Shown: piece by piece, positions 1 through 64,000 of the stretch | Layout: every line of letters starts with the position of its first letter | How positions within the stretch are numbered: the first letter of the stretch is position 1 | Origin: Haloferax litoreum | GTDB lineage: Archaea > Halobacteriota > Halobacteria > Halobacteriales > Haloferacaceae | DNA: 64,000 nt | Assembly (NCBI RefSeq): GCF_009674605.1 | Contig: NZ_WKJO01000001.1 | Coordinates: 2,666,001-2,730,000, forward strand | Direction: 5' to 3' | Made by a program: the position numbers and the translations under genes | Notes under the pieces: generated by a model | What the model was told of the DNA's origin: nothing | Databases searched by the model: none | The model's input: only the letters and a program-made list of their open reading frames with translations

Positions 1-357
1 TGCAAGGAGTGGACGCGGAAGACGAAGGTCGAACGCGTCCGCGACCCACCGGAGTGTCCGAAGTGCGGCGCGACGCGGATTGCGGCGCTCAACCTGTGGG
101 ACGACGAGACGGTGAAGGCAGTTCGCGCGACGGAGAAAGATGACGAACAAGAACGCCTCACGAAGCGGGCGTATCGGTCGGCGAGTCTGGTGCAGGCCCA
201 CGGGAAGAAGGCGGTCATCGCCCTCGCTGCGCGGGGTGTCGGCCCGCACAACGCGGCGCGCATCATCAACAAACTCCGAGAGGACGACGACGACTTCTAC
301 CGCGACATCCTCGAACGAGAACGCGAGTACGCGCGGACACAGTCGTTCTGGGACTGA
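1..357 (+). CDS. C-terminal part of Lhr-type ATP-dependent helicase
   Basis: The window opens inside this gene, in frame from base 1, and 118 codons remain before TGA. The tail has a Cys near the start and a CPKC pair, which fits the zinc-ribbon-like segment late in haloarchaeal Lhr (large helicase-related) proteins. A charged helical end follows, with a conserved-looking ARGVGPHNAARII segment. Lhr proteins are 3'-5' superfamily 2 helicases involved in DNA repair. The motor domains lie outside the window, so the call rests on resemblance of the tail. Truncated only by the window edge. Confidence 0.75.
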   Translation, partial: CKEWTRKTKVERVRDPPECPKCGATRIAALNLWDDETVKAVRATEKDDEQERLTKRAYRSASLVQAHGKKAVIALAARGVGPHNAARIINKLREDDDDFYRDILEREREYARTQSFWD

Positions 358-386
358 GTCGTCTTCGACACGCCGCTAGGTGCGCT

Positions 387-776
387 TTACTCCGCTATCG
401 CCCACTCTTCGAGAATCGTCGTGACGGCGGTTCTGAGCGCCTCGAAGTCCTGCATCGTGATGCCGTCTGTCGTGACGAACACGCCGAAGTCTTCGAGGGT
501 GATACGGACGAGATAGCCGTTTTCGAACACGCGAATCGTGTACTGGTAGTCGCCGAGTTCGGACCCGCGGTAAGCGTCCTGCGTCATCTTGAAGTCGTGC
601 CACTCGTTTCCGATGAAGGAGTTGAGGTCGGCCTCCTGTTCGAGGTCGTCGCGGAGGTACACCTGCAGGTAGTCGAATCGGTTGAAGTACGTCAGCGAAC
701 GGAGACTGTCGCCGGCGGCGGCACGACACGTCGAAATCAGTTTTTCCTGTGCTTCCTCGGGGAGGAGATTTGACAT
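387..776 (-). CDS. conserved haloarchaeal protein (DUF7522-like)
   Basis: 129 residues, acidic, soluble, no signal peptide or membrane segment. It starts MSNLLPEEAQ and has a mixed alpha/beta pattern with a hydrophobic core (GYLVRITLEDFGVFVTTD). It resembles a family found only in haloarchaea and annotated DUF7522; no function is known. It converges on the Lhr-like helicase gene, with 29 nt between the stop codons. The start at 776 was chosen because longer in-frame extensions read into the non-coding leader. Confidence 0.7.
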   Translation of the reverse strand: MSNLLPEEAQEKLISTCRAAAGDSLRSLTYFNRFDYLQVYLRDDLEQEADLNSFIGNEWHDFKMTQDAYRGSELGDYQYTIRVFENGYLVRITLEDFGVFVTTDGITMQDFEALRTAVTTILEEWAIAE

Positions 777-857
777 TGCCTTTCGGTGTGTGACCGAGTG
801 ACAAATAGGCGGCGCATCCGGCAGGTGACGTGACCGGTGTCCGAAGACGGAGTCGTC

Positions 858-965
858 TCAGTCCGACGAGTAGGCGTCGCGGTAGTCACGCTCTCGCCGA
901 ATGAGTTCTTCGACGCCGTATTCGTGGATATCCTCCCGAGAGACGTGGCTCGGACTCAGTAGCAT
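858..965 (-). CDS. putative 35-residue acidic small protein
   Basis: An ATG at 965 opens 35 codons, MLLSPSHVSREDIHEYGVEE and so on, ending YSSD before TGA at 858. The composition (14 charged residues, mostly G/C at third positions) is typical of haloarchaeal coding sequence, and the predicted EDIHEYGVEELIRRERDYRDAY helix is amphipathic. It is divergent from the methyltransferase at 1027. No recognised family. Too short to be certain; it may be chance. Confidence 0.4.
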   Translation of the reverse strand: MLLSPSHVSREDIHEYGVEELIRRERDYRDAYSSD

Positions 966-1026
966 GTCTGTCGCTACCGACTAGCTCACCAACGTTATCT
1001 GACACAATCCCGACTGTCTCGTTGTC

Positions 1027-1734
1027 ATGCCCGACGACGCGCTCGGACTGGCGATGCTCGATAGGTTTCGTGGGTGTCTGCGTGCACCTTGCGTCTACCA
1101 CGACGGTGCGGACGTCGGCGACGCCTCCATCTACGAGCACTATCTCGTCCCCGAGGAGCGCTGGCCCGACGAGAAGTGGGAATTCGTGGATTCGCTTCGG
1201 ACGCCCGTGCTCGACGTTGGATGCGGTGCGGGACAGCACGCACTCGCCGTCCAGAGACGCGGCGACGTCGTCGCGTTCGACGTGAGTCCGAACGCAGTTC
1301 GCACGGCGCGGAAACGCGGTGTCGAGGCCGCATTCGTGGGTGACATGTTCGCCCCAGCGGTCGAATTCGGGCGATTCGAGACAGTGCTCGCGATTGGGAC
1401 ACAAATCGGCCTCGCACGGACTATCGACGGCCTCACTGACCTGCTCGCCTCACTCGACGAACGCACCACTTCGACGGGTGAACTCGTCGTGGATTCCTAC
1501 GACCCCCACCGAATCGACTCCACGCAGTTCTTTGGGTACCGACCCGACTCACGTCCCGGCCTCGCGCGCCGTCAGTTCCACGTCGAATACGGTGGGTTGC
1601 GAGGGCCTGACCTCGACTTTTTACTCGTCTCGCCGGACCGTCTTCGAGATGTCGCGAACACCGTCGGACTCGACGTCCAAGGCGTACACTACTCGCACCC
1701 CGAATCGAGTTACTACCGGGCGCGACTTCGGTGA
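1027..1734 (+). CDS. class I SAM-dependent methyltransferase
   Basis: 235 residues. Motif I, VLDVGCGAG, is at residues 61-69, followed by the acidic motif II region (VVAFDVSPNAV) and a GDMF motif, as in Rossmann-fold S-adenosylmethionine methyltransferases. The substrate cannot be read from sequence; a 60-residue N-terminal extension precedes the SAM fold. Transcribed divergently from the small ORF at 858-965. It is not in an obvious operon, since the following gene is on the other strand. Confidence 0.85.
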   Translation: MPDDALGLAMLDRFRGCLRAPCVYHDGADVGDASIYEHYLVPEERWPDEKWEFVDSLRTPVLDVGCGAGQHALAVQRRGDVVAFDVSPNAVRTARKRGVEAAFVGDMFAPAVEFGRFETVLAIGTQIGLARTIDGLTDLLASLDERTTSTGELVVDSYDPHRIDSTQFFGYRPDSRPGLARRQFHVEYGGLRGPDLDFLLVSPDRLRDVANTVGLDVQGVHYSHPESSYYRARLR

Positions 1735-1758
1735 CTCGGCGCGTGGGGAGCAGGCCCG

Positions 1759-2094
1759 CTACTCCCACCGATTCGTCGCCTGATTACGCCGCGGGAGAAA
1801 CGGCAACAGGAGTGCGACGACGAAGACGATAGCCGCGATGACGAGGTACTCGGGCGTCGTCAAGACGAGGACGAAGAGCGAGAGAACCGACGATTCACCG
1901 GCGTTGACCGCCAAAATCGCGTCCGCATCGCTGTTCATCAGCACGAGGAACATGAAGATGACCTCGGCGAACGCGACGCGGAGACCCGCTTTCGTGAACC
2001 ACCACCCCGCAGAGAGTGGCCCACCTGTGAGTGCGTCCAACTCGCGGCGGACTTTTCGCCGCCACGCCGCGTTCACGACACACCTCTGTTGCAT
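1759..2094 (-). CDS. small two-helix membrane protein, unknown
   Basis: 111 residues from an ATG at 2094. A basic N-terminus (AAWRRKVRREL) is followed by two strongly hydrophobic segments at about residues 39-57 and 73-95, and a basic C-terminal tail. It lies 46 nt downstream of the Cdc48-type gene on the same strand. The start codon lies inside a near-perfect palindrome (see separate entry), so either translation or transcription may be controlled there. Longer in-frame extensions run into the AAA gene region and were not used. No family recognised. Confidence 0.6.
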   Translation of the reverse strand: MQQRCVVNAAWRRKVRRELDALTGGPLSAGWWFTKAGLRVAFAEVIFMFLVLMNSDADAILAVNAGESSVLSLFVLVLTTPEYLVIAAIVFVVALLLPFLPRRNQATNRWE

Positions 2095-2107
2095 GTGAAC
2101 ATGCAAC
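2088..2107. promoter_or_regulatory. palindrome over the start of the membrane-protein gene
   Basis: GTTGCATGT and ACATGCAAC form perfect 9-bp arms separated by GA. The palindrome covers the proposed start codon of the small membrane protein (complement of 2092-2094). Arms of this length with a 2-bp spacer suit a dimeric DNA-binding protein. The regulator is unknown; a hairpin in a short leader is the alternative. Confidence 0.45.
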
Positions 2108-2140
2108 GCAATAGGTCGTGAGACCTGATAATCTCGCCTG

Positions 2141-4318
2141 TCAGGAGAGCGTCGGCGAGACGGACACGAGTGCCGCGTCGAAGTGCTCACGAGTGATGAG
2201 AATCTCGTCGGCGTGGTCGTTCGCGGCCGGGCCCTCGTAGGCATCGGCGACGTCCTGGATTGCTCGTAGTGCCGCCTCACGGCAGACTGCAGCGACGTCC
2301 GCACCGGAGTAGCCGTCCATGTGGGCGGCCACGTCGTTCAGGTCGATATCGGTACCGAGTGGCTTGTCCCGGATATGAACGTCGAGGATGGCACGCCGGG
2401 CCTCGATGTCGGGTGCGGGCACTTCGACGTGGGTCTCCAGTCGTCCGGGGCGGAGGAGTGCCGGGTCGAGGGCGTCTCGTCTGTTCGTCGCCGCGAGGAC
2501 GACGAGGTTCGGGTTGTCGGCGGCGTTGTCCATCTCGGTCAGGAGTTGTGAGACGACGCGTTCCGTCACGCCGGAGTCGGACCCCATACTGTCCCGGTTC
2601 GTCGCCAACGCGTCTATCTCGTCGAAGAAGAGGATGCTCGGTGCGGCTTGCCGTGCCCTGTCGAACACTTCGCGGACGGACTTCTCGGACTCACCGACGT
2701 ATCTGTCGAGGAGTTCGGGCCCGGCGACGTGGATGAAGTTGACTTCGCTCTCGGCGGCAATAGCGCGTGCGAGAAGCGTCTTCCCCGTCCCCGGCGGGCC
2801 GTAGAGGAGCAGTCCGGTCGGCGGGTCAGTCGCCGCCGCCTCGAAGAGCGGTGCGTAAATCAACGGCCACGTGACGGCGCGTTCGAGCGTCCGTTTCACG
2901 TCGTCGAGGCCGCCGACGGCCTCGAATCCCTTGGTCGGTTGCTCGGCGACGTACTCGCGCATCGCAGAGGGTTCCACCGACGCCATCGCCGACTCGAAGT
3001 CGGCGCGCGTCACCGTCATCTCGGAGACTGACACGCCATCACCGGTCCGGCGGGAGCGACGGAGGGCCGTCATCGCCGCTTCCTTCGCCAGCGATTCGAG
3101 GTCGGCACCGACGAACCCGTGCGTCCGAGACGCGAGGCGGTCGATGTCCACGTCGTCCGCGAGCGGCATCTGTCGGGTGTGCACGTCGAGAATCTCGCGG
3201 CGACCGGCGATGTTCGGGACGCCAATCTCTATCTCGCGGTCGAATCGACCACCACGTCGGAGGGCAGGGTCGAGGCTATCGACCCGGTTCGTCGCGCCGA
3301 TGACGACCACGTCGCCGCGGGCGTCGAGGCCGTCCATGAGCGAGAGGAGTTGGCCGACGATGCGGTTTTCCACGTCGCCGCCGTCGTCGCGCTTCGCCGC
3401 GATGGAGTCGATTTCGTCGAAGAAGATGATACTCGGCGAGCGCTCGCGGGCCTCTTTGAACACCTCGCGGAGCTTCTCTTCTGACTCACCTTTGTACTTC
3501 GAGAGGACTTCGGGTCCCGAAATCGTGATGAACGTCGCGTCGACTTCGTTGGCGACGGCTTTCGCGATAAGTGTCTTGCCCGTTCCCGGTGGACCGTGCA
3601 GGAGGACGCCTTTCGGTGGTTCGATACCGAGGTGTGCGAACACTTCGGGTTCCGAGAGCGGAAGTTCTATCATCTCGCGAACGAGTTCGAGTTCGTCGTC
3701 GAGTCCGCCGATGTCCTCGTACGTCACACCCGTTGCGCGCCCGCGACTCCCCTCGGTATCGGCTCCAGCCACTCTCTTGACCGCGTCTCGGACCGTCTCG
3801 CTCGCACCCTTCGACTCTTCGGCCGTCACGGTCACGCTCGTGGCGTCGGTGATGCGAACGACGCCTCCCGGTCGTGTCTCGCTCACGACGAGGGCAGCAC
3901 CACCGAGTCGCTCGACACGGACTCGGTCACCGGCTCTGAGGGGACGATTCCGAATCTCTGACTTTACCACCTCTTCGATGGTCTCACGGCTGACGCTCGT
4001 TCGCTCGAACGCGCTGGGTCCGGCGAGTGTCACCGACTTCGCGTCGTCGACGTCTATCTTCCTGACGCGGACGCTGTCGCCGATTTTCACGCCGGCGTTC
4101 GCCCGCGTGTCGGCGTCGACGAGAATCTCACCGGCGTCGGCACCGGGGCGGGCGGGCCACATCTTGGCGACCGTCTCACGACTCCCTTCGATGACGACTG
4201 TCTCACCACTCAATACGCTGAGTTCGCGGCGTGCCGCTTCAGGGAGGCGGGCGATGCCGCGTCCCGCGTCGCGCTTTTCGGCGGCACGGACCACGAGCGT
4301 CACCCCGTCTTCTGTCAT
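2141..4318 (-). CDS. Cdc48/VAT-type AAA ATPase
   Basis: 725 residues with the Cdc48 layout. An N-terminal double-psi beta-barrel and second N-domain (1-190) are followed by D1 with Walker A GPPGTGKT at 242-249 and Walker B DEID at 301-304, then D2 with Walker A at 507-514 and DEID at 566-569. Such hexameric unfoldases extract or unfold proteins, often for the proteasome. The D1 arginine-finger region is standard (RRGGRFDREIEI), but D2 reads RPGRLETHVEVP instead of the usual RPGRFDR pattern. The C-terminus lacks a clear HbYX proteasome-docking motif. Both suggest a divergent paralogue of the housekeeping Cdc48. Confidence 0.93.
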   Translation of the reverse strand: MTEDGVTLVVRAAEKRDAGRGIARLPEAARRELSVLSGETVVIEGSRETVAKMWPARPGADAGEILVDADTRANAGVKIGDSVRVRKIDVDDAKSVTLAGPSAFERTSVSRETIEEVVKSEIRNRPLRAGDRVRVERLGGAALVVSETRPGGVVRITDATSVTVTAEESKGASETVRDAVKRVAGADTEGSRGRATGVTYEDIGGLDDELELVREMIELPLSEPEVFAHLGIEPPKGVLLHGPPGTGKTLIAKAVANEVDATFITISGPEVLSKYKGESEEKLREVFKEARERSPSIIFFDEIDSIAAKRDDGGDVENRIVGQLLSLMDGLDARGDVVVIGATNRVDSLDPALRRGGRFDREIEIGVPNIAGRREILDVHTRQMPLADDVDIDRLASRTHGFVGADLESLAKEAAMTALRRSRRTGDGVSVSEMTVTRADFESAMASVEPSAMREYVAEQPTKGFEAVGGLDDVKRTLERAVTWPLIYAPLFEAAATDPPTGLLLYGPPGTGKTLLARAIAAESEVNFIHVAGPELLDRYVGESEKSVREVFDRARQAAPSILFFDEIDALATNRDSMGSDSGVTERVVSQLLTEMDNAADNPNLVVLAATNRRDALDPALLRPGRLETHVEVPAPDIEARRAILDVHIRDKPLGTDIDLNDVAAHMDGYSGADVAAVCREAALRAIQDVADAYEGPAANDHADEILITREHFDAALVSVSPTLS

Positions 4319-4396
4319 AGCAGTGCGTTCGGCACGTCGAGCCTTGAGCGTTCGCCCGGGGTAACCGTTTTCCGGGTTCGTGTGATAGCTCTACGC

Positions 4397-4531
4397 ATGG
4401 TGACCACGACGGAAAAAGACGGGGAGACGTGGTTCCAGTGCGAAGAATGTGAGATGCTGTTCGACGTCAGGTCAGACGCCGAGGCGCACGAGAGAAACTG
4501 CGACACCGATAGCCCGTCGTACTTACAATAG
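4397..4531 (+). CDS. 44-residue zinc-finger protein (DUF7128-like)
   Basis: ATG at 4397 opens 44 codons. CEEC (residues 15-18), H31 and C35 form a C-x2-C ... H-x3-C zinc-binding pattern, and the protein ends DSPSYLQ. This matches my memory of the haloarchaeal DUF7128 small zinc-finger family. It is divergent from the AAA ATPase, with a 78-nt gap that would hold both promoters. Function unknown; nucleic-acid or protein binding is likely from the fold. Confidence 0.8.
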   Translation: MVTTTEKDGETWFQCEECEMLFDVRSDAEAHERNCDTDSPSYLQ

Positions 4532-4569
4532 TGAGCGCACGGGGCACGGCGTATCTCGACTGTTAGTGA

Positions 4570-4806
4570 CTACTCCGGGTCGTGTTCTGCGGCGATTCGT
4601 TCGGCGTGGTCGAGCGACGTCGCTCGTTCCCATCGGACTCGCTCAGCGTCGCCGTACGCGAGGGCTTCTTTCAGTTCGTCGCGGAGGACGCCGACGCCGC
4701 GGCCGACGAGTTCACCATCGGCATCGCCGAGTTCGTAGTAGCCGTAGGCTTCGGGTGCGTTCCCGATAGTCCGCTTCTCCAGTGGTTCCCAGCGTTTTCG
4801 GAGCAT
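4570..4806 (-). CDS. conserved haloarchaeal small protein (DUF7508-like)
   Basis: 78 residues from ATG at 4806 (a GTG directly before it could also serve). The body GYYELGDADGELVGRGVGVL looks like a beta-hairpin with a glycine-rich turn, followed by an amphipathic helix. It overlaps the stop codon of the upstream DUF5796-type gene, so the two are translationally coupled in one operon. Function unknown. Confidence 0.7.
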   Translation of the reverse strand: MLRKRWEPLEKRTIGNAPEAYGYYELGDADGELVGRGVGVLRDELKEALAYGDAERVRWERATSLDHAERIAAEHDPE

Positions 4807-5234
4807 CACTCGGCGACGAACTCGTAGGCGTCTTCGCTCCAGTCGTCTTCGACGAAGACGAACACGCGGCCACGTGCCACCTCCGGGTCTGCGTCGATTT
4901 CGAATCGGTGGCCGGGGATGCGGCGGACGACGACGCCCGGGAACAGTTCTTCTTCCTCACCCTCTGCGAGGATGACGCGGCCGACACCGCTCGATTCGAG
5001 CACGTCGTCGTGCGTCTTGAGGTCGTTGACGTACATCATCACGCCTTCCGTCTCCGTCGGGTCGGTGACGAGGACGTGTACTTCCTTGCTGGGCGGGGTG
5101 CTCAGCGTGTCCGTAATCGCCTCGGGAACACCTCGGTAGACTGTCGTCCGATTGTCGATGTACTCGACTTCGACGCCGTAGTCGTGGAGTTCGATGCCGA
5201 GCGTACTCGGGGCGATGTCGTTCCGGGCGCTCAT
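4806..5234 (-). CDS. DUF5796-like conserved haloarchaeal protein
   Basis: 142 residues, very acidic, no membrane segment. It begins MSARNDIAPSTLGIELHDYG, a pattern I associate with the haloarchaeal DUF5796 family. The start at 5234 was preferred because upstream in-frame sequence becomes Arg/Ser-rich and non-coding in character. First gene of a two-gene operon with the 78-residue protein. No enzymatic motif seen. Confidence 0.8.
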   Translation of the reverse strand: MSARNDIAPSTLGIELHDYGVEVEYIDNRTTVYRGVPEAITDTLSTPPSKEVHVLVTDPTETEGVMMYVNDLKTHDDVLESSGVGRVILAEGEEEELFPGVVVRRIPGHRFEIDADPEVARGRVFVFVEDDWSEDAYEFVAE

Positions 5235-5431
5235 ACCACGCGATAACGCCGGAGTGGTGAAAAGGGACGCGATACCACCCATCGAATCGACGCGAGTGTG
5301 GGTGGATACCTGACGTGTCGGCATCGATGGCCCGCGGCTGGTCCCGCGGCGGCACCCGTCGTCGCCGACTCGACACCGGTCGATATGGCACCGACCGCCA
5401 CTTCTTTCTCTTCGCTCGTTTCGGTAGAGAT

Positions 5432-6301
5432 ATGCACGGCCGAGCCACCGCCCTCGGAGCGGGAACCGTCTTGAACGCCCTCGCGACGGGCACTGGCTCC
5501 GCGTTCGCCATCGACGCAGAGACCACCGCGACGGTCGAGTTGGACGACACAGACCGCGTTCGCGGGGCCATCGCGGAGGCACCGGACGCCGACACGCGAC
5601 TCATCGAGCGCTGTGTCGAACTCGTCGTCGAGGAGTTCGGCGACGGCGAAGGTGGGACTGTCGAGACCGAGAGCGACGTACCGATGGCCGCGGGTCTCAA
5701 GAGTTCCAGCGCCGCCGCGAACGCGACAGTTCTCGCCGCGCTCGACGCCGTCGGTGCATCGCTCGGCCCCGCACCCGACGACGACATCTCGCGCATCGAC
5801 GCCTGCCGACTCGGCGTCCGCGCGGCCCGCGAGGTTGGCGTCACCGTCACCGGGGCGTTCGACGACGCCGCCGCATCTATGCTCGGTGGCGTCGTCGTCA
5901 CCGACAACGCCGACGACGAACTCGTCGTCCGCGACGAACTCGACTGGGACGTCCTCGTCTGGACGCCGCCGGAACGCGCGTACAGCGCCGATGCCGACGT
6001 CTCCCGCTGTGAGGATGTGGCCTCGATGGCGAACCTCGTCGCAGAACTCGCCCTCGAAGGGCGCTACGCCGAGGCGATGACGGTCAATGGCCTCGCCTTC
6101 TCGGCCGCGCTGGACTTCCCGACTGACCCCGCCGTCGAAGCGATGCCCATCGCCGAGGGCGTCTCACTCTCGGGAACCGGCCCGAGTGTCGTCGCAGTCG
6201 GTGACCGCGACGACCTCGAACGGGTCAAGGACCTGTGGGACGCCCGCGACGGCGAGACACGACTGACCACCACCCGAACCGACGGAGCACGAATCCTATG
6301 A
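5432..6301 (+). CDS. aroK: archaeal shikimate kinase (GHMP family)
   Basis: 289 residues from ATG at 5432, 16 nt after a pyrimidine-rich TCTTTCTC stretch. The GHMP ATP-binding motif DVPMAAGLKSSSAA is at residues 83-96, and the C-terminal GHMP glycine motif is LSGTGPSVVAVGD. This is the archaeal, non-orthologous shikimate kinase that phosphorylates shikimate at the 3-OH in aromatic amino acid synthesis. Its stop codon overlaps the chorismate mutase start (ATGA), so the two are co-translated. Earlier starts were rejected: the upstream segment is Arg-rich and atypical. Confidence 0.93.
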   Translation: MHGRATALGAGTVLNALATGTGSAFAIDAETTATVELDDTDRVRGAIAEAPDADTRLIERCVELVVEEFGDGEGGTVETESDVPMAAGLKSSSAAANATVLAALDAVGASLGPAPDDDISRIDACRLGVRAAREVGVTVTGAFDDAAASMLGGVVVTDNADDELVVRDELDWDVLVWTPPERAYSADADVSRCEDVASMANLVAELALEGRYAEAMTVNGLAFSAALDFPTDPAVEAMPIAEGVSLSGTGPSVVAVGDRDDLERVKDLWDARDGETRLTTTRTDGARIL

Positions 6302-6606
6302 CAGACGACACCGCAGATGCAGGCGAATCGATTCAGGACATGACCCTCGACGAACTCCGCGAGGAGATAGAAGATATCGACCGTGGCATCGTCGAACTCA
6401 TCGCTCGCCGAACCTACGTCGCCGACGCGGTGGCGCAGGTCAAAGCCGAACAGAACCTCCCGACGACCGACGAATCACAAGAAGAACGTGTGATGGAACG
6501 TGCCGGTGAGAACGCCGACCACTTCGAAGTGGATTCGAACCTCGTGAAGGCGATTTTCCGATTGCTCATCGAGATAAACAAGGCAGAACAGCGGCAGAAT
6601 CGTTGA
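6298..6606 (+). CDS. chorismate mutase, AroQ type
   Basis: 102 residues. The typical AroQ helix LDELREEIEDIDRGIVELIARRTYVADAVAQVK carries the catalytic Arg/Lys residues, and the tail resembles the third helix (FRLLIEINKAEQ). It converts chorismate to prephenate at the branch to Phe and Tyr. It overlaps shikimate kinase by 4 bp, so both pathway steps share one mRNA. It is a free-standing enzyme, not fused to prephenate dehydratase or dehydrogenase. Confidence 0.93.
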   Translation: MTDDTADAGESIQDMTLDELREEIEDIDRGIVELIARRTYVADAVAQVKAEQNLPTTDESQEERVMERAGENADHFEVDSNLVKAIFRLLIEINKAEQRQNR

Positions 6607-6652
6607 TTCTGACGAAGTCATTGTTGTCCTCCCACGAAACGGTTTGGCAGAG

Positions 6653-6898
6653 ATGACCGACTCGAAGACGAGGGACCAATCCGACTTTCTCCGTACACTT
6701 CAACAGTTGGGAATCATCGTCGGTATCCCGGTTTGGGCCTTTCTCTGGTTCTGGCCGATGATTGGCCAAGGGATCACTTCGTACGCCGGCATCGATTACA
6801 TACTCAAATCAGAAGGTGTAGTGGCGAATTTCTTCTTCACAGGCCTCTTCGCCGAACTGGTCGTTGTCGTATTGGTTTATAACGTAGCTCGGCAGTGA
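6653..6898 (+). CDS. small two-helix membrane protein, unknown
   Basis: 81 residues from ATG at 6653. A polar N-terminus leads to two hydrophobic segments (about 20-38 and 56-77), and the protein ends YNVARQ. A TTG nine bases upstream could also start it. Its TGA at 6896 lies inside a hairpin shared with the convergent vapC gene. No family recognised. Confidence 0.6.
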   Translation: MTDSKTRDQSDFLRTLQQLGIIVGIPVWAFLWFWPMIGQGITSYAGIDYILKSEGVVANFFFTGLFAELVVVVLVYNVARQ

Positions 6899-6915
6899 GT
6901 TGAGTCAAACTCACT
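6894..6915. terminator. hairpin between convergent genes, possible bidirectional terminator
   Basis: AGTGAGTT and AACTCACT are perfect 8-bp arms around a 6-nt loop. The hairpin contains the stop codons of both the membrane protein (+) and the VapC-like gene (-). There is no long T tract on either side, so its role in termination is inference from position. Confidence 0.35.
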
Positions 6916-7297
6916 CCTCGTCGGTCGGCTCCAGTGGAATTCTCGACACGTCTATGTCCTCGTAGTCTTTCTCTGACGAGAGTACGTCCATGCCTCGTGT
7001 CTCCGCTGTCGCGGCGTGGAACGCGTCGAACGGTGTCATCCCTTCGTCGTAGTAGTTGACGCCCTTCAGGACGATTTGTTTCTCTTCTTCGTCTTGGACA
7101 GGAACGAGTTCGAGCAAGTTCGCCACGAGTGGAACGAAGTCGAACTCGTAGCGTTCTCGGGCGAGGACGAGTTCGAGATACGAGAACGCCGACGTTTCGA
7201 CCTCGTACTCGTCGAGCGCTTCTTCTGCTGACCCCTGCAACCAATCTGAGTCTTTGGCGAGTGCGAGTAAGAAGTCCGTCTCGACGTACACCGTCAT
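6911..7297 (-). CDS. vapC: PIN-domain toxin, VapC-like
   Basis: 128 residues with a PIN fold pattern. The N-terminal acidic residue is in VETDFLLALAK, a conserved Glu in FSYLELVLAR, the central Asp in TPFDAFHAATAE, and the C-terminal acidic region is SSEKDYEDID. Known VapC toxins are Mg-dependent ribonucleases that cut tRNA or rRNA and are neutralised by the partner antitoxin. The start overlaps the upstream antitoxin stop codon (ATGA), the classic toxin-antitoxin layout. Confidence 0.88.
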   Translation of the reverse strand: MTVYVETDFLLALAKDSDWLQGSAEEALDEYEVETSAFSYLELVLARERYEFDFVPLVANLLELVPVQDEEEKQIVLKGVNYYDEGMTPFDAFHAATAETRGMDVLSSEKDYEDIDVSRIPLEPTDEE

Positions 7298-7539
7298 CTA
7301 TCGCTGTCCTTCTCTCGGGCGTCGGCTTTCGCCTCTGATTCGACGCTTTCTCGTATCTCTTCGATGGACGCATCACGGAGGTCACCTGCTGCCTCACGGA
7401 CGGCAGCGAGCGGGTCGTCTGCGACCGGGATGAGTTCGATTCTGTCTTCGTACGTCACGATGTGATACTTCTCTCCGTATTTTTCCCGCACCTCTTTGGG
7501 GATGTACAGTCGCCCCTGTCGGTCCGTCTCTGCTGACAT
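7294..7539 (-). CDS. vapB: AbrB/SpoVT-type antitoxin, VapB-like
   Basis: 81 residues from ATG at 7539. The N-terminal swapped-hairpin DNA-binding motif reads DRQGRLYIPKEVREKYG, and a charged C-terminal half (DLRDASIEEIRESVESE) would wrap the toxin. It overlaps vapC by 4 bp. Such antitoxins usually bind their own promoter; the AT-rich segment at 7555-7625 upstream is where that would occur. A longer upstream start was rejected because it would use that promoter-like sequence. Confidence 0.87.
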   Translation of the reverse strand: MSAETDRQGRLYIPKEVREKYGEKYHIVTYEDRIELIPVADDPLAAVREAAGDLRDASIEEIRESVESEAKADAREKDSDR

Positions 7540-7759
7540 ACGATGAACTACGATGGCGCGAGAATTGAATTTTACCATTATATTGAATTCTATGGTACGA
7601 AAAAGGACTTGTGACAATTTATGCGAAATTTCAGCTTCCTAAACAAGGCTGAGCAACGCCAGAATCGGTAGCACATCGAAGAGTCCAAGGAACGTGTAAC
7701 GGAGAACGATGCGTCGTTCCGGATAAAGGCTATGTAGAGAGTCTACGTCATCGCATTGG

Positions 7760-7942
7760 ATGAGTCACGACGAGGACGGTAGCGGCGAGAGAGAACTCGA
7801 CGAGGATGCAATCGGAGTGGGAATCGCTATTGGTCTGAGTGTCGGCGTCGCACTGGGCCTCGTGTTCGATAATCTAGCGGGAGGTCTGATAATCGGTCTG
7901 GCTATCGGGACTGGAGTCGGTGTTGGGTTGAATTATCGGTGA
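7760..7942 (+). CDS. glycine-zipper small membrane protein
   Basis: 60 residues. An acidic N-terminus of about 18 residues is followed by two stretches rich in GxxxG-like repeats (GVGIAIGLSVGVALGLVF and GLIIGLAIGTGVGVGL). This is typical of glycine-zipper membrane proteins that form tightly packed helices. Function unknown. It stands alone between the vapBC promoter region and a GNAT gene. Confidence 0.6.
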   Translation: MSHDEDGSGERELDEDAIGVGIAIGLSVGVALGLVFDNLAGGLIIGLAIGTGVGVGLNYR

Positions 7943-8017
7943 GTAGCGTCGCCCGGTGCGTTCTCGGCAACAGATAGATAGGTTCGGTGTGACGACCATA
8001 CACGAGACTCACGACAC

Positions 8018-8485
8018 ATGCAACTCACCGAGGCAACGACAGACGACATCGACGTTCTCATCGAATACTGGTACGCCCTCGCGTCGGGCATGGAACAGTA
8101 CTCCGAGTTCAACACGCTCTCGTACGACAGCGTCGGCGACGTCCCCGAAGACGGATTCGAGAGGCACTTCGAACGCGACGATATCACCGACTATCTCGTC
8201 GAAGAGGCTGGTGAGACGATTGGCTTTCTCACGCTTGCAGAGGGTGAACACCCCTCTCGCGAGTTCACGAGATACGTGCGCATCGTCAACTTGTTCGTCG
8301 AAGAAGGATACCGAAATCAGGGGTACGGCAGTGCGGTGGTCTCACAGGTCAAAGAACTCGCTCGGGCAAACGACTGTGACCACCTCAAAGTCTCCTGTGA
8401 GTGGCACAACGACGGAGCGAGGCGGTTCTATCGTGAGACAGGATTCGAAGAGAAGCAGGTCACGTTCGTCCAGCAGGTAGACTAA
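8018..8485 (+). CDS. GNAT-family N-acetyltransferase
   Basis: 155 residues. The acetyl-CoA binding motif A reads FVEEGYRNQGYGSAVVSQVKE, and motif B is HNDGARRFYRETGFEE. It transfers an acetyl group from acetyl-CoA to an amine; the substrate is not evident. The length matches single-domain GNAT enzymes. Start at 8018 because the preceding in-frame codons do not resemble the family. Monocistronic. Confidence 0.88.
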   Translation: MQLTEATTDDIDVLIEYWYALASGMEQYSEFNTLSYDSVGDVPEDGFERHFERDDITDYLVEEAGETIGFLTLAEGEHPSREFTRYVRIVNLFVEEGYRNQGYGSAVVSQVKELARANDCDHLKVSCEWHNDGARRFYRETGFEEKQVTFVQQVD

Positions 8486-8673
8486 CTCAGCCAAGCCCGT
8501 GGCCCACCGGAGGAAGTCGGAGACTCCTTCTCAGGGGGAGTCCCGAAGCCGTCGAGGAGAACCACCCTCCCACGACCGTTTGCAAGTGATATAACTCCGA
8601 ATGCGGACACTTACAGTCGATTGTGACACACGGCAGAGTGGTAAATTATTAAATATAACTATTTTTAGTGACA

Positions 8674-8680
8674 TTTAATA
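8674..8680 (+). promoter_or_regulatory. TATA-like box for the AhpD-like gene
   Basis: TTTAATA is centred near 8677, which predicts transcription starting about 8702-8704, exactly where the long inverted repeat begins. A second AT-rich candidate (TTAAATA near 8650) would start the RNA about 25 nt earlier. Confidence 0.45.
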
Positions 8681-8703
8681 GGGCCGCCAAAAAACAGTAC
8701 CCT

Positions 8704-8769
8704 GATTCCAGCGAACACGGTCTCGATTCGACTATCGAATGGGGCGCTCAGGTCGTGTTCGCCGGAATC
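8704..8769 (+). promoter_or_regulatory. long hairpin in the presumed 5' leader
   Basis: GATTCCAGCGAACACG (8704-8719) pairs with 8754-8769 over 16 positions with a single A/C mismatch. As RNA the stem continues through G-U, U-G, C-G and U-A pairs to about 20 bp. The 26-nt loop itself holds a small ATTCG/CGAAT stem. It ends 17 nt before the AhpD-like start codon. Most haloarchaeal genes are leaderless, so a structured leader is unusual. Confidence 0.55.
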
Positions 8770-8786
8770 ATCGGGAGAACGAGACT

Positions 8787-9200
8787 ATGGCAACGACATC
8801 TGAGGGGGACGCGGTCGAACAAACCCGCGACGACATCGAAGAGACACTCGGGTTTGTTCCGGGCTTTTGGGAACTCAACGACGAAGACCTCGTCAACGAG
8901 TGGCCGAACTTCAAGCGACACGCCTTCGAAGAGACTGCGATTCCACCGAAGTACAAGGAACTGATCGGACTCGCCATCGCGGCGAACATCAAGTGTCCGT
9001 ACTGCCAGCACTTCCACAAACAGGCAGCGAAGATGCACGGTGCGACCGACGAGGAACTCAAAGAGATTGCTTTCCTCTCCAGTTGGACCGCGCGATACAG
9101 CGCCATCATCCACGGACAGGACTACGACCTCGACACGTTCGAGGACGAGTTCGCCCGGATGGCCGAACACCTCGAATCACAGATGAGCGCTGACGACTGA
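8787..9200 (+). CDS. carboxymuconolactone decarboxylase / AhpD-like protein
   Basis: 137 residues. The AhpD-type redox motif C70-P-Y-C73 with nearby H75 and H77 lies in the helical region of the CMD fold (EEVAIPPK-like helix before it). Proteins with CxxC plus His are alkylhydroperoxidase-like rather than true lactone decarboxylases, so a thiol-based peroxide or disulfide reductase role is likely. Preceded by the long hairpin at 8704-8769. An OsmC-type peroxidase gene follows 101 nt downstream, which supports an oxidative stress function. Confidence 0.87.
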   Translation: MATTSEGDAVEQTRDDIEETLGFVPGFWELNDEDLVNEWPNFKRHAFEETAIPPKYKELIGLAIAANIKCPYCQHFHKQAAKMHGATDEELKEIAFLSSWTARYSAIIHGQDYDLDTFEDEFARMAEHLESQMSADD

Positions 9201-9272
9201 GTATCCGTCTGGCAGACACGGATACGTGACAATTTTTGTCGACCTGAACGTGTGATTCCGCCGGTATTTCCA

Positions 9273-9302
9273 TACTGGTGGAACCCCATGGTACTGGTGG
9301 AA
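9273..9302 (+). repeat. 11-bp direct repeat at the start of an OsmC gene
   Basis: TACTGGTGGAA occurs at 9273-9283 and again at 9292-9302, a 19-bp period, the second copy running into the ATG at 9302. Two tandem half-sites about two helical turns apart could bind a regulator; slippage duplication is the other reading. Confidence 0.4.
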
Positions 9303-9730
9303 TGCCCGTTAAACAAGCCGAGACGACGTGGACAGGTGGAAAGGACGGACGTGGTGACTTCACGACCGAGAGCGGCGAAATCGAAGGAACGCTGACGTTC
9401 CCGACCCGCTTCGAGGACGAAGCGGGGACGAACCCAGAAGAGATAATCGGAGTGGCTCACTCCGGGTGTTTCTGCATGCAACTGACGGCACTCCTCGAAG
9501 GTGAGGGCTACACAGCGAACGAACTTCACACGGTTGCAGACGTTCACCTCCGCCCCGCAGACGGTGGTGGCTTCGAGATTCCGCAAATCGACCTGACGCT
9601 GGAAGCGGACATCCCCGACATCGACGAAGCGACGTTCGAGGAGATTGCCCAGCAGGCCAAAGAGACCTGTCCGGTCTCGAAAGCGCTCGCAGGCCCGGAA
9701 ATCACGCTCGACGCGACGCTGGTCAGCTAA
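9302..9730 (+). CDS. OsmC-family peroxidase (OsmC subtype)
   Basis: 142 residues from ATG at 9302. The N-terminal WTGGKDGRGDFTTESGE strand motif and HSGCFCMQL (Cys at 56 and 58) with a second Cys in ETCPVSKAL follow the two-cysteine OsmC/Ohr active-site plan. OsmC proteins reduce organic hydroperoxides. It follows the AhpD-like gene on the same strand and may share its stress regulation; the extra Cys (CFC) is worth noting. Confidence 0.92.
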   Translation: MPVKQAETTWTGGKDGRGDFTTESGEIEGTLTFPTRFEDEAGTNPEEIIGVAHSGCFCMQLTALLEGEGYTANELHTVADVHLRPADGGGFEIPQIDLTLEADIPDIDEATFEEIAQQAKETCPVSKALAGPEITLDATLVS

Positions 9731-9865
9731 GGCCGCGACCAGACTGACGCTTTTTCTATCGCACAGTCACAGACGAGGGTACAGTTCGCATACAGAACGG
9801 TTATCACACGACGGTCCGTCGGGACTGCAACGAGGTGACCTGTATTAACGACGACAACCGAAATT

Positions 9866-10465
9866 TTGTTGCAGGGCATCGTTCTCGGCGTCTCGATTGC
9901 GGCACCGGTCGGCCCAATCGGCGTCCTGTGTATTCAGCGAACACTCTCTAAGGGGAGGCCATCTGGCTTCGTCAGTGGCCTCGGAGCGGCGTCTGCGGAC
10001 GCCGTCTACGGAACAATCGCCGGGTTCGGCATCACGGCACTCTCGTCGCTTCTCTTGGACTACCAGACTGCGATTCGTCTCGGCGGTGGGGTGTTGCTCT
10101 TGTACCTTGGAGTGCAATCGTTTCGGGCCGAACCTGCGGAGGCGGCGGCGTCCACGTCCGACGTGCGGACGCTCGGTCAGGACTACGTGTCGACGTTTCT
10201 GTTGACGATAACGAACCCGGTGACGATTCTCGCGTTCGTCGGCATCTTCGCCGGGCTAGGAGTCGGTATCTCGGGCGACTATCTGGACGCCACCGTCCTC
10301 GTCGCTGGCGTGTTTACGGGGTCTGCGCTCTGGTGGTTCGCCCTGAGTACCGGCGTGAGTCTCTTCCGAACGCGGTTCACCCCCTCGGTGATGCGGCGCG
10401 TGAACCAACTCGCTGGTGTCGTCATCGCCGGGTTCGGCCTCGTCGCGTTGGGGAGTGCGGTGTAG
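9866..10465 (+). CDS. LysE/RhtB-family amino acid exporter
   Basis: About 199 residues with the family's opening motif GIVLGVSIAAPVGPIGVLCIQRTL, five to six membrane segments and a central GLGAASADAVYG motif. LysE-type proteins export amino acids or other small solutes. No ATG or GTG exists in frame between the upstream TGA at 9836 and the conserved core; TTG at 9866 (or 9869) is the only usual start. A good Shine-Dalgarno match (GAGGTGAC) sits at 9832-9839, too far for that TTG, so the true start remains uncertain. Confidence 0.87.
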   Translation: MLQGIVLGVSIAAPVGPIGVLCIQRTLSKGRPSGFVSGLGAASADAVYGTIAGFGITALSSLLLDYQTAIRLGGGVLLLYLGVQSFRAEPAEAAASTSDVRTLGQDYVSTFLLTITNPVTILAFVGIFAGLGVGISGDYLDATVLVAGVFTGSALWWFALSTGVSLFRTRFTPSVMRRVNQLAGVVIAGFGLVALGSAV

Positions 10466-10482
10466 CCACGCCGCGGCATCGG

Positions 10483-10914
10483 TCACGTCCGGTCGCTGTC
10501 GTGGCGGTTACGTACCGCAGTAATCGATGGCGTCGCTTCGAAGATGGTGTCGCAGACGGGACAGCGCGCTTCGGTGGTCTGGAACCACTCGGCAACTGTC
10601 TCGTCGTCTGCATCGGTATCGGCGTCGAGCGAGACGCGAATCTCTCGAAACCCTGACGCGGCTCCATCGTCCCCGCGCGGGTCAGTGTCTGCTTCGACAG
10701 TGACCACTAGGTCGGTGAGTTCGAGGCCCATCTCGTCGGCGACGACGTGCCCGACGTGGTTGTAGCAGGCCGCAAGCGACCCGAGCAGGTACTCGCTCGG
10801 TGACCCATCGTCGCCGATAGTGAATCGATTCCCGGTGGACGTCTCGAACCGCATCGCTTCGGCGTCGATTCGTGACCCTTCGACCGACGTCGTCTCCAGA
10901 TGGTTGGCACACAT
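10483..10914 (-). CDS. OsmC-family protein (second paralogue)
   Basis: 143 residues. The first redox Cys is in GSLAACYNHVG (C50) and the second in EARCPVCDTIF, where an extra Cys makes a CPVC pair. The acidic middle (DADTDADDETVAEW) is typical of halophiles. Likely a thiol peroxidase or related detoxifying protein. It converges with the LysE gene, with 17 nt between stops. It differs clearly from the OsmC at 9302, so the two are not a recent duplication. Confidence 0.9.
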   Translation of the reverse strand: MCANHLETTSVEGSRIDAEAMRFETSTGNRFTIGDDGSPSEYLLGSLAACYNHVGHVVADEMGLELTDLVVTVEADTDPRGDDGAASGFREIRVSLDADTDADDETVAEWFQTTEARCPVCDTIFEATPSITAVRNRHDSDRT

Positions 10915-11023
10915 GGACAGTCTCCAACGGCCAGTACGGTGACGACAACCTTAGCCGTGACAGGCGATTCGGTCACCAATCGGTGGTTTGCGTCGGCCCG
11001 CTCAGTGGTTCGCGCCGACCTAC

Positions 11024-11869
11024 TCAGCGATTCGCGTCGAACCAGTCGACGGCGAAGTCGACGAGTTCGGGTTGAGCCATCAGTTTAGCCGTACTCGCTC
11101 CGACTGGCCCCTCGGTGAGTCCGACCTGGGACTCGAAGTCGGCACCGACTGCTTCGAAGTCTTCGGTATCGATTTCGATGTCCTCGTACTCGAAGACGAC
11201 TCGCTCGCCGTCTCGGAGAAGGGGTGCCGCTGACTGGACGTGTTCTTTCTCGAAGTCGGCGCGGTACTCTGCGAGGTGGAGCGAGGTGTTGTTGTCGTGG
11301 CCGACGCCGAGGAGTAACACCTTCCCACCACGCTCATAGATTCGAGCGAGCGGTGACTCCTCTCCGAGGCCGTAGTCGAGTCCGTGGTCACCGACGATGT
11401 CGTCTGCCTCAGCACCCCACGCGGCGAACGAGTTGGTCGGGTGTTCGCTTCGGACCACGTCAGGGTAGTTCCGGAAACACTCTGGAATCGCGCCCATCAT
11501 GCGCGTCGGCGTCACGTCGGGGCGGAACGGCGGCATCGACTCACGGATTATCTGGACCCACTCGTCGGGAACCGGCGGCTGTTCCCACGTCGCCGAGTCG
11601 GTGTACTGCCCGGTGAACGTCGGCATGACGAGCGTTCCGTCTTCGGTGAGCGTGGTCTGGAGGGCGTCGACGACTGCTTGTGGGCCACCGGCGACCCACC
11701 CAAGCGAGCGCAACGACGAGTGGACGAGGAGGGTGTCGCCGGCGTCGATACCGAGGTCACGAAAGTCGGAGACCAGAGACGTGACAGTACCCGGTTTGTC
11801 GACCGCCTCGATGGCGTCTGCTTCTGTCATAGAATCAGCGAGATGGGGGTCCGGCATGAGCTTTCTCAT
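11024..11869 (-). CDS. aminoglycoside N(3)-acetyltransferase-like protein
   Basis: 281 residues if the ATG at 11869 is used, or 268 from the ATG at 11830 (MTEADAIEAV). AAC(3) hallmarks are present: DTLLVHSSLRSLGWVAGG near the N-terminus, GTLVMPTFTG, HPTNSFAAWG and LLLGVGHDNNTSLHLAEY. These enzymes acetylate the 3-amino group of aminoglycosides using acetyl-CoA. Archaeal ribosomes are largely insensitive to these drugs, so the haloarchaeal members probably act on another amine. Divergent from the membrane protein at 11934. Confidence 0.88.
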   Translation of the reverse strand: MRKLMPDPHLADSMTEADAIEAVDKPGTVTSLVSDFRDLGIDAGDTLLVHSSLRSLGWVAGGPQAVVDALQTTLTEDGTLVMPTFTGQYTDSATWEQPPVPDEWVQIIRESMPPFRPDVTPTRMMGAIPECFRNYPDVVRSEHPTNSFAAWGAEADDIVGDHGLDYGLGEESPLARIYERGGKVLLLGVGHDNNTSLHLAEYRADFEKEHVQSAAPLLRDGERVVFEYEDIEIDTEDFEAVGADFESQVGLTEGPVGASTAKLMAQPELVDFAVDWFDANR

Positions 11870-11905
11870 TGGCGAGTTGATGGGTGGTCGAGAGAACGAA
11901 ACATC

Positions 11906-11912
11906 GATAAAT
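11906..11912 (+). promoter_or_regulatory. TATA-like box for the gene at 11934
   Basis: GATAAAT is centred 25 nt before the ATG at 11934, the spacing expected for a leaderless haloarchaeal transcript. Its reverse complement could also serve the divergent acetyltransferase gene. Confidence 0.5.
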
Positions 11913-11933
11913 CGTCATCGAGACGAGAGGAAT

Positions 11934-12176
11934 ATGTCTGACCTCTCCGCTCGTGTGGCCCTCCGATACGCGACCGAAGACAGCATGCTCACGCTCTTCG
12001 CTGTCGTCCTCGGCGGATGGCTCTCGTTGACGTTCGCCGGATTCGCGTTCAGTAGCTACAGTTTCGGGATGATGTTCATCCTCGCCGTCTTCGCCTTTCT
12101 CGCAGGAGGACTCGCACTGTTCAGTGGGCTAGTCGCAATTACGTACAAGGTACTGGCGGACAGCCGAACCGCCTGA
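11934..12176 (+). CDS. small two-helix membrane protein, unknown
   Basis: 80 residues. A short polar start is followed by two hydrophobic segments at about 19-40 and 45-72, ending in a polar LADSRTA tail. It has a good TATA box and leaderless spacing. Converges with surE, 12 nt apart. No family recognised. Confidence 0.65.
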   Translation: MSDLSARVALRYATEDSMLTLFAVVLGGWLSLTFAGFAFSSYSFGMMFILAVFAFLAGGLALFSGLVAITYKVLADSRTA

Positions 12177-12188
12177 GTGACCCCGAAC

Positions 12189-12980
12189 TCAGTCGATGTA
12201 CGTCTCGGCGAGTGCGTCGAGTGCTTCGTGGTGGTGCGTCGTGTGTGGTGCGGTCAGCGGCGAAACCGACACGTGACCATCGACGACGGCCCGACGGTCG
12301 GTCCCTTCGGGGTCGGGGATGTCGCCGGACTGCATCCGTTCCCAGACACGGTCGTGAAGCCGCACGGTTCCGTTCTCGTACTCCGCGGTCATGTCGTACA
12401 TCTCCGATGGATACGTCACCCGCATGTCGGCGGGTTCTCCGTCCGGGTTGGGCATCGGCGCGTTGACGTTCAGGTAATCGCACTGCTCGAACACGCCGGC
12501 GGATTCCGCGTGCTTGACGAGATACGAGGCGGCGCGCGTCGCCTCCCGAAAGTCACGCGGGTCGCTCGCTTTCTCGTGCCACGGTACGTCACCTCCCGGT
12601 GGAACGTACATCGACAGCGCAATCGCGGGCACGTCGAAGAACGCCGCTTCGACGGCGGCGCTGACGGTGCCCGACCGTCCGAGGACGTACGCTCCGATGT
12701 TCGCACCCTTGTTGACGCCGGAGACGACCATGTCCACGTCTGGACAGAGAGCTTCTAATCCGGCGACGGTGCAGTCGGCCGGTGTGCCTTCTAACGCGTA
12801 CCCGAGTTCGTGCTCGACCACGACTGCGTCCGACGACATCTTGCGTCCAACCGCGCTCTGGTCGGTTTTTGGGGCGACGGCCGTCACGTCGGCAAACTCC
12901 GAGAGGGCATCGTAGAGGGCCTGAAAGCCGACGCTCTCGATACCGTCGTCGTTGGTGAGGAGGATGGCGGGTCTGCTCAT
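12189..12980 (-). CDS. surE: 5'/3'-nucleotidase SurE
   Basis: 263 residues from ATG at 12980. The SurE signature ILLTNDDGIESVGFQAL carries the metal-binding Asp pair, followed by the SAVGRKM region and VVSGVNKGANIG. SurE is a metal-dependent survival phosphatase acting on nucleoside monophosphates. The length matches archaeal SurE. It lies 69 nt downstream of the Rsm22-like gene on the same strand. A longer start at 13049 adds a basic stretch that overlaps the neighbour's promoter-free gap and was rejected. Confidence 0.95.
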   Translation of the reverse strand: MSRPAILLTNDDGIESVGFQALYDALSEFADVTAVAPKTDQSAVGRKMSSDAVVVEHELGYALEGTPADCTVAGLEALCPDVDMVVSGVNKGANIGAYVLGRSGTVSAAVEAAFFDVPAIALSMYVPPGGDVPWHEKASDPRDFREATRAASYLVKHAESAGVFEQCDYLNVNAPMPNPDGEPADMRVTYPSEMYDMTAEYENGTVRLHDRVWERMQSGDIPDPEGTDRRAVVDGHVSVSPLTAPHTTHHHEALDALAETYID

Positions 12981-13049
12981 GCCTTCGACTCGGGAGGGAG
13001 CGCGCAAAAAGCCACCCGTCGATTTCGGTTCGCTGCCGATGTCTCCCAA

Positions 13050-14453
13050 TTACGCGACGGTATCGACGACCGTCTCGCCGTCTACGACGAGGTTGTAGGC
13101 TTCTTCGTCGTCGTTCCAGAGGGCGAGCACGTTCTCGAAGAGGAGAACGTCCCCGTAGTCCGCGTCTTCGAGGTCGGCGTTCAGGACCGTCGGGTTGGTT
13201 CGGACTGCGTAGTGGTCGACCGTCTCGCTCCCGTCACCGACTTTGAACAGTTGGTTTCTGCCTTCGGAGAGGTCGTGACTGAGTTTCACCGCCAGCAGGT
13301 CGATGCGGTTGGTGACGTGTCTGTCCATCTCCGCCATCTTCGCGAACCGTGCCGCGTTCGCGCGGATGTCGAGACGCCGTTTCCCGTCGGTTCGGAGGAT
13401 GCTGTAGGAGTACTGTACGTCGACGTTGACGAACGTCCCTTCGTCCTCCTCGGCGTCGCGGCCTTCGTCGAGTCGGCGCTGGAAACCGGGGACGTCGAGG
13501 TCGGGTTTGACGTCGAACGACCATCCGCGGTCCGAGGGCGCGTACCCATCCCAGAGTCGGAGCGTCGGTGAGTAGACGGTCACGTCGCCGTCTGCGGGGG
13601 CAACGTCGCGTTCGACTTCGCGGAGACCGATACTCGTGTTTCGGTCGGCGGGGGCGATGGCGACGATGGTCCCGTCGTCGGCGAGGACGTCGAGGTACTT
13701 CCGGACGACTGCGGTGGGGTCGTCGAGTTCGCTCAGGACGCTCGCGAAGACGACGAAGTCGTACTCGCCCGTGGGTTCGAAGTCCTCTGCCGTCTCGCGG
13801 TGGATGGTCGTCCGGAAGTTTCGGCGTGTCTCGCCGAGCATGTGTTCGAGGACGTCGGCGGAGGCGCTCGGTTCGACCGCGTGGTAGTCGACCATCGAGT
13901 CGTCGGGGAGGTACTCGTGGAGGCCGAGCGCAGGACCCCCGGTTCCCGCGCCCACGTCGAGGACGCGTACGTTGCGTGAGAGCAGGCCACCTTCGGCGAT
14001 GTCGTCGAGGACGTAGCCAACAGCGGCGTAGTAGTCCGGGAGGTGGTAGATGGCGTACCCCAACGCGGCGTCGTCGTCGTACTCGACGGGATTCCCGCGG
14101 TAGTAGTCCTCTTTCAACTGCCGGACGCGCTGACGGAGTCGGTCACCGTCGTCGCCGACGTGCCAGTTCGCTCCGTACCGCTGGATAAGCAGGTCTTCGA
14201 GGGCGAACGAGTAGTCGTCGGGGAAGGCCTCGGGAGACCATCCCGGCGGCGTCACGGGGTCCTGGTTCGTCGGGACGAACGTTCCGTCGTCTCGCTCGAA
14301 GAGGCCCAAGTCGTAGGCTTCCTCGCGGAGCGTCTGTTTGACGACTGCCGGGTGAGGGGCGCTTTCGATGTACTCGGCAATCTCGTCGGGGTCTATCGGG
14401 CGAACGTTTCTGAGATACTTCGCGTTGTCGCGGACGGCGTCTCTGTCTATCAT
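13050..14453 (-). CDS. Rsm22-like SAM-dependent methyltransferase
   Basis: 467 residues. SAM motif I is VRVLDVGAGTGGPALGLHEYL, with FVVFASVLSELDD as motif IV and a C-terminal beta-rich part. The layout fits the Rsm22 family (mitochondrial and archaeal small-subunit rRNA methyltransferase-like). The family's zinc cysteines are not obvious here, so the exact substrate is uncertain. Located between tyrA and surE on the same strand, 78 nt after tyrA. Confidence 0.75.
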   Translation of the reverse strand: MIDRDAVRDNAKYLRNVRPIDPDEIAEYIESAPHPAVVKQTLREEAYDLGLFERDDGTFVPTNQDPVTPPGWSPEAFPDDYSFALEDLLIQRYGANWHVGDDGDRLRQRVRQLKEDYYRGNPVEYDDDAALGYAIYHLPDYYAAVGYVLDDIAEGGLLSRNVRVLDVGAGTGGPALGLHEYLPDDSMVDYHAVEPSASADVLEHMLGETRRNFRTTIHRETAEDFEPTGEYDFVVFASVLSELDDPTAVVRKYLDVLADDGTIVAIAPADRNTSIGLREVERDVAPADGDVTVYSPTLRLWDGYAPSDRGWSFDVKPDLDVPGFQRRLDEGRDAEEDEGTFVNVDVQYSYSILRTDGKRRLDIRANAARFAKMAEMDRHVTNRIDLLAVKLSHDLSEGRNQLFKVGDGSETVDHYAVRTNPTVLNADLEDADYGDVLLFENVLALWNDDEEAYNLVVDGETVVDTVA

Positions 14454-14531
14454 CGTCGGGTGAACTCTGGAGGGTGGCGGTGGCGCAGTTGGAATGCAGT
14501 CGCGGGGGTCATCGGCGGCGTCTACACTCTC

Positions 14532-15299
14532 TCATCGCTCGGCAGGGTCGTGGTTGTCGGTCTGGTCGCGTCCGCGAGCGACGGCGCGGTAGAGGTCGGA
14601 GAACTCGTTCGGGTCGGCCATCGCGAGTGCGCGTGCGGCGTCGGCGACCCTGTCTGTCCCGTCCCCGAAGGTCGATTGGATGTCTGCGTACACGCGGGGC
14701 GTCCCACCCGAGACGGCGGTGACGAGTTCGTCGAGTGCGGCCGAGATGGGGGTGGCGAACTCGTCGCGGACGTCGTCGGCAGCGAGGCCGAACGCGAGGA
14801 CGGCGGCGTGGGCGGCGGCCTGTACTGTCTCCATCGCCTCGTCGTGCTCTGCCGGTGTCGTCTCGAAGACGTGGTTTCCGGCGGCAGTCAGGTCGTCGAG
14901 GATGGCGTCACCGCGTGGCCCCGGTTCGTCGGCGACGACGGCGACGTTCCCGGGCGCGTTTTGCGGTGCGAAAAGCGGGTGGAGACTGAGTCGTTCTCGG
15001 ACCGGGAGGTGTTCGCGCATCGCCGACACCGGCGTGGTCATCGCTCCCGTCACGTCGCACATCGCCTCCTTGGCGCGGTGGGCGTTCGCTTCGATGGCCT
15101 CGGGAGCGAGGGCCATCGGCACTGCGAGACAGACGACGTCGAACTGCTCGTCGCCGTCCAGCGGAACGGCGCGGCCACCGAGTTCGTCTGCCGCGGCAAC
15201 CGCTGCTTCGGGGTCTGCGTCTGCGAACGCGAGGTCAGCGTCGACCGTGCTGCCGAACCAGCGACCCATCGCACCGGCACCGACGACGAGCAGTTTCAT
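14532..15299 (-). CDS. tyrA: prephenate dehydrogenase
   Basis: 255 residues from ATG at 15299. It begins with the Rossmann motif MKLLVVGAGAMGRWFG, then DVVCLAVPMALAPEAIEANA and the conserved region VRERLSLHPLFAP, whose His binds prephenate. It oxidises prephenate to 4-hydroxyphenylpyruvate on the tyrosine branch. The enzyme is monofunctional; chorismate mutase is separate at 6298. The neighbouring aroA and aroC genes support the aromatic role. Confidence 0.92.
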   Translation of the reverse strand: MKLLVVGAGAMGRWFGSTVDADLAFADADPEAAVAAADELGGRAVPLDGDEQFDVVCLAVPMALAPEAIEANAHRAKEAMCDVTGAMTTPVSAMREHLPVRERLSLHPLFAPQNAPGNVAVVADEPGPRGDAILDDLTAAGNHVFETTPAEHDEAMETVQAAAHAAVLAFGLAADDVRDEFATPISAALDELVTAVSGGTPRVYADIQSTFGDGTDRVADAARALAMADPNEFSDLYRAVARGRDQTDNHDPAER

Positions 15300-15472
15300 C
15301 GGTACGGAGTGGACGCGGACCGCCCAAAAGAGAATCGGTGCCGGCGGAGTCCGCGAGACGAGCGACACTCACCTTTGGGTGTGCCACGTCGATGAACCGC
15401 CGACCGGGCAAACGTCGGTGAACGCACTTCCCGTGTACGAACCATCAAGTGGCCGTTTGACAATGTGATTCT

Positions 15473-16318
15473 ATGGCATTCGATGATGTTGATTTCGAGG
15501 GCAAGACGGCCTTCATCACGGGGACGAGTCGCGGTATTGGCAAGGCCATCGCACTCGACTTGGCAGACCGCGGTGCGAACGTCGTCTCGACCGGGAAGAC
15601 GGTGGAGGGTCACGACGAACTCCCCGGAACCATCGTGGAGACGACCGAGGAGATTCGTGAGCGCGGCGGAAACTCCATCTGGTGTCAACTCGACGTTCGC
15701 GACGACGACTCTGTCGAGGCGGCGATTCAGGAGACAGTCGACGAGTTTGGCGGCATCGACTTCGTCGTCAACAACGCGGGTGCGATTCACATCGCGAACT
15801 TCGAGAACACGCCACCGAAGCGATTCGACCTGCTCGTGGACGTGAATGCCCGTGGTGCGTACGCGACCACCTACGCCGCACTTCCGTACCTCCGCGAGAG
15901 CGACCACGCGCACGTAGTCACGTTCTCGCCGCCGATGCCGGCACGTCCCGCACCCGGGAAGATTGCGTACGCACTCTCGAAGTACGGGATGACCTTCATC
16001 GCGGAGTCGCTCGCACAAGAACTCGCCACCGACGATATCGCCGTGAACGCGCTCTGGCCCGTCGCGGCCATCGAGTCGGAGGCGACGCGTCACTTCGGGA
16101 TGGGAACGCCCGAAGACTGGCGGACGCCGCAGATAATGTGTGACGCACTCACCGAACTCTTCTCGCGCGACCCGACGGAGTGTACGGGCAACACCTTCTA
16201 CGACGAGGGGATTCTGGAAGACGCAGGTGTCGAGGACTTCTCCTCGTACGCCGTCGTCGAGGGAACCGACCCCGGACCGATGTCGGCCCAACTGTTCGAC
16301 CCCGACTACGAACGCTGA
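15473..16318 (+). CDS. short-chain dehydrogenase/reductase, HSDL2-like
   Basis: 281 residues. NAD(P)-binding motif TGTSRGIG at 17-24, NNAG near residue 99, and the catalytic region with YALSKYGMT. The segment KTVEGHDELPGTIVETTEEI closely resembles animal HSDL2 proteins, but here the enzyme is a single SDR domain without an SCP2 sterol-carrier tail. Physiological substrate unknown; hydroxyacyl or hydroxysteroid-like alcohols are typical of relatives. Monocistronic. Confidence 0.88.
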   Translation: MAFDDVDFEGKTAFITGTSRGIGKAIALDLADRGANVVSTGKTVEGHDELPGTIVETTEEIRERGGNSIWCQLDVRDDDSVEAAIQETVDEFGGIDFVVNNAGAIHIANFENTPPKRFDLLVDVNARGAYATTYAALPYLRESDHAHVVTFSPPMPARPAPGKIAYALSKYGMTFIAESLAQELATDDIAVNALWPVAAIESEATRHFGMGTPEDWRTPQIMCDALTELFSRDPTECTGNTFYDEGILEDAGVEDFSSYAVVEGTDPGPMSAQLFDPDYER

Positions 16319-16459
16319 GACGTCTCGTTATCGGGTCTGAGACTCGGCACCGGAGGTTTATGTCGAAGAACGTGTTACCAGTGGTAATGCGTTTCCGCGT
16401 CGCACTCGCTCCGGAATCCCTGTCTACGACGCGATATTTTTCTGAATCGGCAATTAGAC

Positions 16460-16466
16460 TTAAATA
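16460..16466 (+). promoter_or_regulatory. TATA-like box for the gene at 16489
   Basis: TTAAATA is centred 26 nt before the ATG at 16489, which predicts a leaderless mRNA. Confidence 0.55.
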
Positions 16467-16488
16467 CTCGTGGAGTTTCGCCTAGTCC

Positions 16489-17010
16489 ATGGACTTCCCT
16501 CGTCTGCCGTCCCGAGATACGAACGGCCAAAAGGTCGTTCTCCCCGACGACCTGGAGGGGGAGCAGACGCTCGTACTCATCAGTTTCGACCGCCGCCAAC
16601 AGTCACTCGTGGGGTCGTGGCGGGGGTTCGCAAAAGAACTCTGTGAGACCTACAACCACTTCGGCTACTACGAACTGCTCGTCCTCGGTGGCCGAAGTGG
16701 GATGATGCCGCCGATGTCTGGCGGTGGGATGACCCCCGGTTCGGCGCGGAGTCGCCCGCACGAAAACGCACTGGTCACGCGCGTCGACAAGACTGCGCTC
16801 CAGCGTCGTCTCGGCCTCCTCGGGGAAGGAAACATCTACGCGCTTCTCATCGAAGACGGGAGCGTCGTTCGACAGGCCGCCGGCGTCCTCACGCCCGAGA
16901 CGGGTGACGCGCTGGAGAACCTGCTCAAGCAGTGGCGCGAGGTCAACTCCGGGTGGACCGACGCCTCGGGTGTCGACCCGTCCACTGGCGGTGGCGCACT
17001 CGACAGCTAA
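16489..17010 (+). CDS. thioredoxin-fold-like protein of unknown function
   Basis: 173 residues. QTLVLISFDRRQQSLVGSWRGFAKEL and YYELLVLGGRSG look like the beta-alpha-beta start of a thioredoxin or peroxiredoxin fold, and NIYALLIEDGSVVRQAAGVLTPE like its C-terminal strands, but there is no CxxC; the only Cys is in KELCETY. A low-complexity Met/Gly loop (GMMPPMSGGGM) interrupts the domain. It may be a non-catalytic member. Converges with the M24 peptidase. Confidence 0.55.
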   Translation: MDFPRLPSRDTNGQKVVLPDDLEGEQTLVLISFDRRQQSLVGSWRGFAKELCETYNHFGYYELLVLGGRSGMMPPMSGGGMTPGSARSRPHENALVTRVDKTALQRRLGLLGEGNIYALLIEDGSVVRQAAGVLTPETGDALENLLKQWREVNSGWTDASGVDPSTGGGALDS

Positions 17011-17046
17011 CTCGACGGACGCTCTCCGAGTGGTCCGCCGACTCTC

Positions 17047-18222
17047 TTATTCGACGACGAGTTCGACTGGGTACTCCGTGAGGTTCTCGTAGCCGTCTTC
17101 GGTGACGACGACGAGGTCTTCGATACGGACGCCGCCGATATCGGGGTCGTACAGCCCCGGTTCGATAGTGATGACGTGTCCCGGTTTCAGTTCCTCGCCG
17201 TGTTGGCTCACGTGCGGGAGTTCGTGTACGTCGAGGCCGATGCCGTGCCCCGTGCTGTGGATGAATCCAGTCTCTGCAGACTGGTCGGCGCGGAGGGTGT
17301 TCTCCCCGGCCGCTTCGTACACGTCGCAGACCGCGTCGTGAACGTCTTCGCCCGTCGCTCCAGGTTCGACGGCGTCGAGTGCAGCGTGGAACGCCTCTTC
17401 GGTCAGGTCGAACCACTCGCGAATCTTCGCGGACGGTTCACCCTTCACGAAGGTTCGAGTCATGTCGCCGTTGTACTTGGTCTCCTTGTCGCGCGGGAAG
17501 ATGTCGATGATGATGGGCTCGTTGGCGGAAAGCGGGCCGCTACCGCGGTTGTGCGGGTCGGCGGCGTCGGCACCGCAGGCGACGATTGTCTCGTCGAGCG
17601 CGCACCCGTGGCGCAGTAACGTGACCTCGATTTCTTCTTTCACGCGTTCGCTCGTCAGCGGTTCGCCCTCGTAGCGAAGCGTCCCGTCGTCGGCGATGTC
17701 TGCGGCGCGGATGAGGTCTTCTGCGGCCTGCATCGATGCCTCGTTGGCGTCCTGCGCGTCGTGGATGTACTCGACTTCGTCGTCGTCTTTCACGGCGCGG
17801 ATGGTAGTCAGCACGTCGTCAGTCTCCGCTTCGATGGAGACGCCCTCGTCACGGAGGGCGTCGGCGACTCCGAGCGGGAAGTCCTCGGGGACGGCGAGTG
17901 TCTCGACTCCGTGGTCGGCCACGAATTCGGCGACAGTCTTCGCCTTCGCGACGACGTGCGGATTCTCGGCAACCTTCTCCATGTAGTCGTAGTCCGAGAG
18001 GCGCGAGACGGTGGCCGCGCGACTCTCCTTCTTGGCGCGTCCGTATTCGAGTGTGGAGACGAGGAGATGTGTCCCCTCTGTGGTGTAGAGCGTCGTGTAC
18101 GGGTCCGGGGCGTCGAATCCAGAGAGGTACAACTGGTTCGAATCGCTCCCGTCCGCAGAGATGAGGTAGCCATCGAAGTCGTCGCCGAGGAACTCGGCCA
18201 GCGGTGAGAAATCGGGTTCCAT
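17047..18222 (-). CDS. pepQ: M24-family Xaa-Pro peptidase
   Basis: 391 residues. An N-terminal creatinase-like domain (about 1-150) is followed by the pita-bread fold. Metal-binding residues can be seen in [20 protein letters not shown] (Asp pair), [15 protein letters not shown] (His), ITIEPGLYD (Glu) and [12 protein letters not shown] (Glu). Such enzymes cleave Xaa-Pro dipeptides in cytoplasmic peptide turnover. The length is normal. Its promoter would lie in the gap after 18222, on the minus strand. Confidence 0.92.
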
Positions 18223-18327
18223 ACTCCGGAGTTCGCCCGGTCGGTAGTAAAGCCCTCGCGTCGCGGGCGACGGATTCCGGTTTCGGTCTAGCGGACAGTC
18301 GTTTCGGGCTGACGAGCGTCCGCGAGT

Positions 18328-18747
18328 TTACCGCGGGAATTCGCCGCGGACGACGTCAGCGAGTTCTTCGAGTTGCTTCGAGAGGTGACACAGCAGGTCG
18401 TCCAGCGTGACGATGCCGACGAGGTCACCGTCGGACATGACGGGCACACGGCGCACGCCTTCGTCGTGCATCTTGTCGACGACTTCGGTGATGCCGTCGT
18501 CGGGGTCGACGTTGAAGACGTTCGTCGAGAAGATATCGTTGGCGACGAGGTCACCGACGGGTCTGTCGCCGGCGAGTCCGTAGACGACGAGGTCACGGTC
18601 AGTCAGCAAGCCAGCGACGACACCTTTCGCGTCGACGACGACGACGCTCCCGACACGTTCGTCACGCATCGTTCGGGCGACGTCGGCGAGCGGTGTTTCG
18701 ACTTCGACTGTGACGACGTCCGTCTGGGCGATGTCCTTGACGAGCAT
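18328..18747 (-). CDS. two-CBS-domain protein
   Basis: 139 residues made of two CBS repeats. The first is MLVKDIAQTDVVTVEVETPLADV to about residue 58; the second begins DLVANDIFSTNVFNVDPDDG and ends with a short helical tail. Stand-alone CBS pairs bind adenosine nucleotides or SAM and act as energy sensors, often on a partner protein. No fused effector is present. Located between the M24 peptidase and the divergent aroA. Confidence 0.9.
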   Translation of the reverse strand: MLVKDIAQTDVVTVEVETPLADVARTMRDERVGSVVVVDAKGVVAGLLTDRDLVVYGLAGDRPVGDLVANDIFSTNVFNVDPDDGITEVVDKMHDEGVRRVPVMSDGDLVGIVTLDDLLCHLSKQLEELADVVRGEFPR

Positions 18748-18903
18748 ACCTCTGCTTTGGCGTGTGGGGACAAAGGAATGCTCGTGATTCTAACAACTCG
18801 GGAACGAGTGTCGCCCCCAACGGCCGGCGGTTCCAGTGGTCGACGTGCGGGAGAACGTCGCCGCCTCCGGTACCCTGATACTACGTCCTGACGACGCCCG
18901 CGT

Positions 18904-20196
18904 ATGGACGTTCGTCTCTCGCAGTCCCGGGTTCGGGGTCGAACCCGCGCACCGCCGTCGAAGAGTTACACACACAGAGCGATTCTCGCCGCCGGGTACA
19001 GCGACGCAGCAGTCGTCCGCGACGCCCTCGTCAGCGCCGACACCAAAGCGACGATGCGCGCCGTTCGAGCGTTCGGCGGAACCGTCGAACGCGACGGCCA
19101 GACGGTAGACGTCGAAGGGTTCGACGGTCGCCCCGAGACGCCAGATAACGTCATCGACTGCGCGAACTCGGGGACGACGATGCGACTCGTCACCGCGTGT
19201 GCGGGTCTCGGCGAGAACCTGACTGTCCTCACCGGCGACGACTCTCTCCGCTCGCGCCCGCAAGGACCACTTCTCGATGCCGTCTTCGACCTGGATGGTC
19301 GCGCCGAGAGTACGCGCCGAAACGGACAGGCACCCCTCGTCGTCGGCGACGAGATGGTCGGCGGAACCGTCGAGATTCCCGGCGACGTCTCTTCGCAGTA
19401 CATCACGGCGCTCCTGATGGCCGGTGCGGTCACCGACGAGGGCATCGACGTCGAACTCACGACCGAACTCAAGTCCGCGCCGTACGTCGATATCACGCTC
19501 GAAGTGCTCGACGACTTCGGCATCGAGGCGACGCAAACCGACGACGGATTCTCGGTCGCTGGCGGCCAGTCGTACCGCCCCGCCGGTGGCGAGTACAGCG
19601 TCCCCGGTGACTTCTCGTCTATCTCGTACCTCCTCGCCGCGGGTGCCGTCGCGGGTGCCGACGACGAACCGGTCGTCGTCGAGGGAGCACGCCCCTCCGC
19701 ACAGGGTGACAAAGCCATCGTCGATATCGTCCGCGACATGGGCGCAGACGTCGAGTGGGACCAAGACGCCGGTGAACTCGTCGTCTCGGTGGCCGACCTC
19801 TCGGGAACCACCGTGGACGTTGGCGACACGCCCGACTTGCTCCCGACCATCGCCGCACTCGGCGCGATAGCCGACGGCGACACCGTCATCGAGAACTGCG
19901 AACACGTCCGGTACAAAGAGACCGACCGCGTGACGGCGATGGCGGAAGAACTCGCCAAGATGGGCGCGAACGTCACCGAACAACAGGACCGACTCACCAT
20001 CCACGGCGGCGACACCGACCTCGTGGGTGCCGAAGTGGACGGCCGAGGCGACCACCGCATCGTGATGTCACTCACCGTCGCCGCTCTCGTCGCCGACGGC
20101 GAGACGACTATCTCTGGCGCGGAACACGTCGACGTGTCGTTCCCGAACTTCTTCGAGACGATGCGTGACCTCGGTGTCGACGTGACCGAAGACTGA
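18904..20196 (+). CDS. aroA: 3-phosphoshikimate 1-carboxyvinyltransferase (EPSP synthase)
   Basis: 430 residues. Substrate-binding motifs are all present: [17 protein letters not shown] near the N-terminus, [15 protein letters not shown], and [20 protein letters not shown] in the second half. It joins shikimate-3-phosphate and PEP to make EPSP. The start at 18904 gives a slightly short N-terminus ([12 protein letters not shown]) that is usual for haloarchaea. The phosphodiesterase-like gene follows 67 nt downstream. Confidence 0.96.
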
Positions 20197-20263
20197 CCCG
20201 CGAGAAGGGATAGAATACTGCGTCGACCGAACCTTTTTGCCACCGCCGTCCGGCGACTGTTCC

Positions 20264-21505
20264 ATGCAGCGACCCGACAGTTCGGCACTGCGTGAGCGCC
20301 AATCGGACGGAGACTACCTCCTTCCCGCCTACGAAGACTGGTGTTTCTCTCGCATTCCGGGGACAGTCGCGGACGTGCTCGGTGCCGACGTCGGGCCACG
20401 CCTTCCCGAAGCAGCAACCGACGTGTACGACGATATCTCCCGCGTCGTCGTCTTCCTCGTCGACGGATTCGGCCTCGCCCAGTGGGACGGCGAACGCGAG
20501 CGAATCCCGTTCTTACGACGGTTCGAACGTGCAGGGAGAGTAACGCCGCTGACGGCCGTCTATCCGTCGGAGACGGCCGCCGCGATGAACACGTTTCACT
20601 CCGCTTCGCTCCCGTCTGAACACGGCGTCGTCGGGTGGTACGTCTACGACCCGGACACCGACGAGCAGTTCGAGGCACTTCCGTTCCTCCGAAAAGACGG
20701 CAGTACGCCGGAGCGAATCGACTTCGAGGACGTTGCCGACGCCGAGAGCATCTATCCCGAACTCGCCGATGCGGGCATCGAGACACATCAGGTGACGCCG
20801 TTTCCGAACGACTCGACGGTCCCACACACCTACGACCCCGAGGACCTGTCGACGTTCTCCGAGTCGTTCGCGGACGCCGCACGGGAGGCGTCGGACCCGT
20901 CGTACATCTTCGCGTACCTCCCACAGACCGACGCGGTTGCGCACGCTGAAGGTGTCGACTCCGACGAGTACCGCGAGACGGCCGCGGAGACGTTCGACCG
21001 GGTCGCCGAGGCCATCGAGACACTCGCCGAGACCAGCAACGACGACGACGGACAGACACTCGTCTGTCTCACGGCCGACCACGGACTCATCGACACCGTG
21101 CCCGAGGAGAACGTCGACCTCTCGGCCCCGCCGTTCGAACTCGTTTCAGACCTTCGAACACTCACCGATGGGACGCCGATTCGATACTCGGGGAGTGCAC
21201 GGAACGTCCACCTGCACCTCCGACCGGACCGAATCGACCCTGTGTACGACCTCCTCACGGCCGAACTGGACGCGAGAGTCCTCCGGAAGCAGGACGTTCT
21301 GGAGTCGGAGCTCTTCGGACCGAATCCGTCCGAGACGTTCGAGCACCGACTCGGTGACCTCGTCGTCGTCCACCGCGACAGCAGTGTCTGGTACGGCGAC
21401 GAGGACCGCGGCAAACTCGACTTCGTCGCCATGCACGGTGGGATGCACCCCGACGAGATGCTGATTCCGTTCGCGACGGCGACGCTCGACTCACTCGGCG
21501 ACTGA
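20264..21505 (+). CDS. alkaline-phosphatase-superfamily phosphodiesterase (nucleotide pyrophosphatase-like)
   Basis: 413 residues from ATG at 20264. Metal-binding and nucleophile regions resemble the NPP/type I phosphodiesterase group: VVVFLVDGFGLAQW (Asp), TAVYPSETAAAMNTFHS (nucleophile Thr/Ser area), PSEHGVVGWYVYDP, YLPQTDAVAHAEG, and CLTADHGLIDT with the Asp-His pair. Substrate unknown. Its end overlaps the convergent DUF6653-type gene by 15 bp. Confidence 0.85.
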   Translation: MQRPDSSALRERQSDGDYLLPAYEDWCFSRIPGTVADVLGADVGPRLPEAATDVYDDISRVVVFLVDGFGLAQWDGERERIPFLRRFERAGRVTPLTAVYPSETAAAMNTFHSASLPSEHGVVGWYVYDPDTDEQFEALPFLRKDGSTPERIDFEDVADAESIYPELADAGIETHQVTPFPNDSTVPHTYDPEDLSTFSESFADAAREASDPSYIFAYLPQTDAVAHAEGVDSDEYRETAAETFDRVAEAIETLAETSNDDDGQTLVCLTADHGLIDTVPEENVDLSAPPFELVSDLRTLTDGTPIRYSGSARNVHLHLRPDRIDPVYDLLTAELDARVLRKQDVLESELFGPNPSETFEHRLGDLVVVHRDSSVWYGDEDRGKLDFVAMHGGMHPDEMLIPFATATLDSLGD

Positions 21506-21985
21506 GTCGTCGGAGACGGTGGGGATATCCGCTGGTCCCTCACCAGTCACGCCAGTCTCTTTCACGATGGCGTCGGTCCACCAGAGTTTGATGGCCATCA
21601 CACCGAGCGTTCCGAGGAGCGTCCCGACTGGCTTTCGTCGTATCGCGGCGGCGAACGCGTAGAACGTCACCGGGATGTTGAGGACGTTGAGAACGTTCGG
21701 GTAGTCGAGTCCCATCGTTCCCTTCCCCTCGTCCAACCACTCGCGTTCGGCGAGTACGATTCGACTGAGGTAGTTGTCCGTGCGCTTGGGGCGCGGGAAG
21801 AGCACGGGATTGACGGTGATGAACGCCAGCGTCGCGGCGAAGAGTTTCGCGTCGCGCCGGTAGATGGCGTACATAAACACCGGATACACGAGGATTCGGG
21901 TCCCTGCACTCCACGGGTTCGCGTGTCGCTCCCAGAACGTCGCTTCGAGGCGTTCGCGGACGCTATCGGTCGAGAGAATCGACAT
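21491..21985 (-). CDS. DUF6653-like membrane protein
   Basis: 164 residues. WERHANPWSAGTRILVYPVFMYAIYRRD is characteristic of a haloarchaeal/bacterial family I recall as DUF6653. Three to four hydrophobic segments are predicted. NVLNVLNIPVTFYAF follows an acidic cytoplasmic loop. No catalytic motif. It overlaps the 3' end of the phosphodiesterase gene. Confidence 0.75.
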   Translation of the reverse strand: MSILSTDSVRERLEATFWERHANPWSAGTRILVYPVFMYAIYRRDAKLFAATLAFITVNPVLFPRPKRTDNYLSRIVLAEREWLDEGKGTMGLDYPNVLNVLNIPVTFYAFAAAIRRKPVGTLLGTLGVMAIKLWWTDAIVKETGVTGEGPADIPTVSDDSVAE

Positions 21986-22038
21986 ACAGGATGGTATGTG
22001 CGGGCAGGCTATGAGCCTACGTACTGCGCGGCCGCAGG

Positions 22039-22581
22039 TCAGTCGACGTACCTCGCTGGGCGCGACAGACCGAACTCTTCGGCCGTCTCTGCGTCGATTC
22101 CTTTGGTCGTGTAAATGTCGGGCTTGTAGTACAGTTCACGGGTGATACCGTACTCCTCTCGTAGATGGGACCGCACACGCGTTACGTCGTGTCGTTCGAA
22201 GTAATTGGGCGTGTACACGGTGAGGACGTAATCGTCGTACATCGGGAGGTTTCGATACCCGAACGTGGTCATCGCCTTCACCGCCCAGATGATTCCCGCC
22301 TCGGCGTCGGCGACGAGGTTCGGCCAGAGTTCGTCGGTACGGTCTGCCGACCCAGTTATTTGCCACTTACCGATGGTCTTCTGTTGGTCGAGGGCCTCAC
22401 GGTCGAGTTCGCGAACTGCGTTCGTGTCTGCCGGTGGGAGGTCCGCCGCAGTCACCTCTGCTGGTCGCCGCACGTCGTGTTCTGTGAAGTAGTCTTCACT
22501 GCCGATTTTCGGAGAGTCGCTTACGTCTCGGCTACGGAGCCAATACTGCTCGGAATCGGTGATTGTCGTCGGAGAGCGCAT
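22039..22581 (-). CDS. Bles03/DUF1917-like protein (putative phosphothreonine-lyase-like fold)
   Basis: 180 residues. KIGKWQITGSADRTDELWPNLVADAEAG and YVLTVYTPNYFERHDVTRVRSHLREEYGI match my memory of the archaeal proteins annotated as putative phosphothreonine lyase domain proteins, related to human C11orf68/BLES03. Fold-level similarity has been proposed; no reaction is established. Soluble, monocistronic, and divergent from aroC by 189 nt. Confidence 0.65.
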   Translation of the reverse strand: MRSPTTITDSEQYWLRSRDVSDSPKIGSEDYFTEHDVRRPAEVTAADLPPADTNAVRELDREALDQQKTIGKWQITGSADRTDELWPNLVADAEAGIIWAVKAMTTFGYRNLPMYDDYVLTVYTPNYFERHDVTRVRSHLREEYGITRELYYKPDIYTTKGIDAETAEEFGLSRPARYVD

Positions 22582-22739
22582 CTGGTTACGACAGTGTCAC
22601 GTCCGAGAGGAACGAACAACAATGCTCGCCAAACGGAGTGAAAGTAAAATCACATTCACCGTGGTGTCCAGTCGTCCTCCAAGACCACGACGCGACACAC
22701 CTGCACACTCCCGTCCACGATTGCACCTTTCTACAAACA

Positions 22740-22746
22740 CTAAATG
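22740..22746 (+). promoter_or_regulatory. TATA-like box for aroC
   Basis: CTAAATG is centred about 28 nt before the aroC ATG at 22771, which fits a leaderless transcript. Confidence 0.45.
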
Positions 22747-22770
22747 GGCGGACGCCCGAGGGTCGGGGTA

Positions 22771-23928
22771 ATGAACGGGAACGAATTCGGTCGCCTCTTT
22801 CGGGTGACCACCTACGGCGAGAGTCACGGCGACGCCATGGGTGCCACGATATCCGGGTGCCCCGCCGGCGTGGAACTCTCCGTCGAGGACATCCAGAAAG
22901 AGCTCGACAGACGAAAACCGGGCCAGTCGATGATTACGACGAGTCGCGGCGAACCGGACGCCGTCGTCGTCAACTCTGGCGTCCAAGACGGCTACACGAC
23001 GGGGACGCCGATTGGGATGGTCGTCCAGAACAAGGACGCTCGCTCCGGCAAGTACGAACCCTACGTGACCGCACCTCGCCCGTCCCACGGCGACTTCACC
23101 TACTCGGCGAAGTTCGGGACGCGCAACTGGGGCGGTGGCGGACGCTCGTCTGCGCGTGAGACAGTGAATTGGGTCGCTGCCGGCGCAGTTGCCAAGCAGG
23201 TTCTCGAACAGAGCGAGTACGACGTCGAGGTCAAAGCTCACGTGAACCAGATTGGTGACGTGGAAGCACCGCCGGTCACGTTCGAGGAGATACTCGAACA
23301 CTCCGAAGAGAACGACGTTCGGTGCGCACACCCCGAGACGGCGGAGAAGATGTTGGAGGTCATCGAACAGTACCAGAAGGAAGGCGACTCCATCGGTGGG
23401 TCGATTTACTTCGAAGCGCAAGGTGTCCCCCGTGGCCTCGGTGCCCCCCGATTCGACTCCTTCTCGGCGCGACTCGGACAGGCGATGATGTCTGTTCCGG
23501 CGGCGACGTCGTTCGAGTTCGGCCTCGGCCGCGAGGCCCGCGAGTGGACCGGGTCAGACCGAAACGAGGACTGGGAGTTCGACGACGAAGGTGACCCGCG
23601 TCCAGTCGGCAACAAGCACGGCGGCATTCAGGGTGGAATCACCACGGGACAACCGATTTTCGGCGAGATGACGCTGCACGCACCCACGTCGATTCCGAAG
23701 AAGCAGCGGACTGTCGACTGGGAGACGGGCGAGGAGAAGGAGATTCAGGTCGTCGGCCGACACGACCCGGTGCTCCCCCCACGCGGTGTGCCGGTCGTCG
23801 AGGCGATGCTGTACCTCACCATCCTCGACTTCATGCTGCTCGCGGGCTACATCACCCCCGACCGACTCGATGGACAGGCCGGCGAGTATGACACGCCATA
23901 CCATCCATCGAGTCCCGAGAACGAGTAA
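22771..23928 (+). CDS. aroC: chorismate synthase
   Basis: 385 residues. Signatures are GESHGDAMGATISGCPAG at the N-terminus, the FMN-binding GGGRSSARETV, and SGSD-like substrate loops ending VPVVEAMLYLTILDFML. It makes chorismate from EPSP and needs reduced FMN. With aroA, tyrA, aroK and chorismate mutase it gives four core steps of the pathway in this region. The gene stands alone with its own TATA box. Confidence 0.96.
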   Translation: MNGNEFGRLFRVTTYGESHGDAMGATISGCPAGVELSVEDIQKELDRRKPGQSMITTSRGEPDAVVVNSGVQDGYTTGTPIGMVVQNKDARSGKYEPYVTAPRPSHGDFTYSAKFGTRNWGGGGRSSARETVNWVAAGAVAKQVLEQSEYDVEVKAHVNQIGDVEAPPVTFEEILEHSEENDVRCAHPETAEKMLEVIEQYQKEGDSIGGSIYFEAQGVPRGLGAPRFDSFSARLGQAMMSVPAATSFEFGLGREAREWTGSDRNEDWEFDDEGDPRPVGNKHGGIQGGITTGQPIFGEMTLHAPTSIPKKQRTVDWETGEEKEIQVVGRHDPVLPPRGVPVVEAMLYLTILDFMLLAGYITPDRLDGQAGEYDTPYHPSSPENE

Positions 23929-24155
23929 TCGACCATCCGTCGAAAAATCGAAGAAACCACTCTAAACCGAGTTATTAGTTGGTCTACTCGGTGTTTTCGA
24001 ACTCGCCATTCGTCCACTTCTGTTGGGTGTCCGAGGGACCAATTTAACAATATTAAGTCCTTCATTATCTTTCCTTGTCAATCCATAGCAAAGTCTTTAT
24101 TCGGACCCACCCCAACTTTTCAAATAGCGCCCCAGCGGGGCCGTGAGCTCAAATT

Positions 24156-26051
24156 ATGACTGACCACGAACTTATCTGGCGCATCGCAGGGGGTTCCGGT
24201 GACGGCATCGCCTCGACCAGCCAGAACTTCGCAAAAGCCCTGATGCGAGCGGGGCTACACGTTTTCACGCATCGCCACTATCCATCGCGAATTCGCGGAG
24301 GTCACACGTACACGGAAGTGCGCGTCAGCGCCGACCCCGTGAAGTCGCGTGGTGACGGATACAACTTCCTCCTCTCCCTCGGGGACTCGTTCGCTCGCAA
24401 CCCGAGTGAGGGTGCCTACTACGGCAACGAGGAAATCAAGCCGCTCTCGGAGAACCTCGACGAACTCGTCGAAGGTGGTGTCATCGTCTACGACTCTGGT
24501 CTCCTCGACACCGACGAAATCGAGAACTTCGACGAGCGTGTCGAAGAGAACGACTGGCACGTCTACGACATCAATCTCCGTTCCATCGCCCGCGAACACG
24601 GCCGCGAAGTCATGCGTAACACGGCCGGTGTCGCAGTCACCTGCGCCATCGCGGACATCGAACCCGACGTCATCAAGAGTCTGATGTCGGACGCGATGCC
24701 GGAGAAGATTCTCGAACCCAACCTCGAAGTCTTCGACGACGCCTACCAACAGGTCAAAGAGGACTTCGACGTCGACGCACCCGACATCTCCGCACCGACG
24801 GGTGAACACGACGAAGAGCAGGTTCTGCTCTCCGGTTCCGACGCCATCGCGTACGGTGCCATCGACGAAGGGTGTCGCTTCATCTCCGGGTACCCGATGA
24901 CCCCGTGGACGGAAGTCTTCGTCATCATGTCGCAGAACCTCCCCGAACTCGGTGGTATCTCCGAGCAAGTGGAAGACGAAATCGCCGCCGCGGCACTGGC
25001 CATGGGTGCCTCGCACGCTGGTGTGAAGGCCATGTCCGGGTCGTCCGGTGGCGGGTTCTCGCTCATGTCCGAGCCTCTCGGTCTCGCAGAGATTACCGAG
25101 ACGCCTATCGTCCTCGTCGAGGCCATGCGCGCCGGCCCATCGACGGGTATGCCGACGAAGCCCGAGCAGTCCGACATGGAGCACGTCCTGTACACTTCGC
25201 AGGGCGACTCCCACCGCGTCGTCTTCGCCCCCGCAACCGCCGCGGAGGCGTACGACCAGACGCGTAAGGCGTTCAAGATTGCCTACGAGTACCAGATTCC
25301 GGCAATCGTCCTGTACGACCAGAAGCTCGGTGGCGAACTCTCGAACGTCCCGGCCTCGGTCTTCGACGAAGAGCCGAACCCGGACCTCGGGTCGGTCCTG
25401 ACCGAAGCGGAACTCGCGGACGCACCGCACGACGACTCCGGCAAGTACCAGCGCTTCCAGCACGACACCGAGAACGGTGTCTCCCCGCGCTCGCTGCCGG
25501 GTCAGAAGGGTGGTCGCTACCTCGCGACGGGTAACGAGCACATGCCCGCGGGTCACATCTCGGAAGACCCCGACAACCGCGTCGCTCAGATGAACCGCCG
25601 CATGCAGAAAGTCGAGTCCATCCGCGCGGAACTCGACGAAGACGGCGATTTCAACACGGTCTACGGACCGGAAGACGCCGACTACGGTCTCATCACCTTC
25701 GGTAGCCAGCAGGGTACCGTCGAAGAGGCCGCCGACGTCCTCAACGAGAACGGTCACTCGGTGAAGGTTCTCGGCGTCTCCGAACTGATGCCGTTCCCGA
25801 AGACACAGGTTTCGGAGTTCCTCGACAGCGTCGACGAGGCGCTCGTCGTCGAGATGACGGCCTCCGCCCAGTTCCGCGGCCTCGCGCAGAAGGAACTCGG
25901 TGGCTACGGCGACAAGATGTCGAGTCTCCTCAAGTACAACGGTAATCCGTTCGAGCCCCACGACATCGTCGAGGGATTCGAGACGGCGCTCCTCGAAGGC
26001 GAGGAGCTCCCAGACAACCGCACGAAGTTCGTCCCCAAGGTGGGTGAATAA
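24156..26051 (+). CDS. korA: 2-oxoacid:ferredoxin oxidoreductase, alpha subunit
   Basis: 631 residues. It is a fusion of the gamma domain (IWRIAGGSGDGIASTSQNFAKAL, about 1-190) and the alpha pyrimidine-binding domain (DEGCRFISGYPMTPWTEVFV, from about 215), as in haloarchaeal KorA. With KorB it oxidatively decarboxylates a 2-oxoacid to acyl-CoA, reducing ferredoxin; 2-oxoglutarate is the likely substrate by resemblance to haloarchaeal KorA, though pyruvate cannot be excluded. korB follows 3 nt after the stop. Confidence 0.93.
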   Translation: MTDHELIWRIAGGSGDGIASTSQNFAKALMRAGLHVFTHRHYPSRIRGGHTYTEVRVSADPVKSRGDGYNFLLSLGDSFARNPSEGAYYGNEEIKPLSENLDELVEGGVIVYDSGLLDTDEIENFDERVEENDWHVYDINLRSIAREHGREVMRNTAGVAVTCAIADIEPDVIKSLMSDAMPEKILEPNLEVFDDAYQQVKEDFDVDAPDISAPTGEHDEEQVLLSGSDAIAYGAIDEGCRFISGYPMTPWTEVFVIMSQNLPELGGISEQVEDEIAAAALAMGASHAGVKAMSGSSGGGFSLMSEPLGLAEITETPIVLVEAMRAGPSTGMPTKPEQSDMEHVLYTSQGDSHRVVFAPATAAEAYDQTRKAFKIAYEYQIPAIVLYDQKLGGELSNVPASVFDEEPNPDLGSVLTEAELADAPHDDSGKYQRFQHDTENGVSPRSLPGQKGGRYLATGNEHMPAGHISEDPDNRVAQMNRRMQKVESIRAELDEDGDFNTVYGPEDADYGLITFGSQQGTVEEAADVLNENGHSVKVLGVSELMPFPKTQVSEFLDSVDEALVVEMTASAQFRGLAQKELGGYGDKMSSLLKYNGNPFEPHDIVEGFETALLEGEELPDNRTKFVPKVGE

Positions 26052-26054
26052 ATC

Positions 26055-26993
26055 ATGAGTGCATTCAGCGCAATCGGTGAAGAAACGGAGAAGGACCAAA
26101 ACGAGTTCACGCCCGGACTCGAACCCCAGCCGACGTGGTGTCCTGGCTGTGGTGACTTCGGTGTCCTCAAGGCTCTGAAGGGTGCAGCGGCCGAGCTCGG
26201 CCTCTCGCCCGACGAGATGATGGTGGCGACCGGTATCGGCTGTTCCGGCAAGCTCAACAGCTACTTCAACAGCTACGGATTCCACACCATCCACGGCCGC
26301 TCGCTCCCCATCGCCCGCGCCGCCAAGCTCGCGAACCCCGGTCTGACCGTGGTCGCGGCCGGCGGTGACGGTGACGGCTACGGTATCGGTGGCAACCACT
26401 TCATGCACACCGCTCGTGAGAACCACGACATCACCTACATCGTGTTCAACAACGAGATTTTCGGCCTCACGAAGGGACAGACGTCCCCGACGTCGCCGAT
26501 GGGACACAAGTCCAAGACCCAGCCCCACGGCTCGGCGAAGACGCCGCTCCGCCCACTGTCGCTCTCGCTCAACGCGGGTGCGTCGTACGTCGCGCGGACG
26601 GCCGCAGTCAACCCGAACCAGGCGAAGGACATCATCGTGGAAGCCATCCAGCACGACGGCTTCTCCCACGTCGACTTCCTGACGCAGTGTCCGACGTGGA
26701 ACAAGGACGCACGCCAGTACGTCCCGTACATCGACATCAACGACTCCGACGATTACGAGTTCGACAAGACGAGTCGCTCGGAAGCCTCCGAGATGATGTT
26801 CGAGACGGAGAACGCGCTCCACGAGGGAACCGTCCTCACCGGCCGGTACTACGTCGACGAAGACCGTCCGTCCTACCAGCAGGAGAAACAGCGCATCGGC
26901 GAAATGCCCGAAGAACCGCTCGCTGAGCGCTACTTCGACGACTCCTACGAGTGGGAGCGGTCCTACGACAAGTTCCTCGACAAGCACAAGTAA
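26055..26993 (+). CDS. korB: 2-oxoacid:ferredoxin oxidoreductase, beta subunit
   Basis: 312 residues. Contains CPGCGDFG (Cys 29 and 32) and GIGCSGK for the iron-sulfur site, and the thiamine diphosphate signature GGDGDGYGIGGNHF through FNNEIFGLTKGQ. No ferredoxin-like delta domain is present, the two-subunit haloarchaeal plan that hands electrons to [2Fe-2S] ferredoxin. Co-transcribed with korA. Confidence 0.95.
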   Translation: MSAFSAIGEETEKDQNEFTPGLEPQPTWCPGCGDFGVLKALKGAAAELGLSPDEMMVATGIGCSGKLNSYFNSYGFHTIHGRSLPIARAAKLANPGLTVVAAGGDGDGYGIGGNHFMHTARENHDITYIVFNNEIFGLTKGQTSPTSPMGHKSKTQPHGSAKTPLRPLSLSLNAGASYVARTAAVNPNQAKDIIVEAIQHDGFSHVDFLTQCPTWNKDARQYVPYIDINDSDDYEFDKTSRSEASEMMFETENALHEGTVLTGRYYVDEDRPSYQQEKQRIGEMPEEPLAERYFDDSYEWERSYDKFLDKHK

Positions 26994-27071
26994 CCGTCCG
27001 ACACCGGCACGTCACCACACCGGTCATCTCACCGGTTCGACGTGACGGATATGCGTTTTCGGATTCGCAAG

Positions 27072-27079
27072 ATATTTTT
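27072..27079 (+). promoter_or_regulatory. TATA-like box for the Lrp gene at 27103
   Basis: ATATTTTT is centred 28 nt before the ATG at 27103, indicating a separate leaderless transcript after korB rather than read-through only. Confidence 0.5.
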
Positions 27080-27102
27080 CTCCCGTACAAAAAGAAACGG
27101 GC

Positions 27103-27531
27103 ATGGAAACCACGTCCACGGAGGGACGCATCCTCGCAGTCTTGGAAGAAGACGCGAAAGCGTCGTACGCCGAGATTGCAGACCGGGCGGGCGTGTCGAA
27201 GCCGACGGTTCGAAAGTACATCAGTAAACTCGAAGACGACGGCGTCATCATCGGGTACTCTGCGGACATCGACCCGAAGAAACTCGCCGGACAATCGATT
27301 GCGATGGTCGGCATCGAGTGCGCGAGTGAGCGCTACGTCGAAGTCACACGCGCGCTGAAAGAACTCGACGACGTCGAATCACTCTACACGTCGTCCGGCG
27401 ACCACATGCTGATGGCCGAAGTCCGTGCCGTCGACGGCGACTCGCTCGGAGACGTCATCTCTGACAAGATTCTCTCTATCGATGGCATCGAGGCGGCCCA
27501 CCCGTCGTTCCTGCAAGAACGACTGAAGTAA
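27103..27531 (+). CDS. Lrp/AsnC-family transcriptional regulator
   Basis: 142 residues. N-terminal winged helix-turn-helix (ILAVLEEDAKASYAEIADRAGVSKPTVRKYISKLEDDGVI, about 9-48) and a C-terminal RAM domain (GIECASERYVEVTRALKEL to the end). Lrp proteins sense amino acids or related metabolites and control central metabolism. Its position just after korAB makes those genes plausible targets; that is inference. Confidence 0.92.
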   Translation: METTSTEGRILAVLEEDAKASYAEIADRAGVSKPTVRKYISKLEDDGVIIGYSADIDPKKLAGQSIAMVGIECASERYVEVTRALKELDDVESLYTSSGDHMLMAEVRAVDGDSLGDVISDKILSIDGIEAAHPSFLQERLK

Positions 27532-27613
27532 CGACCCACGCTTCCTCGCCCTCCGGTTCACTTTCACCGCGGTATCTGAAGGTTCAGGTGCGTCGCCCGT
27601 CTACACCCACCCG

Positions 27614-28927
27614 ATGGCGGAGGAGACGCTTCCGGGGACGGAGACGGACGCCGACGTGGATAGAATCGTCCTCCACGTCGACATGGACTGTTTCTACGCC
27701 TCCTGCGAACGACTCCGAGAACCCGAACTCGTCGGCGAACCGGTCGTCGTCGGGATGGGCTACGAACCGGGCGAAGGCCACGGGGCCGTCGCAACCGCGA
27801 GTTACGAGGCCCGCGAGTTCGGCGTCGAGAGCGCGCAACCAATCTCGACGGCACTCGACAGACTCCCCCGAATCGACGAACGTGCCGGTGACGACGAACC
27901 CCTCGAAGACACCGAGGGTGTGGGCTACTACCGCACGGTGGACCTCGACTTCTACAAGTCCGTCGCCGCCGACGTGAAGGAGATTCTCCACGACTGCGCC
28001 GACGTGGTCCGCGAGGTGAGTATCGACGAAGCGTACCTCGACGTGACCGACCGAACCGCGTGGGACGTGGCCCCCACGGGTGACAGGACACTCGCCGAAG
28101 GCTACGCTCGCTACGTCAAACAGCGCATCGCCCGCGACGTGGGCGTCGAGGCGTCTATCGGCGTCGCACCGAACATGTCCACCGCGAAAATCGCCTCCGA
28201 CTTCGACAAACCAGATGGCCTCGTCGTGGTCAGACCGGGGGAAGTCAAGTCGTTCCTCGCGCCAATTCCCGTCGAAGAGGTCCACGGTGTCGGCCCCGTC
28301 ACGGCCCGCGAGTTGGCGAGTTTGGACATCGAGACAGCGGGCGACTTGGCCGATGCCGACCCGAACATCCTCGAATCGAACTTCGGGTCGCGGGGCCGCG
28401 AACTCCACGAACGAGCACGAGGGCACGACGACAGGCGCGTCACCCCGACGGGCCGACCGAAGAGTCTCTCCAGAGAGTCCGCGTTCACCGACCCGACCGC
28501 CGAGATGGAAGCCAAAAGCGAAGTCGTCCGCGCACTCGCCGCCGACGTGGCAGACCGAGCGCAGTCACGCGGGGCGATGTACCGAACCATCGGTATCAAA
28601 GTCGTCGTCCCGCCGTTCGACATCAACACCAGAGCGCGGTCACTCCCCGGTCCCGTCGACGACCCCGACCTCGTCGAATCGGTCGCGCTCGACTTACTCG
28701 ACGCGGAGTTCGCCGACGAGACGGTCCGAAAACTTGGCGTTCGCGTCTCGAACCTCTCGTTTTCGTCGGCCGACCAGTCGAGTCTGGACGGATGGAAGTC
28801 CGCTGCTGGAGTGTCGCCGTCAGAACGGATTGACGGAGACGCAGGCGAGTCCTCGACTGGCGACGACCAGTCGTCTGCAAGACGGCGGAAGCACCGCGGT
28901 CAGTCATCGCTCGTGGAGTTCGATTAG
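27614..28927 (+). CDS. dinB: DNA polymerase IV (Y family)
   Basis: 437 residues. Catalytic acidic motif HVDMDCFYASCE (D23, D25) and SIDEAYLDV (D138, E139), followed by two helix-hairpin-helix segments (VHGVGPVTARELASL) and the little-finger domain. It performs translesion synthesis past damaged bases. An acidic, Ser-rich linker precedes a terminal QSSLVEFD, which fits the haloarchaeal PCNA-interacting consensus Q-x-x-L-x-x-F. Downstream of the Lrp gene by 82 nt. Confidence 0.95.
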   Translation: MAEETLPGTETDADVDRIVLHVDMDCFYASCERLREPELVGEPVVVGMGYEPGEGHGAVATASYEAREFGVESAQPISTALDRLPRIDERAGDDEPLEDTEGVGYYRTVDLDFYKSVAADVKEILHDCADVVREVSIDEAYLDVTDRTAWDVAPTGDRTLAEGYARYVKQRIARDVGVEASIGVAPNMSTAKIASDFDKPDGLVVVRPGEVKSFLAPIPVEEVHGVGPVTARELASLDIETAGDLADADPNILESNFGSRGRELHERARGHDDRRVTPTGRPKSLSRESAFTDPTAEMEAKSEVVRALAADVADRAQSRGAMYRTIGIKVVVPPFDINTRARSLPGPVDDPDLVESVALDLLDAEFADETVRKLGVRVSNLSFSSADQSSLDGWKSAAGVSPSERIDGDAGESSTGDDQSSARRRKHRGQSSLVEFD

Positions 28928-29056
28928 GGGATTCTCACAGGGTCGAACCCGATGTTCGCGATGATTTCGAACCGCGCGCCACCCGCTTCACTCTCGATAT
29001 CGGTGGTTGCCCCGGAGGGGAGGAACTATGACCCCCGCGCCAGTCGTCAAAACCGG

Positions 29057-30826
29057 ATGACGGATTCGGACACGGAAACCATCTCGGTTGCCGAAATCAG
29101 TGACGGACCAGGGGGAGTGGGCACAGAAGACCCGGGGACGACTGTCGAACTGCCAGTCGTCGACATTCTCACCGGACGAGGGTTCATCACGGGCAAGTCC
29201 GGGTCCGGCAAGTCGAACACGGCGTCAGTGATGATAGAGAACCTGTTGTCGTCGAATTTTCCGGTGCTCATCGTCGACACAGACGGCGAGTACTACGGCC
29301 TCAAACAGGAGTTCGAACTCCTCCACGCGGGGGCGGACGAGGAGTGCGACATTCAGGTCAGCCCCGAACACGCCGAACGACTCGCCACGCTCGCCCTCGA
29401 ACAGAACGTCCCGATTATCCTCGACGTGTCGGGCTACCTCGACGACGCGGCGGCGGACGAGTTGGTGACGGAGGTAGCGAAACACCTCTTCGCCAAGGAG
29501 AAGAAACTCAAGAAGCCGTTCTTGATGCTCATCGAAGAGTGCCACGAGTACATCCCGGAGAAAGGCGGGATGGACGAAGCGGGCAAGATGCTCATCAAAA
29601 TCGGGAAACGCGGGCGTAAACACGGTCTCGGCGTCGTTGGCATCTCACAACGCCCGGCCGACGTGAAGAAGGACTTCATCACGCAGTGCGATTGGCTGGT
29701 CTGGCACCGTCTCACGTGGCGAAACGACACGAAAGTCGTCGGCCGTATCCTCGGGTCCGAGTACGCCGACGCTATCGAGGATATGGGCAACGGCGAGGGG
29801 TTCCTCGTCACCGACTGGTCCGAGTCCATCCGGCGCGTGCAGTTCCACAAGAAGCAGACGTTCGACGCCGGTGCGACCCCGGGTCTCGACGACTTCGAGC
29901 GCCCCGACCTGAAATCCGTCGACGGCAACCTCGTCTCGGACCTCAAAGAGATTTCAGACGAGAAAGAACGCCGCGAGAGCCAAATCGCAGACCTGCGCCA
30001 ACAAATCGAGAAGAAGGAAGCCAAAATTCGCCAACTCGAACGCGAACTCGAAGAGGCCCGTGACCTCTCGCGGATGGCCGACCAGTTCGCGCAGGCGATG
30101 TTCCAGAAGGCCGAGGCACCCTACCGCGGTGGAGAGGGCCGCAACCTCAACCGACCCGAAGAGAAGCAGGCGGCACTCGGCGAGTACGGCGCGGCAGACG
30201 GCGACACGGAGCGTGCGAGCACGGCGGGCGACGAAGACGGCGAACCCGCCACGGACGCGACCCCCGACGAAGTCGCGCGGGCCGTCGCCGCCAACGACGA
30301 GGATATCTCGCCCCATCCGCGCCCACCACTCGAAGCGCCGGACGGTCCGCCGTGGCCCACGCACGGGTTCGACGTGCCGACCGGTGACACCGATGCCGAC
30401 ACCGAAGACGAGGACGCGTGGGAAGCGGCGGCCAACATGGGCGACTTCGAACCCGCCGACCTCCAACCGGCACCGGGTGCCGAGAACAGACGCGACGTGG
30501 TCGACCGAATGACTGCCATCGTGAACGCTCTCGGAGAGGTACACCACGGGATGCTCGAACACTACCGCGAACGCGGTATCTCCGACCCCCTCGCGGCACA
30601 CGTCGCGGCGGGCGAGACGGGCGACCAGCACCTCGCATATGGCCGTAACCGGTCGCTTCGCCGAGCAGGGTTCATCCGCCACGCTGGCCGTGGACAGTAC
30701 GAGTACGCCCTGCCGGACCTCGTCAGCGACGAGTACGCGGACCTTTTGGACGCCGAAGAACTCGCCGAGACAGTCGCTGCTATCGAGAAATCGTTCGTCG
30801 ACGAAACAGAAACCGCCGACGAGTAA
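29057..30826 (+). CDS. HerA/FtsK-like ATPase with coiled coil
   Basis: 589 residues from ATG at 29057. P-loop GKSGSGKS at 46-53, Walker B LMLIEEC (E160-E161), and an arginine-containing RNDTKVVGRI region match HerA-type (DUF87) hexameric ATPases. A coiled coil covers about 300-338, then a long acidic disordered part (390-500), and a winged-helix-like C-terminus (GRNRSLRRAGFIRHAGRGQY). HerA relatives translocate DNA with NurA in end resection; no nurA is adjacent, so the role here is open. The start was placed after a poorly conserved 105-nt extension. Confidence 0.85.
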   Translation: MTDSDTETISVAEISDGPGGVGTEDPGTTVELPVVDILTGRGFITGKSGSGKSNTASVMIENLLSSNFPVLIVDTDGEYYGLKQEFELLHAGADEECDIQVSPEHAERLATLALEQNVPIILDVSGYLDDAAADELVTEVAKHLFAKEKKLKKPFLMLIEECHEYIPEKGGMDEAGKMLIKIGKRGRKHGLGVVGISQRPADVKKDFITQCDWLVWHRLTWRNDTKVVGRILGSEYADAIEDMGNGEGFLVTDWSESIRRVQFHKKQTFDAGATPGLDDFERPDLKSVDGNLVSDLKEISDEKERRESQIADLRQQIEKKEAKIRQLERELEEARDLSRMADQFAQAMFQKAEAPYRGGEGRNLNRPEEKQAALGEYGAADGDTERASTAGDEDGEPATDATPDEVARAVAANDEDISPHPRPPLEAPDGPPWPTHGFDVPTGDTDADTEDEDAWEAAANMGDFEPADLQPAPGAENRRDVVDRMTAIVNALGEVHHGMLEHYRERGISDPLAAHVAAGETGDQHLAYGRNRSLRRAGFIRHAGRGQYEYALPDLVSDEYADLLDAEELAETVAAIEKSFVDETETADE

Positions 30827-30856
30827 TCGCCGGCAACGCGGGGCTTTTCGCTGTGC

Positions 30857-31501
30857 TTACAGTCCGGAGACGAGGTCTTCGAGGGCCGCGCGCGGGTCGT
30901 CGGCCTTGGCGACACCGGACGCGAGGAGGATACCGGACGCGCCGAGTTCTTCTGCGGTCACGACGTCGTCACCGGTGGAGATACCAGCACCGCAGTACAC
31001 GTCCACGTCTTCGTCCACGTTGGCCGCTGAGTCGACGGCGTCGGTGACGATACCGGGGTCTGCGGTTGCGACGGACACGTCGCCACCGATGAGTTCCGGC
31101 GGTTCGACAGCGACCGAGTCAGGTCCGAGCGCGGAGACGGCACCGATTTGTGCGGGGTTGTTCGCACAGACGCAGGTCTCCAGCCCAGCGCGTTCGGCGG
31201 CCCGGACCGACCCGTCGATGTCGGCGAGTTTCATTCGCTTCTCAGAGTGGTTGATGAGCGTCCCGACGGCACCGGCCTCGGCGACTGCTTCGGCGAGTGT
31301 GCTGCCGGTGTGACTCCCGTAGTCGTTCGGGTCGACGTGTTGCGCCCACGTCTCGACGCCGGTGTCGGCGACGCGCGAGATGTCGGCCGCCTGGGGCGAC
31401 ACCGCGATGCGGACGCCGGACTCCTCGGCGACGTCGCGCGCGGCAGTCGCTACTTCGATGGGGTCGCACGGGTACGCCTTGAGGTTGACTAGGATGAACA
31501 C
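30857..31501 (-). CDS. tpiA: triosephosphate isomerase
   Basis: 214 residues from GTG at 31501, which gives the archaeal N-terminus [11 protein letters not shown] with the catalytic N6 and K8. Active-site His is in LINHSEKR and the Glu in VEPPELIGG; the phosphate loop is [10 protein letters not shown]. Archaeal TIM is shorter than bacterial TIM, matching this length. It interconverts dihydroxyacetone phosphate and glyceraldehyde 3-phosphate. Confidence 0.95.
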
Positions 31502-31633
31502 AGAAGAAGTCGCGTCCGACGAGACTAATAAATTGGTTTTCGGGGCCGCGATTGCCACGAGACGGCGTCTCGCGGGTGAATATTCCTGATAAACGTCCCG
31601 GCGGAGTCGCGCCGAGTCGATGCTCGTCGGTCG

Positions 31634-32155
31634 TCAGTCTTTGCGCTTGACCACGTCGCCGAGCGTCGTCTTGGTGCTGCCGCCACCAGACCACTCGGAG
31701 TCGTCGTCGCTCGCACCCTCGACGAGCGAGATGTCGAGTTTGCGTTCGAGTTTCTTCCGGACGGTGTCCGGGGGCATGATGTCGCCACGTTCGAGTTTGC
31801 GGATGAGACTCGCCTTCTCGTTGAGCGACTTCGCGAGTTCTTCCTGACTCATGCCACGCGACTCGCGCGCCTGCCGGATACGCGAGTCGTAATCGGTGGC
31901 AATCTCGTCCATGTCGTCGAACATGTCGCGGCGACGGCGCTTCTTCGACGAGGACGAAGACGACGACCCAGACGAGCGAGACGCCTTCCCACTCGACGAG
32001 GAGGTAGAGTACTTCGTGCTCGCGCTGGAAGTCGACTCGGTGCGGACCTCCGTGCCGAACTGGGCGCAGTCGTCACACAACTGTAGTTCTGCGCCTTCGA
32101 CCTTCACAGTCTTCAGAGAGGCTTGGTCGGAGCCACACATCTCGCACTGAGGCAT
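31634..32155 (-). CDS. multiprotein bridging factor aMBF1
   Basis: 173 residues. N-terminal zinc ribbon with C4, C7, C27 and C30, then a linker, then a Cro/XRE helix-turn-helix (ARESRGMSQEELAKSLNEKASLIRKLERGDIMPP). aMBF1 binds the archaeal transcription or translation machinery. The linker is striking: residues 41-70 contain 19 Ser and 3 Thr, ending in a KKRRRR patch. A canonical TATA box lies upstream. Confidence 0.93.
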   Translation of the reverse strand: MPQCEMCGSDQASLKTVKVEGAELQLCDDCAQFGTEVRTESTSSASTKYSTSSSSGKASRSSGSSSSSSSKKRRRRDMFDDMDEIATDYDSRIRQARESRGMSQEELAKSLNEKASLIRKLERGDIMPPDTVRKKLERKLDISLVEGASDDDSEWSGGGSTKTTLGDVVKRKD

Positions 32156-32178
32156 ACACTGACGTACCGTCCCGCCGC

Positions 32179-32188
32179 GTATAAAAGG
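32179..32188 (-). promoter_or_regulatory. canonical TATA box for aMBF1
   Basis: On the minus strand the box reads CCTTTTATAC, centred 29 nt before the aMBF1 ATG, which is the best TATA match in the window and predicts a leaderless mRNA. Confidence 0.6.
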
Positions 32189-32237
32189 CACGCCACCGGC
32201 CGGTGTCAGCGGGTCGAACACGGCGTCGTCGTTCGGT

Positions 32238-32675
32238 TCACTCGTGGCTACGGAGGCCGGACACACGTCGGGCGACTGGCCGCGTCACGTGTCGGTACCC
32301 CCGACGGTAGACGACGAGATGCGAAAGCGGCAGGAGTCCGACGTACGCGACGACGAACCAGAACCCCTGAGACGACGGGTCGGGTGGCAGGCCGACGGAC
32401 CCGACGAGGAACGACCCTGCGCCTGCCAGCAAGACGGTGAGTGCCCATCGCTCGGTCGTAGTCGGTGGACGCTGTCGGGGATTGTTGGGCACGAACACGA
32501 GGAGATAGGCGACCACACCGACGGGGACGAACGCGAGAATCGCGCCGAGCAAGTTCGGAAAGCGGTGTCCCCGAGCGGCGGCGTTCTGTGAAATCCACAG
32601 CGACGTCGCGACGAGAACCACGAGAGGGACGAACATGAACGCCGCTTCGGACGGCGTCGGAACGATAGAGGGCAC
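32238..32675 (-). CDS. four-helix membrane protein, unknown
   Basis: 145 residues. Hydrophobic segments at about 9-27, 41-61, 80-98 and 107-123 with short loops, then a basic cytoplasmic tail (YRRGYRHVTRPVARRV). Lies 35 nt downstream of the CDP-alcohol phosphatidyltransferase gene on the same strand and could be the last gene of that operon. No family recognised. Confidence 0.6.
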   Translation of the reverse strand: MPSIVPTPSEAAFMFVPLVVLVATSLWISQNAAARGHRFPNLLGAILAFVPVGVVAYLLVFVPNNPRQRPPTTTERWALTVLLAGAGSFLVGSVGLPPDPSSQGFWFVVAYVGLLPLSHLVVYRRGYRHVTRPVARRVSGLRSHE

Positions 32676-32710
32676 ACGACTCCGCTTGTGCTGTCAGAAA
32701 ATAGTTGTTT

Positions 32711-33313
32711 CTACGTCAGGTCGCTCCACGCGCCCCAGAACCGCTGGAGTGCGGTGAAGTGACCGATGATGGCGAAGACGACGAGCAACCATCCGACGAC
32801 GGTGAACCCGGCGATAGTCCCGGTGTAGACGGCGGCGACGAGACCAGTGATGCCGATGAGGGCGAGTCGGTCGGCCCGGCCGACGAGTCCGCCGTAGGCG
32901 CGCCCGAGGCCGACGGCCTGAATCTGCGTCCCGAGGTACGAGGTCATGAGGACGCCCGTGACGGCGGCGAGGCCGAGTGCGAACGAGTCGATACCGGCGG
33001 CGAGACCAACGAGGACGACGATGTCGGCGTAGCGGTCCAGCACGTGGTCGAGCATGTCGCCGGCCTTCGACGAGACGCCCTGCTCGCGGGCGAGAGCGCC
33101 GTCGACGAGGTCCAACCAGCCATTGAGGAAGACGAAGACGGCACCGAGGCCGTACCACAACGGGTCGGCGATACCGAACGCGACGCCCGCCGCGACGGCG
33201 AAGGCGAACGCGATGACGCTGACGCCGTTCGGTGAGAGTCCTGCGGTATCGGCCGCCGAGACGAACGGTGCGAGGAGTTTGTCTGCCGTGTCGCGATATT
33301 GGTCCAGCGTCAT
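32711..33313 (-). CDS. CDP-alcohol phosphatidyltransferase family enzyme
   Basis: 200 residues, about five membrane helices. The catalytic signature D-G-x2-A-R-x8-G-x3-D-x3-D is present as DGALAREQGVSSKAGDMLDHVLD. The family makes phospholipid headgroups; archaetidylinositol-phosphate synthase is the most likely function for this haloarchaeal type, which is an inference. Its start overlaps the Fap7-like stop by 4 bp. Confidence 0.9.
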   Translation of the reverse strand: MTLDQYRDTADKLLAPFVSAADTAGLSPNGVSVIAFAFAVAAGVAFGIADPLWYGLGAVFVFLNGWLDLVDGALAREQGVSSKAGDMLDHVLDRYADIVVLVGLAAGIDSFALGLAAVTGVLMTSYLGTQIQAVGLGRAYGGLVGRADRLALIGITGLVAAVYTGTIAGFTVVGWLLVVFAIIGHFTALQRFWGAWSDLT

Positions 33314-33819
33314 AGGTATTCGATGAAGTCGACGGTTCCTGCCGACGGTTCGCGCTTCCCTTCGGCGACGGCCACGATTTCGTCGGCCACTGCCTGCGGG
33401 TCGCGCTCGGTGGTGTCTATCTCGTAGACGGCGTCCTCGCCGTGGAACTCGACCGCTTCACCGAGGATAACGTCGAGGGCTTCCGACTCGCGGTTCTCGC
33501 GTGCTTTCGCCTCGGCCTCGCCTCGTTCGACGAGTCGTTCTTCGAGTACGTCTGGTCGGCAGCGGAGGACGACGACGCGGTCGGCGTCGAGGTGGTGGGC
33601 GAGGTGACTCTCGACGATACCGTCCCAGTCGCCGAGGTGGTCGCGGACTGCGTCGAGGTCCACGACGAGTGTGTCGCGGTCCTCGTCGCGTTCGGTCCAG
33701 AGACCGTCGTCCTTCACGAGTTGGTTGAGGTGGACGACGGTCTGGTCGAGTGCGTCGGCGACGAGGTCCGTCGCCGTCGTCTTTCCGGTTCCGGGAGTCC
33801 CGGTGACGACGAGTCTCAC
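33310..33819 (-). CDS. Fap7/hCINAP-like adenylate kinase family protein
   Basis: 169 residues from GTG at 33819, giving the start MRLVVTGTPGTGKTTATDLV with the P-loop GTPGTGKT. Fap7-type kinases couple ATP use to small-subunit ribosome maturation and have weak adenylate kinase activity. It overlaps hisC (GTGA) upstream and the phosphatidyltransferase downstream, forming a tightly packed operon. Upstream ATG codons lie inside hisC and would add a non-homologous extension. Confidence 0.88.
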   Translation of the reverse strand: MRLVVTGTPGTGKTTATDLVADALDQTVVHLNQLVKDDGLWTERDEDRDTLVVDLDAVRDHLGDWDGIVESHLAHHLDADRVVVLRCRPDVLEERLVERGEAEAKARENRESEALDVILGEAVEFHGEDAVYEIDTTERDPQAVADEIVAVAEGKREPSAGTVDFIEYL

Positions 33820-34901
33820 GCCGTCGGCACCTCCGAGACGACACGGTTGAGGACTTCGACGGCGCGTTTCGTCTGTGCGTCCGTGCCGCAGGAGATGCGG
33901 ATGCACTCGGGGAGGCCGAAACTCCCGCAGTCGCGGACGATGACACCCTCTCGCTGTGCGGCCTCAGAGACGGCAGTGGCGTCACCGACTTCGGCGAGGA
34001 CGAAGTTACCGGCGCTCTCCCACGTCGGCACGTCGAGTTCTTCGCGGAGGTACTCGCGGGCCCACGTCGCGGACTCGACCGACTTTTCGACGTGGTCTGG
34101 GTCGTCGAGAGCGGCGAGTGCGGCGCGGCACGCAACCTCGCTCGCGGCGAAGGGGGTGTTCACCCGGGCGTAGGCGTCAGCCCACTCTTCGGGGACGCAC
34201 GTGTAACCGACCCTGAGGCCGGCGAGGCCGTAGGCCTTCGAGAAGGTGCGCAGGACAGCGATGTTGTCGTACTCCGAGAGCAGGTCGATTGCCGACGGTT
34301 CCTCGGAGAACTCGCCGTACGCTTCGTCCACGACGAGGAGCGTGTGGTCTTCGACTGACTCGGCCAGTTCGACGAGTTCCGTTCGCGGGAGGACAGACCC
34401 ACTCGGGTTGTGCGGCGTGGTCAGGTAGACCATGCGCTCGCCGTCGTAGGCGTCGAGCACCGCGTCTGCGGTCTGCTCGAAGTCGTCGGCCTTCGACACC
34501 TCGTACTGGATGGCATCGCCGTGGTGGTAGCGAGCGCTCATCGAGTAGTACGAGAACCCGGGTGACGGTTCGAGGATGGTGTCACCGGGTTCGAGCATCG
34601 CGCGGGTCAGATAGTCGATAGACCCGTCGGCACCGGGAGAGACCCACACCTGTTCGGGGTCGAGACCCCACTTGTCGGCGAGGGCCTCCGTCAGGTCGGT
34701 GTGCGCCGTCTTCGGGTAAACGCTCACCGTCGGCGCGGCGTCTTCGATGGCCGCGACGGCCTTCGGACTCGGGCCGTGTGGATTCTCGTTCGAGGAGAGT
34801 TTCGTCAATTCCTCGGGGTCCAACCCGAGTTCGCGGGCGACCTCCTCTGTCCCGCGGCCGGGTACGTAGGGAGCGTGCGCGGAGAGGTCCCGTGGTTGCA
34901 T
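33816..34901 (-). CDS. hisC: histidinol-phosphate aminotransferase
   Basis: 361 residues from ATG at 34901. Class I/II aminotransferase fold with LSSNENPHGPSP, the TPHNPSGSVL loop, VVDEAYGEF (Asp to PLP nitrogen) and the PLP lysine in RTFSKAYGLAGLRVGY. It converts imidazole acetol phosphate to histidinol phosphate. First gene of the operon with the Fap7-like and phosphatidyltransferase genes. No other his genes are nearby. Confidence 0.92.
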   Translation of the reverse strand: MQPRDLSAHAPYVPGRGTEEVARELGLDPEELTKLSSNENPHGPSPKAVAAIEDAAPTVSVYPKTAHTDLTEALADKWGLDPEQVWVSPGADGSIDYLTRAMLEPGDTILEPSPGFSYYSMSARYHHGDAIQYEVSKADDFEQTADAVLDAYDGERMVYLTTPHNPSGSVLPRTELVELAESVEDHTLLVVDEAYGEFSEEPSAIDLLSEYDNIAVLRTFSKAYGLAGLRVGYTCVPEEWADAYARVNTPFAASEVACRAALAALDDPDHVEKSVESATWAREYLREELDVPTWESAGNFVLAEVGDATAVSEAAQREGVIVRDCGSFGLPECIRISCGTDAQTKRAVEVLNRVVSEVPTA

Positions 34902-34993
34902 GGTCGAAGGATGCGGGTCGCGGTTCTTAAGGGTGCGTACTCTGGGCCGATGCCGCCGGCCACACCGCGTCGCTGCCACTCTCGTCTCTTCTC

Positions 34994-35938
34994 TCAATCG
35001 CCGCCGGAGAGTGGTCGATACTGGTCTGGCGGGGGACTCTCGTCCAGTGCGTCCGGGACGAACAGCGTCGAGTCACCGAAGTCGCGGATTATCCCTTGTC
35101 CTTCCCGGCCGGTGAGGAACCCGATGTACGCCATGGCGAGCGTGTAGTTCACGTCGTGTCTCGCGGGGTTGGTGGCGATGACGGCGTACTCGTTTCGAAG
35201 GATTTCGGGCCCGCCACCGAGTGGACCTTCGACGAACGGGACGAGCGACGACGAATCGGCCACCACGCTGTAGGTTCCTCTATCGACGAGCGTGTACGCA
35301 CCGCGCCGACTCGCCTGTCTGAGCGTGTCGCCCATCCCGTCACCGGTGGCCTGATACCACCGACCCGCCGGGGTGATTCCGGCTTCGGTCCACAACGCCT
35401 GTTCTTTGCGGTGCGTTCCGGAGTCGTCGCCGCGGGAGAGAAACAACGCCTCAGAGTCGGCAATTGCCCGAAACGCACCAATTGGGTCGTTTCCCACCGA
35501 GTCGATACCGGCCGGGTCGTCGCTGGGGCCGACGACGAGGAAGTCGTTGTGCATCAGGTCGCGCCGATTGACGCCGTGGCCCGCGCGGAGGAACGCGTCT
35601 TCGGCGCTCCGGGCGTGTGTGATGACCACGTCTGCGTCGCCGTCGGCGGCGGTTCGCAAGGCCGCGCCGGTTCCCTGAACCAGCGTCTTGACCCGCACGC
35701 CGAACCTGGCTGAAAATGCGTCGTGAAGCGCGTCGAGCAAGCCAGTGTCGTAGGCAGTCGTCGCCGTCGCGAGAACGAGGTCACCCGTCCCGGCGTCGGC
35801 TTCGGTCGTTGCGTCTGCCGTCGAGCGACTGCCGGTGTCCTTCATCTCGGTACGCTCGTCTCCGCCCCCACCGAGACACCCTGCGGTAGCGACAACACCG
35901 ACCGTCCCGACTGTCTGGAGGTACCGACGCCGCAGCAT
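34994..35938 (-). CDS. tungstate/molybdate-type substrate-binding lipoprotein
   Basis: 314 residues. Twin-arginine start MLRRRYLQTVGTVGVVATAGC with a lipobox (ATAGC), so it is exported by Tat and anchored by lipid. The mature part matches the TupA-like tungstate group (ATATTAYDTGLLDALHDAF, DVVITHARSAEDAF, GDDSGTHRKE). No ABC permease or ATPase is adjacent, so it is an orphan binding protein here. It lies 72 nt after the GMC dehydrogenase on the same strand. Confidence 0.87.
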   Translation of the reverse strand: MLRRRYLQTVGTVGVVATAGCLGGGGDERTEMKDTGSRSTADATTEADAGTGDLVLATATTAYDTGLLDALHDAFSARFGVRVKTLVQGTGAALRTAADGDADVVITHARSAEDAFLRAGHGVNRRDLMHNDFLVVGPSDDPAGIDSVGNDPIGAFRAIADSEALFLSRGDDSGTHRKEQALWTEAGITPAGRWYQATGDGMGDTLRQASRRGAYTLVDRGTYSVVADSSSLVPFVEGPLGGGPEILRNEYAVIATNPARHDVNYTLAMAYIGFLTGREGQGIIRDFGDSTLFVPDALDESPPPDQYRPLSGGD

Positions 35939-36010
35939 TGCATCGTGGGTTCGTCCGCGAGGTGGTAAATTAGTCTGGTATCGTTCGAGCAACTGGGAAA
36001 CTACCGCTGG

Positions 36011-37609
36011 TTACTCGACGTCTCGCCGGAGCGATTCGGCGAGACGGACTGATAACGCGGCGATGGTGAGCGTCGGGTTCATCGCGCCCCCCGTCGGGAA
36101 GACACTGGACCCAGCAATCCAGAGGTTTTGCAGGTCGTGCGTCCGGCACTCGGCGTCGACGACGCTCGTCTCCGGGTCGTCGCCCATCCTCGTCGTTCCC
36201 ATGTGGTGAAACGCCGGGCCGGTGTTCTCCGGGCCGACAGTCCAGTCGACACCGACACCGAGTTCGTCCAGCACCGACGCCTGAATCTCGTTCGCGCGAG
36301 CGAGTGCCGCCTTCGTCTCGTCGTCGACCGACCAGTGGACCTCCGGGACCGGGTCGCCCAAATCGTCCGTCGTCTCCGAATCGAGCGTGACGTAGTTGTC
36401 TTCGCGTGGAAGTTGTTCGACCAACGCACCCATCGCGATGTGTGTCCCGTAGGACTCCGCCAACTGCGTCCGCAACTCGTCGCCCCACGTGTCGGCGTGG
36501 AGCGCATCGACGACCGGAGAGGGGCCGGCGTAGTTCAGAAACTCCAGTTTGAGACCGTTGACGGGGTCGGTGTCGTCGTAGAACTGGTGCGTCTCGCTGG
36601 TGTTGAAGCCGACGTGGTTCTGTCTGGTCGACCTGTCGAGGCGGCCACCCATCCCGGCGAAGAGGTGGTCCATAAAGTAGCGTCCGACTACGCCCGACGA
36701 GTTGGCGAGGCCGTCAGGATACGCGGCAGACGCCGAGAGCAGGAGCAATCGGACGTTCTCGACGCCGCCGCAGGCGAGGACGAACTGGTCTGCCTCCTGC
36801 CTGTGAGTCTCTCCGTCGGGTGTGGTGTACCTCGCGGCCACGACGCGTTCGCCGGACTCGTCGTGTTCGAGGCGTCGGACGCGAGCGTGGTCGATGACGC
36901 GCGCGCCAGCGGATTCGGCTTTCTCGACGTGCGACTCGGCGGTGTACTTCGCGCCCGACGGACAGACCGGTTTGCAGGTCCCGTATCCGACACACGACGA
37001 GCGCCCGTCGTACGGTTCCGAGTTGCGCGCGTTGGGAACCGAGTGCATGTCGATGCCGAGTCGCTCGCACGCCTCGGCGAAGATGGAGTCAGAGTGTGAC
37101 GGCGGAAACGCGGGCAGTGGATACGGTTCGTCACGCGGCGGCGCGTACGGATTATCGACCGCACCAGCGACCCCAAGTTCACGCTCAGCGGCGGCGTAGT
37201 ACGGTTTCAGGTCGTCGTACGAGATGGGCCAATCGACGCCGACACCGTGGCGCGAGGCGAGTTCGAAGTCACGTTCGTGGAGCCGCATGACCATCCCCTG
37301 CCAGTGGAGCGTGGTCCCACCGACTCCCTTCACGCGGGCGTCGTTCAGCGGATAGAACGACTCACCCGACGACGTGAACTCGTCACGGGGGCCACCCATC
37401 TCCCACGGGTTGCCGAGGCCGGGACGGAGGTGTCGGTCCAATTGGTTCCGCCTGTCACCGTCGAATCTGGGTCCCGCTTCGAGGACGACGACGCTCACGC
37501 CTGCTTCTGCCAGTCGGTGGGCGACGATGCCGCCCGCCGGTCCCGCTCCGACGATACAGAGGTCGGCATCCTCGACGGGTGTTCGGTCAGTCTCGGCGGC
37601 GTCACTCAT
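36011..37609 (-). CDS. GMC-family dehydrogenase with predicted [3Fe-4S] site
   Basis: 532 residues. FAD motif DLCIVGAGPAGGIVAHRLAE near residue 16, GMC motif GVGGTTLHW, and C-terminal NPTLTIAALSVRLAE with the active-site His in PAFHHMGTTRMGD. Cysteines 206, 212 and 216 form C-x5-C-x3-C, the spacing of the [3Fe-4S] ligands known in bacterial FAD-dependent glucose dehydrogenase. Together with its small subunit it would oxidise a sugar or polyol and pass electrons to the membrane. It overlaps the small-subunit gene by 8 bp. Substrate unknown. Confidence 0.9.
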   Translation of the reverse strand: MSDAAETDRTPVEDADLCIVGAGPAGGIVAHRLAEAGVSVVVLEAGPRFDGDRRNQLDRHLRPGLGNPWEMGGPRDEFTSSGESFYPLNDARVKGVGGTTLHWQGMVMRLHERDFELASRHGVGVDWPISYDDLKPYYAAAERELGVAGAVDNPYAPPRDEPYPLPAFPPSHSDSIFAEACERLGIDMHSVPNARNSEPYDGRSSCVGYGTCKPVCPSGAKYTAESHVEKAESAGARVIDHARVRRLEHDESGERVVAARYTTPDGETHRQEADQFVLACGGVENVRLLLLSASAAYPDGLANSSGVVGRYFMDHLFAGMGGRLDRSTRQNHVGFNTSETHQFYDDTDPVNGLKLEFLNYAGPSPVVDALHADTWGDELRTQLAESYGTHIAMGALVEQLPREDNYVTLDSETTDDLGDPVPEVHWSVDDETKAALARANEIQASVLDELGVGVDWTVGPENTGPAFHHMGTTRMGDDPETSVVDAECRTHDLQNLWIAGSSVFPTGGAMNPTLTIAALSVRLAESLRRDVE

Positions 37610-38189
37610 CGTCTCGCTCTCCTTCGGCCGCAAGCGTCTCCATCGTCGCTCGTCTGTAACTTTCCGTCCCGCCGGGGTGTCCGATGGGGTTCTCGATGCC
37701 GACGAGGCGGCCGCCAGTCGGTGAGGCGTAGAACGCGTAGAGGAGTTCGTTCACGACGTGGAAGCGGAGTCGCTCCGAGATGGTGCCGTCCGGGACGGGG
37801 TCTGCGGTGTCGACGCCGAGTTCACGCAGCAGCGAATCTCGTTCATCGGTCGGCAGGTCGAAAAACGGCGCGTCGTACCAATCGCGGGCCACGCCGTCGA
37901 GTTCAGCGGCGGCCGCGTGCATCTGCGAGTCGCGTTCGTCGTCTCGCACCCGTCCGAAGACGTACGTCTCGACGAATTCGGGAACGCCGGTCGCCTCGCT
38001 CGGATAGACGACTTCTGCCACGGCGACCATCGTCGGCAGCACGTCCGTCGCCGGGCCACCGTCGTCGCCCGTCTCGGCGGACTGGTCGTCCGCCGTCGGC
38101 GGGGTGAATCGGTCGGCGGCGACTGCTCCGCCGCCGACGATACCCATGCCAGCGAGAACTGTGAGTGCGTCCCGTCGAGTCAGTCGCAT
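37602..38189 (-). CDS. gluconate 2-dehydrogenase subunit 3-type Tat protein
   Basis: 195 residues from ATG at 38189. Twin-arginine signal MRLTRRDALTVLAGMGIVGGGAVAA, then a helical body typical of the small gamma subunit (ELLYAFYASPTGGRLVGIENPIGHPGG). In relatives this subunit carries the partner flavoprotein across the membrane, since the large subunit has no signal; the same is expected here. First gene of the operon, with a DtxR-type operator directly upstream. Confidence 0.87.
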   Translation of the reverse strand: MRLTRRDALTVLAGMGIVGGGAVAADRFTPPTADDQSAETGDDGGPATDVLPTMVAVAEVVYPSEATGVPEFVETYVFGRVRDDERDSQMHAAAAELDGVARDWYDAPFFDLPTDERDSLLRELGVDTADPVPDGTISERLRFHVVNELLYAFYASPTGGRLVGIENPIGHPGGTESYRRATMETLAAEGERDDE

Positions 38190-38199
38190 TCGGCGGGGA

Positions 38200-38218
38200 T
38201 TAGGCAAGCCTAAACTTA
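38200..38218 (-). promoter_or_regulatory. DtxR/IdeR-type operator and TATA box
   Basis: TTAGGCAAGCCTAA (38200-38213) has perfect 6-bp arms TTAGGC/GCCTAA and matches the half-site of DtxR-family iron regulators. A TATA-like TAAGTTTA (minus strand, 38211-38218) overlaps its edge and lies 25 nt before the small-subunit ATG. The operator sits between TATA box and start, the place for repression. Iron control is inference from the motif. Confidence 0.65.
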
Positions 38219-38267
38219 TGGCTTGTCCTCTGTCGGTGGTCCCGCGTCGGAACGCAGTGATTCCCGT

Positions 38268-38999
38268 TCAGTCCTGTCGCACGTCGTGTTCGAGGACGCC
38301 GACGCCTTCGATTTCGACTTCGACGTGGTCGCCGTCGACGAGTGGGCCGACGCCTTCGGGGGTCCCAGTCGAGATGACGTCGCCGGGTTCGAGCGTCACG
38401 TACGTCGTAATCTCGGCGATGAGTTCCGGGATGGAGAAGATGAGGTGCTCGATACTGGAGTCTTGTCGGGTTTCACCGTCGACCCAGAGGGTGATGCTCG
38501 CGTCCTCGGGGAGGTGTTCCGGGTCGGCGAGGACTGGGCCGAGGGGTGCCGCACCGTCGAAGGCTTTGCCGCGGACCCAATTCGACTCGATGTCCTGGTC
38601 GTCGCGGTTCGACACGTCGTTCATGATGGTATACCCCGCGATGACCGACTCGGCGTCTTCGACAGCGACGTTCCGGCACTGCTCGCCGATGACGACGGCC
38701 AGTTCGGCCTCGTGCTCGACGTTTTCCTTCCCTGCTGGGAGGGTGACGGTGTCTTGATGACTCGCCACGGCGTTTGGCGGCTTGAGAAAGAGCAGTGGTC
38801 GGTCTGGAACTTCCTCGTCGCGTTCTTCGGCGTGCTTGGCGTAGTTGCGACCGATGCAGACGATTTTGGTCGGGTCACACGGCGGAAGGACATCGACTTC
38901 GCCGAGGTCGTACCTCTCGCCACCGAACGAGACGGTGTCTCCGTGCCACTCGCCCGTTCGGACTGCGCCTGCCGGGTCGCGGAATCGAACGTGGTGCAT
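38268..38999 (-). CDS. fumarylacetoacetate hydrolase (FAH) family protein
   Basis: 243 residues. N-terminal small domain, then the FAH fold with IVCIGRNYAKHAEE, metal-binding acidic residues in EHEAELAVVIG and ESVIAGYTIMNDVSNRD, and a late GDVISTGTPEGVG motif. Family members hydrolyse or isomerise 2,4-diketo and hydroxy-muconate acids in catabolic pathways. Reaction here unknown. The region upstream holds a stem-loop. Confidence 0.9.
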   Translation of the reverse strand: MHHVRFRDPAGAVRTGEWHGDTVSFGGERYDLGEVDVLPPCDPTKIVCIGRNYAKHAEERDEEVPDRPLLFLKPPNAVASHQDTVTLPAGKENVEHEAELAVVIGEQCRNVAVEDAESVIAGYTIMNDVSNRDDQDIESNWVRGKAFDGAAPLGPVLADPEHLPEDASITLWVDGETRQDSSIEHLIFSIPELIAEITTYVTLEPGDVISTGTPEGVGPLVDGDHVEVEIEGVGVLEHDVRQD

Positions 39000-39078
39000 G
39001 GGCGACGAGTCTGTTTCGGGCGTGATAGGTCTTTACATCCCAGCGCTCACTTCGGTGGTGATTCAGTTCCCGAAGACA

Positions 39079-39117
39079 GGTACTGAACACCGAGTCTCCG
39101 TGTGGAGATTCAGTACC
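39079..39117. promoter_or_regulatory. stem-loop between divergent genes
   Basis: GGTACTGAA (39079-39087) and TTCAGTACC (39109-39117) are perfect 9-bp arms; between them TCTCC-GTGT-GGAGA forms an inner stem. A third TTCAGT copy is at 39062. Lies between the FAH gene (-) and the small zinc-finger gene (+), so an operator is plausible. Confidence 0.45.
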
Positions 39118-39190
39118 CACTGACTGTCTGACCACCGATGATGTGTGAGAATGTTGATATTATCTCCGGTACATCCTACTAGCACGAAAT

Positions 39191-39358
39191 ATGTCTTCGT
39201 CGTACATCATCGAGTGTCGAGACTGTGAATTCGAGAAACGAACGATTGGCGACGAGTTCGCGCAGTGGGCCGCCGACAGACACGAGCGTGGTGAACAGCA
39301 CTCCGTGACCATTCGCGACGTTTCGTCGGGGATGACAGTCTACTCGTCGCCACTGTGA
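39191..39358 (+). CDS. 55-residue CxxC small protein
   Basis: ATG at 39191 opens 55 codons beginning MSSSYIIECRDCEFEKRTIG and ending TVYSSPL. The C9-x2-C12 pair followed by a helix with H31 and H37 resembles haloarchaeal one-knuckle zinc-finger proteins; the body is acidic and in the expected codon bias. Function unknown. Divergent from the FAH gene across the stem-loop region. Confidence 0.7.
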   Translation: MSSSYIIECRDCEFEKRTIGDEFAQWAADRHERGEQHSVTIRDVSSGMTVYSSPL

Positions 39359-39460
39359 GTGGCGGACGAGACAGCAGACTCGTCAGTTCGTGCTTCTCGG
39401 TCTGTCCGGTCTTGGTGACGGAGCGACGAACGGACAGTTACACCCGCGTCGTCTCTCAGG

Positions 39461-39646
39461 CTACCGGGCTTGTATCGCGACTTCGGCACTCTCGCACTCG
39501 ATTGCGAACTCACTGACTTCGAGTGGGTCCACAGGGATGTCGTGTGCCTCTTCCATGTGTTCTTTCAGTCGCACACCGACTTCCTGAGCAGAGGTTCCTT
39601 CGACCGTCGTACCGCAGTGAGAGAGACAACTCGATTTGAAGGGCAT
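39461..39646 (-). CDS. 61-residue C2H2-like small protein
   Basis: 61 residues from ATG at 39646. CLSHC near residue 7 and HMEEAH near residue 30 give a C-x3-C ... H-x4-H arrangement, similar to the small DUF1059-like zinc-binding proteins. The tail is acidic. The start was chosen at MPFKSSCLS, because the longer reading frame upstream lacks coding character. Function unknown. Confidence 0.65.
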   Translation of the reverse strand: MPFKSSCLSHCGTTVEGTSAQEVGVRLKEHMEEAHDIPVDPLEVSEFAIECESAEVAIQAR

Positions 39647-39754
39647 AGGTATCGTCTCAGGGACTCTGTGCGGATATATGTTGCTACACACGCAGGTTCG
39701 TTTCCGCGGGCAACTCGTCTCTCACCGCTACCGAACCGAGAGAGTCCGCTCCGC

Positions 39755-40408
39755 TCACCGAAGGTCCATCCCGACATCGAAGATGGCGAAGGCGCAGACG
39801 ACTCCGAAAGCGAGTGCTGCGCTCGGCATCCCAATCGAGAGGTCCAAGACGCGCGTCGTCCCAGCGACGACAGCGAGACTGACGACGTAGTAGAGCGTCC
39901 GAATTACGACCGACTGAGTGCGAGGGAGTACCCGAATACTCGGCAACGCCAGTATGGCACCGAACGCGAACCCGCCAGCGACGAGGAACGCACCGACCAG
40001 TCCACCACCACCGGCGTCGGCGAGGGCCCCGGCGAACGTTCCGAGTCCTAACGTCGCGTTTAGATACGCCGCCCGTCGGACCAGAAAACCGTAGCCAGCG
40101 TCGGGGCCGAGGCCCAGTTCGTTGTCGTCGATTCGGTGCCACGGCGGGCCAACCGAGAGGGCACCCATTCGGAACGCACCGATAGTTATCGACGCGACGC
40201 CCAGCGAGATGATGGCGCTCGTCGTCACCGCGACGGGTGTGACGACGGCCGAGAACGTAATCCAGAGCATTGGGAGGGCGAGAAGCAGGTGTTGGCCGAG
40301 GCCGTAGTAGATGATGGCGTCTAGCCACGCGTCGATGCTGCCGCGACGGTCGTCGAGGGCGGCGGTCTGTCCCCCGTTTTGACGGTATCCCTCGTCACTT
40401 GGAGCCAT
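39755..40408 (-). CDS. multi-pass membrane protein, unknown
   Basis: 217 residues from ATG at 40408. After a polar N-terminus of about 30 residues there are five to six hydrophobic helices, with Gly/Ala-rich segments (GLGTFAGALADAGGGGLVGAFLVAGG). No transporter signature recognised. The frame stays open far upstream, but that extension is antisense to the MBL gene and is not part of it. Confidence 0.65.
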   Translation of the reverse strand: MAPSDEGYRQNGGQTAALDDRRGSIDAWLDAIIYYGLGQHLLLALPMLWITFSAVVTPVAVTTSAIISLGVASITIGAFRMGALSVGPPWHRIDDNELGLGPDAGYGFLVRRAAYLNATLGLGTFAGALADAGGGGLVGAFLVAGGFAFGAILALPSIRVLPRTQSVVIRTLYYVVSLAVVAGTTRVLDLSIGMPSAALAFGVVCAFAIFDVGMDLR

Positions 40409-40534
40409 CACACAGTCAATGTGACTGTAGAATGAAAAGTAGTCCCCCGTCTCGGTACCCGCGACACTGGAGCGCGGCCAGACCACCCCACGCGAATAGC
40501 TTTTTGTGTATTTCGTGTGTAACTCCGAGACGCT

Positions 40535-41251
40535 ATGGAACTCACCTGGCACGGTCACTCGACGTGGTACGTCACAGTCGGAGACACTTCGCTCCTCATC
40601 GACCCGTTCTTCGACAACCCCTTCACCGCTCTCGACCCGAGCGACGTGGAGACGCCGGACTACATCCTTCTCACTCACGGTCACGCCGACCACATCGCCG
40701 ACGCAGCCGAGTTCGACGGCGCGACTGTCGTCGGGACGCCCGAAGTTGTCGGCTACGTCGAAGCCGAGATGGGCGTCGACGAGACGCTCGGTATGAACAT
40801 CGGCGGGACCGTCGAACTCGGCGACGCGTTCGTCTCGATGGTCCGTGCGGACCACACGAACGGCCTCGGAACCAGCTACGAGTACGACGCCGGCGTCCCG
40901 GGCGGGTACGTCGTCAGCGACACGAAACCGACGCAGGTGTCCGACAGCGACTCGACGACATTCTACCACGCAGGCGACACGGGGCTGATGACGGACATGC
41001 GCGAGATATTCGCTCCGTACCTCGAACCGGACGCCGCTGCCCTCCCTGTCGGTGACCACTACACTATGGGGCCGTGGCAGGCCGCCATTGCCACCGATTG
41101 GCTCGACGTCGACCACGTGTTCCCGATGCACTACGACACCTTCCCCGCCATCGAAATCGACATCCGTGATTTCGAACGCGAAGTGAAAGCGGTCGGGAGC
41201 GACGCGGACGTACACGTCCTCGAAGCGGACGAGTCGTTCACTCTCGACTAG
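40535..41251 (+). CDS. metallo-beta-lactamase-fold hydrolase (UPF0173-like)
   Basis: 238 residues. Begins [13 protein letters not shown]; metal-binding motif [11 protein letters not shown] at about residue 47, further ligands in RADHTN and the [10 protein letters not shown] segment, and a final MHYDTFPAI. It fits the UlaG-like/UPF0173 group of cytoplasmic metal-dependent hydrolases. Substrate unknown. A TATA-like CTTTTTGTG lies about 33 nt upstream. Confidence 0.9.
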
Positions 41252-41350
41252 AACGCCGCGTCCATTTCTCACGGTCTTTCACGGTCGTTTGTGCACGAGA
41301 GCGCCCGAGTGAGCAACTTTTACGGTCGAATATTCCTTCTGGCACGATGG

Positions 41351-41749
41351 ATGTCCGACATTCAAACCTCGACCGTCAGTGACGAAGGGTTCGCAACTAC
41401 GAGCCAAGTCGGCGGCTTCGACCTCCAAATCGACGCGCTCGACGAAGAAGGGCCGAACCCGAACGCAACGCTCGTCGCGACGTACGCCTCCTGTTTCCTC
41501 CCCGCCTTCCGTGTCGGTGGTCAGAAGACGGGCTTCGACGACCTCGGCAAGATTCAAATCGATGCGGACGCCGACCTCGACGAGTCCGACGACCTCACCG
41601 AGATTCGCTTCGACGTGTACGTCGAGGCTGACCTCTCCGACGAGGAGTTCGCAGCGATTGCGGACCTCGCCGAAGACATCTGCCACGTCCACACGGCACT
41701 CCGCGACGACCTCCGGGCGGACGTGACCGTCGTCGGCGACGCGTTCTAA
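41351..41749 (+). CDS. OsmC-family protein (third paralogue)
   Basis: 132 residues from ATG at 41351. The two redox cysteines lie in TYASCFLPAFRVGG (C48) and EDICHVHTAL (C111). It is shorter and more divergent than the OsmC proteins at 9302 and 10483. Probably a thiol peroxidase. Start chosen at MSDIQTSTVSDEG, 6 nt after a weak purine tract. Downstream of the MBL gene on the same strand by 99 nt. Confidence 0.87.
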   Translation: MSDIQTSTVSDEGFATTSQVGGFDLQIDALDEEGPNPNATLVATYASCFLPAFRVGGQKTGFDDLGKIQIDADADLDESDDLTEIRFDVYVEADLSDEEFAAIADLAEDICHVHTALRDDLRADVTVVGDAF

Positions 41750-41826
41750 GTAACTACTGTCCGGTTTCTTTTCGCGACCGAAGAAGAGCGCGTGTGGTGT
41801 TCGACAGCCCAGTGCGTCTCGACTGA

Positions 41827-41961
41827 TTAGTCCTGACGCTGTCGGTATGTCCGAAGACTCATTGCTTTTCCTTCCGCGATGATGACCTCGCCATCTTGCG
41901 GGTCTGCTTCGACGACGTCGTCGACTTGCTCGGGAAAGTATGGGCTGTTCGGTTCTTCCAT
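41827..41961 (-). CDS. 44-residue acidic small protein
   Basis: ATG at 41961 opens 44 codons starting MEEPNSPYFPEQVDDVVEAD and ending SLRTYRQRQD before TAA at 41827. Acidic first half, basic tail, third-position G/C bias typical of real genes. It lies 78 nt downstream of the DJ-1-like gene on the same strand. No family recognised. Confidence 0.6.
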   Translation of the reverse strand: MEEPNSPYFPEQVDDVVEADPQDGEVIIAEGKAMSLRTYRQRQD

Positions 41962-42039
41962 GGCAGACACTACGCTTCGGGTGTTAAAAATCTTTGTCAG
42001 ACATTCTCACGCGCGATTTTGCTTCGCGTGAGGTGTCGT

Positions 42040-42636
42040 TCAGTCGTCTGCGGCCGCTGCGGCGGGTTCGTGGCTGATTTCGGTCCCGAGCACGTCGAGG
42101 AACGCCGCCAACCACTCGGGGTGGTCCGGCCACGCCTGTCCGGTGACGAGATTGCCATCGACGGTCACTTCGTCCACCCACGAACAGACTGCGCGTTCGA
42201 CTTCAGGTTGGACCGCCGGATAGGAGGTCATCTCGTACCCGTCGAGGACGCCCGCGGCAGCGAGAATCTGCGGCCCGTGACAGATTGCGGCGACGGGCTT
42301 GTTCTCGTCGAAGAAGTGCCGGACTGCATCGAGTACCTCGTCGTAGCCACGGAGATATTCGGGTGCGCGTCCACCGGGGACGACGAGTGCGTCGTAGTCC
42401 GCGGGGTCGACGTCGGCGAACGTCGCGTTCAGCGAGAAGTCGTGGCCGCGAGTCTCCAGATAGGTCTGGTCGCCGCGGAAGTCGTGGACGGCGGTTTTAC
42501 ACGTGTCTCCATCCGATTTCTCGGGGCACACTGCGTGTACCTCGTGACCCACCATCTGGAGCGCTTGGAACGGTACCATCACCTCGTAGTCCTCGACGAA
42601 GTCGCCGGCGAGGAGCAGAATTTTCTTTCCGGGCAT
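42040..42636 (-). CDS. DJ-1/PfpI-family protein
   Basis: 198 residues from ATG at 42636. DJ-1 fold: [23 protein letters not shown] at the N-terminus, [14 protein letters not shown], and the nucleophile elbow [10 protein letters not shown] with the reactive Cys. Relatives are deglycases, chaperones or peptidases; the Glu/Cys/His set is compatible with PfpI-like activity. The 44-residue ORF follows it. Confidence 0.92.
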
Positions 42637-42787
42637 GGGCTTCACCCAGGCCGTACTTGTTGGCTCAGAACGATAATGATTGTGCAGGGGACAGCGGGGG
42701 AGCGAGAGCGTGGTCGGCCGAGTTAGCGTGGGGAGCGATAGCCTACCGGCCGAATTCGGCCGTGTGTCCGAGGCGACCCCGCACCGA

Positions 42788-43570
42788 TTAGGCGAAGAGC
42801 ACTTGGCCGATGTCCCCCAGACTGTCGAGTACGTGGTCAGGTTCGTACTCGCTGTTCGCCAGTGCCGCGTCGTCGGTGACGCCTGTTCTGACGACTGCGG
42901 TTCCCATCCCGGCGTCGAGGCCGAACGCGATGTCGGTGTCGAGTCTGTCGCCGACGATGAGAACGTCTTCTGGCGGGAGTCCGAGTCGGTCGAGGACGAT
43001 TCCCTGTGCGACTGGCGACGGTTTCCCGAGAATCGCATCTGGCTCTCTGCCAGCGACGCCGGCGACGGCGTGGATGACAGCGCCAGACCCGGGGATGTCG
43101 CCGTCTGCGGTGGGGATGACGATATCGGGGTCGGTCCCGTAGAACTGTGCACCGTTTCGGAGGGCGACGTAGGCGTCGCGCATGTCGTCGAAGTGGAAGT
43201 CTCGGTCGATGGCGACGACGACAACCTCCGGGTCGTCGGTGGGGCCGACGAGTTCGAGGCCCGCCTCACGGAGTTGGTCGTGGAGTCCAGACTCGCCGAT
43301 ACAGAACGTGCGCGCACCGGGATGTTCGTCGGCGAGGAAGACAGTGGTCGTCGTCCCAGACGTGACGATTTCGTCGGTGGATACCTCGATGCCCGCGCCG
43401 CGAAGTCGGGACTCGTACGCAGGCGGTGCTTTGGTCGGATTGTTCGAGACGAAGAGGCGGTCGAGTCCAGCGTCTTCGATGGCCGCGAGACCGTCGAGCG
43501 CGCCCGGTATGGCTTCGTCTCCGCGAACGACTGTCCCATCCACGTCGAGGACGACACCTCGGTATTCCAT
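42788..43570 (-). CDS. HAD-IIA (NagD-like) phosphatase
   Basis: 260 residues. Motif [13 protein letters not shown], motif [13 protein letters not shown], a C2 cap domain in the middle, motif III lysine in LGKPSPVAQ and motif [15 protein letters not shown] Mg-dependent phosphatase for small phosphorylated metabolites. Substrate unknown; p-nitrophenyl phosphatase-like annotations are common. Confidence 0.9.
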
Positions 43571-43647
43571 CGTCCGAGGTAGGGTCCCACCGCTGTTGAA
43601 CGTTCGCCCGGAGAACTATTATGTGGAATGGTGACGTACCTCAGTGT

Positions 43648-43902
43648 ATGGGTGTCTCTTCGAAGCGGCTGGTCGGATGGTTGCGCGGGCCGGCGACTGG
43701 AAATAGTGCCATGGGCGTGTACGGGCTCGTGACAGCGATGGTCGCGGTCTTTTTGACCTACTCCATGATTGCGACGCTATCGGTCGTCGTGCCGTTGCTG
43801 TCGACGACGGCGATACTCCTCACGACCATAATCGTCTGGGTCGTGACGTGGGCGATTCTCGACGTACTCGCCAGTAAATTCGTCCACAAACCGCCCCAGT
43901 AA
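43648..43902 (+). CDS. small membrane protein, unknown
   Basis: 84 residues from ATG at 43648 (an ATG at 43621 would add nine residues). Two hydrophobic segments at about 24-44 and 49-72 follow a basic cytoplasmic N-terminus. Lies 84 nt upstream of the GTP cyclohydrolase III gene on the same strand. No family recognised. Confidence 0.6.
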
Positions 43903-43986
43903 CACGACTCGTAAGTCTCCGCCCCAGACCCGGCCGGTTCGTCCCAGAACCAAAGAACGATATGCGCGAACCTCTACCGTTCTACC

Positions 43987-44772
43987 GTGACGAATACGCA
44001 GCTGACACTCGTCCAGATCGACAACTACGGGCCGTGGACGGTCACGCCTGACCCGCGACGGGAGATGGACCTCCAGACGCTCCAATCGCGGCTCTTCGCC
44101 GACTTGGCCCAGTTCGTCGGCTCTCGTGACGGGTATGTCTTCTTCACCCGCTTCGACAACATGGTCGCCGTCACGAACGGTCTCGACCGTGAAGACCACC
44201 AACTTCTGCAGGAATCCATCGCCAACCGATACCCCGTGACGCTCAGTCTCGGTATCGGCACCGACCGGAACCCTGCTGTCGCACTCGAACGCGCCACCGA
44301 CCACGTCCAGCGCGCCGGAAGCGCACAGGACGGTGACCGCCGCGAAGTCCTCTCTGGCGACACACTCGCCGAGGCTGACCGGTCGTCCTCCGACGTGCAG
44401 ATTGCGCACTTCGACGTGAACGACGCGACGGGGAAGTACACCGACCGACTCAACGAGTTCGACACGTTCATCCACATCGAGCAGGGCTACGCCTCGCTCA
44501 TGCGCTACCTCCGAGAAGAACACGGTGCGCTGTCGTTCTTCGTCGGCGGCGACAACATCATCGCGGTCACGCCCGACCTGACCACCGACCAGTACCGGGC
44601 GGCCATCGACCACGTCGAAGCGGAAGCAGACGTGGAACTCAAAGTCGGCGTCGGAACCGCGAGCAACGCCCACGAGGCAGGATTCGCCGCGAAACACGCC
44701 CTCGAAGATTGCCGGCACCTCGGGACGACCGTCGAGTTCGCAGACGCCTCAGTCGAACCTGCAACCGACTGA
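43987..44772 (+). CDS. arfA: GTP cyclohydrolase III
   Basis: 261 residues from GTG at 43987. The sequence is two related halves, each with a polymerase-like palm fold: FFTRFDNMVAVTNGL in the first and FFVGGDNIIAVTPDL in the second carry the acidic metal residues. The enzyme turns GTP into the formylated pyrimidine used for F420 and riboflavin in archaea. First gene of a four-gene cluster; the MDR gene follows after 3 nt. Confidence 0.93.
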   Translation: MTNTQLTLVQIDNYGPWTVTPDPRREMDLQTLQSRLFADLAQFVGSRDGYVFFTRFDNMVAVTNGLDREDHQLLQESIANRYPVTLSLGIGTDRNPAVALERATDHVQRAGSAQDGDRREVLSGDTLAEADRSSSDVQIAHFDVNDATGKYTDRLNEFDTFIHIEQGYASLMRYLREEHGALSFFVGGDNIIAVTPDLTTDQYRAAIDHVEAEADVELKVGVGTASNAHEAGFAAKHALEDCRHLGTTVEFADASVEPATD

Positions 44773-44775
44773 CCG

Positions 44776-45774
44776 ATGATGGGGCGCGCGGTCTACTTCG
44801 TCGGTCCCGAACGCGTCGAAGTCCGTGACCGCGCTGTTCCCGAACCCGGCCCCGGCGAAGTTCGCGTCCAGACACTGACCTCGGCCGTGAGTTCTGGAAC
44901 CGAACGACTCGTCTATCGCGGTGAAGCCCCGACAGACGTGCCGGCCGACGAGTCCATCGCCGCCCTCGACGGCGACCTTTCGTTCCCACTCAGATATGGC
45001 TACGCGGCCGTGGGTGAAGTCGAAGCGGTCGGTGACGACGTTGGCTCCGAATGGCTCGGTCGTCGCGTCTTCGCGTTCAACCCCCACGAGACACGATTCC
45101 TCGCGACCCCCGGTGAACTGTATCTCGTCCCAGACGACGTGAGCGACACGCAAGCCGCGATGTTGCCGACGATGGAGACGGCGCTCAACTTCGTGATGGA
45201 TGGGAACCCACTCATCGGTGAGCACGTCGTCGTCTTCGGACAGGGTGTCGTCGGCCTCGTGACGACTGCGCTCCTCAGCCAGTTCCCACTCGCGAGTCTC
45301 ACCGTCGCCGACTGTGTCCCGGAACGGCGTGCTCTAGCACTCGACCTCGGAGCGACGGCGGCAGTTCACCCCGAATCACTCGACCCACCAGCGGACGGTG
45401 CAGACCTTACGTTCGAACTCTCCGGAAACCCGGACGCGCTCGACGACGCCCTCGCAGTGACGCGATACGCCGGGCGGGTGCTGGTCGGGTCGTGGTACGG
45501 GACGAAACCGGTGACACTCGACCTTGGCGGGCGCTTCCATCGCTCTCGAATCAGCGTCGAGAGTAGTCAGGTGAGTACGATAGCCCCCGAACTCAGAGGC
45601 CGATGGGACGCCGACCGACGGTTCTCACTCGCGTGGGAACACCTGAGTGACCTCCCACTCGACTCGCTCGTGACCCATCACGTGGCCATCGAGAACGCGC
45701 CCCGCGCCTACCGTCTTCTCGAAGACGACCCGGACGAAGCCGTCCAAATCCTCTTTACCTACACGGACGATTGA
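44776..45774 (+). CDS. MDR zinc-type alcohol dehydrogenase-like protein
   Basis: 332 residues. N-terminal GroES-like fold (SAVSSGTERLVYRGEAP), then a Rossmann domain with VVVFGQGVVGLVTTALL. The usual catalytic zinc Cys/His and structural-zinc cysteine set are not evident, so it may be an atypical or non-zinc MDR enzyme, similar to those found in pterin and bacteriochlorophyll clusters. Six nt separate it from the PTPS gene. Substrate unknown. Confidence 0.85.
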   Translation: MMGRAVYFVGPERVEVRDRAVPEPGPGEVRVQTLTSAVSSGTERLVYRGEAPTDVPADESIAALDGDLSFPLRYGYAAVGEVEAVGDDVGSEWLGRRVFAFNPHETRFLATPGELYLVPDDVSDTQAAMLPTMETALNFVMDGNPLIGEHVVVFGQGVVGLVTTALLSQFPLASLTVADCVPERRALALDLGATAAVHPESLDPPADGADLTFELSGNPDALDDALAVTRYAGRVLVGSWYGTKPVTLDLGGRFHRSRISVESSQVSTIAPELRGRWDADRRFSLAWEHLSDLPLDSLVTHHVAIENAPRAYRLLEDDPDEAVQILFTYTDD

Positions 45775-45780
45775 CAGGTC

Positions 45781-46158
45781 ATGTACCGTGTCTCGGTCCG
45801 TCGGGACGTAATCGCCCAGCACTACCTGACGGTCCCCAACCCCGGACCCGAAGGAGAACTGCACTCCCACGCGTTCACCGTCGAAGTCGAACTCTCCGGC
45901 CCGGAGTTGAACCAGTACGGGTACCTCGTCGACATCGACGACGTGAAAGCCGCGCTCGACGCGACGCTCTCGCGATACCGCGACGTGACGATGAACGAAC
46001 TCGTGGAGTTCGCCGGACAGAACCCGAGTGTCGAGCGGTTCGCCCACCAGGTGTGCGAGCAGTTCGTCGAGGCCGCCACCCTCGAAACCCCATCGCACAT
46101 CTCGGTTCGTATCTGGGAGGACGACGTCGCGAGTGCAACGTACGAGACGCCACTCTGA
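45781..46158 (+). CDS. 6-pyruvoyltetrahydropterin synthase/QueD-family protein
   Basis: 125 residues. Zinc-binding His residues are H14 and, in the LHSHAF motif, H28 and H30; the late Glu is in RIWEDDVASATYE. The usual catalytic Cys in the first loop is absent: the segment after H14 reads YLTVPNPGPEGEL. The reaction therefore need not be canonical PTPS or carboxytetrahydropterin synthesis. Packed between the MDR and glycosyltransferase genes. Confidence 0.87.
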   Translation: MYRVSVRRDVIAQHYLTVPNPGPEGELHSHAFTVEVELSGPELNQYGYLVDIDDVKAALDATLSRYRDVTMNELVEFAGQNPSVERFAHQVCEQFVEAATLETPSHISVRIWEDDVASATYETPL

Positions 46159-46159
46159 C

Positions 46160-47230
46160 GTGGACGTTGGACTCGTCGTCTACGGTCCACTCGACGACCG
46201 CTCCGGAGGGTACCGCTACGACCTCGAACTCGTTCGTGGCCTCCGCGCCGCGGGCGACGAGGTGACGGTCGTCTCGCTCCCCGAACGGTCGTACCGTCAG
46301 CGCCTTCGAGACAACGTCTCGGCGCTCAGGCGACTTCGCGACATCGACGTAGACGTCCTCCTTCAGGACGAACTGTGCCACCCCTCGCTCGCCGCGGTGA
46401 ATTCCCACCTCGACGACACGCCCGTCGTCTCCATCGTCCACCATCTCAACTCACGAGAGGCACACCCACCGTGGCGACAGCACCTTCAGCAGGCCATCGA
46501 GTCGCGTTATCTCCGGTCTGTCGATGCGTTCGTCTTCAACAGCGAGACGACGCGGGAGACTGTCGCTGCCGTGACCGACCCGGACCCGAACGTCGTCGCG
46601 TACCCCGCAGGCGACCGATTCGCTTCCGACGGTGTTCCGCTGGACGACGACGAGATTCGTGCGCGCGCTACCGACGGACCACTCCAAATCGTCACTGTCG
46701 GGAACCTCGAACCACGGAAGAACGTCGATGGGTTGCTCCGCGCACTCGCTCGAACCAACGGCCAGTGGCGGTTGACCGTCGTGGGTGCGGCAGTCGACGA
46801 TAGGTACGAGCACTCGCTTCACGCCCTCGCCGACGAACTGGGAATCACCGACTGGGTGACGTTCACAGGCCGACTCTCGGACGCAGACCTCGCCGCGACA
46901 CTTCGGCAGTCACACCTCTTTGCGCTCCCCTCGCACTACGAAGGGTTCGGCATCGCCGCCCTCGAAGCGATGGGGTTCGGACTGCCGGCACTCGTCTCTG
47001 CTGCTGGCGGCGGGAGTGAACTCGTCACCCATCGCGAAGATGGGTTCGTCGTCGACCCGACAGACACCTCGCAGATTACCGACGCGGTTGCTCCGTTGGT
47101 CCGGAACCGCTCTCGACTCGTCTCACACTCGCTCGCCGCCCGTGACCGGTTCGTCGAACACGAAACGTGGGACGAGACGGCGCAGACCGTCCGGTCGTTT
47201 CTGACAGACCTCGTCGCAAACGTCGAGTGA
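46160..47230 (+). CDS. GT4-family glycosyltransferase
   Basis: 356 residues from GTG at 46160, one base after the PTPS stop codon. GT-B fold: N-terminal GYRYDLELVRGLRAAGDEV, and C-terminal GNLEPRKNVDGLLRAL plus the donor-binding LPSHYEGFGIAALEAMGFGLP with the E-x7-E motif. It moves a sugar from a nucleotide donor. Because it sits at the end of a pterin operon, a glycosylated pterin is one possible product; cell-surface glycosylation is the alternative. Confidence 0.88.
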   Translation: MDVGLVVYGPLDDRSGGYRYDLELVRGLRAAGDEVTVVSLPERSYRQRLRDNVSALRRLRDIDVDVLLQDELCHPSLAAVNSHLDDTPVVSIVHHLNSREAHPPWRQHLQQAIESRYLRSVDAFVFNSETTRETVAAVTDPDPNVVAYPAGDRFASDGVPLDDDEIRARATDGPLQIVTVGNLEPRKNVDGLLRALARTNGQWRLTVVGAAVDDRYEHSLHALADELGITDWVTFTGRLSDADLAATLRQSHLFALPSHYEGFGIAALEAMGFGLPALVSAAGGGSELVTHREDGFVVDPTDTSQITDAVAPLVRNRSRLVSHSLAARDRFVEHETWDETAQTVRSFLTDLVANVE

Positions 47231-47243
47231 CGCGTCAGTACAC

Positions 47244-47729
47244 TCAGTCGGTGGTCGCTCTGACCCACTCTTGAAGCGTGAAACGGTCGTAGGGGGTCTC
47301 CGATTCGAGTCGCCACTCGTCGTCGTCCCACTCGGGATAGAACGTGTCTCCCTCGTACTCGCCCGGGACTCTGCTCAACACCATCCGGTCGAGGGACGGT
47401 TGAAAGAGGGTGTAGATTCCTTCGCCGCCGATGACGTAGGCCGTCTCGGCGTCGAGCGACTCGGCTATCTCGATTGCGTCGTCGACGGACCGAGCGTGGT
47501 GGGCCGTCTCCACGTCGAACTCCCGCGTACTCCTGCTGAGGACGATTTGGGCGCGTCCCGGCAAGTCGTCCAGCATCGATTCGAACGTCTTTCGGCCGAG
47601 AATCACCGGGTCGTCGGCGATTCGACTCCGGTACTGTCTCTTGTCTTCGGGGATGCTGGGCCACGGGAGTTCACCGTCTCGACCGATGACGTTGTTCTCG
47701 GCGAGGGCAGCGACGGAGACGAGTTCCAT
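47244..47729 (-). CDS. folA: dihydrofolate reductase
   Basis: 161 residues. [21 protein letters not shown] carries the substrate/NADPH loop, [11 protein letters not shown] the cofactor site, and [12 protein letters not shown] the C-terminal nucleotide-binding strand. Reduces dihydrofolate with NADPH. Converges on the pterin-cluster glycosyltransferase with 13 nt between stops; the neighbours suggest linked pterin/folate metabolism. Confidence 0.95.
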
Positions 47730-47834
47730 TACCGACCCGACGAGTCGTTCGACAATGATGCTTCCGCCACTGGTCGTTTCGTCCGACCCGGTCGTGTGGG
47801 CCGACGACTGGAGGGCGAGCGACGGTGTCTCTGT

Positions 47835-48092
47835 TCAATTCACGTCTAGCGTCCCGTCAGACCCGACGACGATATCGTACCCGGCGTATTCGAACACGAC
47901 TGTCACGGACGACCGAGTGTCGGTCGAAGTCGAAGAGAGGAGGGTTTCGAGTGCGTCCGGGTCGATTGCGTCGTAGAGTTGTGGGTTCAAGTCGGTAGGG
48001 TCGACGCCTTCCCGGTCGGCAACTGCTCGGACGACTGCTGCGGAGACGCCGTGTCGCGGGGGGACCTTGTGTTGCGACGTTGATTCTGACAT
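47835..48092 (-). CDS. HalOD1 output-domain protein
   Basis: 85 residues. GVSAAVVRAVADREGVDPTDLNPQLYDAIDPDAL through VVFEYAGYDIVVGSDGTLDV is the whole HalOD1 domain, a haloarchaeal module thought to act downstream of signalling proteins. It is free-standing. Its N-terminus is a short Ser/Thr-rich lead. No kinase is adjacent; a HTH-10 regulator lies upstream. Confidence 0.88.
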   Translation of the reverse strand: MSESTSQHKVPPRHGVSAAVVRAVADREGVDPTDLNPQLYDAIDPDALETLLSSTSTDTRSSVTVVFEYAGYDIVVGSDGTLDVN

Positions 48093-48207
48093 CGTCGGCT
48101 AGTTCAGTATCTGACCGGGTTAGCGTTGCTCTTACCTATGTAAGAGGATTTTTCAGGGGGAGCAGTGGTCTGTGTAACCGTCGAAACGTCGAGGGAACAG
48201 CGAGTGG

Positions 48208-48858
48208 TCACTCAACGTAGTCGTCGACGATATCTTCGGTGAGTGTCGCGAACGCTCGTCGGAGTCGTCCACTGAACGCCTGCCGGGAGACGCCTACCTC
48301 GTCGGCCAGCGTGTCGAGACTACTGCCTCGTGGGTCGTCGAAGTAGCCTCGTTCGTACGCGAGTTGTACTGCTTCGTACTGTGGGCCAGTGAGTCGGTTC
48401 TCGCGGTCATCTCGCTTCGGCCTGTCCTCTGCGAGTCTAACCACCCGAATCGGGATGCCGTCCTCTCTGAGTTCTGTGATGAACGCAGAGAGCGGTGCTT
48501 TGCTCCCGCCTCGGAACTCGAAATGCCACTGCTCTGCCGTTCCGCTCCCAGATAATAACGCGAGTTCCGAGTCGCTTATCGAGACCATCGTGTCGTTGAA
48601 CGTGCGGTTCCACACGACGCGATAGAGCGTTCGCTCGTCGTGTGTACTGAGTACCGAAATCTCTTGGACAGCACCCTGTTCACGAGTCGCGCGAACGACG
48701 TCCGCCGGAGGTGCGCCCCGAACCCAGATGAACGGAACCACGGCATCCATCGTCGGAACGACCCGGTCCAGTTCGACCCGAACGTCGGGGAGCGTACTGA
48801 ACGCCTTCCCGATTCGAAACCCGTCGGCAGGAATCGTGAGTTCGGCGTAGACTACCAT
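48208..48858 (-). CDS. bacterio-opsin activator-type HTH-10 regulator
   Basis: 216 residues. The N-terminal half is a sensor-like alpha/beta domain (AELTIPADGFRIGKAFSTLPDV), the C-terminal part the HTH-10 domain (LTGPQYEAVQLAYERGYFDDPRGSSLDTLADEVGVSRQAFSGRLRRAF). These proteins activate bop and other haloarchaeal genes. Target not evident; the HalOD1 gene downstream (115 nt) may be related. Confidence 0.9.
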   Translation of the reverse strand: MVVYAELTIPADGFRIGKAFSTLPDVRVELDRVVPTMDAVVPFIWVRGAPPADVVRATREQGAVQEISVLSTHDERTLYRVVWNRTFNDTMVSISDSELALLSGSGTAEQWHFEFRGGSKAPLSAFITELREDGIPIRVVRLAEDRPKRDDRENRLTGPQYEAVQLAYERGYFDDPRGSSLDTLADEVGVSRQAFSGRLRRAFATLTEDIVDDYVE

Positions 48859-49114
48859 ACCTCGCGTTTCGACGCGAGAGTGCTTGTATCCGTGCCAACG
48901 AGTCGCATTCTGCCAGTGTCACGGTATCGAACGACAACGGGAGTCTCAGGTGAGAAGCGTCGGAGAGGACGAGGTGGGACGAGACTCCCCACCGAATGGT
49001 GTGCCTCTGACAGCAGCAATCGTAAATTCGTCACAGAAGAACTTATGTATTCTCTGAGTCACTATAGCACGCCACCACATCGTCTCGATACTCGCCGACT
49101 CCTGTGACCCATCG

Positions 49115-49123
49115 TAATATATA
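49115..49123 (+). promoter_or_regulatory. TATA-like box for the gene at 49146
   Basis: TAATATATA is centred 27 nt before the ATG at 49146, predicting leaderless transcription. Confidence 0.55.
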
Positions 49124-49145
49124 CCCTCCCACCGAGATACTGTGC

Positions 49146-49961
49146 ATGACCGAGCGTCGGGACCGATTTACCGGTGATGCAAGTATCCTGTATCACACTG
49201 CGGTCCGAACGCCACTCTCGACGAAGCAGGCCGAGCGGATGTTCTACGAGAACATGACGAACATCGCCGAGGCACGAGAGCAACGGGCGGAGATGCTCGC
49301 AGACCCCGACGTCCCACTTCTGGCCGCCTACGAGGCGGAACTCGACCGTGTCGCGGCGAGTTTCAAACGCCGACTCCGCCGTATCGCCGGCGAGGAGTAC
49401 GCAGAGGTTGCGATGGCCTACCACCGGGGCGAACGAGACGATAGAATCGGGAGACTCACCGCGTACTACATGGAGGGCCTCTGGCGGATTCAAGAGCGCA
49501 CGACCATCACCGATATGCTGTTCTTCCCGCTCATCCTCCGGTACCCCGATAGCTTCACCGTGAACGTCCGGTTCGCCAGCGGATACAAGACCACCGAGTC
49601 GGTCATCTACGAATCTCCCGAACACTCCTCGGAAGAACTGGACGACGAGCACGCCGAGACGTACTACAACGAGAGTCAGTATTCGCAACGAGAGGCCGCA
49701 GCGTACGTCCGCGAGACTGCACAACTCATCCGCGAGGAGTTTCCCGACCCCGACGAGACTCCGTTCGAGGACCGAAAGTACGGTGGCATCGTCTCCGCGG
49801 GTGGCCGGCGAGAGTCGGCTTTCTCCTCGATGCTCACGTCTGTCGAACCGGACCCGGAACGGTTCGACGAACCAGTTTCGGAGCCAGTGTTGGTCGACGC
49901 GGGGCGCGAAGCAGAGCGGACGGAGCAAACGTTGTTGCCAGAGTGCGAGATTATTTTGTGA
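49146..49961 (+). CDS. haloarchaeal protein of unknown function, 271 residues
   Basis: Soluble, largely helical and highly charged. Helical first half (KQAERMFYENMTNIAEAREQRAEML), then a possible beta section around DMLFFPLILRYPDSFTVNVRFASGYKTTESVIYES, then an acidic helical tail. No recognised catalytic motif. Strong TATA box gives the start. A 100-residue gene follows 19 nt downstream, so the two may be co-expressed. Confidence 0.7.
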   Translation: MTERRDRFTGDASILYHTAVRTPLSTKQAERMFYENMTNIAEAREQRAEMLADPDVPLLAAYEAELDRVAASFKRRLRRIAGEEYAEVAMAYHRGERDDRIGRLTAYYMEGLWRIQERTTITDMLFFPLILRYPDSFTVNVRFASGYKTTESVIYESPEHSSEELDDEHAETYYNESQYSQREAAAYVRETAQLIREEFPDPDETPFEDRKYGGIVSAGGRRESAFSSMLTSVEPDPERFDEPVSEPVLVDAGREAERTEQTLLPECEIIL

Positions 49962-49980
49962 GTAGGACCACGTCGACACT

Positions 49981-50283
49981 ATGACCGAAACGATTCAGGG
50001 CACAGTCTTGCACGTCGTCCCGCCGGACGAACTGGACGACCAAGACCTGGCGCCCGGTCTCCACGAGTTAGCCGAGTCGCGATACGTGGTCGTACTCCGA
50101 CGCGGAGGACACCCCTCGTTACTCGACCTCATCTGGGCGTTCATCCGTCGCGACCCAATCGAGGCGGTGACCGTCGTGACAGACCAGCGTGTCCACGAGG
50201 ACGACGAACTGACACTCACTGTCGAGGAGACGGATATGGCCGGCGTCTACGTCACAGCGTCCGTTGGACGGGATGTGGACTAG
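49981..50283 (+). CDS. DUF7526-like haloarchaeal protein
   Basis: 100 residues. IQGTVLHVVPPDELDDQDLAPGLHELAESRYVVVLRRG and PIEAVTVVTDQRVHEDDELTLTVEETDMAGVYV read like a small beta-rich family I recall as DUF7526. No signal peptide, no catalytic motif. Downstream of the 271-residue gene by 19 nt. Function unknown. Confidence 0.7.
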   Translation: MTETIQGTVLHVVPPDELDDQDLAPGLHELAESRYVVVLRRGGHPSLLDLIWAFIRRDPIEAVTVVTDQRVHEDDELTLTVEETDMAGVYVTASVGRDVD

Positions 50284-50844
50284 TCTCGTTGATTGGGCGG
50301 CATCCTGCCGTCTCGTTGGTGGTTAGTTCGCAGGACGGTGTGTGAGCACCCACCACCCTACCCCGTGCAGGGAGTGGATGGGTGGCAAAATCGGTGATTT
50401 TGCTGGCGTTGTGGTTTCTCCGGTACGCTCAGTGCTCAGGATACCATTTCTTATCAGCACCACCGACAGCACAGACGTTTTGTGAGAGACCGATGGCGAA
50501 TACCTCAGAATGTGGCACGAACCGCGCGACACAGACAGAGGGTGTATGCAGCAGTTGGGGGGAGACAATTCTGGCCAACCATCACGACATACCCGTGAAA
50601 CTCGAAGGTCAGCGTTCCGATAGTGTTTCGAAACAGTGTGTTGAGGGCGTCTGGGGGACCGCCTGGAAAAGCGAATACTGGAGGTCCTCGCTACTCTCGC
50701 CTTCACGGGCCGCGACGGCCTCGACGACCGCATACTCACCGACCCGCTCGTCTCCATGACTCTCACCAGCGGTTCACAGTTCTTCAAACTCTCACTCCAC
50801 GCAACCCCCGAATCCATCGAGTGCATTGCCGGCCACCTCGGACG
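50284..50844. other. 561-nt gene-poor region with a probable gene remnant
   Basis: No intact gene found. A perfect 8-bp hairpin GCAAAATC/GATTTTGC with a GGT loop is at 50385-50403. From about 50650 a plus-strand frame reads RLEKRILEVLATLAFTGRDG and continues with coding-like text to about 50860, but has no start codon and a TGA just upstream, so it looks like the decayed 3' part of a gene. Confidence 0.5.
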
Positions 50845-50865
50845 TCAGGGCCAGGTGCCGGGGAG
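50649..50865 (+). pseudogene. possible remnant of an unknown gene
   Basis: The frame ctg-ggg-gac-cgc from about 50653 encodes LGDRLEKRILEVLATLAF, TGRDGLDDRILTDPLVSMTL and FFKLSLHATPESIECIAGHL, which look protein-like. There is no usable start, an in-frame TGA precedes it, and its end runs into the opposite-strand DUF7344-like gene. A +1 frameshift would join upstream codons. It could also be chance. Confidence 0.3.
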
Positions 50866-51210
50866 CGCATCCGGGTGCGCTGTGAGGAGCTCGAGGGCCG
50901 GTTCGATGGCTTCGAAGTCCTGCCCCCGACGAATCGTATCGGTGGTTTGGTCCCACTCGAGATATCCTTCGGCCTCGAGCTTGGGCAGATGGACGTGATG
51001 GAGTCCGATGCGGATTCGTTCTTCTTCCCTTCCACCCTCCCGTGACCCGAGACAGACCTGCGTGACTGCATCGACGGTTCGTGGATTCGAGGCGGCGAGC
51101 AGAACCAAGATTTGCCGGCGATAGTGGTGACTGAGAAGAGCGAACAGTTGGTCGAGTGACTCACGGTCCGAACGTGCGGTATGAGGTTCCCCAGACATGT
51201 TTGAGGTCAT
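50845..51210 (-). CDS. DUF7344-like winged-helix regulator
   Basis: 121 residues. DQLFALLSHHYRRQILVLLAASNPRTVDAVTQVCL is an ArsR-like helix-turn-helix start, and HHVHLPKLEAEGYLEWDQTTDTIRRG the recognition helix and wing, as in the many haloarchaeal DUF7344 regulators. No sensor domain. Its promoter lies in a markedly AT-rich stretch (51240-51400). Possibly autoregulated. Confidence 0.8.
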   Translation of the reverse strand: MTSNMSGEPHTARSDRESLDQLFALLSHHYRRQILVLLAASNPRTVDAVTQVCLGSREGGREEERIRIGLHHVHLPKLEAEGYLEWDQTTDTIRRGQDFEAIEPALELLTAHPDALPGTWP

Positions 51211-51344
51211 GGTCAGATTCCAGAACGGGTGTGGTACCCCCCTGATTCACTCGTGGCAAGAGAAGAAAGGAATAACAATGATATAATCGTTGCCCCAATT
51301 GCAGATTTCAACAATTCTATCCAGCAAATTCGCACATTTGAATG

Positions 51345-51376
51345 ACAACAATGCGAATTCCACAATTGTATAATTG
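51345..51376. promoter_or_regulatory. AT-rich inverted repeat upstream of the DUF7344-like gene
   Basis: Within a stretch far richer in A/T than its surroundings, ACAATT and AATTGT arms flank GTAT. Such a site could bind a winged-helix or Lrp dimer. It is about 150 nt before the DUF7344-like start and next to the 3' end of an Lrp gene. Confidence 0.3.
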
Positions 51377-51387
51377 TAATGTTACGT

Positions 51388-51873
51388 TTAATCGGAAATA
51401 AAATCGGGCGTCTGGAATTCGAATTCTGCCCAGGGCCGGACGTGGTGACTCGTGATAATCTCCGAGGAGAGCACCTCGAGTTCCATCGATGCGAGCTTGT
51501 TTGTGATGGTCGTAAGGTTACGGGTGTCAGTCGCGACGGTCTCGATGTAAAGATTGCGCGTGCTGGTGAGCATCTCTCGGACGTCGATGACCCCCTGTAC
51601 CTCGATAGCGGCGGCGGCCAGCTTTTCGCGTTCCATCGGGTTGGCGTTGCAGACGAACAGTACGTGGAGCGGGAAGTTCGCGAGTTCGTAGTCGATTTTG
51701 GGGTAGTAGCCCTCTATAATTCCGACCTGTTCGAGTTTCTCGATTCGATTGCGGACGGTGCTGGCGGAAACCTCTACCTCCTCGGCTATCTCTGCGGTGG
51801 TGGTATTTCGGGCGTCGCGCTGCAGCGCGTAGAGGATGCCGTGGTCGATGTTGTCGAGTGAGAAATTGCTCAC
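51388..51873 (-). CDS. Lrp/AsnC-family transcriptional regulator
   Basis: 161 residues. Winged HTH at the N-terminus (NIDHGILYALQRDARNTTTAEIAEEVEVSASTVRNRIEKLEQVGIIEGY) and a RAM-like C-terminal part (PLHVLFVCNANPMEREKLAAAAIEVQGV). The C-terminal extension (SHHVRPWAEFEFQTPDFISD) goes beyond the usual RAM domain. Upstream of the DUF7344-like gene on the same strand, across the AT-rich stretch. Confidence 0.88.
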   Translation of the reverse strand: MSNFSLDNIDHGILYALQRDARNTTTAEIAEEVEVSASTVRNRIEKLEQVGIIEGYYPKIDYELANFPLHVLFVCNANPMEREKLAAAAIEVQGVIDVREMLTSTRNLYIETVATDTRNLTTITNKLASMELEVLSSEIITSHHVRPWAEFEFQTPDFISD

Positions 51874-52022
51874 ACCCCCACGAGGGGCTCAATAACTATA
51901 ATCCTCAGCCGGGGTAGTAAGCTGAGCACGGAACGATTCGAAGGTGCTCAGTACGTGCGCTGAGTTCAGCACGACTTCAATATAATGTCACAAATTGGGG
52001 AGTTCTACACAGCTGCTTCAGA

Positions 52023-52166
52023 CTATTCCGCAGGATGTCGCATACAGCGTCTGTCTCGGTCGTAGTAGTCCTCAACGCGCAACACGTGCTCCGCACTCTT
52101 CGGGTCGTCTACACCGTCGTTGACGAAGTGGCGAGCCACCGCCGCCGTTCGGGGCGTGCTCTTCAC
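52023..52166 (-). pseudogene. possible gene remnant of 47 codons
   Basis: From GTG at 52166 the frame reads MKSTPRTAAVARHFVNDGVD and later HVLRVEDYYDRDRRCMRHPA before TAG at 52023. Composition is coding-like, but the frame has no clear beginning and no recognised family. It may be the C-terminal end of a deleted gene or a small protein. Confidence 0.3.
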
Positions 52167-52206
52167 CGTCGCGGTCGATGATGGTTCTCGTAGAAACGGA
52201 CTGAAG

Positions 52207-52254
52207 GGATTTGAACCTCAGTCGCTCACTGCGTTCGCTCCTTGGTTCAAATCC
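52207..52254. repeat. inverted pair of tRNA T-arm-like segments
   Basis: GGATTTGAACC (52207-52217) and GGTTCAAATCC (52244-52254) are perfect 11-bp inverted copies of the T-loop sequence found in the nearby tRNA-Trp. No full tRNA can be folded from either copy. Confidence 0.5.
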
Positions 52255-52330
52255 TCCTCTGTTCATATTACACTCGCTCACGAGTGGCGAGCACACGAGG
52301 TGCTCGCCGTGTGGTTCGCGGTAGAAAGTA

Positions 52331-52507
52331 TGGGGCCGGAGGGATTTGAACCCCCGATCGACTGATATCTCCGGTGGGCACCTCGGAACTCCAGAGGGTC
52401 GTCAACACGACCGATGATCAGTCGGCCGCTCAGTATATCAGCTGGAGTGTCGTCCCGGGCGCCAAGCCTCTGGAGTCAGTCGCCATGCCGGGCTTGGCCA
52501 CAGCCCC
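52331..52507 (-). tRNA. tRNA-Trp (CCA) with 103-nt intron
   Basis: The minus strand folds to a complete tRNA: acceptor GGGGCTG with CGGCCCC plus discriminator A, D arm GCC/GGC, anticodon stem ACTGA/TCAGT around CTCCAGA (anticodon CCA), and T arm GGGGG-TTCAAAT-CCCTC. Exon 1 is 52470-52507 (38 nt), exon 2 52331-52366 (36 nt); the intron 52367-52469 interrupts after position 37. Terminal CCA is not encoded. The 103-nt intron is the known situation in haloarchaea. Confidence 0.95.
52367..52469 (-). ncRNA. box C/D guide RNA inside the tRNA-Trp intron
   Basis: Two antisense segments are visible. CCTCTGGAGTT precedes a CCGA box, and its nucleotide five before the box pairs with C34 of exon 1. CTGATATA precedes a CTGA box, and its fifth nucleotide pairs with U39 of exon 2. 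A C'-like GTTGACGA precedes the first guide. This is the established haloarchaeal arrangement in which the intron guides 2'-O-methylation of C34 and U39 of its own pre-tRNA. Confidence 0.85.
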
Positions 52508-52563
52508 GATTCGCTCTATCTGCACTCTCTCGTATGGCGATTTTTCTTAAAGGGGTTTCGATT

Positions 52564-52791
52564 CTACTCGTCCCGGTCGTCGTCCGCCCAGTCGCACTCT
52601 TGGCACTTGTAGGCGGTCACGAACTCGGTGACGCTCGGCATGTAGCCGACCTGAATGACGTTCTCTCCACACTCTGGACAGTCGAAATCGGCGTCTTCGA
52701 TAGCCTCGGCCTCCATCGGGCGTTCGCCTTCGACGAGTTCGGCGAGCGTCTCTGGAGTGACCATCCGACCTTGCACGACGCGGTTGCTCAT
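52564..52791 (-). CDS. DUF5795-like zinc-ribbon protein
   Basis: 75 residues from ATG at 52791. CPEC near residue 38 and CQEC near residue 63 form a two-knuckle zinc ribbon. The lead MSNRVVQGRMVTPETLAELV matches my memory of haloarchaeal DUF5795. Probably nucleic-acid binding; function unknown. Starts 53 nt before the yjbQ-like gene's end on the same strand. Confidence 0.78.
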   Translation of the reverse strand: MSNRVVQGRMVTPETLAELVEGERPMEAEAIEDADFDCPECGENVIQVGYMPSVTEFVTAYKCQECDWADDDRDE

Positions 52792-52844
52792 ACTCCGACG
52801 AATCGTCCCGAGGGACGTAAGCCCATCGTCAGCGACAGACCGAG

Positions 52845-53231
52845 TCAAGGCGTCGCCACAGTCACCGTCCGCGTCCGCGGACCATCACACTCGACGAGGA
52901 GGACTGATTGCCACGTACCGAGGTCTATCTCGCCATCGACGACCGGAATCGAGACGCCGTTCCCGACGAGGAGGGCGCGGAGGTGCGAGTCGGCGTTCCC
53001 GTCCAGTTCGTCGTGTTCCCACCCGTCGTCGGCGACGCTCTCTGCGAGCATCGACTCGATATCACTCAGCAGACGCGATTCGGCTTCGTTGACGCAGACT
53101 CCGGTCGTCGTGTGCCGTGAGAAGACGGTACAGATGCCGTCGTAGTCGGCAGGGAGTACGTCGGCGACCCGGCCGGTGACGTCGAGGGCCTGCAGTCGTC
53201 GCTCTGTTCGGACGTCGAAGGTACGGTGCAT
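52845..53231 (-). CDS. YjbQ/UPF0047-family protein
   Basis: 128 residues. Hallmarks are CTVFSRHTTTGVCVNEAESRLLSDIE, with the conserved His, and HLRALLVGNGVSIPVVDGEIDLGTWQSVLLVECDGPRTRTV. Members show weak thiamin-phosphate synthase activity when tested, but the true role is unsettled. Length is normal. Upstream of the DUF5795-like gene, 53 nt. Confidence 0.92.
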   Translation of the reverse strand: MHRTFDVRTERRLQALDVTGRVADVLPADYDGICTVFSRHTTTGVCVNEAESRLLSDIESMLAESVADDGWEHDELDGNADSHLRALLVGNGVSIPVVDGEIDLGTWQSVLLVECDGPRTRTVTVATP

Positions 53232-53273
53232 GTGACGAGATTCGCCACAGAGGCAGAAAAATCCGACCGGGAC

Positions 53274-54290
53274 TCAGAGCCACGGGGCGCGAGAGCCTTC
53301 TTCACCGGGATAACCGTATCCCGGTTCGGTGGCGTCTTCTTCCGTGGATTCGTCCGAGAGGTCCTCGAACTCGTCCGAGTCCACGTCGTCGTCTGCGTCG
53401 ACCGTGGTGTTCGGTTCCTCGACAGCGTCGGCGGCGGCGACGTCGTCGCCACCGTCTGCGACTGCGCCTGCAGCCATCCTGCCGTCGGTCGCTGGACCGT
53501 CGGTGACGGTGATGTCGTCGAACTCGGCGACGTCGTCACCGGATGCACCGGGGTCGAAGGCGAACAGCGCCGTGACGCCGAGGACGCCGAGTGCGACTGG
53601 GGCCTTCGTCGGCATCAGACCGAGCACGTCGAGTGCCAGCATGCCGAGTGCGACGGAACTTCCGAACCGGAACAGGTCGATATCGACCGACCCGCGCAGA
53701 CGGGGGGCAAACATGGCGACGGACCCAGCGAACGCGACGCCGGTCCCTGCCGCCGCGCCAGCGCTGACGAGGCGCGTCATGTCGGGCCTGACGATGAGTT
53801 CGAAGCCCGCGGGGTTGAAACTCGCCACGAGACCGAGGCCGACGATGACGCTCGGCGAGGGGAGGTACTCACCCACCTTCGACGAGGCCGTCTTTGCGGC
53901 GATAGCCAGGATGACGAGGCCAGCGAAGCGGTGGAACACTTCGAAGTTTATCAGCGTCTCGATGGTCTCTGCGACGGCGGCCTCTGCGACGGCCACGGGG
54001 ACGAGAAGTGCGCCGAGCAGCAGGATAGACGTGAGTTGCTCGCGGCGCGTTCCGTCCATCTCAGCGAGGATGACCGCGACGGTGGCGGACCCACCGAAGA
54101 TGAGCAGTCCGGTCTGGAGGATACCCGTGACAGACGGGTCTCCCGACGCAGTGGTCAGTGCCCCCGCGATGATGAGCGCAGGGAAGATTCCGTCGACGAG
54201 AGGCAGACCCATGACCGTCGCGAGCAGGCGGGTGGCACCACCGACCTGCTGCTCGAGACGAAGGGCGACTGGGTGACGTGAGACACTCAT
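53274..54290 (-). CDS. DUF5794-like multi-pass membrane protein
   Basis: 338 residues. About eight hydrophobic helices fill residues 20-250, with PLVDGIFPALIIAGAL near the start. A long acidic disordered tail (250-338) is very rich in Asp and Glu. I recall the family as haloarchaeal DUF5794. No transport motif recognised. The upstream gap of 534 nt separates it from guaB. Confidence 0.78.
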   Translation of the reverse strand: MSVSRHPVALRLEQQVGGATRLLATVMGLPLVDGIFPALIIAGALTTASGDPSVTGILQTGLLIFGGSATVAVILAEMDGTRREQLTSILLLGALLVPVAVAEAAVAETIETLINFEVFHRFAGLVILAIAAKTASSKVGEYLPSPSVIVGLGLVASFNPAGFELIVRPDMTRLVSAGAAAGTGVAFAGSVAMFAPRLRGSVDIDLFRFGSSVALGMLALDVLGLMPTKAPVALGVLGVTALFAFDPGASGDDVAEFDDITVTDGPATDGRMAAGAVADGGDDVAAADAVEEPNTTVDADDDVDSDEFEDLSDESTEEDATEPGYGYPGEEGSRAPWL

Positions 54291-54824
54291 TCGATGTTAC
54301 TGGCCTTCACCATGGCCCAAGCGGCGATATGGACGCAATTCGGACGTCGGCGTACGAGTGTGTCGTACAGTGAGTCCATTTCGTCCGATATTGAACTCCC
54401 GTTTAAATGTCTGCCACATCTGTGTAAAGAGAATGCCGGAGTCGGAGGTCGTTTGACCGGCAATACGCGATGCAGCGGGACACGTGGAGTCCATACACGA
54501 TAAATTTAGGACAGGAGTATTAAACGTTGTGTGGGATACGACCGCATGGGACACGAATATCAGTGCCACTATTTTAAAAGTGTCCTACGAATCGTAGATA
54601 TTGGGTCAGCTTTACCTATGATGTTATGATACACAATCGTGAATATGGTGATTATTCACGATGGACCAGAGGGTCGTTAGCTAGTGCCGTGGTGGCAGTC
54701 GAAAGTTCGAGACTCCTGGCGGAACGTATCCACCACTGTGTATACATCGTCGGATTCTTTGCGACACATCGACACGCCCGTGCTATCTCGCAACCCTTTT
54801 GTCGTCCCCGAGACCACGCTTGAT
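54291..54824. other. 534-nt gene-free region upstream of guaB
   Basis: No plausible gene; short open frames here lack coding bias. The middle (54530-54660) is AT-rich. A perfect 10-bp inverted repeat is at 54636-54662 (separate entry). A weak TATA-like CCTTTT near 54795-54800 could serve guaB as a leaderless promoter. Confidence 0.6.
54636..54662. promoter_or_regulatory. perfect 10-bp inverted repeat, possible operator
   Basis: ATCGTGAATA (54636-54645) and TATTCACGAT (54653-54662) are perfect arms around 7 nt. The centre is about 175 nt before guaB and about 360 nt from the DUF5794-like gene start. The operator half-sites would be 17 bp apart, suitable for a dimer. A hairpin in RNA is the alternative. 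Confidence 0.5.
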
Positions 54825-56321
54825 ATGGCGAACGACGTTCCTGACCGAGAACCCTTCTCTGAGAAGCTCCGGGTACCTGAATCGCTGACATTCGACGACG
54901 TGCTGCTCCGTCCGATGGAGAGCCGTGTCGAACCTGACGACGCCAACGTCTCGACGCGCGTCTCGAAGAATGTCGAACTCAACATTCCGATTCTCTCTGC
55001 GGCGATGGACACCGTCACCGAGAGTGGAATGGGTATCGGGATGGCCCGTGAGGGAGGTCTCGGCGTCCTCCACCGAAACATGGACGCCGACCAGATGGTC
55101 CACGAGATAGAACGCGTCAAGCGCGCCGACGAACTGGTCATCCGTCGCGAAGACGTGGTCACGGCAAAGCCAGAACAGACCATCAGCGAGGTGGACGAGA
55201 TGATGGAGCGTGCTGGCGTCTCCGGTGCGCCCGTCGTCGACGAGAACGACATCGTCCTCGGCATCATCTCCGGCACCGACATCCGCCCCTACCTCGAAGT
55301 CGGTGAGTCCGACGAAGTCCGTGAGGCCATGACGGACGAAGTCATCACGGCCACGCGCGACGTGACCGCCCGCGAGGCGCTCGAACTGATGTACGACCAC
55401 AAGATAGAGCGCGTCCCCATCATCGACGACGACAGCCACCTCGTGGGCCTCGTGACGATGCAGGGCATCCTCCAGCGCCGCGAGTACGAGAACGCCGCCC
55501 GCGACGAGGACGGCCGTCTCGTCTGTGGTGTCGCCGTGGGTCCCTTCGACCGCGAACGCGCACAGAAGGCCGACGAAGCCGGTGCCGACGTCATCTTCAT
55601 CGACTGCGCCCACGCACACAACCTGAACGTCATCGACACCGCTCGCGAAATCAAAGAGACCGTCGAGGCAGACGTCGTCGTCGGGAACGTCGGCACCCGT
55701 GAGGCCGCCGAGGAACTCGTCGACTTCGCCGACGGTATCAAGGTCGGCATCGGTCCCGGTTCCATCTGTACCACCCGCGTCGTCTCTGGTTCCGGGATGC
55801 CGCAGATTACCGCCGTCGCAGAGGTCGCAGACGTCGCTTCCGAGTACGACATCCCCGTCATCGCCGACGGTGGCATTCGGTACTCGGGTGACGCCATCAA
55901 GGCTATCGCCGCCGGTGCCGACGCCGTCATGCTCGGGTCCTACTTCGCCGGAACCGACGAAGCACCGGGTCGGGTCATCACGATGAACGGCAAGAAGTAC
56001 AAGCAGTACCGTGGCATGGGCTCTGTCGGTGCCATGCAGTCCGGTGGTGCCGACCGCTACCTCAAGGAGGACGACGAAGACGAAGAGTACGTCCCCGAAG
56101 GGGTCGAGGCCGCGACGCCGTACAAGGGTTCGCTCGCGTCCGAACTCCACCAACTCGTCGGCGGCATGCAGTCCGGGATGGGCTACGTCGGCGCCGAGAC
56201 GATTCCAGAGGTCAAAGAACGCGCCAAGTTCGTTCGGGTCTCTGCCGCGGGGCAGACGGAAGGACACCCCCACGACGTGATGATTACCGACGAGGCGCCG
56301 AACTACAGCCCGAGCGAGTAA
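54825..56321 (+). CDS. guaB: IMP dehydrogenase
   Basis: 498 residues. The catalytic Cys loop GPGSICTTR is at 311-319 (C315), and the two CBS domains occupy about 105-225 between barrel strands. The flap contains the acidic insert [15 protein letters not shown] near residue 415, typical of halophiles. It oxidises IMP to XMP on the way to GTP. The start at 54825 fits the family and lies 25-30 nt after a weak TATA-like box. Confidence 0.96.
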
Positions 56322-56481
56322 CACAGGACCGCGTTCGCTTTTCGGCCGTCTGCATCTCCGCTCTCAGACCACCGACTCGATAGCGTGACCAGTCACCACT
56401 GTCTGTTCTCTCGACACCCGCCGCGTACAACGACGATATAGGGATGATTAATAGGGATGTATGTCGTGCATCTACAAAGCG

Positions 56482-57555
56482 ATGGATACTGCGGAGCTAC
56501 GCACCGCCCTTCGGAACGCTGGGTTGTCACAATATCAGGCAGAGGCCTACGTCGCCCTCCTCCAGTTAGGTGCCGCGAGCGCAACAGAATTGGCCGATGC
56601 GTGTGCGGTCCCGACAGCACGGATTTACGACGTCCTTCGAGACCTCGAATCGAAGGGCTACATCGAGACCTACGAACAGGACAGTCTTCACGCACGAGCG
56701 TGCGACCCGAAATCGGTGATGGAAGACCTACAGAGCCGTGCCGTCCAACTGGACGAAGCGGCGACAGAGATAGAGACCCGATGGCAGCAACCGTCGGTCG
56801 ACCGGCACATGCTGAGTATCGTCAAACGGTTCGAGACGGTGTTCAATCGCGCCGAGGAACTGATTCGCGACGCGACGAGTGAGGTGCAACTCTCGGTCAC
56901 ACCCGAACAGTTCGCGGCGCTCAGACCAGCGCTGACAGAGGCGTACGAGAACGGCGCTCTGGTGAAAGTCTCACTCCACCCCGAACAGGGAGACGAGTTG
57001 AACGACATGGATGAATCCGCCTTCCGGGGAGTGACGTCGGAAGTTCGCAAGCGGACACTCCCGACGCCTTTCGTCGCAATCGTCGACCGAACGGGGGCGT
57101 GTTTCGCACCGCACGCAGGGTCCGTCAACCAATACGGTGTCCTCGTCGACGACTACACGCTCACGTACGTGTTCTACTGGTACTTCCAGACAGCACTCTG
57201 GGAGGTGTGGGACGTGGTCTACACCGCACAGACGCCGGAACCCCCAATCGTCTACTCAGATATTCGGCACTTCGTGCAGGACGCCGAACCGCTCTTTCAG
57301 AGTGGCAAGCGCATCGTCACTCACATCAACGGCTACGAGACGGACAATCGGGAACCGATAGACGTCGTTGGCGAACTGACAGACATCTACTACACTGCCG
57401 TGTCAGAACCGAAAGAGACGCTATCGTTCTCCGAACTCGCAGGTCAGGTCTGTCTGACCATCGACGCCGGCGACGAGACGTACACTGTCGGTGGATGGGG
57501 CGCGGTGTTAGAAGAAGTCGAAGCGAACCGCATCACCGTCGAGTCGATTTCCTGA
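56482..57555 (+). CDS. trmB: TrmB-family transcriptional regulator
   Basis: 357 residues from ATG at 56482 (a longer frame starts at 56461). Winged HTH LSQYQAEAYVALLQLGAASATELADACAVPTARIYDVLRDLESKGYIET, then a coiled linker and the TrmB sugar-binding C-terminal domain. The N-terminus MDTAELRTALRNAGLSQYQA closely resembles the glucose-responsive haloarchaeal TrmB, a regulator of gluconeogenesis and metabolism. Its own targets are not in the window except possibly tpiA. Stands next to guaB. Confidence 0.9.
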   Translation: MDTAELRTALRNAGLSQYQAEAYVALLQLGAASATELADACAVPTARIYDVLRDLESKGYIETYEQDSLHARACDPKSVMEDLQSRAVQLDEAATEIETRWQQPSVDRHMLSIVKRFETVFNRAEELIRDATSEVQLSVTPEQFAALRPALTEAYENGALVKVSLHPEQGDELNDMDESAFRGVTSEVRKRTLPTPFVAIVDRTGACFAPHAGSVNQYGVLVDDYTLTYVFYWYFQTALWEVWDVVYTAQTPEPPIVYSDIRHFVQDAEPLFQSGKRIVTHINGYETDNREPIDVVGELTDIYYTAVSEPKETLSFSELAGQVCLTIDAGDETYTVGGWGAVLEEVEANRITVESIS

Positions 57556-57723
57556 ACACATCAGGGGAGTTGGAATATCCTCTCGCCGGAATGTATAACA
57601 ACTCCCCGTTCTCATACTCATTACAAGACGGGTTCCGGGCACGCACTCGCCAAGGGGTATTTTGATATACCACCACACGACATTCTGTCTCGTGAGTGTT
57701 CCCGGAACACCACTACACTACCA

Positions 57724-58311
57724 ATGAGTGCAGAACAGCCCATGGTGCTCATCGTCGAAGATGAGCCTGACCTCGCCGATCTGTACGCAACCTGGCTTAG
57801 GGACGACTATCGCGTTCGTGTCGCCTACGGCGGACGCGAGGCGCTCGACGAACTCGACGACGAGGTTGACGTTGTTCTCCTCGACCGTCGGATGCCCGAC
57901 CTCTCGGGCGACGAAGCGCTCACCGAGATTCGCAGTCGCGGCTTCGACTGCCGTGTCGCGATGGTGACTGCTGTCGAACCGGACTTCGACATCATCGCGA
58001 TGGGCTTCGACGATTACCTCGTCAAGCCCGTCTCTCGTGAGGCGCTGACCGAAACTGTCTCTAATCTCATCTTGCGAAACGCCTACGACGTCGGAATTCA
58101 AGACTTGTTCTCACTCGCCTCGAAGAAGGCCCTCCTGGAGGCTGAGAAGGATGAAGCGACGCTCGAAGACAACGAAGAGTACCAAGCCCTCACGGAACGA
58201 CTCGATGAACTCAGGGGCGAACTCGACGACACTCTCGGCCAACTCGACGAGAGCAAGGGGCTCTCTGCGGTCTACCGCGACATCGGCGACTCGGCACAGT
58301 CCGACGAATAA
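57724..58311 (+). CDS. HalX-type response regulator
   Basis: 195 residues. Receiver domain with the acidic pocket in LIVEDEPDLADLY, phospho-acceptor D54 in VLLDRRMPDL, T82 and K101 (DDYLVKPV), then the HalX helical domain (SKKALLEAEKDEATLEDNEEYQALTERLDELRGELDDTL). Acts by phosphorylation from a histidine kinase that is not in the window. 180 nt before the small CHAT-associated peptide gene. Confidence 0.92.
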   Translation: MSAEQPMVLIVEDEPDLADLYATWLRDDYRVRVAYGGREALDELDDEVDVVLLDRRMPDLSGDEALTEIRSRGFDCRVAMVTAVEPDFDIIAMGFDDYLVKPVSREALTETVSNLILRNAYDVGIQDLFSLASKKALLEAEKDEATLEDNEEYQALTERLDELRGELDDTLGQLDESKGLSAVYRDIGDSAQSDE

Positions 58312-58454
58312 CGGACACGCCGTCGCTCCGGGAACGTACTTTTCTCTCTCTGTTAACGGATTCGTGACGCACGGCGTCTGTCTCTGTCTTGTTCGGATTT
58401 CTTACATTAGTATTTCTGTTAATTAAGTTAATTTCATATCAGACATACACGAAA

Positions 58455-58464
58455 AATTATAATT
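58455..58464 (+). promoter_or_regulatory. AT-rich TATA-like box for the small peptide gene
   Basis: AAATTATAAT lies about 33 nt before the ATG at 58492, inside the AT-rich stretch 58400-58465, and predicts a leader of only a few bases. Confidence 0.5.
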
Positions 58465-58491
58465 CGCATCCACTCTTCGGACTACTTGCAC

Positions 58492-58632
58492 ATGTCCGAA
58501 GAGACCAACACGATGATCTCGTACCTCCGCAACAACCCCCGCATGATGGGCGTCCTGTTCACGCTCACCCTGCTTCTCACCCAGGCAGGGAACGCGGCAG
58601 CAGCGAACACGGGTGTCATCTACGGCCCGTAA
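58492..58632 (+). CDS. 46-residue hydrophobic small peptide (DUF7503-like)
   Basis: ATG at 58492 opens 46 codons. A polar, basic-ended N-terminus (MSEETNTMISYLRNNPRMM) is followed by a hydrophobic helix (GVLFTLTLLLTQAG) and a small-residue tail (NAAAANTGVIYGP) with a possible signal-peptidase-like AxA site. I recall such peptides as DUF7503. It ends one base before the stop codon of the CHAT gene on the other strand. Likely membrane-inserted or exported; function unknown. Confidence 0.75.
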   Translation: MSEETNTMISYLRNNPRMMGVLFTLTLLLTQAGNAAAANTGVIYGP

Positions 58633-60735
58633 TCACGCGAGAAAACTATCAGACCAGTAGACTTCGCTGTCGTAGACGACCGGTATCTCTTGTAGCGCGA
58701 GGAAGTCTTTAAGTTCGTCCTCTGTCACCTCGATGTTCGAGACGCCCGCAGACGACAGATAGTACCGCGAACCACCGGGGAGTGCTGGGATTATCAGCGA
58801 ACCGATTCCTGCCCTCGACGTATTGAATGCGTGGTACGAGAGTTCCAGTGGTCCATCGGTCGTTTCCGTCACCTCACAGTAGACCGCAACGCCACTCTCT
58901 GCCTGGACAACAGAGAGACTCCCGTCACCGACCACTCCGTACTGATGCGCGATGTCGCTGTCCGTTCTGACCACGTCGAGCGACGCTTGAAGCGGGAATC
59001 CACCATTGAGAAGTCTGGCGAGTGTCCGACCGACGCCGACTGCCTGACTGTTGATAACTTCGCTGAACGTGACGATGCCACCGATAGCGCCCGCTTCGAC
59101 GAGTGCGAGGCCCTGGTCGTAGGACTGACAGGCATTGAGGAAGAACGCGCCCGTCCCGACGTGGTCGAGCGTCTCTGCGTCGACTTTTCCATCGCGGCAC
59201 TGGAAGCCATCGTCGTCGATGTGGCCGATGTAGTGGAGGAAGTCTGTCGGTTCGGCGAGTATCTCTCGCAGTTCAGCCCGACTGAGATTGTAGTAGGCGT
59301 CGACGTCGAACGAGAGACCATCCCGCGACCCGTATACGTCGTCGACGATATCGCTTTCGGCGAGCATCTCCTGGTCGTTACAGACGACGGTGATTCCGAT
59401 GTCTCCCGTCGTCGGTTCCCGTTGGAGTCGGTTGCGGTAGGCCGCAGGCGTCGTCTTACTCGCACCGACAGGAGTCCCCTCGCTTATCCACGCCTGTTCG
59501 ACAGAGTTTGACGACTGGGGGCGAACGTACGTGTCGTTGGCAGTTGTCGTGCCTGCGCTCCTGACGATGTCGTCGCGGAGGAAGTCGTCGACTGCTGCGG
59601 TCTGTACTTCCGAGTGAGATACTTCGGTCCCAGACGGGGTCCGCACCACAGCGAGGTCGTTCGTGACGAATGGAAGTAGCTCGATGTTATCTGATTCCGG
59701 CGCGACGTGCGTCGTCAACTTCCACTCGGGGACGAGGTCAACGATGGAGTCGTATGGAACGTCGAAGTATGCCGCCAATCGTTCACTGAGCGACGCATCG
59801 TACAGACCTTCGATGTCGAGAGTCGTCCGTGACTCGACAGTCTGGCGTTCGTGGAGTTCGACGTCGTAGATTCCTTCGGTTCGGACCACACAGTCAAGGA
59901 AGAACGTCTGCTTCAGCGTGCGTGCAACGTTCTCTTCGAATCCGTGTGGGCCGTCGAACTCGTGTACGAATCCGGTTTCGGTGACGAGTCTCGGTGACTC
60001 ACTGGGGACGAGTTTCGCGCCGAGGTAGTACGCGAGTGGCGTCGCGACGAAGATGTGACGCAGTGTCGGAGGTAGTTCGATTCGGATACCCGTGTCAGGG
60101 ACCGTCAATCCGTCCGGAATGTGGAGTTCGTCACCAAGTTCGAGGAGCGGTGGGTGGCCGCGGAGGGTCGGGTACGAGCGCTCGACACTCGTCGTCTTGA
60201 GCGCCGAACTGAAGACAGAGACGGCACGCATCACGTCCAGTGGGTCGTCCGTCGTCGTAACTGTCGTCGCCGGACTCTCGTGGGATGACCGGGCGCCCAC
60301 CAAAACCTCCCGTGTATCTTCGAACGAGACGACGGTTTCGAGTGGTTCAGCATCGATGGATAGCGGCCCATCAACTTCGAGATAGGTTTTGACTCCACCG
60401 AAGAGTTCGAGACTGTAGGACCCAGCGCCGAATCGTTCGGCACCCTGTTGGTCGATTTGCGCAAGCATCGTCCCAGACGCGTCCCGCACACACACGACTG
60501 TGTTCGCGGTCAACGCGATACGATCCGTCTCGATTCGCACTGCGGCATCTGTCGGAAGCGAGAACTGAGTTCTGTCTGCCGGTTTCGGGGTGACCGACGA
60601 CGGCGTCCGTAAGAGGAACTGGTGTCGTTCGACGTTGTCACGAACGACCAGACCAGTCCCGTCTGAAGGGAGCGAAAAGCCGACCTCTAACGTCGAGGAC
60701 TCAGGGGACTCCTCGCTCTGCCCGGACTGTTCCAT
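58633..60735 (-). CDS. CHAT-domain (caspase-like) peptidase
   Basis: 700 residues. The C-terminal third carries the CHAT domain: a catalytic His in LHYIGHID (H505 most likely, H501 possible) and Cys in FFLNACQSYDQG (C536), followed by GIVTFSEVINSQAVGVGRTLARLLNGG. The family's usual Gly after the His is an Ile here. The first 440 residues are beta-rich and unlike known TPR or CHASE partners. It is likely a cysteine peptidase activated by a signal. Downstream of the DUF7504-like gene by 51 nt, tail-to-tail with the small peptide gene. Confidence 0.82.
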   Translation of the reverse strand: MEQSGQSEESPESSTLEVGFSLPSDGTGLVVRDNVERHQFLLRTPSSVTPKPADRTQFSLPTDAAVRIETDRIALTANTVVCVRDASGTMLAQIDQQGAERFGAGSYSLELFGGVKTYLEVDGPLSIDAEPLETVVSFEDTREVLVGARSSHESPATTVTTTDDPLDVMRAVSVFSSALKTTSVERSYPTLRGHPPLLELGDELHIPDGLTVPDTGIRIELPPTLRHIFVATPLAYYLGAKLVPSESPRLVTETGFVHEFDGPHGFEENVARTLKQTFFLDCVVRTEGIYDVELHERQTVESRTTLDIEGLYDASLSERLAAYFDVPYDSIVDLVPEWKLTTHVAPESDNIELLPFVTNDLAVVRTPSGTEVSHSEVQTAAVDDFLRDDIVRSAGTTTANDTYVRPQSSNSVEQAWISEGTPVGASKTTPAAYRNRLQREPTTGDIGITVVCNDQEMLAESDIVDDVYGSRDGLSFDVDAYYNLSRAELREILAEPTDFLHYIGHIDDDGFQCRDGKVDAETLDHVGTGAFFLNACQSYDQGLALVEAGAIGGIVTFSEVINSQAVGVGRTLARLLNGGFPLQASLDVVRTDSDIAHQYGVVGDGSLSVVQAESGVAVYCEVTETTDGPLELSYHAFNTSRAGIGSLIIPALPGGSRYYLSSAGVSNIEVTEDELKDFLALQEIPVVYDSEVYWSDSFLA

Positions 60736-60786
60736 TGTGTACTGATGACACGATTCGAGTTGAAAAACGTATTGGTGACCTGAAAT

Positions 60787-61491
60787 TCACGAATCGAGTG
60801 GGAACCACCCAGACGAGACGTCGATATCGAGGAGGTGCCACCGCTGCATCGCGTCGGTTCCGTGTACGTCGAGTTCGACGACGGCGTCGAACAACGGCGT
60901 GAGCATTCGGTTGAGTTCGTCGTCGCGGCCACCGGGTGACCAGACGTGTAGCATCCCCTTCCGCGAACGGACGTGGGTCGCCGTTACGTGAAGGAATCTG
61001 AACACCGTCTCACGGTCGTACTTCGAGAGGAGTGCTGGCAGGCAATCGAACGCGACACGGAGTTCGGCGGGCGACAGCATGTTCGCGAAGCTATCGAACT
61101 CCTGAATGTCGGTGGCGATTTCGGACCCGAGGCGGCCGACACCACCGCTCACTCGCCGCTCGTACCTCTGTTGGACTGGATCTGGCGTGTACGCCGTACT
61201 CGCTGCACTCCGTTCGAGCGTCGAGTATCGGATTACACGCGTCCACTCTGTTGAGCGACGAACCGCAGGGTCGAGACGAGCGTCGAGAGAAGCAGATTCG
61301 TTCAGGACGACGAGGCGACGACGGGGTTCTGTGGGGGCACCGAGCATCTGTTTCGAGGCCCGCGAATAGAGTTCCGTCGGGACAGAACCCACGACGAGGA
61401 GCGCACTTCCGCGTCGCTTGAGGTCGTCCAATCCCAGTTGGAATGCGGACGCTTCCTTCGCTGGTGCGTCCATGTCACCTCTCGACACCAT
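60787..61491 (-). CDS. DUF7504-like KaiC/RecA-related protein
   Basis: 234 residues from ATG at 61491, chosen because a TATA box lies 25 nt upstream (an ATG at 61473 is also possible). SALLVVGSVPTELYSRA stands where a P-loop would be but lacks GKT/S, so ATP binding is doubtful. The C-terminal part (RKGMLHVWSPGGRDDELNRMLTPLFDAVVELDV, RWHLLDIDVSSGWFPL) matches my memory of haloarchaeal DUF7504, a KaiC-like signalling fold. In an operon with the CHAT gene. Confidence 0.72.
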   Translation of the reverse strand: MVSRGDMDAPAKEASAFQLGLDDLKRRGSALLVVGSVPTELYSRASKQMLGAPTEPRRRLVVLNESASLDARLDPAVRRSTEWTRVIRYSTLERSAASTAYTPDPVQQRYERRVSGGVGRLGSEIATDIQEFDSFANMLSPAELRVAFDCLPALLSKYDRETVFRFLHVTATHVRSRKGMLHVWSPGGRDDELNRMLTPLFDAVVELDVHGTDAMQRWHLLDIDVSSGWFPLDS

Positions 61492-61510
61492 TCGTCTTGG
61501 ACGACGAAAC

Positions 61511-61520
61511 CATATTTAAT
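61511..61520 (-). promoter_or_regulatory. TATA-like box for the DUF7504-CHAT operon
   Basis: Minus-strand ATTAAATATG is centred 25 nt before the ATG at 61491, giving a leaderless transcript starting at or near that codon and covering the CHAT gene. Confidence 0.55.
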
Positions 61521-61628
61521 AATACTTTGCGTGTTTGTGCAGCAGAATGTGCTAGTCTGTGCCACGACTGTTAGCCCCGGCTCACCCCAGTATCCGATAC
61601 CGACGGGAACTGACGACTTCGTTACGAG

Positions 61629-62054
61629 TCAGTCGGCGGCGTGAACCGTCAACACCGGCACTGGTGCGGTTCGGACGACGCGTTCGGTCACACTCCCGAG
61701 GAGGACGCGTTCGACACCGCGTCGGCCATGTGTCGCCATCACGATGACGTCCACGTCGTGCTCGTCTGCGTAGTCGATAATAGCCTCGTACGGCGTTCCT
61801 CGGATTACGTCACCGGTCGCCGAAATGCCGTGTTCTTCGGCACGTGCGACGAACTCGTCGACGACACGTTGGCCTTCCTGTTCGAGTGTGTCGAGTATCG
61901 ACCCACCCATGACGCTCACGCTGTCGCGGGTGTCGTCTGCGACGAACAGGACGTGAACCGTCGACCCGTACTGCTCCGCCAGTCCGAAGACGTGCGGAAT
62001 CGCCTGCTCTCCGGCAGGACTTCCGTCGACTGGAAGCAGAATCTCGTCGTACAT
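61629..62054 (-). CDS. universal stress protein, UspA family
   Basis: 141 residues. MYDEILLPVDGSPAGEQAIPHV starts the fold and the ATP-binding motif G-x2-G-x9-G-S is HGRRGVERVLLGSVTERVVRTAPVPVL. Single-domain, cytoplasmic, probably binding ATP. Downstream of the aminotransferase gene (76 nt) and upstream of the DUF7504-CHAT operon (137 nt). Confidence 0.93.
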   Translation of the reverse strand: MYDEILLPVDGSPAGEQAIPHVFGLAEQYGSTVHVLFVADDTRDSVSVMGGSILDTLEQEGQRVVDEFVARAEEHGISATGDVIRGTPYEAIIDYADEHDVDVIVMATHGRRGVERVLLGSVTERVVRTAPVPVLTVHAAD

Positions 62055-62130
62055 ACGATACTATTCGTGCCCAGAGTGTGTGAATGCTTCGCACGGGCGT
62101 GTGCAAAAAGTAGGCGGTGAGTGGGCCTGA

Positions 62131-63282
62131 TTACCCGTTCACGTACGCTTCGATTCGGTCCATCGCTTCGCGGAGTTCGCGCATGCTCGTCGCGTAGGAG
62201 ACGCGGAGGTGGCCCTCCCCGCCCTCCCCGAAGACGCTCCCCGGAACGAGTGCGACGTTCTGTTCTTCGAGGAGTCCCTCGGCGAACGCCTCGTCGTCAC
62301 CGTCCGGGGCCTCGGGGAAGACGTAGAACGCGCCTTTCGCCTCGAAACAGTCGATGCCCATCTCCTCGAACCGAGCGAGGACGAATCGACGCCGACGGTC
62401 GTATTGGCTACACATTTCGTCGACGGCGTCGTCACAGGACCGTAGTGCTTCGAGCGCCGCGTACTGCGCCGTCGTCGGGGCAGATAGCATCGCGTACTGG
62501 TGGACCTTGTTCATCGCGTCGATGGCCTCTGGCGGGCCCATCGCGTACCCGAGGCGGAGTCCCGTCATCGCGTACGCCTTCGAGAACCCGTTGAACACGA
62601 CGGTTCGCTCACGCATCCCCGGATGGGTCGCGATGGAGGCGTGGTCGTCTTCATAGCGGAGGTCCGCGTAAATCTCGTCGGAGAGGACGATGAGGTCGTG
62701 TTCGCGAACGAACTCGGCCACGTCGGAGAGTTCGTCGTCGGTCATCACCGCGCCAGTCGGGTTGTTCGGGTAGCACAGGACGAGCACGTCCGCCTCGTCC
62801 GCGCCTGCCGCTTCGAGACTCTCCCGCGTGAGTTTGAACTCGTCTTCGGCGTACGTCGGCACCGGGAGTGGGTCGCCGCCGGCGAATATCGCACCCGGCG
62901 TGTACGAGATGTACGACGGTTGCGGGATAGCGACCACGTCGCCGTCGTCGACGAACGCTCTGAACGCGAGGTCGACCGCTTCGCTGGCCCCTGTCGTGAC
63001 GATAATCTCGCTTTCGGGGTCGTACTCCTGTCCGTAACGTGTCACGCGCTCCGAAATCGCCTCACGGAGTTCGCGCATCCCGCGGTTCGACGTGTAGGAG
63101 GTCTTCCCGCGTTCGAGCGAATCGATAGCGGCGGTTCGGGCGGCCCACGGCGCGGAGAAGTCGGGTTCACCGACACCGAGAGAGATGACGTCGTCTACCT
63201 CTTCGGCGAGTTCGAAGAACCGCCGGATACCGGATGGCGGAACCGCCTCGACGCGGCCGGAGATGTGGTCTCCGAGCGTCAT
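62131..63282 (-). CDS. class I/II aminotransferase (aspartate aminotransferase-like)
   Basis: 383 residues. PLP fold type I: TTGASEAVDLAFRAF, CYPNNPTGAVM, VLSDEIYADLRY (Asp to PLP), PLP lysine in FNGFSKAYAMTGLRLGYAMG, and an Arg for the alpha-carboxylate in GHLRVSYA. Aspartate or aromatic amino acids are likely substrates. Its start overlaps the upstream Lrp gene by 4 bp (ATGA), so the regulator and enzyme are co-translated. Confidence 0.9.
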   Translation of the reverse strand: MTLGDHISGRVEAVPPSGIRRFFELAEEVDDVISLGVGEPDFSAPWAARTAAIDSLERGKTSYTSNRGMRELREAISERVTRYGQEYDPESEIIVTTGASEAVDLAFRAFVDDGDVVAIPQPSYISYTPGAIFAGGDPLPVPTYAEDEFKLTRESLEAAGADEADVLVLCYPNNPTGAVMTDDELSDVAEFVREHDLIVLSDEIYADLRYEDDHASIATHPGMRERTVVFNGFSKAYAMTGLRLGYAMGPPEAIDAMNKVHQYAMLSAPTTAQYAALEALRSCDDAVDEMCSQYDRRRRFVLARFEEMGIDCFEAKGAFYVFPEAPDGDDEAFAEGLLEEQNVALVPGSVFGEGGEGHLRVSYATSMRELREAMDRIEAYVNG

Positions 63283-63764
63283 GGGGACACAGACAGACGG
63301 TCGTCGTCGTCACCGTCACCGAGTTCGATGCCCTCCTCTTTGTAGGAGTCCATCACGAAGTGCGTCACCGTCTTGGTGACCTCCGGAATCGGGGCGATGC
63401 GCTCGGAGATGAAGTTCGAGATATCGTGCATCGAGTCGCCTTCGACTTCGATGAAGAAGTCGTAGTCACCGGAGACGAGTCGAAGCGTCGCGACTTCGGG
63501 GAACCGAGCGATACGACGGGCAATCTGTTCGTACCCCGTCTCTCGGTCGAGTTCCACGTCGACTTCGACTTGCGCGCGGACGTGTTCGTCGTCCACGCGG
63601 TTCCAGTCGACGACCGCTTGGTACCCGCGGACAACCCCGTCGTCTTCGAGTTCTTCGAGCGCTGCTGCCACTGCATCGGCGTCTGCGCCCAGTTGTCGGG
63701 CAATGTCGTCTACACTCTCTCGAGCGTCGTGACGCAGCAGGTCGAGCAGTGACTGCTTGTCCAT
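63279..63764 (-). CDS. Lrp/AsnC-family transcriptional regulator
   Basis: 161 residues from ATG at 63764. Winged HTH MDKQSLLDLLRHDARESVDDIARQLGADADAVAAALEELEDDGVVRGY and a RAM domain (VEVDVELDRETGYEQIARRIARFPEVATLRLVSGDYDFFIEV), with an acidic tail. Overlaps the aminotransferase start. It is likely a direct regulator of that gene, by the operon layout. Confidence 0.92.
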   Translation of the reverse strand: MDKQSLLDLLRHDARESVDDIARQLGADADAVAAALEELEDDGVVRGYQAVVDWNRVDDEHVRAQVEVDVELDRETGYEQIARRIARFPEVATLRLVSGDYDFFIEVEGDSMHDISNFISERIAPIPEVTKTVTHFVMDSYKEEGIELGDGDDDDRLSVSP

Positions 63765-63905
63765 GGGCAGTCCGTTGCAGGCATCAGTAAAATGGTTTGC
63801 CCAACCGGGATGAATTGTCGTGACAACCAATCGAGCGGACAGACCGCAAACCACCCCCACCAGTCTGCGGAAAACTATTCCAGTGCGGGCTGAGACGTGG
63901 CCGAT

Positions 63906-64000
63906 ATGGAAACCGAATTCGAGCCCTCCGAGTTCGATTGGCTGACCCTCGACGCCGACGAAGAAGTTCTCTGGGCAGACACGCCCCACCCCTACAGTCT
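63906..64000 (+). CDS. partial gene, PH-domain-like protein (N-terminus)
   Basis: Only the first 31 codons are inside the window: METEFEPSEFDWLTLDADEE and onward to HPYS. The DEEVLWADTPHPYS pattern is common at the start of haloarchaeal proteins with a bacterial-type PH (bPH2) domain. AT-rich AAAACTATTCC lies about 30 nt upstream. The rest is cut by the window edge, so the call is tentative. Confidence 0.55.
   Translation, partial: METEFEPSEFDWLTLDADEEVLWADTPHPYS

Follow-up and report, generated by a model that had tools for sequence, protein, structure and literature searches.

The question raised by this locus of Haloferax litoreum is whether a CHAT-like protein, a 46-residue peptide encoded against it on the opposite strand and a DUF7504 protein encoded upstream of it belong together, and what they may do. 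The window referred to below is the whole stretch of 64,000 nucleotides that was analysed (contig NZ_WKJO01000001.1, positions 2,666,001 to 2,730,000). A first-pass annotation had described the three genes as a compact cassette, and all three open reading frames are present where it had placed them, with the stop codon TAA of the peptide gene (58630-58632) abutting the stop codon of the CHAT-like gene (58633-58635) with zero gap. The genes are as follows.

58492-58632, plus strand: peptide gene (DUF7503), 46 residues, with an acidic N-terminus, NPR, a hydrophobic segment, QAGxxAA, a variable tail and a C-terminal GP
58633-60735, minus strand: gene of the CHAT-like protein, 700 residues
60787-61491, minus strand: DUF7504 gene, 234 residues, 51 bp upstream of the CHAT-like gene

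The CHAT-like protein carries an N-terminal beta domain. It has no match in Pfam or NCBIfam at E-values up to 1 and is therefore not filed in the curated Pfam CHAT family; at the sequence level neither the protein itself nor the family profile gave a significant hit in the PDB, and matches were obtained from the fold search alone. The AlphaFold2 model (pLDDT 88.8, pTM 0.90, 99 aligned sequences) has separase (E-value 3e-7), SAVED-CHAT (4e-6) and gingipain R (1e-5) as its best PDB matches in Foldseek, with Csx29 (1e-4) and, more weakly, caspase-11 as further matches. By fold the protein is confidently modelled as a cysteine protease of clan CD (CHAT/separase-like), with the caspase-hemoglobinase fold. 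The predicted catalytic residues are encoded at the following positions.

59221-59223, minus strand: codon of the catalytic His505, in the context LHYIGH505
59128-59130, minus strand: codon of the catalytic Cys536, in the context LNAC536QS

In the model these residues directly follow the strands 497-503 and 528-534 respectively, the dyad being placed on successive strands. Among the 125 unique homologous proteins that constitute the family set for the dyad counts, each of the two residues is kept in 118. The caspase-like active site proposed earlier for this protein is borne out by the modelled fold and by the retention of the His/Cys pair in the relatives. Two plasmid-borne relatives are named 'CHAT domain-containing' and 'caspase family protein' by NCBI, nearly all others being 'hypothetical'. 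A search of viral contigs for relatives of the family found none.

Seven family members devoid of the dyad (L127, L128, L139, L148, L158, L160 and L184), six of which form one clade, are possibly pseudo-proteases, as judged from their sequences; none of them is accompanied by the peptide. A divergent branch (L187, L195, L200, L205, L207, L210, L213, L214 and L218), in part of which the peptide is absent, often has folD and an opposite-strand gene of about 420 codons close by. Relatives with CN[DE]xxM motifs have also been identified in four genomes of the same phylum outside Halobacteriales (L222-L225), the active-site motifs being kept in three and changed in L224.

The association of the protease gene with the peptide gene has been surveyed in 59 haloarchaeal genomes, which contain 108 copies of the CHAT family and 59 DUF7503 genes. 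Every one of the 59 DUF7503 genes is convergent, tail to tail, with a CHAT gene, and 7-288 bp separate the matched segments. In further genomes the same order is seen for 39 of 41; in one of the two exceptions the DUF7503 and CHAT genes have the same orientation at a distance of 1.4 kb, and the contig of the other is without a scored CHAT copy. The overall figure of 98/100 haloarchaeal DUF7503 genes is far above chance, and the co-occurrence of the small peptide with the CHAT family, which the first-pass annotation had expected, is thus established in both sets. Matches to DUF7503 were found in Halobacteriales only. The tail-to-tail order most likely reflects the inheritance of an ancestral cassette. 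The gaps between the CHAT and peptide genes range from about -20 to +260, a variability that argues against antisense control.

Divergent CHAT copies without a Pfam-matched peptide have divergent peptides in the same position and of the same build, namely a basic residue, usually after Pro, followed by a hydrophobic segment, small residues and a longer variable tail with Gly-Pro at or near the end. When Pfam-matched and divergent peptides are taken together, a peptide is found beside 94 of the 118 dyad-bearing copies vs none of the 7 dyad-less copies, a contrast that rests on few events, since the tree has only two changes of the dyad. Rescanning of the peptide-less loci with relaxed patterns has revealed no hidden peptide, which leaves 24 dyad-bearing copies without a recognisable one, and no such peptide is seen beside the relatives in the four genomes outside the order. 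These observations suggest that the protease can work without the peptide. The gene order makes it well supported that the putative protease and its cognate membrane peptide constitute a genetic unit.

In two loci the place of the peptide is occupied by an unrelated sequence: a small Cys-containing open reading frame that ends in GP and has no clear helix (L051:7200-7350), and a 63-residue peptide that ends in KKAP (L192:4250-4450). In genome G142 two tandem DUF7503 copies with identical peptide sequence lie beside one CHAT gene (L226:4023-4300).

The 46-residue peptide is a member of the Pfam family PF24335/DUF7503 (E-value 4.6e-21, 74.6 bits against a cut-off of 27), and the divergent peptides lie beyond the profile of this family. 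Two dipeptides are conserved in it.

58537-58542, plus strand: codons of Pro16-Arg17, the P[RK] just ahead of the hydrophobic segment, a guessed cleavage site
58624-58629, plus strand: codons of the C-terminal Gly-Pro

Of 87 unique peptides, 79 have P[RK] ahead of the hydrophobic segment; Lys or Arg is absent after this segment in 78 of 84, and the stretch between the basic residue and the C-terminus comprises 28-30 residues in most. Gly-Pro forms the exact end of 71 of the 76 unique HMM-matched peptides. It is encoded in 14 different combinations of codons and followed by any of the three stop codons, which indicates a constraint on the amino acids and not a DNA signal. Thirteen Haloferax sequences give an overall pN/pS of 0.28, that is, purifying selection, with 0.22 for the NPR and hydrophobic parts, 0.09 for QAGxxAA, 0.60 for the six-residue tail and 0.00 for Gly-Pro. 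On the evidence of its sequence the peptide open reading frame is a real gene. A candidate promoter has been located upstream of it.

58436-58463, plus strand: ATATCAGA (58436-58443), then a BRE/TATA-like GAAAAATTATAAT (58451-58463), about 29 bases 5' of the ATG

The upstream element is conserved in Haloferax, Halobellus and Halogeometricum, and ATATCAGA together with the BRE/TATA-like stretch would serve as the promoter of the peptide gene. The pattern ATATCAGA-N5-9-GAAAA has a single occurrence in the whole genome, at this locus and with a spacing of N7, and a whole-genome search for a wider regulon of the ATATCAGA-GAAAA element showed none. The ATATCAGA-N7-GAAAA element may possibly have a dedicated regulator.

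The protein encoded upstream of the protease belongs to the Pfam family PF24336/DUF7504 (E-value 4.6e-53, 180.8 bits against a cut-off of 27). Its AlphaFold2 model (pLDDT 89.9) matches the KaiC CI domain in Foldseek (E-value 5e-9). No GK[ST] of a Walker A P-loop is present in the sequence or in the consensus of the CHAT-linked family, and the CHAT-linked DUF7504 proteins are therefore likely to have no ATPase activity. The earlier description of a KaiC-like protein with a degenerate P-loop agrees with these results. Of the 125 CHAT loci, 45 have a DUF7504 gene immediately upstream in the same orientation; outside Haloferax the figure is 30 of 110. A genome contains about six DUF7504 genes, for which we estimate an adjacency by chance of roughly 0.1%, so that the link between the two genes is real; its presence in 45 loci only, together with at least 12 changes on the tree, marks DUF7504 as an optional accessory. 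Of the sensor role first proposed for this protein, the upstream linkage stands, and the role itself is weakened by this optional occurrence. DUF7504 is most likely an accessory regulator.

The reading that we favour, tentatively and with slightly less than an even chance of being right, is that the small peptide is the membrane substrate or partner of the protease, in a module of two genes and an optional third. The CHAT/separase-like protein would be a cytosolic cysteine protease, and the peptide would be inserted in the membrane with its N-terminus inside, one hydrophobic helix and a short uncharged tail outside, an orientation that we infer from the positive-inside rule. When switched on, for which DUF7504 with its KaiC-like fold would be responsible in some lineages, the protease would act on the peptide from the cytosolic side, and the likeliest site is the conserved P-[RK] beside the helix. 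The state of the membrane peptide would thereby be changed; for example, the freed helix of 28-30 residues could oligomerise and depolarise the membrane, and the outcome could be a stress or growth-arrest switch. The module draws support from the predicted clan CD fold, the pairing of the genes, the conservation of the dyad, the lack of the peptide beside dyad-less copies, the shared motifs of the peptides, the purifying selection, the peptide's own upstream element and the frequent upstream position of the KaiC-fold DUF7504. The conservation of the hydrophobic segment suggests that the helix itself does something, and the peptide may be a pore-forming effector. Against the mechanism, a helix followed by AxA-like residues fits a secretion signal as well.

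The choice of P-[RK] as cleavage site is a guess from the sequence. Asp454 was considered as an acidic S1 residue reading P[RK] and was rejected, as loss of the acid at 454 is accompanied by the disappearance of neither the peptide nor P[RK]; not tracking P[RK], it lends no independent support to the guess. Ser150 in the N-terminal domain co-occurs with the peptide (78/80 vs 12/24), this column being the best of many; in tree-independent pairs the association gives a p of about 0.06 in a sign test and is a lead only.

The same features of the peptide can be read differently. P[RK] as n-region, the hydrophobic core and the small-residue AxA-like region would suit a secreted signal, in which a cut after the AxA-like motif frees a variable GP-ended tail as a pheromone or for self-recognition, with the CHAT protein as receptor or processing factor. 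The variability of the tail beside a fixed GP, the different tails of paralogues within one genome and the long hydrophilic tails of some divergent peptides are in keeping with such a signal. The hydrophobic segment and QAGxxAA are, however, conserved beyond the needs of a signal sequence, and the Pfam scan of the CHAT-like protein showed no TPR domain such as known peptide receptors have; we consider this explanation unlikely, although foremost among the rivals. Ranked after it, and also improbable, is a role of the peptide as a membrane anchor or inhibitor that stays uncut and tethers the CHAT protein or blocks it as a pseudosubstrate, in the manner of securin and separase. Separase is indeed the best fold match of the model, and the peptide is retained solely beside catalytically intact copies; yet 24 dyad-bearing copies manage without it, and the cytosolic part of most peptides, about 15 residues, offers little for an inhibitor.

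The Gly-Pro endings recall known Gly-Pro stalling motifs, and the terminal GP of 71 of 76 peptides could accordingly belong to a regulatory arrest peptide, the ribosome stalling at Gly-Pro-stop and controlling the convergent operon. This we regard as very improbable: the location on opposite strands with such varying gaps denies such a peptide a fixed target in cis, a ribosome at the stop would still hold the hydrophobic helix in its tunnel, and all three stop codons are used. A wider form of the membrane-substrate reading would see in the cassette a system of regulated cell death or self-recognition peculiar to haloarchaea: the caspase-fold protease would act on its own single-helix membrane peptide, which has a variable external tail, and would supply the long-sought archaeal caspase activity. 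This form is doubtful, about as much so as the anchor or inhibitor.

The relation of the cassette to known systems is one of partial likeness. The CHAT-like protein shares with separase, SAVED-CHAT and Csx29 (Craspase) the caspase-hemoglobinase fold and His/Cys in LHYxGH and LNACxS contexts. Unlike the CHAT/separase peptidases it lacks a Pfam or NCBIfam match and a TPR, SAVED or CRISPR partner, and it has the N-terminal beta domain and, frequently, a membrane-peptide partner. With respect to Craspase, no TPR has been found in the Pfam scan or in the model, and the neighbours include no Cas7-11. DUF7504 shares the KaiC CI fold with the KaiC/RecA-like ATPases and differs from them by the missing Walker A in its CHAT-linked members. 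As in bacterial systems of a caspase-like protease and a gasdermin-type effector, the protease gene lies beside a membrane-active candidate. In those systems the partner is a pore-forming protein, whereas here it is a 46-residue single-helix DUF7503 peptide, so that the cassette is not of the gasdermin type, and the genes are convergent. Unlike the patchy gasdermin-type systems, the CHAT gene is present as a single copy in all 15 Haloferax genomes searched; the PADLOC models gave zero matches to all three cassette proteins. For RRNPP-type quorum sensing, a TPR receptor is absent in the Pfam scan and the peptide is precursor-like by composition only. A literature search, with subscription journals and preprints mostly outside its scope, found no paper naming DUF7503, DUF7504 or a CHAT domain in haloarchaea.

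A strong and specific caspase-like activity linked to salt stress has been described in Haloferax volcanii by Seth-Pasricha et al. (PMC3615174). The activity shows Asp specificity (LEVD) and lacks an assigned gene; the authors, who state that archaea lack caspase homologues and raise the proteasome as a source of the activity, call for identification of the protein. The CHAT protein, encoded once in each Haloferax genome searched and combining the caspase fold with an intact dyad, is a direct candidate for this activity, and DUF7503 and DUF7504 are both present in the H. volcanii control genome. In view of the varied specificities of clan CD and of the proteasome as an alternative, the CHAT family is a candidate gene and no more. 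The pairing with CHAT gives the functionally undescribed DUF7503 and DUF7504 a shared context, and the DUF7503 peptide is an immediate substrate candidate for the protease. Should the peptide undergo cleavage or prove active on the membrane, the cassette would represent an archaeal counterpart of protease-gated membrane effectors.

The neighbours of the cassette include, besides DUF7504, a HalX regulator, TrmB and Usp. The gene of the HalX response regulator (57724-58311) adjoins the peptide gene, a position kept in Halobellus and Halogeometricum; guaB and an aminotransferase gene are also close to this region. Elsewhere in the window, a short open reading frame in a low-G+C stretch (6911-7297) resembles, as judged by eye, a PIN-domain protein of the VapC type.
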